A stretch of DNA of 44,621 bases. Source: an uncultured Prevotellaceae bacterium. Its GTDB lineage: Bacteria; Bacteroidota; Bacteroidia; Bacteroidales; Muribaculaceae. The DNA lies in NCBI GenBank assembly GCA_900318065.1, contig ONIY01000032.1, positions 1 through 44,621 on the forward strand, in the 5' to 3' direction. The notes below the pieces were generated by a model, which was given only the letters and a program-made list of their open reading frames with translations, ran no database searches and had not been told where the DNA came from. A program made the position numbers and the translations under genes. Position 1 is the first letter of the stretch; each line of letters opens with the position of its first letter. This document shows, piece by piece, positions 1-44,621 of the stretch.

Positions 1-348
1 ATTTTAAAAACCACGAGAAATATATATCTCCGAGCTTGCGAGGCTTTGCGACACCGATAGGTGCAACTTTGCGAGATTATCGTTCCCTCACCGCCGTTCT
101 ACGTTCCACTTTCCACGCGCCATAGGTGCAACTTTGCGAGATTATTGTGCCCTCACTGGGAATTACACCCACGCAAAAGTTCTCTCACAGGAAAACGACA
201 CCCAGGCAACGGTTCTCTCACAAAGCTGCCACTGCGTGGTCACAAAGTCTGCTTGCGCAGGAATTTTAAAAACCACGAGAAATATATATCTCCGAGCTTG
301 CGAGGCTTTGCGACACCGATAGGTGCAACTTTGCGAGATTATCGTTCC
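1..348 (+). repeat. REP-like hairpin repeat, partial tandem copies
   Basis: This stretch holds several copies of one dispersed repeat. Bases 1-86 and 262-348 are essentially identical. A short piece recurs at 122-150, and the longest copy runs from about 213 to 348. The unit contains small palindromes: CCTGC-TTGC-GCAGG, CACC-GATA-GGTG and CCAC-TGC-GTGG. A diverged inverted copy lies at 4531-4661, beside a REP-associated-type transposase gene. I see no credible coding sequence in 1-591: a 132-codon open frame at 61-459 runs through the repeats and has no protein-like features. Confidence 0.85.
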
Positions 349-437
349 CGCTCAAGTTTACTTGAGTCTTTAACATTTTTTCAACCTTTGCGATGGAAAT
401 ACTTCCTCTTTTGTGGCAATGATTCAAAAATAATTCC

Positions 438-445
438 TACCTTTG
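438..445 (+). promoter_or_regulatory. -7 box (TACCTTTG) for the 592 gene
   Basis: A perfect match to the Bacteroidetes TAnnTTTG box lies about 145 bases upstream of the start of the secreted protein. This implies a long 5' leader that carries the hairpin at 494-530. Confidence 0.6.
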
Positions 446-493
446 CATCAAAATTGTGAGATAAGATGCTTTTATCCATCATCCACACTGCCT

Positions 494-540
494 AAGGTCC
501 TGTATACAAAAGGTTTGTATGCAAGGACTTTTCTGTTTTA
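494..540 (+). terminator. Leader hairpin with T-rich tail (attenuator candidate)
   Basis: AGGTCC and TATACAAA (495-510) can pair with TTTGTATG and AAGGACT (514-530), with a small internal mismatch. The stem is followed by TTCTGTTTTA. It sits inside the leader between the -7 box at 438 and the start at 592, so it could terminate or attenuate the transcript of the downstream gene, or end a small leader RNA. Confidence 0.45.
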
Positions 541-591
541 TAGAAATAGAGATTTTTATAAACATATTTTTTACTAACTACTAATCAATTC

Positions 592-3500
592 ATGCGTATG
601 AAAAAATTACTAACTTTCTTAACCCTGCTCACGCTGTTCTTCACCACAGCGGGAGCGGAAGAAAAGACCATTACACTTGATGTTAATACATTCGGTGCAA
701 CTGATTCTTATGCTTTAAAAGAAGCGGAAGTGGATGGTTTTACATTTGTGGCGAATCAGATCTATAAAGCTGTAGGAGACAATGCTGGTTGTATGCAGTT
801 TAATAAAACTAATGGTCGTTCAGCAAAGGTTTACAATGAGACAGCAATTCCTGGTTTGAAAAGTGTTACAATTAATTACAAAACGATTAAAACTCATGCT
901 GTAACCGATGGTAATGCTTCTCAGCCTTCAACAAATTCTCAAGTTGGAGGAAATACAAATGTGGAAGGTTCAAAGACTTATAATATTACAAGTGGTTCCG
1001 AATATTTCATGTTTGAGTCTACAATAAACGGTGCTTTTTATCTTTATTCAATAGTTGTTACTTACGAAGAAAGCAGCACACCTGCAACCACTTATAGCGT
1101 CAATCTGAACCAGTCAACAGGTGGCACAATTAGTGCAAGCACAACCACTGCTGCCGAGGGTGCTACTGTGACTCTTACTGCCACCCCCGATGCTGGCTAT
1201 CAATTCACAAGCTGGGAAGTTCTTGACGGTGACGCTAATGAGATAACTGTGACAAACAATCAGTTCACCATGCCCGCAAGCAATGTAGAGGTCGAGGCCA
1301 CCTTCACTGAGCTTACCCCTCATGCTATTACCGTCATTGGTGGTTCTGCAAATCACACATCAGCATACCAAGGACAGACTGTAACAGTTACTCCCACAAT
1401 TCCAAGTGGAAAGGTTCTTGACCAAATCACTACTACTCCTGAATTGACATTAACACCAAGCGGCGACAACTACACCTTCACAATGCCAAACGAGGCAGTG
1501 ACCGTAACAATCACCTACAAGGATGCGCCCACCTACACCAATAAATTCGAGCGCATCAATAACACAAGTCAACTCGAGACAGGCGTCCGTTATCTTTTGG
1601 TTTATGAGACAAAACCTGCTGTGATGGGTGCTATCACTAAATACGGCACATCTGTTACATCAGGTTTCACTTATAGCAATGGTGTTATCACACTTAGTGG
1701 GACAGATGCCAAACCTCTGATCCTTGGAGGTGATGCAACCAATGGCTGGACTTTCGACCTTGACGGTAATCTCCTGTCACAAAATAAAAGTAGTGGCACA
1801 TTGAATACCACTAATTCAGACAACACTCTTTGGAATATATCTTTTAGTGGTAATAATGTTGTAATTGGCCATTCAATAGACGGCACTGATTATTCCATTC
1901 AATATAACTCATCAAACCCAAGGTTTGCTAGTTATAGCAGCAATCAGTCTCCCATCCAACTCTACAAAGAGGTAGGTCAGGTTAGCGCTGATAAGCTCTA
2001 TATCATTGGTAACTCTTTGAATGGTGTTACTGGTTGGGATATGACAAAGGGTGTTGAGATGATATATAGCAGTACTACAAACAAATTCTCTGCCGATGTC
2101 TATTTCGATGGTATGGCAAATAGTGGTAAAGATTACTTCCAGTTTGCAAAAGGTATCCCGTCAGAAGGAGATCATATGAATGATTGGGAATCTCTTACAG
2201 GTCGCATTGGAGCTGACTCACAAGGTAATTGCACTGTTGCAGAGGCATGGATGGATGGTAATTCTCCTATGCACCTAAGAGACTATAATGCTATTGAATC
2301 TTTCGAAATCACTCCAGGCCTTTACACTGTTAGTGTGGTTCTTGGTAACTCATGGAACTGCTATGTAAAGAGAAATCCAGTTACCATGACCATCAATAAC
2401 AACACCAGTGGCACTACATATTTCGAGGAAGGCTCTACAAAAACAGCAGTTCTTGTATCTAACTTAACAGAATATGAAGGTGCTAAGATCTACTATACCA
2501 CCGATGGTTCTACTCCAGATGAAAACAGTACTGAATATGGTGGCGAGCCACTTACAATTTCCGAGACTACAACAGTTAAGGCTATTGCAATCTTAAACTA
2601 CATTAAGAGTGAAGTTGCTGTAAGGAATTTCATCATGACTCCTAAGGCTCCAGAGATTACCCCTGCCAGCTGCACATTCAACGAGCCTCTCACAGTGAAC
2701 ATCACTGCCGAGGAAGGTGCCACCATCTACTACACCATCGATGGCAGCACTCCTACCTCGAGCAACAGCACTCAATACACTGGCTCATTCACCGTGAGCG
2801 AGACCACCACCGTTAAGGCAAGGGCTTATTTCGGCGAGGTTTACGGCTCGGTAGCCGAGGCAACATATACCTATGTAGAGCCTGTAGAGCCAGGTACTGA
2901 CAACTTCATTAGAGTAACAAGTAAGGATGACATTGTAGCAGGCCGTGAGTACATTATTCTTACAGCCGACTACACATGGGCAATGGGCGCTGTTGATAAT
3001 AAGAAGGCAACAGCCACACAAGATTTTGAAATAAGTCTGGATCACTCGACCGTTACAGCTGGCGATGCTGTTAATATCTTGAAATTAGGTGATGGTAATG
3101 TGTATGAAAACAATAACACTAAATATTGGACACTCACACAACAAGACGGAAAGAAATTCCTCCTTAGCCAAGGCGGAGCCGATATTCAAGCGCAAACTTA
3201 TGTTGCTAGTGGTTGCACCGATGAGTTTATTATCAACATCACAGCTGGAACCCACGAAAACAATTATGCAGTAGTCTCTGGCACTGGAGGACGCCAAATT
3301 TGGTATCAGAATAATGGTAATGAAGCTGGAGTCTTTGGCCATTATTCAAATAATACAGCAAATAATTCAACTTCTTATCAAAGGATTTTCCTCTACTATC
3401 GTGATGCTGTTAAAATAGTTGATCTCAAGCACCTTTGCAAGAATGGTGTAGAGAATCAGTCTTACAAGATTTCCAACGACTTGCAGGTGGCCTATGTTGA

Positions 3501-4359
3501 TGTTGAGAGCAATGTTCTTTGGGTTAAGGACGCAGATGGTCAGTCAATCTGGTCAACTAGTCCTGCCGAGGATGACGACAACTTCCCAATCGAGATTCAG
3601 GGCAACACCCGCCTTAATCAAGCTGATTATGACCAGAGCAACTGGCTCGAGGTTCACTTGACAGGCAACAATGCCAACAGCTTCAAAGACAAGGTTATCA
3701 AGGGTGGTTCTATCAGAGGTAAATTCACCAGCAAGTTGAACCCCACCATGGCCGATGTTACTCTCACAACCGAAGACATCAACACCGAGAGCACTACTGC
3801 TTATGCTCCTAACTACTACATGGCAGCCAACTTCTTCGGTAGCCAAAATTGCGGTTCGGAGATGGCAGGTCATGAAGGCCATGGTCACTTCTTCTTCATG
3901 AATCCTAAACCTCAAGAGTATGCTCACGTAGTATGGGCGGTCTACAATGCAGATGACAATACAATGAACATGACAACCGCCACAGAACATAACACTCACA
4001 AGTTCCAGGGTTCGTTTAAGGTTAACATGAGTATGAATGACGGTATTGAGACCCTTGGTAATGGTGTTGGATATAATGACTTCACCGCAATCATTCGCTT
4101 GAAGACTGCAGGTAAATCAGCTCCAATGCTGAAGGACAGCAAGCCTGCAAATGCTGAATATGAGGTATTCCCATTGAATATAACCAACCAGACTCCAACC
4201 GCCATCAACACTGTTGAGGCTGGCAACGGCGTTGTCAAGAGCGTGAAGTATGTTAACGTGGCCGGTATGGTAAGCGATTTTCCCTTCCAGGGCGTAAACA
4301 TCGTGGTTACTGAGTACAGCGACGGCTCTCGCTCGACTAGCAAGATGCTCAGGAAGTAA
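592..4359 (+). CDS. Secreted multidomain surface protein with bacterial repeats and chitobiase C-terminal-like domains
   Basis: A 1255-residue exported protein. Residues 1-22 form a signal peptide ending at TAGA; a second in-frame ATG at 598 would give the same leader. Residues about 169-240 and 244-308 look like InlB/bacterial-repeat modules (G-Y-x-F-x-x-W, then F-T-M-P). Residues about 600-683 and 688-760 look like the chitobiase/hexosaminidase C-terminal module (I-Y-Y-T-x-D-G-S-T-P). Two related blocks near 315-460 and 770-930 share a V-x-x-G-R/V-x-Y-L/I pattern. The last 45 or so residues (VKYVNVAGMV, then GVNIVV, then K at the end) resemble a short type-A type IX secretion sorting domain. 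No catalytic domain is recognisable, so binding or adhesion is inferred. The gene has its own promoter and terminator and is bracketed by inverted repeats. Confidence 0.8.
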   Translation: MRMKKLLTFLTLLTLFFTTAGAEEKTITLDVNTFGATDSYALKEAEVDGFTFVANQIYKAVGDNAGCMQFNKTNGRSAKVYNETAIPGLKSVTINYKTIKTHAVTDGNASQPSTNSQVGGNTNVEGSKTYNITSGSEYFMFESTINGAFYLYSIVVTYEESSTPATTYSVNLNQSTGGTISASTTTAAEGATVTLTATPDAGYQFTSWEVLDGDANEITVTNNQFTMPASNVEVEATFTELTPHAITVIGGSANHTSAYQGQTVTVTPTIPSGKVLDQITTTPELTLTPSGDNYTFTMPNEAVTVTITYKDAPTYTNKFERINNTSQLETGVRYLLVYETKPAVMGAITKYGTSVTSGFTYSNGVITLSGTDAKPLILGGDATNGWTFDLDGNLLSQNKSSGTLNTTNSDNTLWNISFSGNNVVIGHSIDGTDYSIQYNSSNPRFASYSSNQSPIQLYKEVGQVSADKLYIIGNSLNGVTGWDMTKGVEMIYSSTTNKFSADVYFDGMANSGKDYFQFAKGIPSEGDHMNDWESLTGRIGADSQGNCTVAEAWMDGNSPMHLRDYNAIESFEITPGLYTVSVVLGNSWNCYVKRNPVTMTINNNTSGTTYFEEGSTKTAVLVSNLTEYEGAKIYYTTDGSTPDENSTEYGGEPLTISETTTVKAIAILNYIKSEVAVRNFIMTPKAPEITPASCTFNEPLTVNITAEEGATIYYTIDGSTPTSSNSTQYTGSFTVSETTTVKARAYFGEVYGSVAEATYTYVEPVEPGTDNFIRVTSKDDIVAGREYIILTADYTWAMGAVDNKKATATQDFEISLDHSTVTAGDAVNILKLGDGNVYENNNTKYWTLTQQDGKKFLLSQGGADIQAQTYVASGCTDEFIINITAGTHENNYAVVSGTGGRQIWYQNNGNEAGVFGHYSNNTANNSTSYQRIFLYYRDAVKIVDLKHLCKNGVENQSYKISNDLQVAYVDVESNVLWVKDADGQSIWSTSPAEDDDNFPIEIQGNTRLNQADYDQSNWLEVHLTGNNANSFKDKVIKGGSIRGKFTSKLNPTMADVTLTTEDINTESTTAYAPNYYMAANFFGSQNCGSEMAGHEGHGHFFFMNPKPQEYAHVVWAVYNADDNTMNMTTATEHNTHKFQGSFKVNMSMNDGIETLGNGVGYNDFTAIIRLKTAGKSAPMLKDSKPANAEYEVFPLNITNQTPTAINTVEAGNGVVKSVKYVNVAGMVSDFPFQGVNIVVTEYSDGSRSTSKMLRK

Positions 4360-4420
4360 GCCTCACAGGCCCCCAGCGGTGGAACATGACCAGCGTGTCG
4401 TGATTCCATCCAGATAGAAA

Positions 4421-4465
4421 ATCACCCGCCCCCGCAAGTATGCCCAGGGCGGGTGATCTTTTTTC
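4421..4465 (+). terminator. Intrinsic terminator of the 592 gene
   Basis: A perfect 11-bp stem, ATCACCCGCCC (4421-4431) with GGGCGGGTGAT (4447-4457), is followed by CTTTTTTCT. It sits 62 bases after the stop of the secreted protein. Confidence 0.85.
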
Positions 4466-4530
4466 TCGCCCGCTCACGGGGGAGGGGGGTAATGATTATT
4501 CCAGCGTGAGAATTGTTTTCCTGTGAGGTC

Positions 4531-4661
4531 ACAATAATCTCACAAAGTTGCACCTATCGGTGTCAAAAAGCCTCGCAAGCTCGGAGATATAAATTTCTCG
4601 TTTTTTAAAATTCCTGCGCAAGCAGGCTTTGTGACCACGGAGTGGCAGCTTTGTGAGAGAA
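4531..4661 (-). repeat. Inverted copy of the REP-like repeat
   Basis: The minus-strand reading matches 213-343 along its whole length with scattered substitutions. The two copies are therefore inverted repeats flanking the 592-4359 gene. This copy lies about 275 bases upstream of the transposase start. A further short match (GTTTTCCTGTGAG, 4514-4526) corresponds inversely to bases near 184-196. Confidence 0.85.
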
Positions 4662-4681
4662 TTGCAGCTTGGGGCGGGCTC

Positions 4682-4855
4682 CCCTCTCCACTCTGCACCC
4701 TTCCCTCTGCACCCTTCCCTCTTCCCTCTTCCCTCTCCCCTCTCCTCTCTCCCCTCTGCACTCTGCACTCTGCACTCTCTCCTCTGCACTCTCTCCTCTG
4801 CACTCTCTCCTCTTCCCTCTCTCCTCTTCCCTCTCTCCTCTTCCTTCTCCCCTCT
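4682..4855. repeat. Polypyrimidine heptad tract
   Basis: About 170 bases of almost pure C/T on the plus strand. It reads as consecutive 7-mers of the types TTCCCTC, TCTCCTC, TCCCCTC and TGCACTC. Together with the terminator and the inverted repeat it fills the 577-base gap 4360-4936. It creates long spurious open frames on both strands, which I discount. Confidence 0.85.
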
Positions 4856-4936
4856 TTTTGTGTTGCAAGGCATTTGCCTTGTTCAAAATTGTGGTTTTTT
4901 GTTGCGGGAATGGGTTTTAGTGAGTATTTTTGCATT

Positions 4937-5911
4937 ATGGAAGATAATCGAGAGGAGCGTCGCCGCCAGTGGTGGCTTCGTAATAAGGGCAAATATGAGA
5001 AGAGGGAGTCTATGCTTCGCCGCATGGCTGGGCATGACTATTATGGTCGTTGCATCTACATGATAACGCTGAATGTTGCTGGCCGTCGCGACTTGCTTGG
5101 CGAGTTGCGTGGTGCTGATGCGTGCCACAGCGAGGCTTGGGTTGCGGCTTCGAGTCTTGGAGAGAAGGTGATAGGCTATTGGCAGGAGATTCCCTCGCAT
5201 CACCCTGAGGTGAGAGTTCTCAAGCACCAGCTTATGCCCGATCATTTTCACGGCATCATCTTTGTGACAGAGAAGATTCCGGTTCACCTGGGCACAATCA
5301 TCAACAGTTTTAAGAGTGCCTGCACCTTTGCGGCAAAAGAGCTGGGAATTTCCACTCCGTTGTGGGAGAAAGGCTATAATGATTCTATTTTGAAGAGCCG
5401 CGGCCAGTATGACCACATGAAGAGTTACTTGGCCGACAACCCGCGGCGCCTCATGGTAAAGAGGAGCTCAAGGGATTTTTTCACTGTCAGGCACTCGCTG
5501 CATGTTGGTGGCCGCGAGGTGGATGCCGTGGGCAATGTGTTCTTGCTTGATTATCCTGTGAAGGTGGCGGTGCGTTGCTCTCGCAGCTTGAGTGAGGAGG
5601 AGATAGATGAGAAGGTGTCGCAATTTCTTGAGATGGCTCGCCATGGCACGGTGCTTGTTTCTCCCGCTATCAGCCCTGGGGAGAAGAAGGTGATGAAGAT
5701 GGCCCAGGAGGCTCAATGCCGGGTAATAAAGATTGTGGACAATGGGTTCTCGGATATGTATAAGCCAGCCGGGAAAGACTTTGACGCTTGCGCCAGGGGC
5801 GACTTGCTGCTGGTGTCGCCATGGGCGCATCGCAACGAGAAAATCGACCTCACAAAGCAGCTGTGCGAAGAGCTTAACAGCCTTGCTGCCGCTATCGCTC
5901 AGGGAGAGTAG
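4937..5911 (+). CDS. REP-associated-type (IS200/Y1-like HUH) transposase with C-terminal extension
   Basis: A 324-residue protein. The N-terminal half has the Y1/RAYT layout: YMITLNV near 41-47, then the HUH motif in MPDHFHGIIFV (H103, H105), a helix leading to GYNDSIL (147-152), and YLADNPRR (164-171). Y164 or Y158 is the candidate nucleophile. Family members nick and join single-stranded DNA at hairpin sites. Residues about 195-324 go beyond the usual RAYT length and contain VLVSPAISPGEK, VIKIVDNGF and LLLVSPWAHRN, which suggest a Rossmann-like DprA/SMF-type fold; that reading is inference. I start at the ATG at 4937 because the frame upstream runs through a pyrimidine tract and the REP-like repeat and is low complexity. 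Linkage to that repeat supports a RAYT role. Confidence 0.8.
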   Translation: MEDNREERRRQWWLRNKGKYEKRESMLRRMAGHDYYGRCIYMITLNVAGRRDLLGELRGADACHSEAWVAASSLGEKVIGYWQEIPSHHPEVRVLKHQLMPDHFHGIIFVTEKIPVHLGTIINSFKSACTFAAKELGISTPLWEKGYNDSILKSRGQYDHMKSYLADNPRRLMVKRSSRDFFTVRHSLHVGGREVDAVGNVFLLDYPVKVAVRCSRSLSEEEIDEKVSQFLEMARHGTVLVSPAISPGEKKVMKMAQEAQCRVIKIVDNGFSDMYKPAGKDFDACARGDLLLVSPWAHRNEKIDLTKQLCEELNSLAAAIAQGE

Positions 5912-5919
5912 CTTGCTCC

Positions 5920-5995
5920 TCTTGAGCGCCGCTTTTTTCTTGAGCACGGCTTTCTCTTGAGCGCCGCTTTTTTTCTTGAGCGCCGCTCTTCTATT
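5920..5995 (+). repeat. Irregular 17-19 bp repeats (CTTGAGCGCCGCTTT)
   Basis: Four imperfect copies of CTTGAGCGCCGC plus a T-rich spacer stand in a row directly after the transposase gene. They grade into the 56-bp array that follows. Confidence 0.75.
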
Positions 5996-6201
5996 GAACG
6001 CCGCTTGTGCGGCGCAGTACTGGACGGGGCGGGCTCTTGCTGCGCAATACTGAACGCCGCTTGTGCGGCGCAGTACTGGACGGGGCGGGCTCTTGCTGCG
6101 CAATACTGAACGCCGCTTGTGCGGCGCAGTACTGGACGGGGCGGGCTTTGCTGCGCAATACTGAACGCCGCTTGTGCGGCGCAGTACTGGACGGGGCGGG
6201 C
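5996..6201 (+). repeat. 56-bp tandem repeat, 3.7 copies
   Basis: Copies begin at 5996, 6052, 6108 and 6163, giving periods of 56, 56 and 55. The third copy lost one C and the fourth is truncated. Each unit starts with GAACGCCGCTTGTGCGGC, which contains the hairpin GCCGC-TTGT-GCGGC. There are no unique spacers, so this is not a CRISPR array. Confidence 0.9.
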
Positions 6202-6221
6202 TTCCCTCTCCCCTCTCCCCT

Positions 6222-6257
6222 AAAATAACTGAAAACTGATGACTGAATACTGAAAAC
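6222..6257 (+). repeat. Heptad tract of the ACTGAAA type
   Basis: Consecutive 7-mers ACTGAAA, ACTGATG, ACTGAAT and ACTGAAA lie immediately upstream of the promoter of the AlbA_2 gene. The same heptamer family occurs at 38341-38385 and, inverted, at 34824-34885. Confidence 0.7.
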
Positions 6258-6264
6258 TTTTCAT

Positions 6265-6272
6265 TATCTTTG
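6265..6272 (+). promoter_or_regulatory. -7 box (TATCTTTG) for the AlbA_2 gene
   Basis: A perfect TAnnTTTG match ends 8 bases before the ATG at 6281. The transcript would start only a few bases ahead of the start codon, so it should be nearly leaderless. Confidence 0.65.
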
Positions 6273-6280
6273 CACTTGTA

Positions 6281-6925
6281 ATGGTAACGAAGAGGAAAGG
6301 ATATATCGAGGGCCTTATTGAGCAGGGCGAGCACGAGCATCAGGACTTTAAGTATCAGATTACTGACGCGCGCAAGATAGCTCGCTCGATCAGCGCCTTT
6401 GCCAACCATAGCGGGGGCCACCTGCTCGTGGGGGTGAAGGACAACGGCAACATCGTGGGAGTGAGCAGCGACGAGGAGATCTACATGATTGAGCAGGCGG
6501 CGCAGATGTACTGCCAGCCCGAGCAGCAGGTGAAATTTGAGGTGTTTCGTGTCGCTGGTAAGAACGTGCTCAAGGTCGACATCGACGAGGCGAGTGAGAA
6601 ACCCGTGAAGGCGCCCGACGACAACGGCCAGTGGCGCACCTACTACCGCGTGGCCGACGAGAACGTGCTCGCCACCTCCACCCACGCCAAGGTGATGCGG
6701 CGCAAGAGCTCGCCCACGCCCGAGGACGTGGTGATAAACCTCACCGAGAAGGAGGAGCTGCTGCTCGACTACCTGCAAGATCACGGCGGCATCACGCTCA
6801 GTGGCTATGAGCGACTGGCCCACATCTCGTTCTTCGCAGCCCAGCGCACCGTGGTGAAGCTGTGCGAAATGGGCATCCTCGACATCCAGTACCACCACAA
6901 CCAGTGCCTCCTCACGCTCGCATAG
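6281..6925 (+). CDS. AlbA_2-domain (Schlafen AlbA-like) DNA-binding protein
   Basis: A 214-residue cytoplasmic protein. Residues about 1-120 match the AlbA_2 domain: the opening GLIEQGEHEHQDFKY, the conserved ARSISAFANHSGGHLLVGV, then D-N-G-x-I-V-G-V and a TYYRVAD strand. This domain is typical of Bacteroidetes regulators and putative helicase-linked proteins. Residues about 150-214 look like a winged helix (EELLLDYLQDHGGITLSGYERLA, written here in parts: EELLLDYLQDHG then ITLSGYERLA), which would give sequence-specific binding. The gene stands alone between repeat-filled spacers and has its own near-leaderless promoter. A transcriptional regulator role is inferred; the target is unknown. Confidence 0.75.
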   Translation: MVTKRKGYIEGLIEQGEHEHQDFKYQITDARKIARSISAFANHSGGHLLVGVKDNGNIVGVSSDEEIYMIEQAAQMYCQPEQQVKFEVFRVAGKNVLKVDIDEASEKPVKAPDDNGQWRTYYRVADENVLATSTHAKVMRRKSSPTPEDVVINLTEKEELLLDYLQDHGGITLSGYERLAHISFFAAQRTVVKLCEMGILDIQYHHNQCLLTLA

Positions 6926-6944
6926 CACGGGCGCCGCAGGCGCA

Positions 6945-7040
6945 GGGAAGAGGGGAGAGGGGAGAGGGAAGAGAGGAGAGGGGAGAGGAGAGGGGAGAGG
7001 AGAGGGGAGAGGAGAGAGGAGAGAGGAGAGAGGAGAGGGG
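6945..7040. repeat. Polypurine heptad tract
   Basis: About 95 bases of G/A on the plus strand. It follows a 7-bp rhythm (GGGGAGA, GGGAAGA, GAGGAGA) in its first half and becomes less regular later. It is the purine-strand counterpart of the tract at 4682-4855. It opens the 408-base gap 6926-7333. Confidence 0.8.
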
Positions 7041-7071
7041 AATGCTTAATGCAATGCACAATTGAGCCCTC

Positions 7072-7262
7072 TCCCGCTCGAATGCTCGAGAATTCGAATG
7101 CTCGCCCGCTCGATCCCCCATCCTCGCTCCCCCGCGCCGCAGGCGGACAAGGCACGCCTTGTCCCTACAGAGCACCGATTTCCCATCCCCGATTTCCCAT
7201 CCCCGATCCTCGCTCCTTCGCGCCGCAGGCGCAACTTAACACTTAACCTTTAACCCTTAATA
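7072..7262. repeat. Mixed short palindromes and repeats downstream of enolase
   Basis: This part of the gap contains an interrupted palindrome around GAATGCTCGAGAATTCGA, the hairpin GGACAAGGC-AC-GCCTTGTCC, a 14-bp duplication (TTCCCATCCCCGAT), two copies of GCGCCGCAGGCG, and a final heptad run (AACTTAA, CACTTAA, CCTTTAA, CCCTTAA) at about 7233-7260. I see no gene in it. Confidence 0.7.
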
Positions 7263-7301
7263 AAAATGCTTGGCTACTCGTGTTGAGTGCCAAGCATTTT
7301 C
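7262..7301 (-). terminator. Terminator of enolase
   Basis: A 12-bp stem, AAAATGCTTGGC (7263-7274) with GCCAAGCATTTT (7289-7300), is extended by an inner ACTC/GAGT pairing. On the minus strand it is followed by a T run. It lies 33 bases after the enolase stop. Confidence 0.85.
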
Positions 7302-7333
7302 GTTTAGTTCATCATTGCGCGTGGGGCAGAGCT

Positions 7334-8650
<1,317 letters not shown>

Positions 8651-8690
8651 TTATTTGAGTGTTACTTTAATTATGTGTTTTATTTTTGTG

Positions 8691-8698
8691 CAAAAATA
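8691..8698 (-). promoter_or_regulatory. -7 box (TATTTTTG) for enolase
   Basis: A TAnnTTTG match on the minus strand, giving a leader of about 47 bases before the enolase ATG at 8641. Confidence 0.6.
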
Positions 8699-8791
8699 GT
8701 GAATATATTTGTTGTCTCAAAATATTAGCCTCATTATTGGGCGATTGTGCTATGACAAACGATTGCGAATGCCCCCCTAGGCATGCTGCCG

Positions 8792-11700
8792 CTACTGCGA
8801 CACGGTGAGGGCAAAGGCGCGATAATACTGCATGCTGCCGCTGGTCACTATCGCCACTAGCGTGCAATAGCCTGGTGCCAGCGGCACTATCTCGATGTGC
8901 TGCACTGCGCCAGTGCTGCCCATGCTGCATTGAGCAACAGCGGTGTTGTCGATAAGTCCCGAGAGGCCGCTGCCAATGGGCTGATAGGTGGAATTGTCTA
9001 TTGCCATGATGCGCTCATGGCTGCCGCTCATGGTGATGTCGTGCGAGATGTCGCTGTGGTTGGTCTGCAGGAAGGAATAGGCCATCGATGTGGTTGTGCC
9101 GTGGAGGATGATGTCGTAGATGAACGTGATGTCGCCCGAGGTGATGGCACCATCGTGGTTCACGTCGAAATTGGCGGCGTGCTGGTTGGTCTCCACGCCC
9201 AGCAGATAGGAGTAGACCAGGGTGATGTCCATCGAGGTCACCGCGTTGTCGTTGTTGACATCGGCGCCATTGTCCACATAGTCGCTGCTGAGCACCTGGC
9301 TGGCATTGCGCCAGGGTGCCGACGACTGATAGCTGCTCAGCGACTTGCTGGGCACATGCAGCTGAAGCTGCGACAGTGCCTGCGAACTGAAGTAGTCGCT
9401 GCCCACCTCGGGAGGTGTGTCGTTGCACAGCCACAGCTGGCGAAGCGAGGTGCAGCCCTTGAACACCTGCAGCCCAAGGTTGGTGACAGGCGCTGTGAAG
9501 AACACTTTCTCGAGCGATTTGCAGTCTTCAAACGCGCCGTTGCCCATGTGTTTCAAGACATTGCACACCACCAGCGTCTTGAGCGCCTCGCATCCCTTGA
9601 ATGCGTGGTCGCCAATGCGTTGCACCACTCCGTGGCACAAGGGCATGTAGTTGAGCTTCTTGCAGCCCAGGAATGCCTCGTCGCCAATGATGATGAGGCG
9701 CTCGCCGCCATTGAAGGTGGTCAGTGAGGTGCATTGCGCAAAGGCTCTGGCGTCGAGGGTCTCTATCGAGATGGCATTGTCCACCTGTTGCAGGTTCTTG
9801 CAGTCCTCAAAGGCGCCTCCGCCCATTCCATTGAGGATGGCGTTAAAGGTAACCCTTTTCAGGTGCTCGTTGTGGGCAAAGGCCTGGGGCATTATCGTAT
9901 CGACCACATTGTTGAGGGCAAACTCCTCGTTGGTTTTCGACCTGAGATAGTAATACAGGCTGGTGCCCCTCTTGTTATATAGCACCCCGTCCACAACCTT
10001 GAAATAGAGGCTGTTGCTCCCTGCGCTGATGTTTTCCAGCGCCGAGAGCGCGCTCAGGGGGTTGATGTTGTCGTCGGTGTTGATAACCGCCAGGCTGTCG
10101 TTGTTGAAATTGAGCGATTTCACCAGTGATGCCACGCCGGCGGTAGAGGTGTTGCCCAGCTCGGTGACGGTGTAGTAGGTGCTGCTGAGCTTCACGCCCT
10201 TGGTGAGGTTGAGCACTCCACTGGAGTTGACGGCAGCAGGCTTGATGTCGACGATTGTCATTTGGTTCTGAGTGTTCCAGTCGTAGGCAAAGTTGTCGTT
10301 GTGGTACACGTCATAGCGCTCTTCTATGTTGGCAAAGTCTTGCCACGACTCGCAGGCGAGGAAGCTGGGCATTGCGCCGGTGGGCACTTGCAGCAGTGTG
10401 CTCGCCTTGAGCGACGCGTTCAGGGCATTGCTCGCCACTGGCGAGGGCTCGCTGTTGCGGTAGTTGATCTTCTCCAGGCTTGTGCCCTTGAAGCAGTCGT
10501 CGCCAAACTGTGTGGTGGTGCCTGGGATTGCCAGGTTCTTGAGAAAGACGACATTCTCGATGGCGTTAGGCTCTATGGCAACCATGCCGCAGGGCAGGTA
10601 GTAGGTGGCTCCTGGCTTGCGCATGGGGTAGAACACCAGCGTTCCGGGCTCGCCCTGCTCTTTGTCGGTGAAGTCGTCGCCACGCTTGAGCTCAAAGAGC
10701 ACGCCTTCGAGCGAGGTGTAGTAGTAGCACTGGTTCTCTACATTGACTTGCTCGAGCGAGGGCATGTCTTTAAAGGCACCGTGCTCCACCATGGCAAGCG
10801 AGCGCGGCAGGTTGAGCACGCTCAGGCTGGTGCAGTGGGCAAAGGCGTTCTCGCTGATTATAGCCACTCCCAACACCAGGTTCACACTGGCAAGGCTGGT
10901 GCAGTTCTCAAACGCTCCGTGGGGAACCAGCTGCAGTGTCGAGGGCAATTCCACCTGGGTGAGCGCTGTGCATCCGGCAAAGGCGCGCTCGCCCATTGTT
11001 GTGACGCCGTCGATGATGCTCACTTGCGCCAGTTGAGTGCATCCGGCAAAGCACTCGGCACCTATGGTCTTGAGCTTTAGCGCATGGCTGGAGTCGAAGG
11101 TCTTGATGCCGGTATTCTTGAAGGCTGCGCTGGCAATGGCGGCAACGTTGTACTTCTCGCCGTTGTAGCCATAGATCGACTCTCTCACCACCACCTCGTT
11201 GCCCAGGGGGATGCGGCCGGTGAGTGTCACCTGCGCCGAACTGTCTTTCACATAGGTGTAGCCGTTGTTGTCGATGAACGAGTAGGGCAACTCGGCGATG
11301 TTGTAGTCGCGCCAGCCCACGGCACTGTTGTAGAGCGACGCCACAGCACCCGCTACGCCCGAGGTGGGCACATAGATGGTTGTCTGCGACTTGTCGAGGG
11401 CAAACGGGTCGCCCTGGAGCAGCAGGGGAGTGTCTTTCATCACAGTGAGGCTTTCCAGCTGTGGACATTGCCCGAAGATGCCGGTGCCCAGGTGCTCGAT
11501 GGTGCCTGGCAGCAGCATCGCCTGGAGCGATGAGCAGCCCATGAAGGCGCCAGTGCCTAGCACGGCCACTCCGCCTTTGCCCTCAAGGCGCTCGCTGGAT
11601 GCCCAGTTCACCTCCTCCAGCGACTGGCATCCCATGAAGGCGCCAGTGCCCAGCTCAAGTGGCGTGTCGTTGTTCATCACCACTGTGTTGAGCGAGGTGC

Positions 11701-12112
11701 ACTGCGCAAAGGCATATTCCTTGATGAGCGCAACAGCCTGGGGGATAGTCACCTGGGCGAGGCCAGTGCAGTTTAGGAATGCTCGCTTGCCTATTGTCGC
11801 CACCTTGCCGCCAAAAGTCACTTGTTCCAGGCTGGGACAGTCGGCAAACGCCCTGTCGCCCACGGCGGTGACGTTGTACACCTTGTTGTTGTGTGTCACC
11901 TGCTCGGGAATTGTCACAGTGCCGCTATAGGCAGTGCCGCTGGGAGCACTCGCCACCTCTACCTCGTTGAATGCATTCAGGATGTTGTAGTAAACGCCGC
12001 CCACCTCAAAGTCGTGCGCGCTCGCCACCATCCCGCACAGGGCAACCATGAGCATCATCGCCGCCATGCGCAGTATATCAGTCTTTCTCCTTATGTCAGT
12101 GTGCTTCATCAT
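8792..12112 (-). CDS. BspA-like leucine-rich-repeat surface protein with internal dockerin
   Basis: A 1106-residue exported protein. A signal peptide covers about residues 1-32 (hydrophobic MAAMMLMVALCGMVASA). Two adjacent ATGs give alternative starts one codon apart. Most of the chain is LRR_5 (BspA/TpLRR) repeats of the form F-x-x-C-x-S-L-x-x-V-x-L-P-x-x-L, in two blocks separated by less regular sequence near 560-680. Residues about 948-1008 form a dockerin-like pair: ADVNNDNAVTSMDITLVYSYLL and FDVNHDGAITSGDITFIYDI (first one quoted here as ADVNNDNAVT and DITLVYSYLL). About 98 residues follow the dockerin and end in a beta-rich module. BspA-type proteins act in adhesion; that role is inferred here. 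Confidence 0.85.
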   Translation of the reverse strand: MMKHTDIRRKTDILRMAAMMLMVALCGMVASAHDFEVGGVYYNILNAFNEVEVASAPSGTAYSGTVTIPEQVTHNNKVYNVTAVGDRAFADCPSLEQVTFGGKVATIGKRAFLNCTGLAQVTIPQAVALIKEYAFAQCTSLNTVVMNNDTPLELGTGAFMGCQSLEEVNWASSERLEGKGGVAVLGTGAFMGCSSLQAMLLPGTIEHLGTGIFGQCPQLESLTVMKDTPLLLQGDPFALDKSQTTIYVPTSGVAGAVASLYNSAVGWRDYNIAELPYSFIDNNGYTYVKDSSAQVTLTGRIPLGNEVVVRESIYGYNGEKYNVAAIASAAFKNTGIKTFDSSHALKLKTIGAECFAGCTQLAQVSIIDGVTTMGERAFAGCTALTQVELPSTLQLVPHGAFENCTSLASVNLVLGVAIISENAFAHCTSLSVLNLPRSLAMVEHGAFKDMPSLEQVNVENQCYYYTSLEGVLFELKRGDDFTDKEQGEPGTLVFYPMRKPGATYYLPCGMVAIEPNAIENVVFLKNLAIPGTTTQFGDDCFKGTSLEKINYRNSEPSPVASNALNASLKASTLLQVPTGAMPSFLACESWQDFANIEERYDVYHNDNFAYDWNTQNQMTIVDIKPAAVNSSGVLNLTKGVKLSSTYYTVTELGNTSTAGVASLVKSLNFNNDSLAVINTDDNINPLSALSALENISAGSNSLYFKVVDGVLYNKRGTSLYYYLRSKTNEEFALNNVVDTIMPQAFAHNEHLKRVTFNAILNGMGGGAFEDCKNLQQVDNAISIETLDARAFAQCTSLTTFNGGERLIIIGDEAFLGCKKLNYMPLCHGVVQRIGDHAFKGCEALKTLVVCNVLKHMGNGAFEDCKSLEKVFFTAPVTNLGLQVFKGCTSLRQLWLCNDTPPEVGSDYFSSQALSQLQLHVPSKSLSSYQSSAPWRNASQVLSSDYVDNGADVNNDNAVTSMDITLVYSYLLGVETNQHAANFDVNHDGAITSGDITFIYDIILHGTTTSMAYSFLQTNHSDISHDITMSGSHERIMAIDNSTYQPIGSGLSGLIDNTAVAQCSMGSTGAVQHIEIVPLAPGYCTLVAIVTSGSMQYYRAFALTVSQ

Positions 12113-12198
12113 ATATTATTATAACGTAAATATATAGTAATAAATTATAAAGCAGCGCAAAATAACCCGTTTTTCGCCCTAAGCGTAGGGGGGGCTGT

Positions 12199-12259
12199 TG
12201 CAAAAATGAAGGTTCCCGCAACTCCCCCTCTAAGATAGAGGGGGTGGGGGGAGTATGAC
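12199..12259. repeat. Dispersed palindromic repeat, copy 1
   Basis: Contains TTGCAAAAA, then CTCCCCCTCTAAGATAGAGG and GGGGGGAGTATGA. It can fold as CCCCTCT-AAGAT-AGAGGGG. A close copy lies at 32803-32866. It occupies part of the 228-base gap between two secreted-protein genes. Confidence 0.8.
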
Positions 12260-12269
12260 AAGAGGCAAA

Positions 12270-12298
12270 AACAGAGGCGCCACCTGCGGCGCCTCCGT
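12270..12298 (-). terminator. Terminator of the 12341 gene
   Basis: Stem GAGGCGCC (12274-12281) with GGCGCCTC (12288-12295) and a 6-base loop. On the minus strand it is followed by TGTTTTTGCC. It lies about 45 bases after the stop. Confidence 0.75.
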
Positions 12299-12340
12299 TT
12301 CTTCATTTAGCAAGTTTTACTAAACCTGCTGATGTTTTTT

Positions 12341-14386
12341 TTACTTGCTAGTGCCAAGCATAGCGTTGTAAACCAGTGTTACGTCGGCCGAGGTAACGCT
12401 GCCATCATTGTTCTGGTCATAGTTAACTGCACCAGTGTAGTCTCCTGAGAGAATGATGTTGTAAAGCAATGTAACGTCGGTTGCAGTAACTTGGCCGTCG
12501 CCGTTCACGTCGCCAGGAACAACATCGCTACCACCCACCTTCTCAATCAGGTTAGGATAGAACTGGAGCTGCTCAACAGTGCCGTCGCTCTTCTTGTAGT
12601 AAGCCAGGAAGCCTTCTACGTTGTAGGTAGCATCATAGTCGAAGTCCTCACCAATAGTAACCTCGCTGAAGTTCAAGCGCATGATAATCTCGCCAGTCTC
12701 ATCGGTGAGAGTAAAGTTGCGAGCGTCGCTTTCAGTAGCAGTGATAGTGCAGTTCTCCATGCGCAGGTAGTTGTGGATCATGCTCTGGTCAATCTCCTCG
12801 ATGGTGATGAGCTCAGGCTCTACTGGAGTGCCAGGAGTTGCCTCACCAAATGTCGAAGCGATTGGAAGCATCTCGGTCATGCCGTTGTAAATTGTCCAGT
12901 TACCAGCGATGCCGTTGAGTTGGTCGCCGTTGTTGTAGCTGTTGTCGAGGTGACCGTAAACCAGCATGAAACCGCTGTTGTCCTTGATGTAGAGTTGGTT
13001 TCCGCTATGGTAAACAGCAGTAACAGGGTTGTTGAACATAACGTCGGTTCCTTGCTCGGTTGCGAGCAGACCAGCGATGTTGTCAACCTTGGGAAGGTCA
13101 TCGAGGTTAACCACCTTCTCAAATGCGGTGGGTTGCAACTGATAAGTGGTAACGTTGTCTTTGCTGAAGACACTGATAACACCAGTAATGTTGTAGGTAG
13201 CGCCGTCATTAGGAATGGTTATGCCAGAGTACTGGTTGAAACCTGCAGCAGTGCCGGCAGCGTCATTAATAGTGAAGTTCTTGCTACTGATGTCGCTAAT
13301 GGTAGCATTCTCGATGGTTACATAGTGACCAAAGTTGGCCTCTACTACAGCAGCAGTTGTAACAATCTCAGGATCTACAGCTGGACCAGCGGTTGCTTCC
13401 TGGAAGCCGAACAGGTCTTGGTCACCATTGTAAGACATTTCTAAGAGACCATTGTACTCCTTGAGATATCCACCAAATCCGCCAGGAATGATGTCGCCGT
13501 TCTCGTAGTGCATGTTGCCTGCATTGCGACCGAAGATCAACAGGTAGCCAGTGTCATCCTTTACCCAAACGTAGTTGCCATTAGAATAATAAACGGTTAC
13601 TGGGTTAGAGATAGCGGCAAAAGCACCTACTCCAAGAGCATAGTAGGCTGCGATGTTGGGAACCGAGTTAACAGACTCAAAAGTGTAGGTAGCGGTAGCA
13701 ACAGGACTTGTGGCATCCTCGGTAACAGCGATAGCCTTCAGAGTAGTGTTCTGGCTGATGTTGATAGGAGCGCTGTAAACTGCGCTGCTGGTTGTTGGGT
13801 CATTGCCATCGGTGGTGTAATAGAAAGTAGCACCTGTAGCGCCAGTGATCTCAACGTTTACGGGAGCATAGAAAGTGCCACCAGCGGGGTTGAATGTTGG
13901 AGCAGGGATAGTGATAGTGCCACCGTCCTCATAGGTGATAACAAGGCTGGAGAAGTCAAGCTGACCAGCCTTAGACTCGCCATCAGAACCATAAACAGCT
14001 TGATCGCCAACGGTGAAAGTTACAGTCTGAGATGCACCATTCCAAGTAACTGTCTCATCACCTACAGCCTGAGTTGCAACAGCACCAGCGTTACAGGAGA
14101 TGGCAGCAAGACGCTTCTTGCCTTGGGCAGAAATGTTGAAAACAATATTGGTCATGTTAGTACCGCTATTGTTTGTGATGGTGTAAGATCCCTTTGCGTA
14201 AATACGCACATCAGAACCACTTGCCACATACTGGGGAGCTGTTTGACCGTTGTTCTTCTGAGCAAGGAACGTAAAGCCATCTACAGTGCCATTAACCAAG
14301 TCGGGCGAAGCAGTAAATGTCTTCTCAAGAGCCATTGCGCTAAAAGCGCACATGCAAACAAGTAAGAGAGATAATAATTTCTTCAT
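12341..14386 (-). CDS. Secreted protein with chitobiase C-terminal-like domain, OB-like repeats and C-terminal dockerin
   Basis: A 681-residue exported protein. The signal peptide is residues 1-19 (KKLLSLLLVCMCAFSAMA). Residues about 158-235 form a chitobiase/hexosaminidase C-terminal-type module (ATFYYTTDGNDPTTSSAVYS). Residues about 240-410 and 430-605 are two copies of one domain: N-P-V-T-x-x-Y, then YVWVKDDTGYLLIFG in one and LYIKDNSGFMLVYG in the other, suggesting OB-like folds. Residues about 624-681 are a dockerin-type pair (GDVNGDGQVTATDVTLLYN and YDQNNDGSVTSADVTLVYN). Domain content is close to the 592-4359 protein, which lacks a dockerin and ends in a sorting-like domain instead. 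No enzymatic function is visible. Confidence 0.8.
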   Translation of the reverse strand: MKKLLSLLLVCMCAFSAMALEKTFTASPDLVNGTVDGFTFLAQKNNGQTAPQYVASGSDVRIYAKGSYTITNNSGTNMTNIVFNISAQGKKRLAAISCNAGAVATQAVGDETVTWNGASQTVTFTVGDQAVYGSDGESKAGQLDFSSLVITYEDGGTITIPAPTFNPAGGTFYAPVNVEITGATGATFYYTTDGNDPTTSSAVYSAPINISQNTTLKAIAVTEDATSPVATATYTFESVNSVPNIAAYYALGVGAFAAISNPVTVYYSNGNYVWVKDDTGYLLIFGRNAGNMHYENGDIIPGGFGGYLKEYNGLLEMSYNGDQDLFGFQEATAGPAVDPEIVTTAAVVEANFGHYVTIENATISDISSKNFTINDAAGTAAGFNQYSGITIPNDGATYNITGVISVFSKDNVTTYQLQPTAFEKVVNLDDLPKVDNIAGLLATEQGTDVMFNNPVTAVYHSGNQLYIKDNSGFMLVYGHLDNSYNNGDQLNGIAGNWTIYNGMTEMLPIASTFGEATPGTPVEPELITIEEIDQSMIHNYLRMENCTITATESDARNFTLTDETGEIIMRLNFSEVTIGEDFDYDATYNVEGFLAYYKKSDGTVEQLQFYPNLIEKVGGSDVVPGDVNGDGQVTATDVTLLYNIILSGDYTGAVNYDQNNDGSVTSADVTLVYNAMLGTSK

Positions 14387-14455
14387 AAATAGCTTAAAGT
14401 TAAGAAGTTAATAATATATGTTGATTAATCTGTTGACGCATGTATATAATCACGA

Positions 14456-14463
14456 CAAAGGTA
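14456..14463 (-). promoter_or_regulatory. -7 box (TACCTTTG) for the 12341-14386 gene
   Basis: A perfect TAnnTTTG match on the minus strand, with a leader of about 67 bases that is strongly A/T-rich. Confidence 0.65.
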
Positions 14464-14532
14464 GTCATTATTTTTCAATAATGAAAATGAAAAAGAAAAT
14501 AATTTCCAAAAAAGATTTTTAGGGAAGATTTT

Positions 14533-14590
14533 GTAGTTTAGTCGGACGAGTCGGACTTGTCTGACCTGTCCGACTTGTCCGACCTGTCCG
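14533..14590. repeat. 9-bp tandem repeat (TCCGACTTG type)
   Basis: Successive 9-mers TCGGACGAG, TCGGACTTG, TCTGACCTG, TCCGACTTG and TCCGACCTG, overlapping the 3' flank of the next gene. The same family recurs at 21556-21615. Confidence 0.8.
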
Positions 14591-14593
14591 AAA

Positions 14594-15163
14594 TTAGCGT
14601 TTCACGATGGCGAGTCTCACGAGGCCATGCTTGCGTCCTGCAATGTAGAATGGTTTTACTGTGCCGTTGTGGTCATGGTTTGTTGCCATCATGGGCTGTC
14701 CCAGTCCAAAGAGCATCACGTCGAGAGTGTCGCCCTTGGTCAGGCGGTTGCTGCCTCTAACTTCCATCACTTCAAATCGTTTGTTTCCTAAATATCTCAT
14801 TCGGCAATATCGGTTTGGCAGCCATTCCATTTCCACTTCATCATCAACCTGAAGGTGGTCGCTCTGTATTATTTCTTGGTTCAGCGAGCCCGAGGTGGGA
14901 TCTTCGTTGCGAAGGGTGAAATCGGTCCAGTCTCTATATCCTAAATATCTTGCGAGCACACTCAGGGTGGCGTTACTTGGCTCATGGCTGTCGCTCACAT
15001 ATCCCACTAATCGCTTTATTGTGCTTATGCTCATGCGCTCGCCAGTGGTTTGAAACACCGAGAGCAGCAGTGCGTCAAAATCGCTGGGTGTGGCAAGGTT
15101 GCGACCCAGCTTGTTCTGGACCTGCCGTAATAGTTCTTTTATCTCGCTGTTATTTTCATTCAT
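14594..15163 (-). CDS. Small regulator-like protein next to a Ser/Thr kinase
   Basis: A 189-residue cytoplasmic protein. I start at 15163 (MNENNSEIK) because a -7-like box lies just upstream; a start at 15190 would put that promoter inside the coding sequence. Residues about 40-80 (SISTIKRLVGYV, then NATLSVLARYLGYRDWTDF) match an N-terminal pattern that is common in Bacteroidetes regulatory proteins and resembles a helix-turn-helix. The C-terminal half, with YCRMRYLGNKRFEVMEVRGS and HNGTVKPFYIAGR, is beta-rich and of unknown function. The gene is preceded by a TGAAC direct-repeat element shared with the 17379-18146 gene, and it follows a transmembrane kinase on the same strand. A regulatory partnership is inferred. 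Confidence 0.6.
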   Translation of the reverse strand: MNENNSEIKELLRQVQNKLGRNLATPSDFDALLLSVFQTTGERMSISTIKRLVGYVSDSHEPSNATLSVLARYLGYRDWTDFTLRNEDPTSGSLNQEIIQSDHLQVDDEVEMEWLPNRYCRMRYLGNKRFEVMEVRGSNRLTKGDTLDVMLFGLGQPMMATNHDHNGTVKPFYIAGRKHGLVRLAIVKR

Positions 15164-15167
15164 GGTG

Positions 15168-15175
15168 CGAAAATA
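15168..15175 (-). promoter_or_regulatory. -7-like box (TATTTTCG) for the 14594-15163 gene
   Basis: A one-mismatch TAnnTTTG box ends 5 bases before the ATG, which predicts a nearly leaderless transcript. Confidence 0.45.
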
Positions 15176-15210
15176 GTGAATAATCTTCAAATAATGACGA
15201 TTTTTACCAG

Positions 15211-15229
15211 CCGTGAACCAAAATGAACC
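15211..15229 (+). promoter_or_regulatory. TGAAC direct-repeat element (operator candidate)
   Basis: CCGTGAACCAAAATGAACC contains two TGAAC half-sites 10 bp apart. The near edge lies about 36 bp upstream of the -7 box of the 14594-15163 gene. Two further copies, inverted and differing at one base, lie at 18229-18247 and 18274-18292. Confidence 0.5.
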
Positions 15230-15262
15230 AAGAAAAGCTGTTCAGATAGATTATAGACTTAT

Positions 15263-15350
15263 TAATTTTGCGGTCAATAAATGGAGAACCTCGCAATGCT
15301 CCTAAGTAATCATCAGGTGGGTTCCCTTGTAAAAGGGAGTTCACCTTATT
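15263..15350 (+). ncRNA. Candidate small RNA convergent with the kinase gene
   Basis: A -7 box TAATTTTG (15263-15270) is followed within 85 bases by a hairpin: GGTGGGTTCCCTT (15316-15328) with AAGGGAGTTCACC (15333-15345). This gives a 13-bp stem if three G-U pairs are allowed, ending in TTATTTT. No open frame of note is present. The 3' end overlaps the kinase stop on the other strand. Bases 15289-15307 are complementary to 18574-18592 in another candidate RNA. Confidence 0.4.
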
Positions 15351-16741
15351 TTCATGTCAGTGAAGATTGGGGCGAGGTTGGGTGACAGATGGCTTGCGGT
15401 GGTTGTCGCCACTTTGCGTGCCTCCATGCGCGCCTGTTCGAGCAGCTGTCGGCCCTCATCTGTTTCCAAATATTCGCGCATGGCGGCGTTGCGCTTAAGG
15501 TCGTTGCTATAGATGGTGATGATCTGTGCCTTGACCTGATTCTCAATGTTGATGATAAATCGCGTGCATGCCATGATTTTAGACGGTCCCATAATGACGT
15601 AGGTGCTGTCTATCTCAGTGAGTTTGTTGCTCTGGGCAGTTACAAGACTTTTTGCTTCATTGCGTGCGAAGTCAAGAACGTCTTCTTTGAACGATGTGTT
15701 GTCCAAAGGGGTAGATGGCGCTTGATGTGTCTCGGTAACAGTTGGTTGTGAATCGCTGGCAGCATCTTTCTGTGGTAGAGTAGTGGTTTGGACTGTCTCG
15801 CTGGCGGTTGCTGTGACTGGAGTGTCGATTTTTTCCTCATGAAGTGTGACGGCTGTTGTGTCTGGATATTGAGTGATGAGAGGTTTTTTGCCTTTGTTTT
15901 CCAGCACCATGAAAACAGCGATAAATGAGCAGATGAGGGCTATCGTTGCGGCAATCCACATCCAGCGGCGGTTATGATGGTTGAGAATAGCACGGGCGGC
16001 TTGGGCATTGGCTGGACGCTCGTCGGGACTCTCCTTGAGGCATGCTTTGGCGAGGCGGTCGAGGCGGCGGTCGCTATGAGGCAGTGCGTCGTTAATCTCA
16101 CTGGCAATTACCCCCAGTGAGTAGAGGTCAGTGCGATTATCTATTTGTTCTCCAGCAATCAGCTCGGGAGCGGCATAGCGGCGTGTGCCGGCAGGACCTT
16201 TGAGGATGGCGTGGCTCGTAGTATCGCTCACGCCAAAGTCGATGAGCTTCACACGGTTGCCGCTGGCAGTGAGCATGATGTTACTCGGCTTGAGATCGCG
16301 GTGCACCACTTGGCGGTTGTGGAGATACTCTAAGACCCCAAGCAACTCGTTGATGATGTTGTAGGCTAGGGTAGCATTGAAATTGTCGTGTTTCATCGCT
16401 TCTCGCAAAGTGCTGCCGTCCACCCATTCCTCCACGATGCATTTCCCCAGGCTAGGTACCTCTTCAAGGCCCATGACAGCTACAATGCCAGGATGCGAAA
16501 GGGTGTAACCAATTTCAAACTCCTTGCGCTGCTGCGCCAGGGCGATGGGGTTGGTGCGGTAGTCGGCCTTCAACGCCTTGAGCACGTGCCACTTGCCATA
16601 CCTCATGGCACGATACACGGCACTGGTGCCGTGCTCGCTCTCGCGCAGCAGCTCCACGTCGCGCCACTGCCCACCGGCAGCAGTCGCGGCACTCTCGTCC
16701 TCGGGCCACGACGACTCGGTATATGCTTCCTCTTCGCTCAC
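15341..16741 (-). CDS. Transmembrane Ser/Thr protein kinase (Hanks type)
   Basis: A 466-residue kinase. Residues about 27-255 form the kinase domain: VLK near K55 as the ATP lysine, E74 in helix C, HRDLKPSN (147-154), DFG (168-170) and APE (191-193). The glycine loop (SEHGTSAVY) is degenerate. Residues about 260-280 form one membrane helix (WIAATIALICSFIAVFMVL). The remaining 185 residues would lie outside the membrane, are T/A/P-rich at first and carry no domain I recognise. The start is a GTG (16741) only a few bases from the -7 box; no ATG precedes the catalytic lysine. Neighbouring small secreted proteins and a regulator-like protein on the same strand suggest an envelope signalling locus. 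Confidence 0.9.
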   Translation of the reverse strand: MSEEEAYTESSWPEDESAATAAGGQWRDVELLRESEHGTSAVYRAMRYGKWHVLKALKADYRTNPIALAQQRKEFEIGYTLSHPGIVAVMGLEEVPSLGKCIVEEWVDGSTLREAMKHDNFNATLAYNIINELLGVLEYLHNRQVVHRDLKPSNIMLTASGNRVKLIDFGVSDTTSHAILKGPAGTRRYAAPELIAGEQIDNRTDLYSLGVIASEINDALPHSDRRLDRLAKACLKESPDERPANAQAARAILNHHNRRWMWIAATIALICSFIAVFMVLENKGKKPLITQYPDTTAVTLHEEKIDTPVTATASETVQTTTLPQKDAASDSQPTVTETHQAPSTPLDNTSFKEDVLDFARNEAKSLVTAQSNKLTEIDSTYVIMGPSKIMACTRFIINIENQVKAQIITIYSNDLKRNAAMREYLETDEGRQLLEQARMEARKVATTTASHLSPNLAPIFTDMKIR

Positions 16742-16745
16742 ACTG

Positions 16746-16753
16746 CAAAGGTA
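16746..16753 (-). promoter_or_regulatory. -7 box (TACCTTTG) for the kinase
   Basis: A perfect TAnnTTTG match ends 4 bases before the GTG start, so the mRNA should be essentially leaderless. Confidence 0.65.
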
Positions 16754-16871
16754 GCACTTTTTATGTCATTCAGCAAAAGGTGACGTTGCATTTTTCTTGA
16801 AAATGCCTATGGCTCTGATGTGCCACACCTAACGTGAGCTTGACGAGAATAATATTTAGCGCACACTAGTG

Positions 16872-17354
16872 CTAGTACTCAAGATTAAGAGTGTTGCCAT
16901 TAAAAGGTGGCCAAGTTTTAAACGTTATACTTTTGCCGCCCGAGTTGATAACTGCCACAGGCGCTTTTTGCCCATAGATATAGATGTTGCCGTTTTTTAC
17001 ATAGTAGTCTTCAAGAGTGGTGGTTTCCATCTGGTTTCGCATCGCATCAAGCACTTGGGCAAGTTCCTCTTGAGAATAATAGTCGCTTTCAATATCGACC
17101 GATAGTGTAAGTTCCATTTCCTTGGAATTCAAAAAATGGACCGACACATCTGTGATAAGGCGAAACTTGCCGTTATCGTAGGCAGCGGCCAATTCAGGAT
17201 CTGAAATTTTGGCATTATATTTTGTGTAAGTGTGTCCAATTATGATAGAAGGATTGACACCACTCTTTTTATTGCCTTGCTTAACCTTGGGAGCCGCCAT
17301 GATTATAAGGCAACCCAAGAACAGCATTATTGATATAAGTGAGACTTTTTTCAT
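16872..17354 (-). CDS. Small secreted protein of unknown function
   Basis: A 160-residue protein. The start at 17354 (MKKVSLISI) gives a clean signal peptide, with the hydrophobic stretch VSLISIMLFLGCLIIMA; an upstream ATG at 17363 adds only three residues. The mature part is hydrophilic and beta-rich, with KFRLITDVSVHFLNSKEMEL and GNIYIYGQKAPVAVI, and has no recognisable domain or motif. The Cys in FLGCLII lies in the hydrophobic core without a lipobox, so lipidation is unlikely. It lies 24 bases after the preceding secreted-protein gene and is probably cotranscribed with it. Confidence 0.65.
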   Translation of the reverse strand: MKKVSLISIMLFLGCLIIMAAPKVKQGNKKSGVNPSIIIGHTYTKYNAKISDPELAAAYDNGKFRLITDVSVHFLNSKEMELTLSVDIESDYYSQEELAQVLDAMRNQMETTTLEDYYVKNGNIYIYGQKAPVAVINSGGKSITFKTWPPFNGNTLNLEY

Positions 17355-17378
17355 GTTATCCATACATTAGGTGTATTA

Positions 17379-18146
17379 TTATTTGCCGCGTCTCTTTTTT
17401 GAGGAATTGCTTTTGTTGGATTGCGGAGTTGATTGTGTGTAATACTCAATTTCTCTTTCTTCCATCTTAACCAAATTGCCATCTTCCCACACCAGTCGTG
17501 TAGTCCAGTTGCCTTGGCTGTCATATTCATAATCGTCATATTCCGTGACTTTTGCGGCGTATGAGTTCTTCACCTTAGCGACAGTTCTCTCTACTGCGCC
17601 TTTAGCGTTGTATTCATAAGTCATCTCGGCAGCAATGCCATAAGGAAACTTTGTCACAGCACTTTCGGCTTTCCATTGATTGTTGTAGGTTATTGTCGCA
17701 ACAGCGTCACTGGTTGGCGCCGACAATGTGGCCGACCTGCCGTTATACACCATTTTTTCTGTCATCCTGCCGTTTTTATAAATTTTGGAGACAACACTGG
17801 CACCTTGTTTCTCAAAAGTCGTTTTAGAGGTTAAGTCCCCATCGTCGTCATAGCACTGGATTAATGTGAGCTTGCCGTTTGTGTATGTGTTCTTGTAGGT
17901 GTAACTGCTGCCATTGTCAGTTTCTTTGTAGGTCAAGAAACCATTGTTGTCATATTCCTCGTAAGTGACGTCAGCTTCTTCGAAAATGTACTCATCGCCT
18001 TCTTCGTGACTGAACTTAGAGTTATAGAAAGTGCATGATTTCACCTTGCCATGCATTTCGCCAGCTATGACATCAGGGATCTGGGCTTGTGAGTAATTTG
18101 TCACTGAAGCTAATAACATCGCGGTAAATAAAAAAAACTTTTTCAT
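17379..18146 (-). CDS. Secreted YD/RHS-like repeat protein
   Basis: A 255-residue exported protein. I start at 18146 (MKKFFLFTAMLLASV) because it begins the signal peptide; the ATG at 18170 adds a polar extension. The mature region has repeated strands of the type Y-D-N-x-G-x-x-T-Y-K and YNAKGAVERTVAKVKN, then YDSQGNWTTRLVW, which are typical of YD/RHS-like repeats found in many short Bacteroidetes secreted proteins. The C-terminus is basic (SNSSKKRRGK). It appears to be the first gene of a two-gene unit. Its upstream region carries a 45-bp tandem duplication with TGAAC elements. Function unknown. Confidence 0.7.
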   Translation of the reverse strand: MKKFFLFTAMLLASVTNYSQAQIPDVIAGEMHGKVKSCTFYNSKFSHEEGDEYIFEEADVTYEEYDNNGFLTYKETDNGSSYTYKNTYTNGKLTLIQCYDDDGDLTSKTTFEKQGASVVSKIYKNGRMTEKMVYNGRSATLSAPTSDAVATITYNNQWKAESAVTKFPYGIAAEMTYEYNAKGAVERTVAKVKNSYAAKVTEYDDYEYDSQGNWTTRLVWEDGNLVKMEEREIEYYTQSTPQSNKSNSSKKRRGK

Positions 18147-18187
18147 TTGCTTTTTGTTTTTAAAGTTCATAAATAGAATTAGTCATG

Positions 18188-18195
18188 CAAAGGTA
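18188..18195 (-). promoter_or_regulatory. -7 box (TACCTTTG) for the 17379-18146 gene
   Basis: A perfect TAnnTTTG match on the minus strand, about 42 bases upstream of the ATG at 18146. The repeat with TGAAC elements begins about 20 bp further upstream. Confidence 0.65.
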
Positions 18196-18214
18196 GTTAG
18201 GAGTTGTTGAACAA

Positions 18215-18304
18215 AATCGTCCACCAGTGGTTCATTTTAGTTCACGGCAAGTTTTTTCTAATCGTCCACCAGTGGTTCATTTTAGTTCACGGCAAGTTTT
18301 TTCT
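18215..18304. repeat. 45-bp perfect tandem duplication carrying TGAAC elements
   Basis: Two identical 45-bp units start at 18215 and 18260. Each contains GGTTCATTTTAGTTCACGG (18229-18247 and 18274-18292), the reverse complement of the element at 15211-15229 with one difference. The array lies just upstream of the promoter of the 17379-18146 gene, at a distance of about 34 bp from its -7 box. Confidence 0.85.
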
Positions 18305-18349
18305 CGTTTCTCTTGTGCATTTCAGCAATAATTATTAAATTTGCAATCT

Positions 18350-18641
18350 CCTTCAGCAGTGAAGGGGGGTGACATAAAAGCGTTTGCTAACGTTTTTCCA
18401 ATGGCGCTCGAACTCGCAAACTTCGAACCCAAGTCATTGAGAAACAACAGCAGATGCCTGTGCAAAGCGCGTAGCACTTTGCCCTAAGTGATGGCTCGCC
18501 GCGAGCTGTCGCACCTTGGAGGGCGTAGCTATATGGCTTGCGTGGGCCTGCAGCATGTTTCTTGTAAACCAAGACTTGGGAGCATTGCGAGGCTTGAGCG
18601 TCGTGGGAACAAGAACAGCAGCAAGGTTCCCACGCTTTTTT
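18350..18641 (+). ncRNA. Candidate structured RNA or leader ending in a strong terminator
   Basis: The gap 18147-18697 has no convincing gene. This part can fold several hairpins: GCAAAGCGC-GTA-GCACTTTGC with one mismatch (around 18460-18481), GCTCG-CCG-CGAGC (around 18493-18505), and a final stem CGTGGGAAC (18602-18610) with GTTCCCACG (18626-18634) followed by CTTTTTT. It does not show the conserved core of RNase P RNA, tmRNA or SRP RNA that I would recognise. It could be an independent RNA or the regulatory leader of the AT-rich cassette that follows. The 5' end is not determined. Confidence 0.4.
18602..18641 (+). terminator. Strong intrinsic terminator
   Basis: A 9-bp perfect G/C-rich stem with a 15-base loop, followed directly by CTTTTTT. 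It lies 57 bases before the next start codon. Confidence 0.8.
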
Positions 18642-18697
18642 GTGTTGTATCACCTCATCAGGCGAACCGTGAGGAACATGAAAACATTGAAAAAACT

Positions 18698-18919
18698 ATG
18701 CCAAGATTCTTAATCACGACCAAAAGAATGAAAAACGACAATGGCGTGCGCATCGAGCCAGGAATGAGCGTAGAAGTCGTCACACAGTCAATGACTAATC
18801 CCCTGCTAAACAACGGCGGCCGACAAGTTGCCGACGCCTTCATGCGCATCTACGGCATCGACCTCCGCCGCGCCGGAGCGATGAATACTACTTACTTAGA
18901 TATTGAACGGATTGGATAA
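18698..18919 (+). CDS. Small conserved-type protein, possibly DUF6140-like
   Basis: A 73-residue protein starting with MPRFLITTKRM. The composition is ordinary, with IEPGMSVEVVTQS, NNGGRQVADAFMRIYGID and AGAMNTTYLDIERI. This resembles small Bacteroidales proteins I recall as DUF6140, but I cannot confirm the family. I start at 18698 because the frame upstream covers the terminator and structured RNA region. It ends 11 bases before the next gene, so the two are probably cotranscribed. Function unknown. Confidence 0.6.
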   Translation: MPRFLITTKRMKNDNGVRIEPGMSVEVVTQSMTNPLLNNGGRQVADAFMRIYGIDLRRAGAMNTTYLDIERIG

Positions 18920-18930
18920 AAATTGTTATT

Positions 18931-19479
18931 ATGGATGCAAACAAAACATTAATACAAACTTCAATAAAACTAGTGGAGCTGATGGATAAAACTGCTGACA
19001 AGGCTCTACCAACTGAAATCGCAAATGTTGTAAAACTTCACAGTAAACTTGCAGTAGGTTCTGCATGGATACCTGTGCCAGGCGCTGACATGGCAGCTGG
19101 AGCAGCAAACATTTGGGGTATGTATATTAGAGTAAACAACAAACTTGGCATACCATTTGGCGAAAACGTAATGAAATCTATTGGTTCTGGAGTCGCAACC
19201 AATCTTGCCAGTTATCTTGCTCTAAGTGGCGTTGCTAGCGCTATGAAATTTATACCAGGAATAGGCTCTATTGGTGGGGCAGTTCTGATGTCGGCATCTC
19301 TTTATGGTGTAACACTTGCCTCAGGATGGGTTTATTTGCAAGCCCTATGTGCTCTTGCCAAAAAGAAAGGAAATTCTTTTAATGCATCTGATATAAGTGG
19401 AGCAGTTAATGATTTTCTTAATAACAAATCTGTTATTAAGGAGTTTATTGATTCTGCCAAAAAATCATATAAGAAATAA
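18931..19479 (+). CDS. DUF697-like membrane-associated protein
   Basis: A 182-residue protein. Residues about 44-75 (VGSAWIPVPGADMAAGAANI, then WGMYIRVNNKLGI) match the DUF697/YcjF-type pattern, in which a hydrophobic hairpin with P-x-P-G-A-D precedes M-x-x-x-L. Residues about 85-145 hold further G/A-rich hydrophobic segments (SGVASAMKFIPGIGSIGGAV). The last 40 residues are polar and lysine-rich. Membrane association is likely; the biochemical role is unknown. In other proteins this domain is often linked to GTPases, but none is present here. Base composition is strongly AT-rich compared with flanking genes, which suggests transfer. Confidence 0.6.
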   Translation: MDANKTLIQTSIKLVELMDKTADKALPTEIANVVKLHSKLAVGSAWIPVPGADMAAGAANIWGMYIRVNNKLGIPFGENVMKSIGSGVATNLASYLALSGVASAMKFIPGIGSIGGAVLMSASLYGVTLASGWVYLQALCALAKKKGNSFNASDISGAVNDFLNNKSVIKEFIDSAKKSYKK

Positions 19480-19502
19480 TTGTGAACTAATATGAGCACC
19501 TT

Positions 19503-20003
19503 TTGATAACACTCTTTATAATCATTTGTTTTGTAATAGCTATTTATTGCGCTTTACAACCTGATAAACGCAATGAAGAACAGCAACAACAAGTTAAGGA
19601 TTCCATTAAACAATTGCCTGTTATAGATTTGCATGCTCGGCCAACAACGACATTTCAAAATATCTTGAACTTAAGTACAAAGTCATCTAAAATTGAGACT
19701 TTTTATCATGAAAAAGGTTGGATTAGAATTAAAATGCAAGATGGGAAATTTTTTAAATCTCATCTTAACAACATTAAAACACAATTTCATGAGATAAAAG
19801 GCATTACTCAAATGACAGTTTCATCAGGCAAGAGAAGCATTACAATTGTGAAATATGAATATATATTCACAGAGGACGAGTGGGATATTATCATAAAGAC
19901 ACTTATGCTTTCTGGTGTCACTTTTGGTTCTCATATTTTTTGGAAAACTTATAAGAATGTCTCTCTTTTAAGTTCAATAATACAAGGACTTAGTAAAATA
20001 TAA
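19503..20003 (+). CDS. Single-pass membrane protein of unknown function
   Basis: A 166-residue protein. Residues 1-19 (ITLFIIICFVIAIYCALQ) form one membrane helix. The rest is a soluble domain with IETFYHEKGWIRIKMQDG and ITIVKYEYIFTEDEWDIIIK, then a C-terminal hydrophobic patch. No family recognised. The only start in this frame is TTG at 19503. An ATG at 19492 is one base out of frame and meets a stop after four codons, so either TTG is used or a T is missing from the TTTT run at 19501. It is 23 bases after the DUF697-like gene and AT-rich like it. Confidence 0.55.
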   Translation: MITLFIIICFVIAIYCALQPDKRNEEQQQQVKDSIKQLPVIDLHARPTTTFQNILNLSTKSSKIETFYHEKGWIRIKMQDGKFFKSHLNNIKTQFHEIKGITQMTVSSGKRSITIVKYEYIFTEDEWDIIIKTLMLSGVTFGSHIFWKTYKNVSLLSSIIQGLSKI

Positions 20004-20069
20004 AGTGTTAAATATTTAAGTGAGCAACTTGATAAATATAAAACCAGACAATGAAAAATTATTATCAAC

Positions 20070-20804
20070 ATGAATCAATTTGAAACAAATAATCAGTGTT
20101 GTCCGATATGTAATGGTCCAACCAGCATAACATCAAAGGACAACACACCAACCTCAAACAAATTATTTAATAAAGGAGCAAAACTCGCAAGTGGTTTTGC
20201 CATAAATAAAGGTGTTCAAGTAGTTACTTCAATAACACCATTGGCTCCTATAGCACCTTTATTGGGACTTGCGGCTAAAATGTATACAAAAAAATATGTG
20301 AATGCTGCATACGATAAGAAATTTAAAAGACCACTGCAATATATTCGAAGTTGTCCATACTGCTGTTTGAGTTGGGATGATAGATATAGCAATAGTCACA
20401 TTTACAATTATATTTCTGAACAAAAGAATATAATGGGTAAATCAAATTCCGACTGGGGAAAATGTATTTTAAAATTTGTTTTATTGATTATTGCTGTTGG
20501 ATTCACATGGTTCTGCTGGAATTATTGTCACATACATGATGCAACATCATATCATACAGAACCAGGATTAATTTGGGGAACAAATGAAGTCGCAGACATA
20601 CATCCATTGTGGTATGTCATAGGTATTTTATTTCTTATCTTTATTCCTTTATCAATAATGGCTTTATGCTCATTTGCTGAATCTCTTTCCAATAATATTA
20701 ATGAATTCAAGAGAGCAAGGAAAATTCGTAAGATGTCAATACAGGAATTCGTACTTGAACCAGAAATTGGTGCTATACTTTCAGAATCCATGACTGCAAC
20801 ATAA
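20070..20804 (+). CDS. Zinc-ribbon membrane protein with split Cys pairs
   Basis: A 244-residue protein. A CPIC knuckle (C11, C14) and a CPYC knuckle (C95, C98) could form one zinc ribbon. The roughly 80 residues between them contain a G/A/P-rich hydrophobic segment (34-72, with SITPLAPIAPLLGLAAKMY). Two clear membrane helices follow, about 132-152 and 180-204. The C-terminal 40 residues are cytoplasmic-looking and charged (FKRARKIRKMSIQEF). No catalytic motif is visible. The gene is AT-rich and lies in the same direction as the two genes before it, with a 66-base gap. Function unknown; a membrane-tethered sensor is only a guess. Confidence 0.6.
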   Translation: MNQFETNNQCCPICNGPTSITSKDNTPTSNKLFNKGAKLASGFAINKGVQVVTSITPLAPIAPLLGLAAKMYTKKYVNAAYDKKFKRPLQYIRSCPYCCLSWDDRYSNSHIYNYISEQKNIMGKSNSDWGKCILKFVLLIIAVGFTWFCWNYCHIHDATSYHTEPGLIWGTNEVADIHPLWYVIGILFLIFIPLSIMALCSFAESLSNNINEFKRARKIRKMSIQEFVLEPEIGAILSESMTAT

Positions 20805-20815
20805 CAATTTTAAGG

Positions 20816-20979
20816 TGGGTTCTATAAATTGCTCGAGGCAGATTGTTTTAGATTTTTGAGCATGTTCTGTCTCAAATGTGCGAAATAGTAGCGGGCTATC
20901 AAGCATTTGAGGCAAAAAATGCCAAAAAGAAAATATGACCGAAACAGCGGAATTCATATCAGCAATTTATAGAACCAAC
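20816..20979. mobile_element. MITE-like element with 16-19 bp terminal inverted repeats
   Basis: GGTTCTATAAATTGCT (20818-20833) is perfectly inverted at 20961-20976; extending outward gives 18 of 19. The roughly 160-bp interior has no open frame and contains its own inverted pair, CTCAAATG and CATTTGAG, with ATAG/CTAT inside. This is the layout of a non-autonomous transposable element. I could not identify a clear target-site duplication. Confidence 0.7.
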
Positions 20980-21044
20980 TTTCAGTAACAATTATTAGAT
21001 TCTAACTTATTTTCCATTTGAACATGGACATTACATAAATTTTT

Positions 21045-21293
21045 ATGAGTAAAAAGATTCTAAAATGCCCATACTGTGGCAGCACAAGAGCAAATAGGAC
21101 AGGATTAGGTTGGGCTGAATCAGCCGCAAAAGGGATTGGCGCCTTTGGGGTTGGTTTAGTTGTTGCTTCTTTTAATCATGTGGCAGGTCACAAAACGACC
21201 GAAAACATTATTGAGGGCAATTCCTCAGAATACAAATGTAAATCATGCGGGAAAACTTTTAGACATTCAGATAAAAAAGGCTCCTATAGATAA
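21045..21293 (+). CDS. Small zinc-ribbon protein with inserted hydrophobic segment
   Basis: An 82-residue protein. CPYC (C8, C11) and CKSC (C65, C68) form a two-knuckle zinc ribbon. Between them lies a glycine-rich hydrophobic segment (about 27-46, AAKGIGAFGVGLVVASFNHV) that could insert into a membrane. The layout parallels the 20070-20804 protein, with Cys pairs separated by a G/A-rich segment. It is the last gene of the AT-rich cassette and lies beyond the MITE-like element. Function unknown. Confidence 0.6.
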   Translation: MSKKILKCPYCGSTRANRTGLGWAESAAKGIGAFGVGLVVASFNHVAGHKTTENIIEGNSSEYKCKSCGKTFRHSDKKGSYR

Positions 21294-21336
21294 TTTCTTT
21301 AGATAATTAAGCATGATTTCTCATGCAGTATACTAA

Positions 21337-21552
21337 GATTTCATATCAGCAGAATGCTCGGTCGCTACTAGCACGCAGTCGTGTAAAGTGGTGATTGAGA
21401 GCAGTTCGCGCTCGTTGCTGAACCTGTTCAATCTAGGAGCTAACATGCACAACGTCACCCAGCTTGAGGAATACATCAGCAACGAGGTGTATAAGCTCTG
21501 CAGCGAGGAGGAGATAAAACTCAAGCCCACCGAGATTAAGATGCAGGAGTGA
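21337..21552 (+). pseudogene. C-terminal gene remnant
   Basis: An open frame with no usable start of its own; a stop lies just upstream at 21334. It encodes about 71 residues including KVVIESSSRSLLNLFNLGAN and LEEYISNEVYKLCSEEE, and ends in TEIKMQE. Codon use is GC-rich like the host genes and unlike the AT-rich cassette before it. It looks like the tail of a larger gene cut off when the cassette or its neighbour arrived. I cannot name the parent family. Confidence 0.45.
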
Positions 21553-21555
21553 GTT

Positions 21556-21615
21556 TTTCGGACTGGTCGGACAAGTCGGACTGGTCGGACACGTCTGAAC
21601 CGTCTTAACCGTCCG
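21556..21615. repeat. 9-bp tandem repeat (TCGGACTGG type)
   Basis: Successive 9-mers TCGGACTGG, TCGGACAAG, TCGGACTGG, TCGGACACG, TCTGAACCG and TCTTAACCG. Related to the tract at 14533-14590. With the remnant and the 43-bp repeat it fills the gap 21294-21708. Confidence 0.8.
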
Positions 21616-21620
21616 ATTTG

Positions 21621-21663
21621 CATAGTTACGGACGAATAATTTTCAAAATTGTTTGTCCGTAAG
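21621..21663. repeat. 43-bp repeat with TTACGGAC/GTCCGTAA palindrome, upstream copy
   Basis: The arms TTACGGAC (21626-21633) and GTCCGTAA (21655-21662) enclose an A/T-rich centre. The right arm overlaps the -33 region of the ATPase promoter. A second copy in the same orientation, with 38 of 43 positions equal, lies at 23178-23220 after the gene. Confidence 0.85.
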
Positions 21664-21682
21664 TGTTTTTTTTGTATCTTTG
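21652..21682 (+). promoter_or_regulatory. Promoter of the ATPase gene
   Basis: TTTG (21652-21655) and TATCTTTG (21675-21682) are separated by 19 bases, a good Bacteroidetes -33/-7 pair. The -33 element lies inside the palindrome, so a protein bound there should block or modulate transcription. Confidence 0.7.
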
Positions 21683-21708
21683 CTGCGTCATCAAAACCAA
21701 TTTGAATT

Positions 21709-23121
21709 ATGAAGATAATAGGCAGGTTACAGGAGCAGCAAGAGTTGAGGCAATGTTATGAGTCGGGAAAGCCAGAGTTTGTGGCGGTGTATGGTCGTCG
21801 CCGTATTGGGAAGACTTTCCTTGTGCGCCAGTATTTTAACGACAATTTCGACTTTTACACCACCGGCATGTTTGGTGCGTCTCGCGTTGAGCAAACAACT
21901 TTATTCTGCAATCAACTCAACAAGTATTCTAAGGGTTCTTATCCGATGGTTGACAACTGGTTTGCGGCATTTGACTTGCTGAAGAACTATTTGTCAGCAT
22001 TGAAAAAAAAGCGCATTCTTGTCTTTATCGATGAGTTGCCGTGGCTTGACAGCGCTAAATCTAGGTTTTTGAGGGCATTGGAGCTGTTTTGGAATTCATG
22101 GGGCTGCATGCAACCACGATTGATGCTTGTGGTATGTGGCTCTGCCACCACTTGGATGACCAGCAAACTTATAGGCGACAAGGGCGGACTTCACAATCGC
22201 TTGACTCGCAGCATTTATCTTGCGCCTTTTACGCTAGGCGAGTGTGAGCAGTATATCGACGAATTGGGCGTGAGATTTAATCGTTATGAGCAAGTTGAGA
22301 ACTACATGATTATGGGCGGTGTGCCTTATTATCTCAGTCTGCTGAAGAAGAATTTGAGTCTGTCGCAGAATATTGACTCGCTGTTTTTCTCCAAGAGTGC
22401 GCCTTTGGCGCGGGAATGGGATTTGCTTTTTAAATCTTTATTTGCTGATTCACAAGTGTATATAAAAGTCATAGAGGCAATAGGAAACAAGAGAAAAGGG
22501 CTCACTCTTGCCGAAATAAAGAAGGAGTTGAAAATGGGTGACGGAGGAGGTTTGTCGCTGGTGCTTAACAACCTGTGCCAGTGCGACTTTGTGACAAAGT
22601 ATTACCCATTTGGCAAGAAGAATAGGGGGGCAATATATCAGCTCACCGACCCGTACACCCTATTTTATCTAGCATTCTTGCACAACCGCAACATCACCGA
22701 CGAGCACTTGTGGAGCAACTCAATAGATACACCAGCACGACTTGCATGGAGTGGATATTCGTTTGAGCAGGTGTGCTTGCATCACATCCAGCAGATTAAG
22801 AAGAAATTAGGCATTTCAGGCATTCTCACGCAGGTGAGTTCATGGAACAATGTGGAAGATGACCACCGTGAGCAAATCGACCTTGTTATCGACCGTCAGG
22901 ACCAAGTGATTAACCTTTGCGAGATGAAATACTCGCGTGCGCAATATGCTCTTACCAAGCAATATGTCAGCCACTTGAATGAGCGCTTGGAGGCGTTCCG
23001 GAGAGTGACAGGCACAACAAAAGCCCTGCACTTGACGATGATTACAACTTATGGACTTAAACAAAACAAATATAGCGGCATGATTCAAAGCGAGGTGACA
23101 ATGAGTGACCTGTTTGGTTAA
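21709..23121 (+). CDS. DEXX-box (archaeal-type) ATPase with C-terminal DUF234-like nuclease fold
   Basis: A 470-residue protein. The N-terminal half is an archaeal-type/STAND-like P-loop ATPase: Walker A YGRRRIGKTFL (28-38), Walker B ILVFIDELPWL (about 103-113) and a sensor-like VVCGSATTWM. A winged-helix segment follows near 260-310. The C-terminal 110 residues match the DUF234 type, with EQIDLVIDR, then INLCEMKYS, an E-x-K preceded by D that fits a PD-(D/E)XK nuclease core. Such genes are frequent and scattered in Bacteroidetes; their cell role is unproven. A strong promoter with a palindrome at -33 precedes it and 43-bp repeats flank it, which suggests self-regulation or a movable unit. 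Confidence 0.85.
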   Translation: MKIIGRLQEQQELRQCYESGKPEFVAVYGRRRIGKTFLVRQYFNDNFDFYTTGMFGASRVEQTTLFCNQLNKYSKGSYPMVDNWFAAFDLLKNYLSALKKKRILVFIDELPWLDSAKSRFLRALELFWNSWGCMQPRLMLVVCGSATTWMTSKLIGDKGGLHNRLTRSIYLAPFTLGECEQYIDELGVRFNRYEQVENYMIMGGVPYYLSLLKKNLSLSQNIDSLFFSKSAPLAREWDLLFKSLFADSQVYIKVIEAIGNKRKGLTLAEIKKELKMGDGGGLSLVLNNLCQCDFVTKYYPFGKKNRGAIYQLTDPYTLFYLAFLHNRNITDEHLWSNSIDTPARLAWSGYSFEQVCLHHIQQIKKKLGISGILTQVSSWNNVEDDHREQIDLVIDRQDQVINLCEMKYSRAQYALTKQYVSHLNERLEAFRRVTGTTKALHLTMITTYGLKQNKYSGMIQSEVTMSDLFG

Positions 23122-23152
23122 CAGAACATTAACACTAAAACCTTGATTTATA

Positions 23153-23225
23153 CCTCGTCCGTAAGTGGGTTGAAAAACATAGTTACGGACGAGTAATTTT
23201 CAAAATACCTCGTCCGTAAGTGGGT
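23153..23225. repeat. Downstream copies of the TTACGGAC repeat
   Basis: CCTCGTCCGTAAGTGGGT occurs at 23153-23170 and 23208-23225, with an inverted TTACGGACGAG between them (23183-23193). The segment 23178-23220 is the second copy of the 43-bp repeat found upstream of the ATPase gene. Confidence 0.85.
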
Positions 23226-23233
23226 CTTAATAA

Positions 23234-23860
23234 TCACGCATTCTTAGAGTATTTCCAGCCCACGTAGAGGTTGCGGGAGAAGATCAGGATTGAGATGCTC
23301 TGGCCGAGCATGAGGATGGGGTCGTGGCGGATGATGCCGTAGACCAGGGTGAGGGAGGCGCCCACCACGCTGATGAGCCAGAACACTGGTGGCAGGCACG
23401 ACTCGTGACGCTTGACGGAGTAGACCACCTGATAGGCATATCGCGAGAGGAAGATTAGCTGGGCGCAGGTGCCGTAGATCATGAGCCACAGCGGGATGTC
23501 GGGATTATGGATAAAGCGGTCGACGAGGTGGGGCGCATTCATCGCGGTGGCAATGAGCGCTATCACCGGCACGCAATAGAGCACTATGCGGATGGGGCAC
23601 GGGATGAGCCGCCAGGCACCCTTGTAGTCGAGGTTGAGCACATAGACGTAGAACGAGAGCATCTGTCCCACCAGGATCACGATGTCCTCACGCAGCCAGC
23701 CGTAGGTGAGCATGAAGCAGCACCCGGCCAGGCTGAACGCCCAGTAGCCGGTGGGCGATACCACGCGCTTGAGGCGCTCGGTCATTACCCACTGCACCAG
23801 CTGTCGCATGCCGTAACACAGCTGCGACAGCAGACCCACTATTAGCGTGAAACTTATCAT
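23234..23860 (-). CDS. Integral membrane protein with two LAB_N domains
   Basis: A 208-residue membrane protein. Residues about 8-75 match the lipid A biosynthesis N-terminal (LAB_N) domain: the pattern R-x-L-V-Q-W, S-P-x-x-Y-W-x-x-S and G-Q-x-x-x-x-x-V-Y-x-x-N-L. Residues about 130-202 repeat it (RYAYQVVYSVKR, PPVFWLISVVGASLTLVYG, ILMLGQSISILIFSRNLY). Five or six membrane helices are likely. LAB_N occurs at the start of LpxB in some bacteria and as small standalone proteins; here it is duplicated without an enzyme domain. The role in lipid A or glycolipid handling is inferred. It is transcribed divergently from the ABC exporter. Confidence 0.75.
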   Translation of the reverse strand: MISFTLIVGLLSQLCYGMRQLVQWVMTERLKRVVSPTGYWAFSLAGCCFMLTYGWLREDIVILVGQMLSFYVYVLNLDYKGAWRLIPCPIRIVLYCVPVIALIATAMNAPHLVDRFIHNPDIPLWLMIYGTCAQLIFLSRYAYQVVYSVKRHESCLPPVFWLISVVGASLTLVYGIIRHDPILMLGQSISILIFSRNLYVGWKYSKNA

Positions 23861-23881
23861 CCACTTTCTTGATTTAGGTCA

Positions 23882-23889
23882 CAAAAATA
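23882..23889 (-). promoter_or_regulatory. -7 box (TATTTTTG) for the LAB_N gene
   Basis: A TAnnTTTG match on the minus strand, about 22 bases from the start codon at 23860. It is divergent to the promoter at 23932. Confidence 0.6.
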
Positions 23890-23931
23890 GTAAAAAAATG
23901 ACATTCTTAACTGGTTTTGGTCAAAAATGAT

Positions 23932-23939
23932 TACCTTTG
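23932..23939 (+). promoter_or_regulatory. -7 box (TACCTTTG) for the ABC exporter
   Basis: A perfect TAnnTTTG match 24 bases upstream of the ATPase start at 23964. Confidence 0.65.
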
Positions 23940-23963
23940 TGGCAATAATAGCATTTAATTGTC

Positions 23964-24860
23964 ATGAATTTTATCGACGTAAACAGTGTTGTAAAGCAAT
24001 ACGACGGCCACCTGGCACTCGACCATGTGGACCTGCATGTGCCGCAGGGGTGCATCTACGGGCTGCTGGGACCTAACGGTGCCGGAAAGACCTCGCTAAT
24101 TCGCATCATCAACCGCATCACCCGTGCCGACAGCGGCACCGTGCTGCTCAACGGCCGCGAGATGGTGCAGAGCGACATTGCCAACATAGGCTACCTGCCC
24201 GAGGAGCGAGGACTGTATAAGAAACTGAAAGTGGGCGACGAGATAGTCTATCTTGCCCAACTCAAGGGCATGCCCAAGCGCCTGGCGGTGAGCGAGATGG
24301 AGAAATGGCTGCAACGATTCGACCTCACCGAGTGGAAAGGCCGCAAGGTGGAGGAGCTGTCGAAGGGTATGCAACAAAAGGTGCAGTTCATCACCACCGT
24401 TATCCACAGGCCACAGCTGCTCATCTTCGACGAACCATTCTCGGGCTTCGACCCGGTGAACGCCGAGCAGCTCAAGCGCGAGATCATGCAGCTGTGCAAC
24501 GAGGGCGCCACCATCCTGTTCTCGACCCACAACATGGCGAGTGTGGAGGAGATTTGCGAACAAATCACCCTCATCAACCACTCGCGCGTGGTGCTCGAGG
24601 GACGTGTCGACGACATCAAGCAGCAGCACAAGAAGAACCTCTTTGTGGTGAATGTGAAAGGCGGCAAGGCTATCGACCCTTGCGACAACCTCTTTGAGAT
24701 AGTGCCCAGCCACGAGCACAGTGGCACGCTCATCAAGCTCAACAAGGGCGTGACGCTGCACGATACAATTGCCTATCTCAACGACCATTACACCCTCACC
24801 GGCATCACCGAGCAGCTGCCAAGTATGCACGAGATTTTCATAGAGACAGTGCAAGGGTAG
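23964..24860 (+). CDS. ABC transporter ATP-binding protein (NatA-like)
   Basis: A 298-residue ATPase. Walker A is GPNGAGKT (36-43), the Q-loop lies near YLPEERGLY, the signature is LSKGMQQ (about 132-138), Walker B LLIFDEPFSGFDP (about 152-164) and the H-loop STHNM (about 187-191). The last 90 residues form the DUF4162-type extension common in NatA relatives. It powers the membrane subunit encoded by the next gene. NatAB-type exporters move sodium or other small solutes; the substrate here cannot be told from sequence. The two genes are separated by 153 bases of tandem repeats but run in the same direction without another promoter that I can see. Confidence 0.92.
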   Translation: MNFIDVNSVVKQYDGHLALDHVDLHVPQGCIYGLLGPNGAGKTSLIRIINRITRADSGTVLLNGREMVQSDIANIGYLPEERGLYKKLKVGDEIVYLAQLKGMPKRLAVSEMEKWLQRFDLTEWKGRKVEELSKGMQQKVQFITTVIHRPQLLIFDEPFSGFDPVNAEQLKREIMQLCNEGATILFSTHNMASVEEICEQITLINHSRVVLEGRVDDIKQQHKKNLFVVNVKGGKAIDPCDNLFEIVPSHEHSGTLIKLNKGVTLHDTIAYLNDHYTLTGITEQLPSMHEIFIETVQG

Positions 24861-24882
24861 AGCGCCTGCGGCGCGGGGATCG

Positions 24883-24940
24883 AGGATCGAGGATCGAGGA
24901 TCGAGGATCGGGGATCGAGGATCGAGAATCGAGGAGTTCC
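24883..24940. repeat. Heptad tract of the ATCGAGG type
   Basis: About eight copies of ATCGAGG, with few substitutions, inside the spacer between the two exporter genes. Confidence 0.9.
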
Positions 24941-24982
24941 TATCCACTCCTATCCACTCCTATCCACTCCTACCCACTCCTA
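24938..24982. repeat. 10-bp tandem repeat (TCCTATCCAC)
   Basis: Four and a half copies of TCCTATCCAC follow directly on the ATCGAGG tract; one copy has C in place of T. Confidence 0.9.
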
Positions 24983-25013
24983 TAACATCAATAAAAACCA
25001 TCAATCAAAAATA

Positions 25014-26333
25014 ATGAACAAATTAAAACTGATAATCCAGCATGAGTACATGACGATAGTGGGCAAGAAGTCGTTCATTATCATGACGTTGCTCATTCCG
25101 TTCCTGATAATTCTGGTGGGATGCATTCCCGTGCTGCTTGCCTATATCAACAATAGCGCCGACACCAGTGTCACGCGCATCGCTGTCATCGACGAGAGCA
25201 ACCAGTTTGGCGCAGCATTCAAGAACTCCACCAACTATAACTTTGTGGTGATGAATGGCGACCAGTCGTTCAATCCGCATGAGTTCTACCAGAAAGCTGG
25301 CGACAGCCTCGATGCCATCGTTGTGATTCCTGCCGACGTGCTCAACACTCAGCAAGCCACAATCTACAGCGAGAACGCCATCGACAACAGCACCATTGGC
25401 TATCTCACCTCTTGCCTCAACGACACGCTTGCCAGCGCCAAGATTGCTTCGTTCAACGACCCCGAGCTGCAATCGAAAATCGAGCAGTCGCAGGTGAATG
25501 CCTCTATCAAGAGCATCAAGTGGGACGAGACGGGCAAGGAGCAGGAGCAGAGCGCCGAGATTGCCTCGGTGCTGGGAATGATTCTTGCTTTTCTCACCTA
25601 CACTTTTGTCCTCTCCTATGGCGCCATGATAATGAACAGCGTCATCGAGGAGAAGACCAATCGCATAGTCGAGGTAATCGTGAGCAGCTGCCGTCCCATG
25701 GAGCTGATGATGGGAAAGATAATTGGCGTGGGACTTGTGGGACTCACACAGTTTGCCATCTGGGTGGTGCTGCTGGGCATCGCTGGCAGTGTGCTGGGAA
25801 TGCTTGGGCTGGGCGCAGGCGCTGTTGCCTCGCCCGAGGCGATGACCGCTGGCATGAACCTGCCACAAGGCAGTGTCGACACCGAGCTCTCGGGCATTAT
25901 CTCCGCCCTCACCAGCATCAACTATGTGTCGCTGCTGGGCAACTTCGTCATCTACTTCATTGGCGGTTACCTGCTATATGCGTCGCTCTTTGCCGGATTT
26001 GGCTCTGCCGTCGACCAGGCGAGCGACAGTTCGCAGTTCACCATGCCCATCATCCTCATCATGGTGGTGGCTCTCTATGCCGGCGTCGCATGCATCGAGA
26101 ACCCCAGCGGTCCCATGGCGGTGTGGTGCTCTATCATCCCGTTCACCTCGCCCATTGTGATGATGGTGCGCCTGCCCTTCGACGTGCCCTGGTGGCAATT
26201 GCTGCTGAGCATAGCTCTCCTCTACGCCACAGCTCTGCTGTGCATCTGGATTTCGGCACGCATCTACCGCACCGGCATCCTCCTCTACGGCAAGAAACGC
26301 TCGCTCAAAGAGGTTGTCAAGTGGATAAAGTAG
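25014..26333 (+). CDS. ABC transporter permease (NatB-like, ABC-2 family)
   Basis: A 439-residue membrane subunit. One N-terminal helix (about 22-45, IIMTLLIPFLIILVGCIPVL) is followed by an extracytoplasmic domain of about 150 residues. A cluster of five to six helices begins near 187. The cytoplasmic loop VIEEKTNRIVEVIVSSCRP matches the conserved ABC-2 type segment seen in NatB. The C-terminus is short and basic (GKKRSLKEVVKWIK). It pairs with the ATPase directly upstream. Substrate unknown; export of sodium, lipids or small toxic compounds is possible for the family. Confidence 0.9.
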   Translation: MNKLKLIIQHEYMTIVGKKSFIIMTLLIPFLIILVGCIPVLLAYINNSADTSVTRIAVIDESNQFGAAFKNSTNYNFVVMNGDQSFNPHEFYQKAGDSLDAIVVIPADVLNTQQATIYSENAIDNSTIGYLTSCLNDTLASAKIASFNDPELQSKIEQSQVNASIKSIKWDETGKEQEQSAEIASVLGMILAFLTYTFVLSYGAMIMNSVIEEKTNRIVEVIVSSCRPMELMMGKIIGVGLVGLTQFAIWVVLLGIAGSVLGMLGLGAGAVASPEAMTAGMNLPQGSVDTELSGIISALTSINYVSLLGNFVIYFIGGYLLYASLFAGFGSAVDQASDSSQFTMPIILIMVVALYAGVACIENPSGPMAVWCSIIPFTSPIVMMVRLPFDVPWWQLLLSIALLYATALLCIWISARIYRTGILLYGKKRSLKEVVKWIK

Positions 26334-26425
26334 AGTGTAGAGTGTAGAGTGTAGAGTACAGAGTGTAGAGTGCAGAGTGTAGAGTACAGAGTGTAGAGTG
26401 TAGAGTGCAGAGTATAGAGTTTAGA
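26333..26425. repeat. Heptad tract of the GAGTGTA type
   Basis: Thirteen consecutive 7-mers, mostly GAGTGTA with GAGTACA, GAGTGCA and GAGTATA variants, start right at the stop codon of the permease gene. Confidence 0.95.
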
Positions 26426-26491
26426 GGTTTTATTAAATGTCAGTTGTGCGGGCCGCAGGATGGAGGTGGGGAAGCCCGTAGGGCTGACGCT

Positions 26492-26538
26492 GGGGTTAGG
26501 CAGGGGTGAAGCCGCAGGCTGAACCCCTGCCTAACCCC
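26492..26538. terminator. 16-bp perfect hairpin between convergent genes
   Basis: GGGGTTAGGCAGGGGT (26492-26507) pairs perfectly with ACCCCTGCCTAACCCC (26523-26538) across a 15-base loop. It lies between the ABC permease and the convergent CotH gene. The stem is long, and no clean T run follows on either strand. It may act as a bidirectional terminator or be a dispersed palindromic repeat. Confidence 0.65.
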
Positions 26539-26578
26539 TTACCAGTCCTAACGGACTTTTATCTTCCACCAAATATTT

Positions 26579-28300
26579 TTATTGTCCTAATATTACGTCG
26601 TAGATGCAAGTGACGTCGGCGGCGGTGATGTCGCCGTCAAAGTTTGGATCGAGGTGCTCGCCATAGTCTACTTGCACACCGTGCAGGAGGATGCTGTACA
26701 TGGTGGTTATGTCGTGGGACGTGACTGCGCCGTCGCCGTCCACATCGCAAATGTGGTGATGCATCCAGACGTCGAGCAGCGGCAATCGCTTGCTGAACCA
26801 CTCGGTGATATACTCTTTCTCGGCGGCAAAGTCGAGCGGATGCCCAAAGAGGTCGCTGTCGCCGTTCCACCGCTGCTCCTCACGGGCTGCTGCTCCGCAG
26901 TCGATGAGGCGGTCAATGGCGCTGCCGTAGCGGTTGAGCAGGCTTTCCTCGCTCAGCCAGGTGGCGCGCAGCTCGTCATACCGGTCCAGGAACTGCTGGC
27001 GATACTTGCACTTGTTGTGAAACATCATCTTGAAGAGCCAGTTGTAGGGATACTTGAAGAAGTTGTAGGCGGTGAGAGGCGGGCGCCAGTCAACGGGCGA
27101 CCACGTCTGTCCCACCGTTGCGTCAAGGTCCCACACGGCAATCGACAAGCGCTGGTTCATGGCCCTGTCATGGCACAGCCAGTAGATGTTGCGTGCCGAG
27201 TTGTCGTTGGCATTGAGGGTGAGATAGAAGATGGTGTAGTCGATGATGGGAGGCATGTCGAAGTAGTAATCCACAATGTAGTTGAACGCCTGTATCGACG
27301 CGCATGAGCCTATCGCGTTGATGGCGTTATACAGCACCTGGTAACTCGTGGGGAACACCTCGTCGAGCTCGGGATACTTGGTCTCAAAGCCACAGTACTC
27401 GGGCAGTGAGTCGTTAAACTCCTCGGCCCACCTGAACCCCGACTGGCTGTTAAACACATTGGTCTTCCACAGGCCGCCATGGAACACGTTGTTGATGGTG
27501 TCGTGCTTGACAAGTTGCAGCTGCTTGCGGTCCATCGCCTCGGTGAGGCAGTAGATGCCGCGGTACTCGTTGCACAGGAACATTTCCACCACCTTGCCGC
27601 GCACTCCAGTGAGGGCATCGGGAGCCTGGTCTATGTAGTGAGGAGGCCGTGCCATGTCGAGCCACAGCTCGGTGGCAATGCGGTTGCGCACTCGTGCCAT
27701 GTCGGCCTGGCCAGCGTCGAGTATCCAGTGGTTGTCGCGGCGCATGCCCAGGAGTTTGCGGCTCTGCTTCTCGCCGTTGGCATCTACAAACTTTATGCTG
27801 TAGTTGCGCTTGTGCTTATCGGGGGAGTTGGTTGTGTATCCGCGCCACTTCACGCGTGCGTTCATCACCTCGCTGGCGCCTTGTCCCGGCTCGGCAAGCA
27901 CCATGGTGCCCTGAGTGTAGTCATAGCCAAAGTCTCCCTCCATTGCCACGATGGGAAACCAGGTGAACTGCAGGTTGTAGTCTTTGCTCTCTCCGTTGGG
28001 GCCGATGCACGTCACTGTCCAGCTCCTGCCGCCAGCGATGTTCTCAAAGGTGTAGGCGCGGTCATCGCCCAGGGGCAGGCCGTCGATGCTCTGCACGGTG
28101 AAGCCATTGGTGTTGTCGACCGTTGCCGTCATGCTGGTGCCGAACCACTGCTCGGGCACCGATGCCAGCAGCATGCAGCGGGCGGTGTCGCAATAGGCGG
28201 GATTGCCATTCACGGTGAGCACTGCCACGGCATGGGCTGTGTTGCCAGCAGCCAGCAGCAATAATGCCAATGCTAATGTTCTATATAAATATTGTCTCAT
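26579..28300 (-). CDS. CotH-family kinase-like secreted protein with C-terminal dockerin (second of pair)
   Basis: A 573-residue exported protein. I start at 28300 (MRQYLYRTLALALLLLAAG), which gives a proper signal peptide just after the upstream gene's stop; the ATG at 28336 would overlap that gene. Residues about 120-470 form the CotH domain: KRNYSIKFVDANGEK, LLGMRRDNHWILDAG, GIYCLTEAMDR and the metal-site motif AVWDLDATVG. CotH members are atypical protein kinases first known from spore coats; secreted Bacteroidetes versions have unknown substrates. Residues about 512-573 form a dockerin pair (CDVDGDGAVTSHDITTMYS and FDGDITAADVTCIYDVILG). It is a paralogue of the next gene. Confidence 0.85.
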   Translation of the reverse strand: MRQYLYRTLALALLLLAAGNTAHAVAVLTVNGNPAYCDTARCMLLASVPEQWFGTSMTATVDNTNGFTVQSIDGLPLGDDRAYTFENIAGGRSWTVTCIGPNGESKDYNLQFTWFPIVAMEGDFGYDYTQGTMVLAEPGQGASEVMNARVKWRGYTTNSPDKHKRNYSIKFVDANGEKQSRKLLGMRRDNHWILDAGQADMARVRNRIATELWLDMARPPHYIDQAPDALTGVRGKVVEMFLCNEYRGIYCLTEAMDRKQLQLVKHDTINNVFHGGLWKTNVFNSQSGFRWAEEFNDSLPEYCGFETKYPELDEVFPTSYQVLYNAINAIGSCASIQAFNYIVDYYFDMPPIIDYTIFYLTLNANDNSARNIYWLCHDRAMNQRLSIAVWDLDATVGQTWSPVDWRPPLTAYNFFKYPYNWLFKMMFHNKCKYRQQFLDRYDELRATWLSEESLLNRYGSAIDRLIDCGAAAREEQRWNGDSDLFGHPLDFAAEKEYITEWFSKRLPLLDVWMHHHICDVDGDGAVTSHDITTMYSILLHGVQVDYGEHLDPNFDGDITAADVTCIYDVILGQ

Positions 28301-28307
28301 GTGTCGT

Positions 28308-30041
28308 TTATCGGTTATTGCCAAGTAAATAATCATAAAGGATGCTCAGGTCGGCGGCGGTGATGGCGCCATCGCCGTTCACGTCAAGATTGCCACCGCT
28401 CTCGATGCCGTAGAGGAGATATTCCTCAATGACAGTGATGTCGTGCGACGTGACTGCGCCATCGCCGTTCACGTCGCAGGGGTGACGCATCATGGTGGTG
28501 TCGAGGTGGGCAAGGCGTTTCTTTATCCAGTCGAGGATATAGTCCTTCTCGCCCACGATGTCGAGTGGCAGGCCGTGGATGTCGCTGTCGCCGCTCCACC
28601 GCAGTTGCTCGCGATACACCGAGCCACTCTCCACCAGCCTGCCCACGAGGGCATTGATCCTCTCGCTCAGGCTCTGCTCGCTCAGCCACGTCTTGCGCAG
28701 TTGCCAGTAGCGCTCTATCATGTCGTCGTGATAGATGCACTGGGGGTCGTTGAGCATGCGAAAGTGGCGGCTCGAGAAGCGGTAGTTGTAGGTGGGTTCG
28801 GCTTTGCCGCCGCGAAAGTTGGGCGAGTCGCGGTTGGTGCCCATCGACCAGTCGAGGTCCCACGCTGCCAGCGTCATGCGCTTGTCTTGCTCGCGGTCAT
28901 AAATCACCCAGTAGATGTTGTTGACGCCATTGTCGATGGAGATGAGAAACTGGATGAAGATGCCGTAGTCGATGAGGACAGGGATGTCGAAATAGTTGTG
29001 AGCCTGAGCGTTGAAGCCCTCCACGTCGTTGTCGACCACAAACTCTATGGCATCGTGCAGGTCGACGTGCTGGGTGGGATGAACATCGTCAAACTCAGGG
29101 TACTCTATCTCAAACGTGTCGTAGTAGGGGCTGTCGTTGTCATAGTCAACCACCACCTTAAACTCTGCCACTCGGCTCCAGGCTGTCGTGTTCCAAATCA
29201 TGCCGTGGAAGGTGTTGCTCTGCTCGTCATATTTCTTCACCTGCAACTGCTTGCGGTCGATGCTCTCCATGAGCGAGTAGATGCCCATGTAGTTGCCGTT
29301 GACCACCACTTCAACCATCTCGCCACGGGCAGCGGTGAGGGCGTCGGGAGCCTGGTCGATGTAGTAGGGCGGTCGCGACATGTCGAGCCACAGGTCGGTG
29401 GCAATGCGGTTGCGCACCCTCGAGAGGTCGACCTGGCCCGCATCGAGTTTCCAGTGGTTGTCGCGACGCATGCCCAGCAGCCGCCGGTTCTGCTTCTCGC
29501 CATTGGCGTCGACAAACTTGATGCTGTAGTTGCGCTTGTGGCGCCCATCGGTGTTGGTGTATCCTCCTCGCCACTTCACCAGTGCTGTCATGCCCTGTTC
29601 CACCTTGCCGTCGGGGGTGAGCAGGCTCACGAGCGCGTTGTTGAAGTCATAGCCTATGTCGCCCTCCAGGGTCATGATGGGAAGGCTGGTGAACATGAGC
29701 CGCTTCACGATGGGCTTGTTGTCCTTGATGGCTCTCACCAGGTAGGCCTTCTCGCCGCTCAGGCTGGCAAAGGTGATGGGGTTGCTCGCCAGCGACTGCC
29801 CGTTGACGGTGATGTTGTGCCAGTGGCTTGCGGTGTCTACTTGCACCACTGCCGTGAAGTCGCTGCCATAGGCCTCGCGCGGCACAGGGCAGATGATGAT
29901 ATTGCTGCCATTGTCGCCCACGGCAGGCACACCGTTGACATAGAGCTGGGCGCCAGCCATGCCGCACATCACTATCATGGCCACCATTGTCATGGTGAGC
30001 CTCTTGACTACTTGGGCAATATGTAATGCGATATTCAACAT
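28308..30041 (-). CDS. CotH-family kinase-like secreted protein with C-terminal dockerin (first of pair)
   Basis: A 577-residue exported protein. I start at 30041 because MLNIALHIAQVVKRLTMTMV leads into a normal signal peptide; ATGs at 30062 and 30095 would add a polar extension. The CotH domain spans about 120-490, with KRNYSIKFVDANGEK, GIYSLMESIDRKQLQ and AAWDLDWSMG. The dockerin pair is at the C-terminus (CDVNGDGAVTSHDITVIEE and LDVNGDGAITAADLSILYD). It lies 7 bases before the second CotH gene, so the two form one transcript. The start codon sits beside a 14-bp inverted repeat. A LytS/LytT system lies upstream on the same strand. Confidence 0.85.
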   Translation of the reverse strand: MLNIALHIAQVVKRLTMTMVAMIVMCGMAGAQLYVNGVPAVGDNGSNIIICPVPREAYGSDFTAVVQVDTASHWHNITVNGQSLASNPITFASLSGEKAYLVRAIKDNKPIVKRLMFTSLPIMTLEGDIGYDFNNALVSLLTPDGKVEQGMTALVKWRGGYTNTDGRHKRNYSIKFVDANGEKQNRRLLGMRRDNHWKLDAGQVDLSRVRNRIATDLWLDMSRPPYYIDQAPDALTAARGEMVEVVVNGNYMGIYSLMESIDRKQLQVKKYDEQSNTFHGMIWNTTAWSRVAEFKVVVDYDNDSPYYDTFEIEYPEFDDVHPTQHVDLHDAIEFVVDNDVEGFNAQAHNYFDIPVLIDYGIFIQFLISIDNGVNNIYWVIYDREQDKRMTLAAWDLDWSMGTNRDSPNFRGGKAEPTYNYRFSSRHFRMLNDPQCIYHDDMIERYWQLRKTWLSEQSLSERINALVGRLVESGSVYREQLRWSGDSDIHGLPLDIVGEKDYILDWIKKRLAHLDTTMMRHPCDVNGDGAVTSHDITVIEEYLLYGIESGGNLDVNGDGAITAADLSILYDYLLGNNR

Positions 30042-30095
30042 CAGGTGTGCGCTTGGGGCCATTACCCCTAACCTATAAAACGTTGAATATCGCAT
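30026..30095 (-). promoter_or_regulatory. 14-bp inverted repeat around the CotH start codon
   Basis: ATGCGATATTCAAC (30026-30039) and GTTGAATATCGCAT (30082-30095) are perfect inverted repeats. One arm ends at the chosen start codon at 30039-30041. The loop contains a second small hairpin, GGGG-TAATG-GCCCC. In the mRNA the stem would sequester the start region. Confidence 0.5.
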
Positions 30096-30159
30096 GTCTA
30101 TTGCACCAGTAATCTTGTTTTTTGGCGCAATAAGTGGTGTTTTATGTCACAAAGCCAGT

Positions 30160-30870
30160 CTACTGCCCCAGGAAGTCGAGGAAAGCCTGCTTGTAGCTGT
30201 CGCCAATGGGGATGTACAGGTCCTTGTCGTAGACGATGCGGTTGCGGTCAATCTCGCGTATCTTGCTCTTCTGGACAATGAACGAGCGGTGCACCCTGAT
30301 GAAGCGTGACGAGGGCAGCATCTGCTCTATTGCCTTCATGTTCATCAGCGACAGGATGGGGTGGGGCGACTGCTCGGTGTAAATCTTCACATAGTCCTTC
30401 AATCCCTCAATGTAGCGAATGTCGTCGAGGTCGATTTGAAGCAGTTTGTACTCGCTCTTGACAAAGATGCTCGTCGCCTCGGTGGCCTTGGGCTCCTCTA
30501 CTTGTCGCACCATCTTGTACCACTGCAGCGCCTTGTTGCACGCCTCGAGAAACTCGGCATAGGAGATGGGCTTCATCAAGTAGTCGAGGGCGTTGATGCG
30601 GTAGCCGTCGAGGGCATATTGCTCAAAGGCGGTGGTGAACACCACGCGTGTGGTCTCGGGCAGCATGCGCGAGAGTTCCAGCCCGTTGAGCTCGGGCATC
30701 TGTATGTCGAGAAACACGATGTCGACAGGGTTCTCGGCAATGCCTTTCATGGCGTCGACGGCGTTGGAGTACTTGCCGTTGAGTTCCATGAACGGAATTT
30801 TTTTCACATAGCTCACCAGCAGTTCCACTGCCAGTGGCTCATCGTCTATTATGGCGCATTTAATGTTCAT
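30160..30870 (-). CDS. LytTR-family response regulator
   Basis: A 236-residue DNA-binding response regulator. The receiver domain (1-120) has the acidic pair D9/D10, the phospho-acceptor D55 in IVFLDIQMPELNGLEL and K near 104 in YLMKPI. The C-terminal LytTR domain (about 135-236) includes LLQIDLDDIRYIEGLKDYVK, MNMKAIEQMLP, RVHRSFIVQ and NRIVYDKDLYIPIG. It overlaps the sensor kinase gene by 11 bases, so it is translated from the same mRNA. Members bind tandem short repeats at promoters; no matching sites are evident nearby, though the CotH pair directly downstream is a natural candidate target. Confidence 0.95.
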   Translation of the reverse strand: MNIKCAIIDDEPLAVELLVSYVKKIPFMELNGKYSNAVDAMKGIAENPVDIVFLDIQMPELNGLELSRMLPETTRVVFTTAFEQYALDGYRINALDYLMKPISYAEFLEACNKALQWYKMVRQVEEPKATEATSIFVKSEYKLLQIDLDDIRYIEGLKDYVKIYTEQSPHPILSLMNMKAIEQMLPSSRFIRVHRSFIVQKSKIREIDRNRIVYDKDLYIPIGDSYKQAFLDFLGQ

Positions 30871-31921
30871 TGTAGAGTATTATTTTTGAGAAGTATTTCT
30901 TGGTGTTTTCGTCAATGCCTTTTTCCCAGGTGTAGTGGTTGGGGTACATCAGCTCCAGGCGCTTTGCCACCTGCTCGAGTCCTATTCCCGAGCCGCTCTT
31001 GTCGTTGTCGCGCTTGGGGTGGTTAGTGTTCACTATCTCGCAGGTGATCTTGTCGTCGTCGTTGCTCATGGCAATGCTAATCTCTCCCTCGCCAGCCTGC
31101 GACACGCCGTGCTTGAAGGCGTTCTCAATGAGCGAGATGAAGATGAGCGGCGCAATGGGGGTGGCATCGTCTTTCTCAATGTTGATGGCAGTGTCGATTT
31201 TCACGTTGTTGGTCACGCGTATCTTCATCAGCTCGATGTAGTTCTTGATGAACTCCACCTCCTTGTAGAGCGGCACATATTTCTTCTGGTTGTCGTAGAG
31301 GGCATGCCGCAGCAGCTTGCTCAGCTCGCCCACTGCCACCTGTGCCTTCTCGGGGTCGAAGGCTATCAGGGCATAGATGTTGTTGAGGGTGTTGAGCAGG
31401 AAGTGCGGGTTGAGCTGGTTGCGCAGGTTCTTGAGCTCGGCCTCGGTGCGGGTGCGCTCGGCTTCTTTCTTCGCCTCCTGCAGTTTTTGCCACCGCTGGC
31501 TCATGCGTATTGCCACGCTAAGGCCCACCACGAGGATGAGCATGAGCGACATCTGCACAAAGCGGGTCCACCGGGGTGGGGCATTGAATCTGGGTGGTGC
31601 TGTCTCGGTCGATGGGAACAGGTTTCCCATCCAGTGCCACCACCATGTCATGGCTGCCACTGTGACAAAGATGGCAATGATGTTGTACAAGACAAAGCGC
31701 TTGCGCTTGTTCTCGAAGAGCAATCGCGGAATGGTGTAGGTGTAGTTGAAGTAGAAAATCGCCATGTAGCCCATGGAGGCTCCCAGCGAGCGCAGGTAGT
31801 GGCGCATGGCATCGCTCATGGTGTCGCCCTGGCGGTACATGAACAGCGGGAACGCGATTATCAGTCCCCAGCACAAGATGTGGATGAGTGACGTGCGGTT
31901 GATGTTTAATTTCTTGCTCAT
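30860..31921 (-). CDS. LytS-type sensor histidine kinase (His_kinase family)
   Basis: A 353-residue membrane kinase. Four membrane helices lie within residues 10-140. A coiled-coil-like linker (LQEAKKEAERTRTEAELKN) leads to the H-box LRNQLNPHFLLNTLNN with H173. The ATP-binding region has SLIENAFKHG (N box) and GSGIGLEQVAKRLELMY (G box). It phosphorylates the LytTR regulator encoded next. No extracytoplasmic sensor domain of any size is present, so the signal is probably sensed in the membrane. It is transcribed from a clear -7 box. Confidence 0.95.
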   Translation of the reverse strand: MSKKLNINRTSLIHILCWGLIIAFPLFMYRQGDTMSDAMRHYLRSLGASMGYMAIFYFNYTYTIPRLLFENKRKRFVLYNIIAIFVTVAAMTWWWHWMGNLFPSTETAPPRFNAPPRWTRFVQMSLMLILVVGLSVAIRMSQRWQKLQEAKKEAERTRTEAELKNLRNQLNPHFLLNTLNNIYALIAFDPEKAQVAVGELSKLLRHALYDNQKKYVPLYKEVEFIKNYIELMKIRVTNNVKIDTAINIEKDDATPIAPLIFISLIENAFKHGVSQAGEGEISIAMSNDDDKITCEIVNTNHPKRDNDKSGSGIGLEQVAKRLELMYPNHYTWEKGIDENTKKYFSKIILYNEH

Positions 31922-31956
31922 AGTGACAATGCTATAGTAGCTAATTGCTTGCGATA

Positions 31957-31964
31957 CAAAAGTA
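31957..31964 (-). promoter_or_regulatory. -7 box (TACTTTTG) for the LytS/LytT operon
   Basis: A TAnnTTTG match on the minus strand, 36 bases from the kinase start at 31921. Confidence 0.65.
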
Positions 31965-32054
31965 CTAAAATTTCACAATAAAACCAAAAATAGTAGACAA
32001 AACCAAACTGCAACATAGAAGAATACCTTTTTTTAATAGATGAAATGCTAATAA

Positions 32055-32086
32055 TTTGTGTTTTACTGGAAAATGTGCTATTTTTG
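32055..32086 (+). promoter_or_regulatory. -33/-7 promoter for the 32127 gene
   Basis: TTTG (32055-32058) and TATTTTTG (32079-32086) are separated by 20 bases. This is one of the best promoter matches in the window and gives a leader of about 38 bases. Confidence 0.7.
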
Positions 32087-32126
32087 CCATTGATTAATGT
32101 TGATAATAACCAATACCTAAGCAATT

Positions 32127-32780
32127 ATGAAAAGAAGAATCTCATTTACACTTTCTATGGCATTTGTTGCCGTGATGATTATGGCCCTCAGTGCCAGCGT
32201 TTATGGTCGCACCCGCCTCGGCAAGAGAGGCAAGCGCGTCAAGGCGCAGACAAGCAATGTGATTACAGTCAACTTCGACAAGTTCCCTGCCACTATCAAT
32301 GAATGGAAGGACATGCAAAGCAAGCTCGGCGGCGAGCCACAAGGCGCTGTGGCGCTGCAGGTGATGGCGTTTGAGCTCTATCGCACCAATCGTGCCGATG
32401 GCGAGCAGGCGCTCAGGCTCAACAACACCTCTACCAATTATAACAGCACCGTGGAGCGGCTGCGCGAGATAATGGGAAAAGACAAGTACTATGCGCGGCC
32501 CTACATCGCCTGGGCGATGCTCAAGGGCGCTACTCCCGAGAACGGCTACTCGGCACGGCCTCCCTACACCATTGAGATGAAACGCGACCCCAACAAGCAG
32601 CCGCAGGTGAGCCAGCTCCTGAAGGGAACCGTCATCTACATGCTCATCGACAGCAAGGGATGGGACACCAACTGGCGCGGTGTGGAAGTGGTGAAACCCG
32701 AGGGCAGCGACTACTATGTGGTGAGCAACTGCCCAGCCATGTACACCCAGTGCAAGGAGACAACCAAGTTCAACAAGTAA
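32127..32780 (+). CDS. Secreted protein of unknown function
   Basis: A 217-residue protein. The signal peptide covers residues 1-27 (SFTLSMAFVAVMIMALSASVYG). A basic stretch follows (RTRLGKRGKRVKAQ). The rest looks like one compact domain with GGEPQGAVALQVMAFELYRT, YARPYIAWAMLKGATPENGY and KGTVIYMLIDSKGWDTNWRG, then VEVVKPEGSDYYVVSNCPAM. I recognise this general type from Bacteroidetes but not the function; an exported helical domain that handles small ligands is only a possibility. It is a single-gene unit. Confidence 0.7.
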   Translation: MKRRISFTLSMAFVAVMIMALSASVYGRTRLGKRGKRVKAQTSNVITVNFDKFPATINEWKDMQSKLGGEPQGAVALQVMAFELYRTNRADGEQALRLNNTSTNYNSTVERLREIMGKDKYYARPYIAWAMLKGATPENGYSARPPYTIEMKRDPNKQPQVSQLLKGTVIYMLIDSKGWDTNWRGVEVVKPEGSDYYVVSNCPAMYTQCKETTKFNK

Positions 32781-32802
32781 CCGCAAGCACCGTAGAAGGC
32801 TT

Positions 32803-32866
32803 TTGCAAAAACTGAAGTGTTCCCTCATCTCCCCCTCTAAGATAGAGGGGGGTGGGGGGAGTATGA
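32803..32866. repeat. Dispersed palindromic repeat, copy 2
   Basis: TTGCAAAAA, then CTCCCCCTCTAAGATAGAGG with G-rich flank and GTATGA, as at 12199-12259. It lies about 25 bases after the stop of the secreted protein gene. Confidence 0.8.
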
Positions 32867-32927
32867 TAAACGATGGTTTTTTTGGTTAAAATTTCGTAAT
32901 AAATTGGGTGGATTTGCAATAAAACTG

Positions 32928-32935
32928 TATTTTTG
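32928..32935 (+). promoter_or_regulatory. -7 box (TATTTTTG) for the AraC-type regulator at 32973
   Basis: A TAnnTTTG match with a possible TTG -33 element 21 bases upstream (32904-32906). Confidence 0.55.
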
Positions 32936-32972
32936 TGGTTTAAAAGAGAACTAATCCTATATAATTATACTT

Positions 32973-33821
32973 ATGACCCGTCGAGAGCAAATAGAAAAGA
33001 ATGGTTATTGCGTCTTCGACCTCAACAAGGAGAATGATGGAGATGCAATGACTCCTACTAGCACCAATTATCAGGCGATTGTGTTGTGCGAAGAAGGTGA
33101 AGTGACCGTCGAGGCCAACATGAAACACCTGACGATTGAGAAAGATGATTGCTTGTGCATGAACAATATTCTTTACAAGAAAACCGTGCACATGAGCGAT
33201 GACTTCAGCGGCAAAGTGCTGGTGTGTGACCGCTCTTTTGCCTTCAGAGTTATCGTGGGTGTCCCCACCGAGTACATCGAACTGATGTACATTAATCCTA
33301 CGGTGAAAATTAAAGACGAAGTCCACAAGAGGCTCATTCTCAACTTCTTCGACACTCTAGACCAGTTGCAGAACCATCAACTTGAACTGCGCCACAAGGA
33401 AGTGGTAAACAGCACTTTCCGATCTCTCATCCTGCTCATGGCAGGCATTAGGGGCGGTCACGATGACCAAAACCTCACTTTCACTCAGAGCGACCTGTAT
33501 TTCAGGCAGTTTGTCGAACACATCGAGACGCACGTCAAGCGAGAGCATGAGGTGGCGTTCTATGCGGGCAAACTCAGCATCACGTCCAAGTACTTGAACG
33601 AGGTGTGCAAAAACAAGGGTGGCTATAAGGCGAAGGAGATGATCTCGCTGTTCTTGATTTCTAAAATCAAGCAGGAGATTCTCATGTCGGGCAAGTCGAT
33701 CAAGAATATTGCCTATGAATATGGCTTTGCCGACCAGTCGAGCATGGGAAAATTCTTCACTAAGATGGCAGGCATCTCGCCTAGCGAGTTCAAAAGAACA
33801 AGACTGCAGGTTCTGGTTTAA
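32973..33821 (+). CDS. AraC-family transcriptional regulator
   Basis: A 282-residue regulator. The N-terminal 150 residues resemble a cupin-like ligand domain (IVLCEEGEVTVEANMKHLTI, then DDCLCMNNI). The C-terminal 95 residues hold two helix-turn-helix units: EVAFYAGKLSITSKYLNEVC and the AraC signature with IKNIAYEYGFADQSSMGKFF. The ligand is unknown. Its stop overlaps that of the convergent GT2 gene by four bases (shared TTAA). Related in architecture to the regulator at 37345. Confidence 0.9.
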   Translation: MTRREQIEKNGYCVFDLNKENDGDAMTPTSTNYQAIVLCEEGEVTVEANMKHLTIEKDDCLCMNNILYKKTVHMSDDFSGKVLVCDRSFAFRVIVGVPTEYIELMYINPTVKIKDEVHKRLILNFFDTLDQLQNHQLELRHKEVVNSTFRSLILLMAGIRGGHDDQNLTFTQSDLYFRQFVEHIETHVKREHEVAFYAGKLSITSKYLNEVCKNKGGYKAKEMISLFLISKIKQEILMSGKSIKNIAYEYGFADQSSMGKFFTKMAGISPSEFKRTRLQVLV

Positions 33822-34822
33822 AATCTCTTCTTGCCGCGCAGGTAGTAGTCTATCACTATGTTGCGCTGGGCACCAGGGAAGGTCTTGAGCAGATTTTCCT
33901 GGGGCTGGCAGTGGTAGCGGTTCTTGAGGCGGCGGTAGTCGTTGTGCGCCCTGATAATGGCACGGGCATCGCCGCCATGCAGCTTGGCAAGTGCCATGAA
34001 GAATGCCAGGGTGTCGTAGAGGCGGCGCACCAGCAGCATGCGCTTGCCTTCTTTCACGGGCAGGTTCTTGTAGAGCAGGAACAGGCTGTTGCGGAAGTTG
34101 AGATAGGTCTTGCGGGGGTTGCCCTGAGGCAGGCTGCCGCCACCCAGGTGGAACACCTCGCTGGCGGTGACAATGCGCACGTCGCTGCCACTCAGGTGGA
34201 TGCGCCAGCACAGGTCTATCTCTTCCATGTGGGCAAAGAAGTCCTCGTCGAGGCCGCCCACTCGCTTGTATAACTCGGTGCGCACCATCAGGCATGCACC
34301 GGTAGCCCAAAAGATGTCGATGTCCTTGCCGTCATACTGGCCATGGTCGTCTTCCACAGCCTCAAACACACGGCCGCGGCAGTAGGGATAGCCATGCTTG
34401 TCGATGAAGCCGCCAGCAGCACCGGCATACTCAAACATGCGCTTGCCGTCGTTGCGGTCGTGCAGCAGCTTGGGCTGAACGGCTCCCACACTGGGATTTT
34501 CTTCAAGGTATTGGTATAAGGGTTCGAGCCACCCGGCGGGAGTGCGCACGTCGCTGTTGAGCAGCACGGTATAGCGGTAGTCTGTCGCCAGTTCTATCGC
34601 CTTGTTGTAGCCACCAGCAAAGCCGTAGTTCTTGTCGAGCAAGAACGTCTTCACTTGTGGAAACTCCTGCTCCAGAACCTCGCGGCTGTTGTCGCTGCTG
34701 CCGTTGTCGGCAACTATCACGTCGGCAATCTCACCATTGGTGCCCTCAAGCACCGTGGGCAAGTATCGCCGCAGCAACGCCGCGCCATTCCAGTTCAATA
34801 TTATTACCGCTACAGGTTTCAT
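33818..34822 (-). CDS. Family 2 glycosyltransferase
   Basis: A 334-residue GT2 enzyme. It would transfer a nucleotide-sugar-derived residue to a polysaccharide or lipid carrier. GT-A motifs are VAVIILNWNGAALL (4-17), VIVADNGSSDNS (about 35-46), the LLNSDVRTP metal site (about 92-100), the acceptor-side ATGACLMVR and the DFFAHMEEIDLCWR base region, typical of rhamnosyl/galactofuranosyl-type members. The C-terminal 70 residues are basic. It is the last gene of a minus-strand unit with mtaB and an acyltransferase, though a 118-base repeat spacer intervenes. The sugar and acceptor are unknown; a surface glycan role is inferred. Confidence 0.9.
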   Translation of the reverse strand: MKPVAVIILNWNGAALLRRYLPTVLEGTNGEIADVIVADNGSSDNSREVLEQEFPQVKTFLLDKNYGFAGGYNKAIELATDYRYTVLLNSDVRTPAGWLEPLYQYLEENPSVGAVQPKLLHDRNDGKRMFEYAGAAGGFIDKHGYPYCRGRVFEAVEDDHGQYDGKDIDIFWATGACLMVRTELYKRVGGLDEDFFAHMEEIDLCWRIHLSGSDVRIVTASEVFHLGGGSLPQGNPRKTYLNFRNSLFLLYKNLPVKEGKRMLLVRRLYDTLAFFMALAKLHGGDARAIIRAHNDYRRLKNRYHCQPQENLLKTFPGAQRNIVIDYYLRGKKRF

Positions 34823-34823
34823 T

Positions 34824-34885
34824 GTAGTTGTCAGTTATCAGTTGTCAGTTATCAGTAGTCAGTAGTCAGTTGTCAGTTTTCAGTT
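34824..34885. repeat. Heptad tract of the TCAGTTN type
   Basis: Eight or nine 7-mers (TCAGTTA, TCAGTTG, TCAGTAG, TCAGTTT). It is the inverse of the ACTGAAA heptads at 38341-38385 and abuts the palindromic repeat at 34884-34935. Confidence 0.9.
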
Positions 34886-34935
34886 TGGTATCGCAAGGCG
34901 GTGCCTTGCGACCTGCCGACTGGTTGTGAGGCTTC
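34884..34935 (+). repeat. Palindromic dispersed repeat, copy 1
   Basis: TTTGGTATCGCAAGGC-GGT-GCCTTGCGA then CCTGCCGACTGGTTGTGAGG. An inverted copy with few differences lies at 38286-38333. Both copies abut a heptad tract. Confidence 0.85.
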
Positions 34936-34940
34936 GGGCT

Positions 34941-35891
34941 TCATCTGCTGGCATAGAACTCCAGTTCATTCTCCCGGGTGTATCCATCGGGGAAGGTGAC
35001 TGGGCGTTTCCAGCGCTTGTGGGTCCAGAGCCAGTAGGCGGGTTCTTCTTTAATGCGCTGCTCTAGCAGGCGGGCGTAGCGCGTGGTGATGGAGCCGCGT
35101 GGCTCGCTGGCGATGTCGTCGCTCAGGGGCACGAGGGTGCACTCATAATGGCCGCGGCGCAACTTGCGCATGTCGAAGTAGGCAGCACGGCAGTGCAGCT
35201 TGCGTCCTATCGCCTCGGCACCGGTGACGAAGGCAGTGGGGTGGTGCAGGAAGTCAAGCACATGGCCCTCATCGTTGGTCCACGGATGCTGGTCGGCAAT
35301 GAACCCAATGCCCAGATGTCGTCCCTCGCGCTCGCAGCTAATCATCTCTCTCAGGATGGCCTTCTTGCTGATGCACACCGTGTGGAAGCGCTGGCGCAAC
35401 CGCAGGAAGAAACGGTCGAACCACTCATTCTCAAGTGGTTGATACACCTGCCCTTGCACAGCGTCACTGTGGCGCACGCTGTCAAACCACAGCGTTATCG
35501 ATGTCACCCACTCCCAGTTGCCGTAGTGGGCGGCATAGAGCACTATGCTCTGGCCGTTGTCGAGGGCATCGTCAATGACATGGGCGTTGTGAAACACCAA
35601 GCGTTTGCGCATCTCGTCATCGCTGATGTGCAGCAGTTTGAGGGTCTCGACCACATAGTCGGCGAAGTGGTGGTAAAACTCTTTCTCAATGGCTTTGCGC
35701 TCTTGCTCGCTCTTCTCGGGGAAGCACTCGGCAAGGTTTTGCTGCACCACCTTCCTGCGGTAGCCTATCAGGTGATAGGCAATGAAGTAGAGCACATGGG
35801 CATGCAGGTAGAGCACCCACCACGGCATCAGTGCCAGCAGGTGCAAGCCCCATCCCAGGGGAGCGTATAATATTTTGCTATACCACTTCAC
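34941..35891 (-). CDS. Lipid A biosynthesis acyltransferase (LpxL/HtrB family)
   Basis: A 316-residue membrane-anchored acyltransferase. It adds an acyl chain to a lipid A precursor or a related lipid at the inner membrane. An N-terminal hydrophobic segment lies at about 14-42. The catalytic H-x4-E motif is in AAHYGNWEW (H122, E127). Later family blocks are GIGFIADQHPWTNDEGHVLDF (quoted as GIGFIADQHPW), FLHHPTAFVTG and YWLWTHKRWKRP near the end. Length matches the family. The start is GTG at 35891, one base after the mtaB stop, so the two genes are cotranscribed and probably translationally coupled. Confidence 0.92.
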   Translation of the reverse strand: MKWYSKILYAPLGWGLHLLALMPWWVLYLHAHVLYFIAYHLIGYRRKVVQQNLAECFPEKSEQERKAIEKEFYHHFADYVVETLKLLHISDDEMRKRLVFHNAHVIDDALDNGQSIVLYAAHYGNWEWVTSITLWFDSVRHSDAVQGQVYQPLENEWFDRFFLRLRQRFHTVCISKKAILREMISCEREGRHLGIGFIADQHPWTNDEGHVLDFLHHPTAFVTGAEAIGRKLHCRAAYFDMRKLRRGHYECTLVPLSDDIASEPRGSITTRYARLLEQRIKEEPAYWLWTHKRWKRPVTFPDGYTRENELEFYASR

Positions 35892-35892
35892 G

Positions 35893-37194
35893 TTATGAAT
35901 TGTGAGTTGTTGAGATTATTGACCTGTCGAGTTTCACCTGTGCCACCGTGTTGACGAGTTCCTTGCGATAAGGCACTGTGACGCGGATGTAGTTGTCGGT
36001 AAAGCCGTGCATCACCTTGCTGCCGGCAGGGGGCTGCTCAAAGAGCACTGGGCGATTGGTGCCCAGGAATCGCTCGATGAACTCGCGCTGCTGGCGGTCG
36101 CTAAGCTCCATCATCAGTGCCACGCGGCGGTCGCGCTCGGCTTTGGGCACTATGTAGGGGATGCGCAGCGCCATCGTGCCAGGACGCTCGCTGTAGGGGA
36201 ACACATGCAGGTGCTGCACTCCAAGCGAGGCGATAAACTGCAGCGAGTCGTCGAAGTATTCGGGAAGTTCGCCACGGGTGCCCACCATCACGTCTACGCC
36301 AATGAACGCGTGGGGCATCAACTCATGGATGCGCTCCACCTTGCGGGCAAAGAGGGCGCGGTCGTAGTGGCGGCGCATGAGACGCAGCACCTCGTCGCTG
36401 CCGCTCTGCAGCGGGATGTGGAAGTGTGGCATGAAGGCGCGCGAGGCCGAGCACCAGGCTATCACCTCGTCGTCGAGCAGGTCGGGCTCAAGCGATGAGA
36501 TGCGGTAGCGTTCTATGCCATCCACCGCGTCGAGTGCCTTGAGCAGGTCGAGGAATTTCTCGCCAGTGTTCTTGCCAAAGTCGCCAATGTTCACCCCCGT
36601 GATCACTATCTCCTTGCCACCACGGCGCGCCACGTCCTGGGCTTGCTCCACCAGGCTCGCTATCGTGCCACTGCGGCTGCGGCCGCGAGCCAGCGGTATC
36701 GTGCAATAGCTGCAGTAGTAGTCGCAGCCGTCCTGCACTTTCAGGAAATAGCGGGTGCGGTCGCCACACTCGCACGACGGCGAGAAGCGCCTGATGTCCT
36801 TGTGTGGAGTCACCGCCAGCTCGCTGTGGTGGTCGTTGAGCCATCGCTCTATATAGTCCACCACGTCGCCCTTCTGCTCATTGCCCAGCACAATGTCTAC
36901 GCCGTCAATCTCGGCAATGCTCTTGCCTTGCAGCTGGGCATAGCAGCCTGTGACCACCACCAGAGCCTTGGGGTAGCGCTTGATGAGGCTGCGAATGTTC
37001 TGACGGCATTTGCGGTCGGCAAGCGAGGTGACGCTGCAGGTGTTCACCACGCATATGGTGGGCTCTTCATCACCCACTACCGTGCGTGCTATGCCACGTT
37101 CCAGCAGTTGCTGACCAATGGTAGCGCTCTCCGAGAAGTTCAACTTGCATCCCAGAGTAACGAATTTCACTTTATGTAATGCCTCGATAGCCAT
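35893..37194 (-). CDS. mtaB: tRNA (N6-threonylcarbamoyladenosine-37 C2) methylthiotransferase
   Basis: A 433-residue radical-SAM methylthiotransferase. It converts t6A37 to ms2t6A37 in ANN-decoding tRNAs. The N-terminal UPF0004 domain has the three iron-sulphur cysteines C16 (TLGCKLN), C53 (NTCSVT) and C84 (TGCYAQ). The radical SAM triad is C157, C161 and C164 in DGCDYYCSYCTIPLARGRSR. A TRAM-like RNA-binding segment closes the protein. The TLGCKLNFSES and NTCSVTS signatures favour MtaB over MiaB or RimO. It is the first gene of the minus-strand unit and has its own -7 box. Confidence 0.95.
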   Translation of the reverse strand: MAIEALHKVKFVTLGCKLNFSESATIGQQLLERGIARTVVGDEEPTICVVNTCSVTSLADRKCRQNIRSLIKRYPKALVVVTGCYAQLQGKSIAEIDGVDIVLGNEQKGDVVDYIERWLNDHHSELAVTPHKDIRRFSPSCECGDRTRYFLKVQDGCDYYCSYCTIPLARGRSRSGTIASLVEQAQDVARRGGKEIVITGVNIGDFGKNTGEKFLDLLKALDAVDGIERYRISSLEPDLLDDEVIAWCSASRAFMPHFHIPLQSGSDEVLRLMRRHYDRALFARKVERIHELMPHAFIGVDVMVGTRGELPEYFDDSLQFIASLGVQHLHVFPYSERPGTMALRIPYIVPKAERDRRVALMMELSDRQQREFIERFLGTNRPVLFEQPPAGSKVMHGFTDNYIRVTVPYRKELVNTVAQVKLDRSIISTTHNS

Positions 37195-37213
37195 TATCTC
37201 TCTAACAAAAATG

Positions 37214-37221
37214 CAAAGTTA
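37214..37221 (-). promoter_or_regulatory. -7 box (TAACTTTG) for mtaB
   Basis: A TAnnTTTG match on the minus strand, 19 bases before the start at 37194. Confidence 0.6.
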
Positions 37222-37234
37222 CAAATTATCTTTC

Positions 37235-37277
37235 ACACTTCCCACTTCCCACTTAACATTTAACCCTTAACACTTAT
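37235..37277. repeat. Heptad tract of the CACTTCC/CACTTAA type
   Basis: Successive 7-mers CACTTCC, CACTTCC, CACTTAA, CATTTAA, CCCTTAA and CACTTAT between the divergent promoters of mtaB and the second AraC gene. Related to the run at 7233-7260. Confidence 0.85.
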
Positions 37278-37315
37278 TTTTTGTGTTTTTTGCTTGTTAT
37301 ATCACCAAAAATGAC

Positions 37316-37323
37316 TATATTTG
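37316..37323 (+). promoter_or_regulatory. -7 box (TATATTTG) for the AraC-type regulator at 37345
   Basis: A TAnnTTTG match 21 bases before the ATG at 37345. Confidence 0.6.
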
Positions 37324-37344
37324 TCCAGAAAATAGGCTAGTGTT

Positions 37345-38232
37345 ATGTCATCCATCCAAAACTCTGGACACAGTAATCGCACCAAACCCCCATTTGACGT
37401 GTCTTCTCACTTTGTTGTCTACGACAACATTGGGAAAGACTTTATGGGCTATTACGAGAGGTTCCCGTGCAAGATTGAGTCGTGCTGCCTGTGCTATGTG
37501 GTGAAGGGCAGCCTCAAGGCGACTATCAACCTCACGGAGTTTGACGTCACGGCAGGCGACTTTGTGGTGCTGCTGCCGGGTGGCTTCCTGCATATTAGTG
37601 ACATGAGCGATGACCTCCTCATCAGTTTTGAGGGATACTCATCGGCATTCCTCAAGACGGTGAACTTCTGGAAGCTCATTTCGCCCATCATGCAGTTTGT
37701 CATCAAGCAGCCTGTGCTCTCGCTCGACGAGCGCATGGGCACATTCTATCGCGAGAGTTTCTCAATCATGACCAAGGCGGCAAGTTTTGGGCAATCGTTC
37801 ATGACCCACAGTATCGCGCAGTCGGCACTGGTGGTTGCCATCGACATGCTCAGCAACGCCATCACCCACAACCTGGTGAAGGGCACCTCGGTGAAGAACT
37901 CCTCGCGCGACCAGGCCATTGTGGGAGAGTTCATGCAGCTGGCGCTGGAGAACTACCGCACCGAGCACAAGATCTCGTTCTATGCCCACGAGGCATCGCT
38001 CACGCTGTCGCACTTTTGCAACGTCATCAGCAAGACTACCGGCATGACTGCCCAGCACATCATCATGAACCTCATCATCATGGATGCCAAGAACCAGCTG
38101 CGCAACAGCGACGCACCAGTGCAGGAGATTGCCAAGATTCTGGGCTTCTCCTCACCCACAACCTTCAACCGCTACTTCAAGACCTACACCGGCTTCACAC
38201 CACAGGAGTACAGGAACAATGAAGAGAACTAA
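37345..38232 (+). CDS. AraC-family transcriptional regulator
   Basis: A 295-residue regulator. Residues 1-150 form a sensing domain of the cupin type (GSLKATINLTEFDVTAGDFV, VVLLPGGFLHISDMSDD). The C-terminal part (about 195-295) carries the AraC double helix-turn-helix: ISFYAHEASLTLSHFCNVIS and VQEIAKILGFSSPTTFNRYF, ending in YTGFTPQEYRN. Ligand and targets are unknown. It is divergent from mtaB and stands alone. A run of GTTTATG-type heptads follows its stop. Confidence 0.92.
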   Translation: MSSIQNSGHSNRTKPPFDVSSHFVVYDNIGKDFMGYYERFPCKIESCCLCYVVKGSLKATINLTEFDVTAGDFVVLLPGGFLHISDMSDDLLISFEGYSSAFLKTVNFWKLISPIMQFVIKQPVLSLDERMGTFYRESFSIMTKAASFGQSFMTHSIAQSALVVAIDMLSNAITHNLVKGTSVKNSSRDQAIVGEFMQLALENYRTEHKISFYAHEASLTLSHFCNVISKTTGMTAQHIIMNLIIMDAKNQLRNSDAPVQEIAKILGFSSPTTFNRYFKTYTGFTPQEYRNNEEN

Positions 38233-38234
38233 CT

Positions 38235-38258
38235 GGTTTATAGTTTATGGTTTATGGA
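38235..38258. repeat. Short heptad run (GTTTATG)
   Basis: Three 7-mers, GTTTATA, GTTTATG and GTTTATG, begin just after the stop of the AraC gene. Confidence 0.6.
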
Positions 38259-38285
38259 AGACCGTGGTGAGATTATAGGCACTGC

Positions 38286-38333
38286 AGCCTCACAATCGGT
38301 CGGCGGGTCGCAAGGCACCGCCTTGCGATACCA
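38286..38333 (-). repeat. Palindromic dispersed repeat, copy 2 (inverted)
   Basis: Minus-strand reading equals the 34884-34935 repeat, including GCAAGGC-GGT-GCCTTGC. Together they bracket the lpxL-like, mtaB and AraC genes as an inverted pair about 3.4 kb apart. Confidence 0.85.
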
Positions 38334-38385
38334 AACCAAAAACCAAAAACTGAAAACTAATTACTGAATACTGATAACTAAAAAA
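38334..38385. repeat. Heptad tract of the CCAAAAA/CTGAAAA type
   Basis: 7-mers CCAAAAA, CCAAAAA, CTGAAAA, CTAATTA, CTGAATA and CTGATAA lie just before fbp. They belong to the same family as 6222-6257 and are inverse to 34824-34885. Confidence 0.85.
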
Positions 38386-38397
38386 AACTAAACCGTA

Positions 38398-40398
38398 ATG
38401 ACAAAGAAAGAACAACGAGAAGCCGAATTAAGATTTCTGAAATTGCTGTCGCACAATTTTCCCGATGTGGCAACAGCGAGCACCGAGATTATCAACCTCT
38501 CGGCAATTCTGAACTTGCCTAAGGGCACCGAGCACTTCCTTGCCGACCTGCACGGTGAGTACAAGGCTTTCCAGCATGTGCTGCGCAACGCCTCGGGTAC
38601 CATCAAGCGCAAGGTGGGTGAGATTTTCAACGACACGCTCAGCAGCCGCGACCAGAAGGAGCTGTGTACGCTCATCTACTATCCTGAGCGCAAACTCGAG
38701 CTGGTGAAGGCGGGCATGAACGACCGCTCCGACCTCGAAGACTGGTATTTCATCACCATCAACAGGCTGGTGCGCGTGTGCCGCGACGTGTCGTCGAAGT
38801 ATACCCGCTCTAAGGTCAACAAGGCGCTGCCCAGCAGTTTTTCCTACATCATCCAGGAGCTGCTGCACGAGAATGCCACCGACCGCAACAAGCAAGCCTA
38901 TGTCGACGTTGTTGTGCACACCATCATCAGCACTGGCCGTGCCGACAACTTCATTATCACCATTTGCTACCTCATCCAGCAGCTCACCATCGACAAGCTG
39001 CACATCCTGGGCGACGTGTTTGACCGTGGTCCCAGCCCCGACAAGATTATGGACATCCTGTGCACATTCCACAACTTTGATATCCAGTGGGGTAACCACG
39101 ATATCCTGTGGATGGGTGCTGCCAGTGGCAACGACAGCTGCATCGCCAATGTGATTCGCATCGCCATGCGCTACGGCAACCAGGCAGTGCTCGAGGATGG
39201 CTATGGCATCAACATGCTGCCACTTGCCACCTTTGCCATGGACGTCTACGGCAACGACCCATGCGAGAAGTTCATCCCCAAGGGCGAGGCCAAGGAAAAC
39301 AAGCTGGCTCCGCTCATCGCCAAGATGCACAAGGCCATTAGCATCATCCAGTTCAAGCTCGAGGCGCAGATCATCAACCGCCGTCCCGAGTTTGAGATGC
39401 AGGACCGCCTGCTGCTCGACAAGATAGACCACGAACGCAAGGTGATTACCATCGACGGAGTGGACTATGAGATGACCGACACTAATTTCCCCACTGTCGA
39501 CCCCAAAGACCCCTATCGCCTCACCCCCGAGGAAGAGGAGATAGTGGAGAAACTGCACAACTCGTTCACTGGCAGTGGTCGCCTGCGCACCCACATGCGC
39601 TGCCTGTTCCGCTACGGCTGCGTCTACAAGGTGGTGAATGGCAACCTGCTCTATCACGCCTCTATACCATTGAACGAGGACGGCACGCTCAAGGATGTGA
39701 CCATCCAGGGCGAGAAGTATCACGGCCGCGCACTGCTCAAGAAGGTGGGAGCGCTCATTCGCGACGCCTACTTTGGCTGCGACAGTGAGGAGAACCGCCA
39801 GTTTGCCAACGACTACGTGTGGTACCTGTGGTGTGGCAAGGATTCTCCAGCCTTCGACAAGGACAAGATGGCGACATTTGAGCGCTACTTCATCGTCGAC
39901 AAAGCCACTCACAAGGAGGTGAAGGGCCACTACTACAACCTGCGCGACAATGGCGACGTGGTCGACTCGATTCTCGATGAGTTTGAGGTTAAGGGACAGT
40001 ATCGCCACATCATCAACGGCCATGTGCCTGTGAAGACCATCAAGGGCGAGAACCCAGTGAAGGCCAACGGCAAACTCATGGTGATTGACGGTGGATTCTC
40101 TAAGGCCTATCAGCCCGAGACAGGTATTGCCGGATACACGCTGGTATACCACAGCCGTGGCTTCCAGCTCGTGCAGCACGAGCCGTTCACTTCTATCACA
40201 AGGGCAGTGGAGGAAGGTCTCGACATCAAGTCGACCTATGAGATGGTGGAGATGACTAACCACCGCATGATGGTGAAGGACACCGACATAGGTGCTGAGC
40301 TCGAAGACCAAATCAACGACCTCAAGCTGCTGCTCGAGGCCTACCGCAACGGCGACATCAGCGAGCGCTCCCGCCAGCCCATTACCAATAAGACCTGA
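38398..40398 (+). CDS. fbp: Fructose-1,6-bisphosphatase, class III
   Basis: A 666-residue FBPase of the Firmicutes/Bacteroidetes class III type. It hydrolyses fructose 1,6-bisphosphate to fructose 6-phosphate in gluconeogenesis. Metallophosphoesterase-type metal motifs are D50-L-H52-GEYKAF, GDVFDRGPSPDKI (about 204-216) and WGNHDILWMGAASG (about 231-244), followed by the late HVPVKTIKGENPVKANGKL block with the third metal-site histidine. Length fits the family. It is a single-gene unit that shares a bidirectional terminator with the convergent hemD-like gene. Confidence 0.97.
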   Translation: MTKKEQREAELRFLKLLSHNFPDVATASTEIINLSAILNLPKGTEHFLADLHGEYKAFQHVLRNASGTIKRKVGEIFNDTLSSRDQKELCTLIYYPERKLELVKAGMNDRSDLEDWYFITINRLVRVCRDVSSKYTRSKVNKALPSSFSYIIQELLHENATDRNKQAYVDVVVHTIISTGRADNFIITICYLIQQLTIDKLHILGDVFDRGPSPDKIMDILCTFHNFDIQWGNHDILWMGAASGNDSCIANVIRIAMRYGNQAVLEDGYGINMLPLATFAMDVYGNDPCEKFIPKGEAKENKLAPLIAKMHKAISIIQFKLEAQIINRRPEFEMQDRLLLDKIDHERKVITIDGVDYEMTDTNFPTVDPKDPYRLTPEEEEIVEKLHNSFTGSGRLRTHMRCLFRYGCVYKVVNGNLLYHASIPLNEDGTLKDVTIQGEKYHGRALLKKVGALIRDAYFGCDSEENRQFANDYVWYLWCGKDSPAFDKDKMATFERYFIVDKATHKEVKGHYYNLRDNGDVVDSILDEFEVKGQYRHIINGHVPVKTIKGENPVKANGKLMVIDGGFSKAYQPETGIAGYTLVYHSRGFQLVQHEPFTSITRAVEEGLDIKSTYEMVEMTNHRMMVKDTDIGAELEDQINDLKLLLEAYRNGDISERSRQPITNKT

Positions 40399-40425
40399 TT
40401 GGGTTAAAGGTAAGGCGTGAAAGTT

Positions 40426-40465
40426 ATAATCCCCGGAATTGTTGAGAATTCTGGGGATTATTAAG
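40426..40465. terminator. Bidirectional terminator between fbp and the hemD-like gene
   Basis: TAATCCCCGGAATT (40427-40440) pairs with AATTCTGGGGATTA (40447-40460) with one mismatch and a short loop. A/T-rich sequence flanks both sides. Confidence 0.75.
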
Positions 40466-40484
40466 TATTAGGATAGCGCGAGAA

Positions 40485-41681
40485 TTACTTCTCGGCTTTC
40501 TTGGTTGTCTTCTTAGCAGCAGTCTTCTTAGCAGGAGCTGCTTTCTTGGTCGCTGTCGCCTTCTTAGCGGGCTCAGCCTTCTTGGTCGCTGTTGCCTTCT
40601 TTGCAGGAGCAGCTTTCTTGGTCGCTGTAGCCTTCTTGGTCGCTGTCGCCTTCTTAGCAGGAGCAGCTTTCTTAGCGGGCTCAGCTTTCTTGGCTGCTGT
40701 TGCCTTCTTGGCAGGAGCCTTTTTAGCGGTAGCCTTCTTGGCGGGTGCTTTCTTAGCAGCAGCTTTCTTAGCAGCAGCCTTCTTGGCAGGTGCCTTCTTG
40801 GCAGGAGCTTTGGCCTTAGCCTTAGGTTCTTCCTTCTTGGGCTCTTCAGCCTTAGGCTCCTCTACCTTAGGTTCGGGCTCTGGTTCAGGCTCTGGCTCTG
40901 GTATTGGGAATCGCTCTTGCACGGTGCGTGGCTCATCGGGGTCGTCGACGTGCTCGGCAATGTACTTGTCCATGGCAGCAGCAATCGATGGAGCCTTGGG
41001 CGACGTGGTGAGGTCGAGTCTCAGGCCGTGATTCTTGAGCTCTTCGATGGTCTTGGCACCCATAGCGCCAATGGCGATGTTGCCTTGCTCAAAGTGTGGG
41101 AAACTCTGCAGCAGCGACTTCACGCCCGAGGGTGTGAAGAGGATAATCATGTCGTAGTCAAACTCCTCATCGTTGCCAATGACATTGCTCACCGTGCGGT
41201 ACATGATGGCCTTGGTGAACTTGATGCTGCCATCCTCAGGGATGTGGAGCTTTTGCTCGTGAACGTCGCTCACGGGGTAGATGTAAGTTTCCTTGTTGTG
41301 CTTGGCAAGCAGCGGAAGCAGTGCGTCGGCATGGCCTGTCTCGGTGTAGAAGATCTTGCGCTTGCGGTAGATGATATACTTTTGCAGATAGTGTGCAATG
41401 GTCTCGCTCACGCAAAAGTACTTCATAGTGTCGGGAACATTAAACCTCAACTCCTTGCACAGTCTGAAGTAGTGGTCGACGGCGGCGCGGGCAGTGAAGA
41501 TCACTGCGGTGTGGTTAGTGATGGGAATCTTTAACTGACGGAATTCTCTTGAAGTTAACCCCTCAATCTTGATGAATGGCCTGAAGACCACTTTAACACC
41601 ATACTTATGTTCCAAATCGAAATAAGGAGATTTTTCAGATGATGGTTTCGGTTGCGAAACCAAGATTTTCTTAATCTTCAC
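40485..41681 (-). CDS. hemD: Uroporphyrinogen-III synthase with histone H1-like Lys/Ala-rich tail
   Basis: A 398-residue protein. Residues 1-245 match the HemD fold used by Bacteroidetes: ILVSQPKPSSEKSPY, HTAVIFTARAAVDHYFRLC, YPVSDVHEQKL, DMIILFTPSGVKSLLQSFP and NIAIGAMGAKTIEELKNHG. HemD closes hydroxymethylbilane to uroporphyrinogen III in haem synthesis. Residues about 259-272 are a PEPEP linker, 273-290 are E/K mixed, and 291-398 are repeats of KKAPAKK, KKATATK and similar, resembling histone H1. The usual HemD is about 250 residues, so the last 150 are an addition. The start is GTG at 41681, after the DUF4271 gene. No other haem genes are nearby. Confidence 0.85.
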   Translation of the reverse strand: MKIKKILVSQPKPSSEKSPYFDLEHKYGVKVVFRPFIKIEGLTSREFRQLKIPITNHTAVIFTARAAVDHYFRLCKELRFNVPDTMKYFCVSETIAHYLQKYIIYRKRKIFYTETGHADALLPLLAKHNKETYIYPVSDVHEQKLHIPEDGSIKFTKAIMYRTVSNVIGNDEEFDYDMIILFTPSGVKSLLQSFPHFEQGNIAIGAMGAKTIEELKNHGLRLDLTTSPKAPSIAAAMDKYIAEHVDDPDEPRTVQERFPIPEPEPEPEPEPKVEEPKAEEPKKEEPKAKAKAPAKKAPAKKAAAKKAAAKKAPAKKATAKKAPAKKATAAKKAEPAKKAAPAKKATATKKATATKKAAPAKKATATKKAEPAKKATATKKAAPAKKTAAKKTTKKAEK

Positions 41682-41699
41682 AGTTTCAATGTTTTTTGT

Positions 41700-42572
41700 T
41701 TATAATATGCTGCATACATAAACTGTACCGGCAAGTGCCAAGAGAGGGGGTACAATTTCAACGGCGCAAAGGTACAAAATAAAATAGATACTTGATGACA
41801 AATTGTTGAAAAAAATTCTAAATCCTTTCCAAATAAATACAATCCTCGCCAAAATATATAGTGCTAATGCCAGCGACAGCATCAGTTTTATGGTAGAGGG
41901 AAACACGAGGGTTATCACCACAATGGGGAAGAGCAGCAGTCCCAGCGTGGCTTGCGAGGCAAGGAAGCCACCCACCCACAGCTCGGTGAGGCTGTCGGTG
42001 GTGAAGGTGAAGCCTATGAGCCTGTACATGAACAGCTGGATGGTGATAAAGAAGGCAGCCGAGAGGAAGAGCACAAACACATGGAGGAACACCGAGCTCT
42101 GCAACGCCAGGGTGAGCTGCGGGTCATACCACGAGAGGCCGTAGAACAGCAGCAACCCTTCCATGAGGCAGGTGTTGATGATCAGGGCAATGATGATGCG
42201 TGTGTCGCTCGCCGTGTGGTCGCTATAGAGGTCGTCCTTGCCCTTGGTGGAGAACATGTTGTGCATGAGGTTGGCAATGTACACGTTTCCCATCCTGTAG
42301 CTGGTGATGAGGAAAAGGCATGAGAGCAGGAACATTATCATCGACCCCGTGTCGTGCAGCGGCGAACTGTTATGGGTGCGGGCATTGCTGGCATGGGGCA
42401 CCTCAATCACGGGCATCTGGTCGATGTGGACAATGGTGGTGTCGTTGCCGCCTTGAGAGGGGAACCCTCCCAGGTATTGCGCGCGGTGCTCCTTGGGCAC
42501 GACCACGGTGTCGGCGCTGGTGGCCTGGGTGGTGGCGCTGTCGGTGATGATATTTATTGAATCGGTTGCCAT
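41700..42572 (-). CDS. DUF4271 membrane protein
   Basis: A 290-residue membrane protein. I start at 42572 (MATDSINII), 14 bases after the LOG stop; the open frame continues upstream over that gene but has no support. Residues 1-90 are polar and Thr/Ser-rich. Six or so membrane helices fill about 80-290 (IMFLLSCLFLITSYRMGNVY, LMEGLLLFYGL, VFLHVFVLFLSAAFFITIQL, ILARIVFIWKGF). The F-L-x-x-I-x-x-R-M-G-x-V start and the position beside a HemD gene are typical of DUF4271 proteins in Bacteroidetes. Function unknown; the conserved pairing suggests a link to haem synthesis or the envelope. Confidence 0.8.
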   Translation of the reverse strand: MATDSINIITDSATTQATSADTVVVPKEHRAQYLGGFPSQGGNDTTIVHIDQMPVIEVPHASNARTHNSSPLHDTGSMIMFLLSCLFLITSYRMGNVYIANLMHNMFSTKGKDDLYSDHTASDTRIIIALIINTCLMEGLLLFYGLSWYDPQLTLALQSSVFLHVFVLFLSAAFFITIQLFMYRLIGFTFTTDSLTELWVGGFLASQATLGLLLFPIVVITLVFPSTIKLMLSLALALYILARIVFIWKGFRIFFNNLSSSIYFILYLCAVEIVPPLLALAGTVYVCSIL

Positions 42573-42586
42573 AGATGATGCTTGTG

Positions 42587-43174
42587 TCAATATTTCGGCT
42601 CGGTGGGCTCGGCCTCGTGCGACAGTTCTTGCTCCAGGATGTCGATGGCCTCGGCAGGGCTCGACGCCATGCGCCACAGCCGGTGATGGCTTGCCTTCAT
42701 GAAGCCCTGCTCGATAGAGTGGTTGAGCATGGCTTCCAGGTGGTCATAGTAGCCCAGGGTGTTGAGTATCACTATGGGCTTGATGGCGAGGTTGAGCTGT
42801 CGCCAGGTGATGGCCTCGAGCAGTTCTTCCATGGTGCCGCAGCCGCCTGGCAGCGCTATCACTGCCTGCGACATCTGTGCCAGAGTGTGCTTGCGCTCGT
42901 GCATCGTGGCGGTGGCGATGATGCGCGTGAGGCGGTCGTAGTGCCACCCGTTGTCGATCATGAACTGGGGGATGACACCCACTGCCTCACCTCCAGCGTC
43001 GAGCACTCCGTCGCTCACGGCGCGCATGAGTCCTTCGCTGCCAGCCCCGTTTAGGCATGTCCATCCACGCTGAGCCATGAGCTTGCCCAGGTGGTAGGCA
43101 GCGTCGAGATAGGAAGCCTCGATATTCCTGCTCGAAGCTCCAAAGACGCATATGTTTATCTTCTCGCTGGCCAT
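42587..43174 (-). CDS. LOG-family (TIGR00730) nucleotide-monophosphate phosphoribohydrolase
   Basis: A 195-residue Rossmann-fold protein. The start at 43174 (MASEKINICVFGASS) places the first strand properly; the frame upstream overlaps obg. Motifs are VFGASSR, NGAGSEGLMRAVSDG, MHERK (91-95) and ALPGGCGTMEELLE (107-120), the LOG active-site signature. LOG proteins cleave ribose 5-phosphate from purine nucleoside monophosphates; the bacterial role is not settled and the older name lysine decarboxylase is misleading. It lies 10 bases after obg and 14 bases before the DUF4271 gene, so it is part of the same operon. Confidence 0.92.
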   Translation of the reverse strand: MASEKINICVFGASSRNIEASYLDAAYHLGKLMAQRGWTCLNGAGSEGLMRAVSDGVLDAGGEAVGVIPQFMIDNGWHYDRLTRIIATATMHERKHTLAQMSQAVIALPGGCGTMEELLEAITWRQLNLAIKPIVILNTLGYYDHLEAMLNHSIEQGFMKASHHRLWRMASSPAEAIDILEQELSHEAEPTEPKY

Positions 43175-43184
43175 GGCGTTGTGT

Positions 43185-44411
43185 TTAATCTTGGTCCTCG
43201 TCGTCATTGACGATTTGGAAGTCGCTGTTGGGGTCGTCAAATTTCTCGTCCCAGTACTCATCGTCCCACTCGCGCTCGTCGACGATCATCTTGCCGCCGG
43301 CGTCGGGCATCTCGTCATAGTCGGGATCCTGGGCGGCAAAGAGGAAGTCGTCCTCTTCCTTGACGCGGTGATTGGCGTCGAGGTCATGCAGGGCAACGGT
43401 GTCGGGGATGCGGTTGTGCTCGTCGTTGATGGTGCGCCACAGCAGGTCTTTGAGCTCGGTGAGGCCTTGCTGGGCAACGCTAGAGATGAACACTATGGGC
43501 ACATCGGCGGGCAGGGTGGGGCGCAGCATCTCCTTGAGGTCCTCGTCAATGAGGTCGCACTTGGTGATGGCGAGCACGCGGGGCTTCTCCACCAGGTCGG
43601 GGTTAAAGGTGGCGAGCTCGTTGCTCAGGATTTCATATTCGCGCTTGATGTCGTCGGTGTCGCTGGGTATCATGAACAGCAGCACGGCGTTGCGCTCAAT
43701 GTGGCGCAAGAACCTTAGTCCCAGCCCTTTGCCCTCGCTGGCGCCCTCAATGATGCCAGGGATGTCGGCCATGACAAACGACTGCTGGTCGCGGTAGCTC
43801 ACAATGCCCAGGTTGGGCTCGAGGGTGGTGAAGGGGTAGTTGGCAATCTTGGGCTTGGCGGCGCTAATCACCGAGAGCAGTGTCGACTTTCCGGCATTGG
43901 GAAAACCCACGAGACCCACATCGGCGAGCAGCTTGAGCTCCAAGATGATAGCCTTCTCCACACCGTCCTCGCCAGGCTGGGCAAAGCGGGGGGTCTGGCG
44001 TGTGGCAGTCTTGAAATGCACGTTTCCCAGGCCGCCGCGGCCGCCCTTGAGCAGTCGCACCACCTGTCCGTCCTGGGTCACGTCGCACAGGAATTGCCCT
44101 GTCTCGGCATCGTAGACGGCAGTGCCACAAGGCACCTCGATAGTGCGGTCCTCGCCCTTCTTGCCAGTGCACTGGTTCTCGCTGCCTGGAGCACCGTCGG
44201 TGGCAAAGATGTGGCGCTGATACTTGAGGTGAATCAAGGTCCACAGGTTGCGGTTGCCCTTGAGGAAGATGTGCCCTCCGCGGCCTCCGTCGCCGCCATC
44301 GGGACCTCCCTTGGGTATATACTTAGCGCGGTGCAGGTGCTTTGAGCCTGCTCCTCCGTGCCCACTGCGGCACAATATCTTCACATAGTCAATAAAATTA
44401 CTCTCGGCCAT
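43185..44411 (-). CDS. obg: GTPase Obg
   Basis: A 408-residue ribosome-associated GTPase that acts in large-subunit assembly and stress response. I start at 44411 ([17 protein letters not shown]), the usual Obg N-terminus. Residues 1-158 form the glycine-rich Obg fold ([16 protein letters not shown]). The G domain has the P-loop [10 protein letters not shown], switch [18 protein letters not shown] and the specificity motif TKCDL. The OCT domain is absent; instead the last 70 residues are very acidic, ending in NDDEDQD, which is common for Bacteroidetes Obg. It is the first gene of the operon obg, LOG, DUF4271, hemD. Confidence 0.97.
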
Positions 44412-44447
44412 AGCGTTGAATGTGTGTGAGTTTTTCTTTTCGGGGTG

Positions 44448-44455
44448 CAAAGGTA
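44448..44455 (-). promoter_or_regulatory. -7 box (TACCTTTG) for the obg operon
   Basis: A perfect TAnnTTTG match on the minus strand, 36 bases from the obg start. Bases 44456-44621 are A/T-rich and show no gene. Confidence 0.65.
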
Positions 44456-44621
44456 CAAATAATTACCGACTTATAGTTTTCTTTTTTCAAAACATTTAGA
44501 AATAAACTTAAAAAAGAGGCTTACGTAGAGTCAACAAGCAAATGCATATTTTGTGACAAAGTTAAGAAAAATGTTTATAGAACTCTCGCAGAGGTGTGCT
44601 GAAATTGAGTTTTTTTCTTGG

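Follow-up and report, generated by a model that had tools for sequence, protein, structure and literature searches.

A RAYT-type gene with a predicted DprA-like domain, its probable cognate REP palindromes and an apparently separate 130-bp repeat in a genus of Bacteroidales

Classical REPs carry a GTAG foot. Atypical feet are allowed in subclasses 2.6 and 3 of the RAYT family as described by Quentin et al. (2018; PMC6006769), and a GTAG/GTGG foot therefore does not define the whole RAYT class. In the same description, subclass 2.6 consists of proteins of 179 aa with the motifs NH[LIV]H, WQ and YIH[QN]NP, and subclass 2.3, found in Chromatiales and Alteromonadales, is characterized by NHYH and YVDLNP, with no REPs found. 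The locus analyzed here lies within a 44,621-nt stretch of Bacteroidales DNA (hereinafter the window; Table 1) and is best interpreted, with a probability of roughly 80%, as a REPtron, in which a RAYT (TnpAREP) gene is surrounded by palindromic REPs of its own; on this interpretation, the 130-bp repeat near the gene is a separate entity.

Table 1. Features of the window; strand symbols as in the feature list.
Feature	Coordinates	Strand	Remarks
Partial copy of the 130-bp repeat	1..87	+	truncated by contig start
31-nt piece of the 130-bp repeat	122..152	+	
Full copy of the 130-bp four-hairpin repeat	216..338	+	
1255-aa protein with chitobiase-C-terminal-like, Fn3-associated and InlB-repeat-like domains	592..4359	+	
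Terminator-like inverted repeat 3' of the 1255-aa gene, separate from the REPs	4412-4466		
Inverted full copy of the 130-bp repeat	4538..4658	-	match spans 4531-4661; absent from six distinct ortholog loci
Single hairpin with REP layout (GTGTTG-CAAGGC-ATTT-GCCTTG-TTCA), 51 nt 5' of the start codon	4860..4885	+	by eye
RAYT-type gene, 324 aa: Y1 HUH domain and predicted DprA-like domain	4937..5911	+	
HUH/Y1 core, about residues 39-185	5051..5491	+	motifs in aligned relatives; fold matches 2xma, 2vjv, 4er8
Predicted DprA-like Rossmann domain, C-terminal, residues 193-324	5513..5908	+	AF2 pLDDT 95.1, Foldseek
Degenerate half-units (GAGCGCCGCTT...) running into the REP array	5920..5990	.	repeat family detection
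Probable cognate REP array, four 26-nt units: 5995-6020, 6051-6076, 6107-6132, 6162-6187	5995..6187	-	spacing 55-56 bp
Dispersed copy of the REP of the contig C9 RAYT	34889..34930	-	
Dispersed copy of the REP of the contig C9 RAYT	38289..38330	+	

The initial annotation assigned the gene beside the inverted copy of the 130-bp repeat to the RAYT-type HUH/Y1 transposases, and this assignment is upheld by the sequence motifs, the match to the NCBIfam family REP_Tyr_transpos and the predicted fold. The protein contains PDHFH at residues 101-105 and a catalytic-type tyrosine, Tyr164, within Y-L-A-D-N-P; residues H103, H105, Y164, N168 and P169 are invariant among 72 aligned sequences, so that both the HUH and the Y---NP signatures are in place. 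The REP_Tyr_transpos match (E = 3.6e-8) scores 33.4 bits against a curated cut-off of 80 bits, which is a property of the model rather than a biological definition; at E<=0.1, all 30 relatives that were compared match this family, and proteins above the cut-off occur in only one of 61 congeneric genomes. No Pfam family is recognized at E<=0.001, Y1_Tnp appearing once the threshold is loosened to 0.1; a PDB search with the single sequence returned nothing at E<=1, and comparison of the window with Rfam at gathering scores yielded no match. The AlphaFold pLDDT of the full 324-aa protein is 94.6, and the predicted model aligns with E. coli TnpAREP (4er8) with an rmsd of 2.7 over 144 columns (E = 2e-5) and matches many IS608/ISDra2 TnpA chains, that is, the IS200-type TnpA fold. 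Four intact, diverged paralogs of this RAYT type are present in the genome from which the window derives. Identification of the gene as an IS200/IS605 insertion sequence was rejected because the genome contains no further copy of more than 52% identity, and it is also disfavored by the upstream neighbor, which is common to six distinct ortholog loci.

With the C-terminal domain of the predicted model as the query, all 12 Foldseek matches at E<=0.001 are to DprA or ShosA, with TM-scores of 0.65-0.74 when normalized by query length; the profile match of this domain to DprA is weak (E = 0.06-0.66). According to the structural model, the protein is a fusion of a Y1 HUH domain to a DprA-like Rossmann domain. 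No description of a RAYT-DprA or HUH-DprA fusion was found in the literature searched, mostly by titles and listings, and Quentin et al. (2018; PMC6006769) use none of the words 'DprA', 'Smf' and 'Rossmann' in their main text.

The array immediately 3' of the RAYT gene consists of 26-nt palindromes with the consensus GTAYTG-CGCCGC-N4-GCGGCG-TTCA. Palindrome units surround the gene in the window and at all six distinct ortholog loci (63-66% identity) and are not recovered in shuffled sequences; these counts are not independent because the ortholog loci are related by descent. A window-specific accident as the origin of the palindrome was rejected on the strength of this presence at the ortholog loci. 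Taken by itself, the hairpin upstream of the start codon has no folding advantage over its shuffles (z = -1.3). Each of the six distinct ortholog loci has a hairpin with this layout at a distance of 61-89 nt upstream of the gene. Among 26 REP units, 96.2% of the 156 stem cells are paired, a percentage biased upward because the units were preselected for at least four of the six pairs; both partners have changed in five of the six pairs, and none of 500 shuffles reaches the observed level of pairing. Allowing one mismatch, the palindrome pattern is found in six of 61 congeneric genomes, with no control matches, and is present in all four genomes that encode an ortholog of at least 63% identity vs. 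two of the 57 others (Fisher test, 3e-5, kinship ignored). In two genomes, G001 and G010, the palindrome is present and an ortholog was not detected; it occupies nine places in G001, where searches detected no RAYT of any kind. The gene is flanked by its own multi-copy palindrome, the dispersal of which is modest, with five places elsewhere in the genome of the window (G000) and none elsewhere in G011. The foot is GTAC in the window and mostly GTAT at the ortholog loci, not GTAG or GTGG. On these sequence comparisons, the palindrome at 5995-6187 is probably the cognate REP of the RAYT gene, and, unlike the 130-bp repeat, it stands up to the tests applied.

The same relationship is seen more generally. 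One repeat is found on both sides of the gene at 39 of 64 RAYT loci, compared to one of 130 non-cognate pairs taken within the same genome; the remaining 25 loci showed no repeat common to the two sides. The window locus passes this test only thanks to a 24-nt linker common to both flanks, not through the palindrome. GTAT precedes stems near RAYT genes 55 times vs. 6.9 expected at random flank positions (~8-fold), and GTAT-foot hairpins account for 28 of 265 hairpins near RAYT genes vs. two of 142 farther off; under a strict test, 94 of 145 RAYT loci lack a GTAN-foot hairpin. A second REP family, that of the RAYT on contig C9, has 20 copies in G000, two of which adjoin the gene, and none in three other species. 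A third family is matched in 25 genomes, and in 13 of these the best match is no more than 101 nt away from a RAYT. Paralogous RAYTs of one genome have different palindromes. All these counts come from fragmented draft genomes, many of them MAGs by title. As judged from these comparisons, this Bacteroidales genus holds a genuine RAYT/REP system, with several REP families tied to their own RAYT genes. The earlier suggestion of a Bacteroidales counterpart of the REP/RAYT pairs thus stands insofar as REP-like families are associated with RAYTs in this genus, but it singled out the wrong repeat, the probable cognate being the 26-nt palindrome.

The large gene upstream of the RAYT, initially annotated as encoding a secreted protein, has a homolog in the same position at all six distinct ortholog loci. 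The inverted 130-bp copies do bracket this gene, as originally noted; the accompanying proposal that recombination between them could invert it finds no support, given that the homolog points the same way with respect to the RAYT at each of the six ortholog loci (7 stretches). As a separate observation, an inversion of a RAYT gene itself is visible at one other locus.

The hairpin-rich repeat of about 130 bp, reported initially as direct copies within 1-348 and an inverted copy at 4531-4661, is real by both identity and covariation. The 87 nt at positions 1-87 recur without a mismatch at 263-349, and the inverted copy shows 93% identity to most of 200-350. The repeat is not limited to the window locus: a genome-wide count gave 36 BLAST matches on 15 contigs (window contig counted), and the repeat is dispersed in at least 12 species, all belonging to a single genus of Bacteroidales. 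In 13 full copies from four genomes, picked by a pattern for the arms plus one hairpin and with one odd copy (L098) left out, 91.5% of the 481 named cells pair, compared to 32-41% in slid controls; nine of the 37 pairs have changed on both sides, and all cells of the two outer side hairpins pair. The copy at 216-338 folds no better than shuffles (z = -0.5), whereas the other full copy does (z = -3.9). Like REPs and REPINs, the repeat is a dispersed, inverted pair of hairpin modules. Seven of the 13 full copies overlap no open reading frame of at least 100 aa.

There is roughly an even chance that one of two origins applies to this repeat: it may be a non-autonomous element that is mobilized by some non-RAYT enzyme, or an old REPIN-like element that has outlasted its RAYT in the genomes sampled. 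Such an origin fits its layout of two inverted arms, each built of two TCnnAAAG-plus-hairpin modules, its presence in the window as opposed to the same interval of the six ortholog loci, and its restriction to a single genus (one positive among 30 genera, with 119 genomes drawn from the family). Against it, a non-systematic look found no enzyme, target duplication or mobility for the repeat, and six of the 13 full copies overlap mechanically called reading frames of at least 100 aa.

The original reading, in which the 130-bp repeat is paired with this RAYT as its substrate and is spread by it, now appears improbable. The repeat lies ~280 nt upstream of the RAYT gene, is rich in covarying hairpins, and is present in all four ortholog genomes vs. 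six of the 57 others (seven with one weak match; Fisher test, 4e-4 for 6/57). This association can, however, reflect common descent of one subclade, and the hairpins of the aligned copies have no GTAN just 5' of them. When the distance between repeat and RAYT was mapped with a covariance model, the two adjoined each other only in the window; among 193 other RAYT stretches (48 + 69 + 76, with some loci present twice via two collections, and flanks of 0.2-7 kb), a single one has a copy, 4 kb away, and BLAST agrees on the absence. The RAYTs on contigs C29, C36, C9, C48, C53 and C37 were rejected as alternative partners, a nearby copy existing only on C9, at those 4 kb. Moreover, six congeneric species contain the repeat and lack an ortholog of the window RAYT, and in G001 (89% complete), which has the repeat, no RAYT was detected by protein or family search. 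Adjacency to RAYTs across species, as expected of REPs and REPINs, is thus not observed. Because no other RAYT adjoins the repeat and because it is found in species without the ortholog, the 130-bp repeat is probably not the substrate of this RAYT.

It is slightly less plausible still that the palindromes are ordinary terminators or mRNA-stabilizing hairpins located near RAYT genes by chance. They are indeed stem-loop shaped and lie between genes, and the upstream gene has a terminator-like repeat of its own; yet palindromes match on both sides of one gene while differing between paralogs of one genome, and their common GTAN foot, tandem arrangement and, for one family, wide dispersal are unexpected of terminators. 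That repeats and gene were joined by an assembly or binning artefact through repeat collapse in drafts is barely credible, since the same gene and the same palindromes were recovered from independent genomes, even if five of the 15 G000 contigs with the 130-bp repeat have a terminus no more than 500 nt from it, which in the window is base 1.

Under the REPtron interpretation, the HUH domain would bind the single-stranded form of a REP hairpin as it arises on the lagging strand or in the course of repair, read the GTAY foot as a guide, and cut and rejoin the strand beside the REP, a scheme modeled on E. coli TnpAREP with its GTAG REPs. Known members of the DprA fold handle single strands for recombination. 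The DprA-like domain might hold the single strand or pass the cut product to recombination proteins, and such a handover could copy REPs in tandem beside the gene and occasionally to other sites. The 130-bp repeat would be a separate four-hairpin element that lies beside the RAYT gene only in this genome. A specific, testable route from cutting to copying is suggested by the fusion of the nuclease to a DprA-fold domain. More speculatively, and with the odds against it, the two domains could be the joined halves of a single-strand copying machine in which the HUH nuclease cuts a chosen hairpin and the DprA-like domain takes the cut strand for RecA-type annealing; several such machines per genome would use private hairpin codes, with each REP family evolving as a separate population that could also invert or duplicate its own gene. 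The fusion bears on the way in which REPs are spread by RAYTs and on what makes bacteria retain them. Within the genus, there are dozens of candidate enzyme-hairpin pairs, frequently with several diverged paralogs in one cell; these suffice for deducing a recognition code from sequence variation and for experiments on cross-reactivity. The locus also corrects a tempting assumption, namely that the nearest repeat must be the cognate one.

Among the described systems, subclass 2.3 resembles the window RAYT in length (325 aa), the WE motif and a long C-terminal addition, and is set apart from it, as described, by taxa, motifs and the missing REPs. Subclass 2.6 (Bertels group 5; Bacteroidetes, with 'atypical secondary structures') is similar in phylum, in repeats without GT[AG]G and in copies elsewhere, and differs, as far as described, from the proteins of the window type, which in the 72 aligned sequences have a median length of 329 aa, DH[LIFVM]H in 71, mostly WE, and YxxDNP in 69. 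Inverted pairs of hairpin modules, the layout of REPINs and BIMEs, are also seen in the 130-bp repeat and in some of the flanks of RAYTs (L125); the repeat differs from REPINs and BIMEs in carrying two hairpins on each arm, in lacking a GTAG foot and in having no RAYT identified for it. DprA and ShosA have the Rossmann fold in common with the C-terminal domain of the RAYT, at ~20% identity, with the RAYT domain differing by being joined to an HUH domain. The RAYT/TnpAREP REPtrons (class 2 Y1 HUH; E. coli TnpAREP, 4er8; PMC6006769; PMC8266576) are unlike the window locus with respect to the DprA-like fusion, the GTAT/GTAC rather than GTAG foot, the sub-cut-off NCBIfam score and the four intact, diverged paralogs in G000, and, as they are described, resemble it in the HUH and Y---NP motifs, the fold, the gene's own flanking palindromes, and the pattern of one palindrome family per gene and several families per genome.

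The RAYT protein of 324 aa matches the NCBIfam family REP-associated tyrosine transposase with a score under the family cut-off. The AlphaFold2 model built with 72 relatives as input (pLDDT 94.6) has Foldseek matches of two kinds, IS200/IS605 TnpA with E. coli TnpAREP on the one side and DprA with ShosA on the other; for the C-terminal 132 residues modelled alone (pLDDT 95.1), all 12 chains retrieved at E<=0.001 are DprA or ShosA, with a weak sequence-profile match to DprA (E 0.06-0.66). The HUH histidines and Tyr164 are invariant in 72 aligned relatives. Protein matches (E<=0.001, fragments counted) occur in 47 of 61 congeneric genomes, frequently several in each; the window's own genome, G000, encodes other intact paralogs with 44-47% identity to the window RAYT, a truncated copy (L041, contig C37), a fragment (L042, contig C6) and a distant relative; the truncated copy and the fragment point to paralog decay. 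A pattern scan of GTDB yields at least 522 relatives, the best 80 of which are named uncultured Bacteroidales, Prevotellaceae, Muribaculaceae, Prevotella and Bacteroidaceae, among others, with mostly ruminant hosts where a host is named; judging from these record names, the group is likely Muribaculaceae-like. Several paralogs match in two blocks within a single open frame; the break falls around residue 140, past the HUH motif and ahead of the tyrosine motif, an arrangement that reads in the sequences as an in-frame insertion. REP uptake at the corresponding place is reported for subclass 2.4 in PMC6006769.

Features in the window and examples of two-block paralogs
Feature	Position	Strand	Remark
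RAYT gene	4937-5908	+	
Cognate REP array, 4 units GTACTG-CGCCGC-ACAA-GCGGCG-TTCA	5995-6187	minus	directly 3' of RAYT gene
Upstream hairpin	4860-4885	+	same layout as cognate units
Long polypyrimidine arrays	4679-4855		short units (CCTCTGCACTCT...), copies 14 or 21 nt apart
Schlafen/AlbA_2-domain protein	6281-6925		directly after cognate REP array
130-bp repeat, direct	1-87; 263-349		identical to each other
130-bp repeat, inverted copy	4531-4661		93% identity to most of 200-350
Dispersed copies of C9 RAYT REP	34889-34930; 38289-38330		
Two-block RAYT paralogs	G033:C1:316066-317061; G007:C48:100263-101264; G018:C14:263843-264835; G025:C14:21903-22916		examples, others besides

The distribution of the 26-nt palindrome largely follows that of the closest relatives of this gene. 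When 61 congeneric genomes were scanned with one mismatch allowed, the palindrome was found in six (9 places in G000, 9 in G001, 1 in G010, 3 in G011, 4 in G066 and 4 in G069), and the reversed sequence used as control matched in none. The 66% identical ortholog of G011, which lacks the 130-bp repeat at its locus, has three units upstream, and its upstream gene is homologous to that of the window; protein searches made after the palindrome scan detected orthologs in G066 and G069 (63% and 64% identity), each adjoined by the palindrome. Beyond the ortholog-bearing genomes, none of the 61 has a full-length relative above 53% identity. The palindrome is accordingly present in 4 of 4 genomes with an ortholog and in 2 of 57 without (Fisher 3e-5, indicative only, the genomes being related). 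GTDB records add three ortholog loci (L169-L171), whereas L172 is the G066 locus, identical in gene and upstream flank. Units surround the gene in the window and in all six distinct ortholog loci, with none in shuffled sequence. A strict pattern has no match in the remaining 76 GTDB loci (L173-L248); it also missed L172/L260, where the stem differs.

In a gap-free alignment of 26 units (25 chosen for matching a pattern and forming four or more of the six stem pairs, the upstream hairpin of the window added by eye), 96.2% of the stem cells are paired and five of the six pairs have changes on both sides. In 500 shuffles, neither the paired share nor the double changes nor the covariation score is equalled; the count of additional pair types is not outstanding. 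One hairpin of the same layout, in gene sense, lies 51-89 nt upstream of the RAYT in the window and the six ortholog loci; the window example alone folds only slightly better than its shuffles (z -1.3). The polypyrimidine arrays sit between the 130-bp repeats and the RAYT gene, and such arrays are also found 5' of the RAYT in L172 and L260. The Schlafen/AlbA_2-domain protein has no match in eight stretches (seven ortholog stretches and L173).

The initial annotation had placed the 130-bp repeat in this partner role. Its copies stand where described, and they are not confined to one locus: 36 matches are spread over 15 contigs of G000 (2.99 Mb, 97 contigs), the window contig included. Five of these 15 contigs, among them the window at base 1, terminate within 500 nt of a match, so the copy number is probably undercounted. 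The repeat was detected in 11 of 61 congeneric genomes (covariance model R1, E<=0.01; weakly in G026) and in three of 119 genomes drawn family-wide (E<=0.001), all of the window genus, one of 30 genera, with G123 and G143 new; together, the searches place it in at least 12 species. As both strands of this near-palindrome are scored, the places are fewer than the rows of the search table. The proposed pairing with the window RAYT probably does not hold. By covariance model, and in agreement by BLAST, the repeat adjoins no other RAYT in 193 stretches (48, 69 and 76 more, some loci present twice); the sole stretch containing it is that around the RAYT of contig C9, at a distance of 4 kb. Six genomes (G001, G010, G015, G030, G063 and G071) carry the repeat without an ortholog of the window RAYT, and G001 has no RAYT by protein or family search. 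All four ortholog-bearing genomes do have the repeat, which counts in favour of pairing, but a shared subclade would also explain this.

The repeat has a conserved architecture of its own. Thirteen full copies (eight from G000, three from G011, one each from G001 and G030), selected by a pattern for the arms and one hairpin with the odd match L098 left out, are built alike on two stems, TCnnAAAGYTG...CARCTTTnnGA outside and TCnnAAAG...CTTTnnGA inside; every arm bears a small hairpin at the outer stem and a second hairpin at the inner stem, and the centre is AT-rich. Of 481 cells, 91.5% are paired, with double-sided changes in 9 of 37 pairs; with slid partners, pairing falls to 32-41%. The outer side hairpins are 100% paired and the inner 5' hairpin 98.5%; the inner 3' hairpin reaches only 74%, owing to a pair of neighbouring G-A mismatches in most copies. 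One window copy does not fold better than its own shuffles. In another copy (L053, 1095-1198), the outer side hairpins are exchanged relative to the inner ones, the middle appearing as if inverted.

Flanking repeats are frequent at the RAYT genes of the genus. Two loci were excluded beforehand, L042 as a fragment and L043 as a RAYT of the short class; 65 were left, 64 with usable flanks (not L164), and a repeat of at least 30 bits lies on both sides in 39. Upstream and downstream flanks taken from different RAYTs within one genome reach this score in 1 of 130 pairs. The window passes solely through a 24-nt linker that its two flanks have in common. Between genomes, 232 of 3902 flank pairs reach 30 bits, the top ones among the matches listed being loci at one shared chromosomal place. 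The C9 RAYT repeat has 20 places in G000, two adjoining the gene and two within the window; three other species have none. The repeat of the G009 RAYT (L125) matches in 25 of 61 genomes, in 13 of which the best match is within 101 nt of a RAYT. Distinct hairpins number 265 in 38 kb near RAYT genes versus 142 in 145 kb farther away (GTDB loci: 242 in 48 kb versus 218 in 191 kb). The tetranucleotide most enriched in the 8 nt 5' of stems is GTAT (55 versus 6.9 at random positions in the same flanks), GTAC and GTAG being likewise enriched; a GTAT foot is carried by 28/265 near and 2/142 distant hairpins (GTDB loci: 26/242 and 3/218). By this test, 94 of 145 loci (some present twice, in two collections; hairpins deduplicated by sequence) have no GTAN-foot hairpin.

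Several species share a conserved chromosomal place in which the RAYT of L113, L115, L136, L141 and L143 is oriented opposite to that of three others (L139, L142 and L128) with unchanged flank order, which, on the compared sequences, reads as inversion of the RAYT cassette; L140 shows another arrangement again, with the downstream flank turned.

Co-distribution and covariation support recognition of the hairpin by the HUH domain, which would bind it single-stranded together with a GTAY foot. According to PMC8266576, TnpAREP cuts at CT beside a GTAG-footed hairpin through a tyrosine-linked intermediate; by analogy, the HUH domain may cut close by, and the DprA-like domain might then hold the strand or pass it on.

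Two other RAYT classes occur in G000. L043 (contig C29) encodes a 184-aa RAYT with the canonical GTAG-foot palindrome GTAGGGACAAGGCGTGCCTTGTCC on both flanks and is a classical REPtron; this palindrome is also found near several 130-bp copies. The third class (L298 on contig C36 of G000, L300, L302, L310 and L311; about 270-320 aa; motifs, where read, MTNHIHLL and YIHYNP) is adjoined by GGGGACGG- or GGGGTCGG-type repeats. No description of a RAYT fused to a DprA-like domain was found in the literature searched, most subscription papers being outside its reach. The third-class repeats resemble the TIRYT repeats of PMC6006769. There, Quentin et al. (2018) list subclass 2.6, from Bacteroidetes, with atypical palindromes, and subclass 2.3, proteobacterial and 325 aa long, without REPs; in motifs, length and palindromes, the window-type RAYT matches neither subclass as tabulated.
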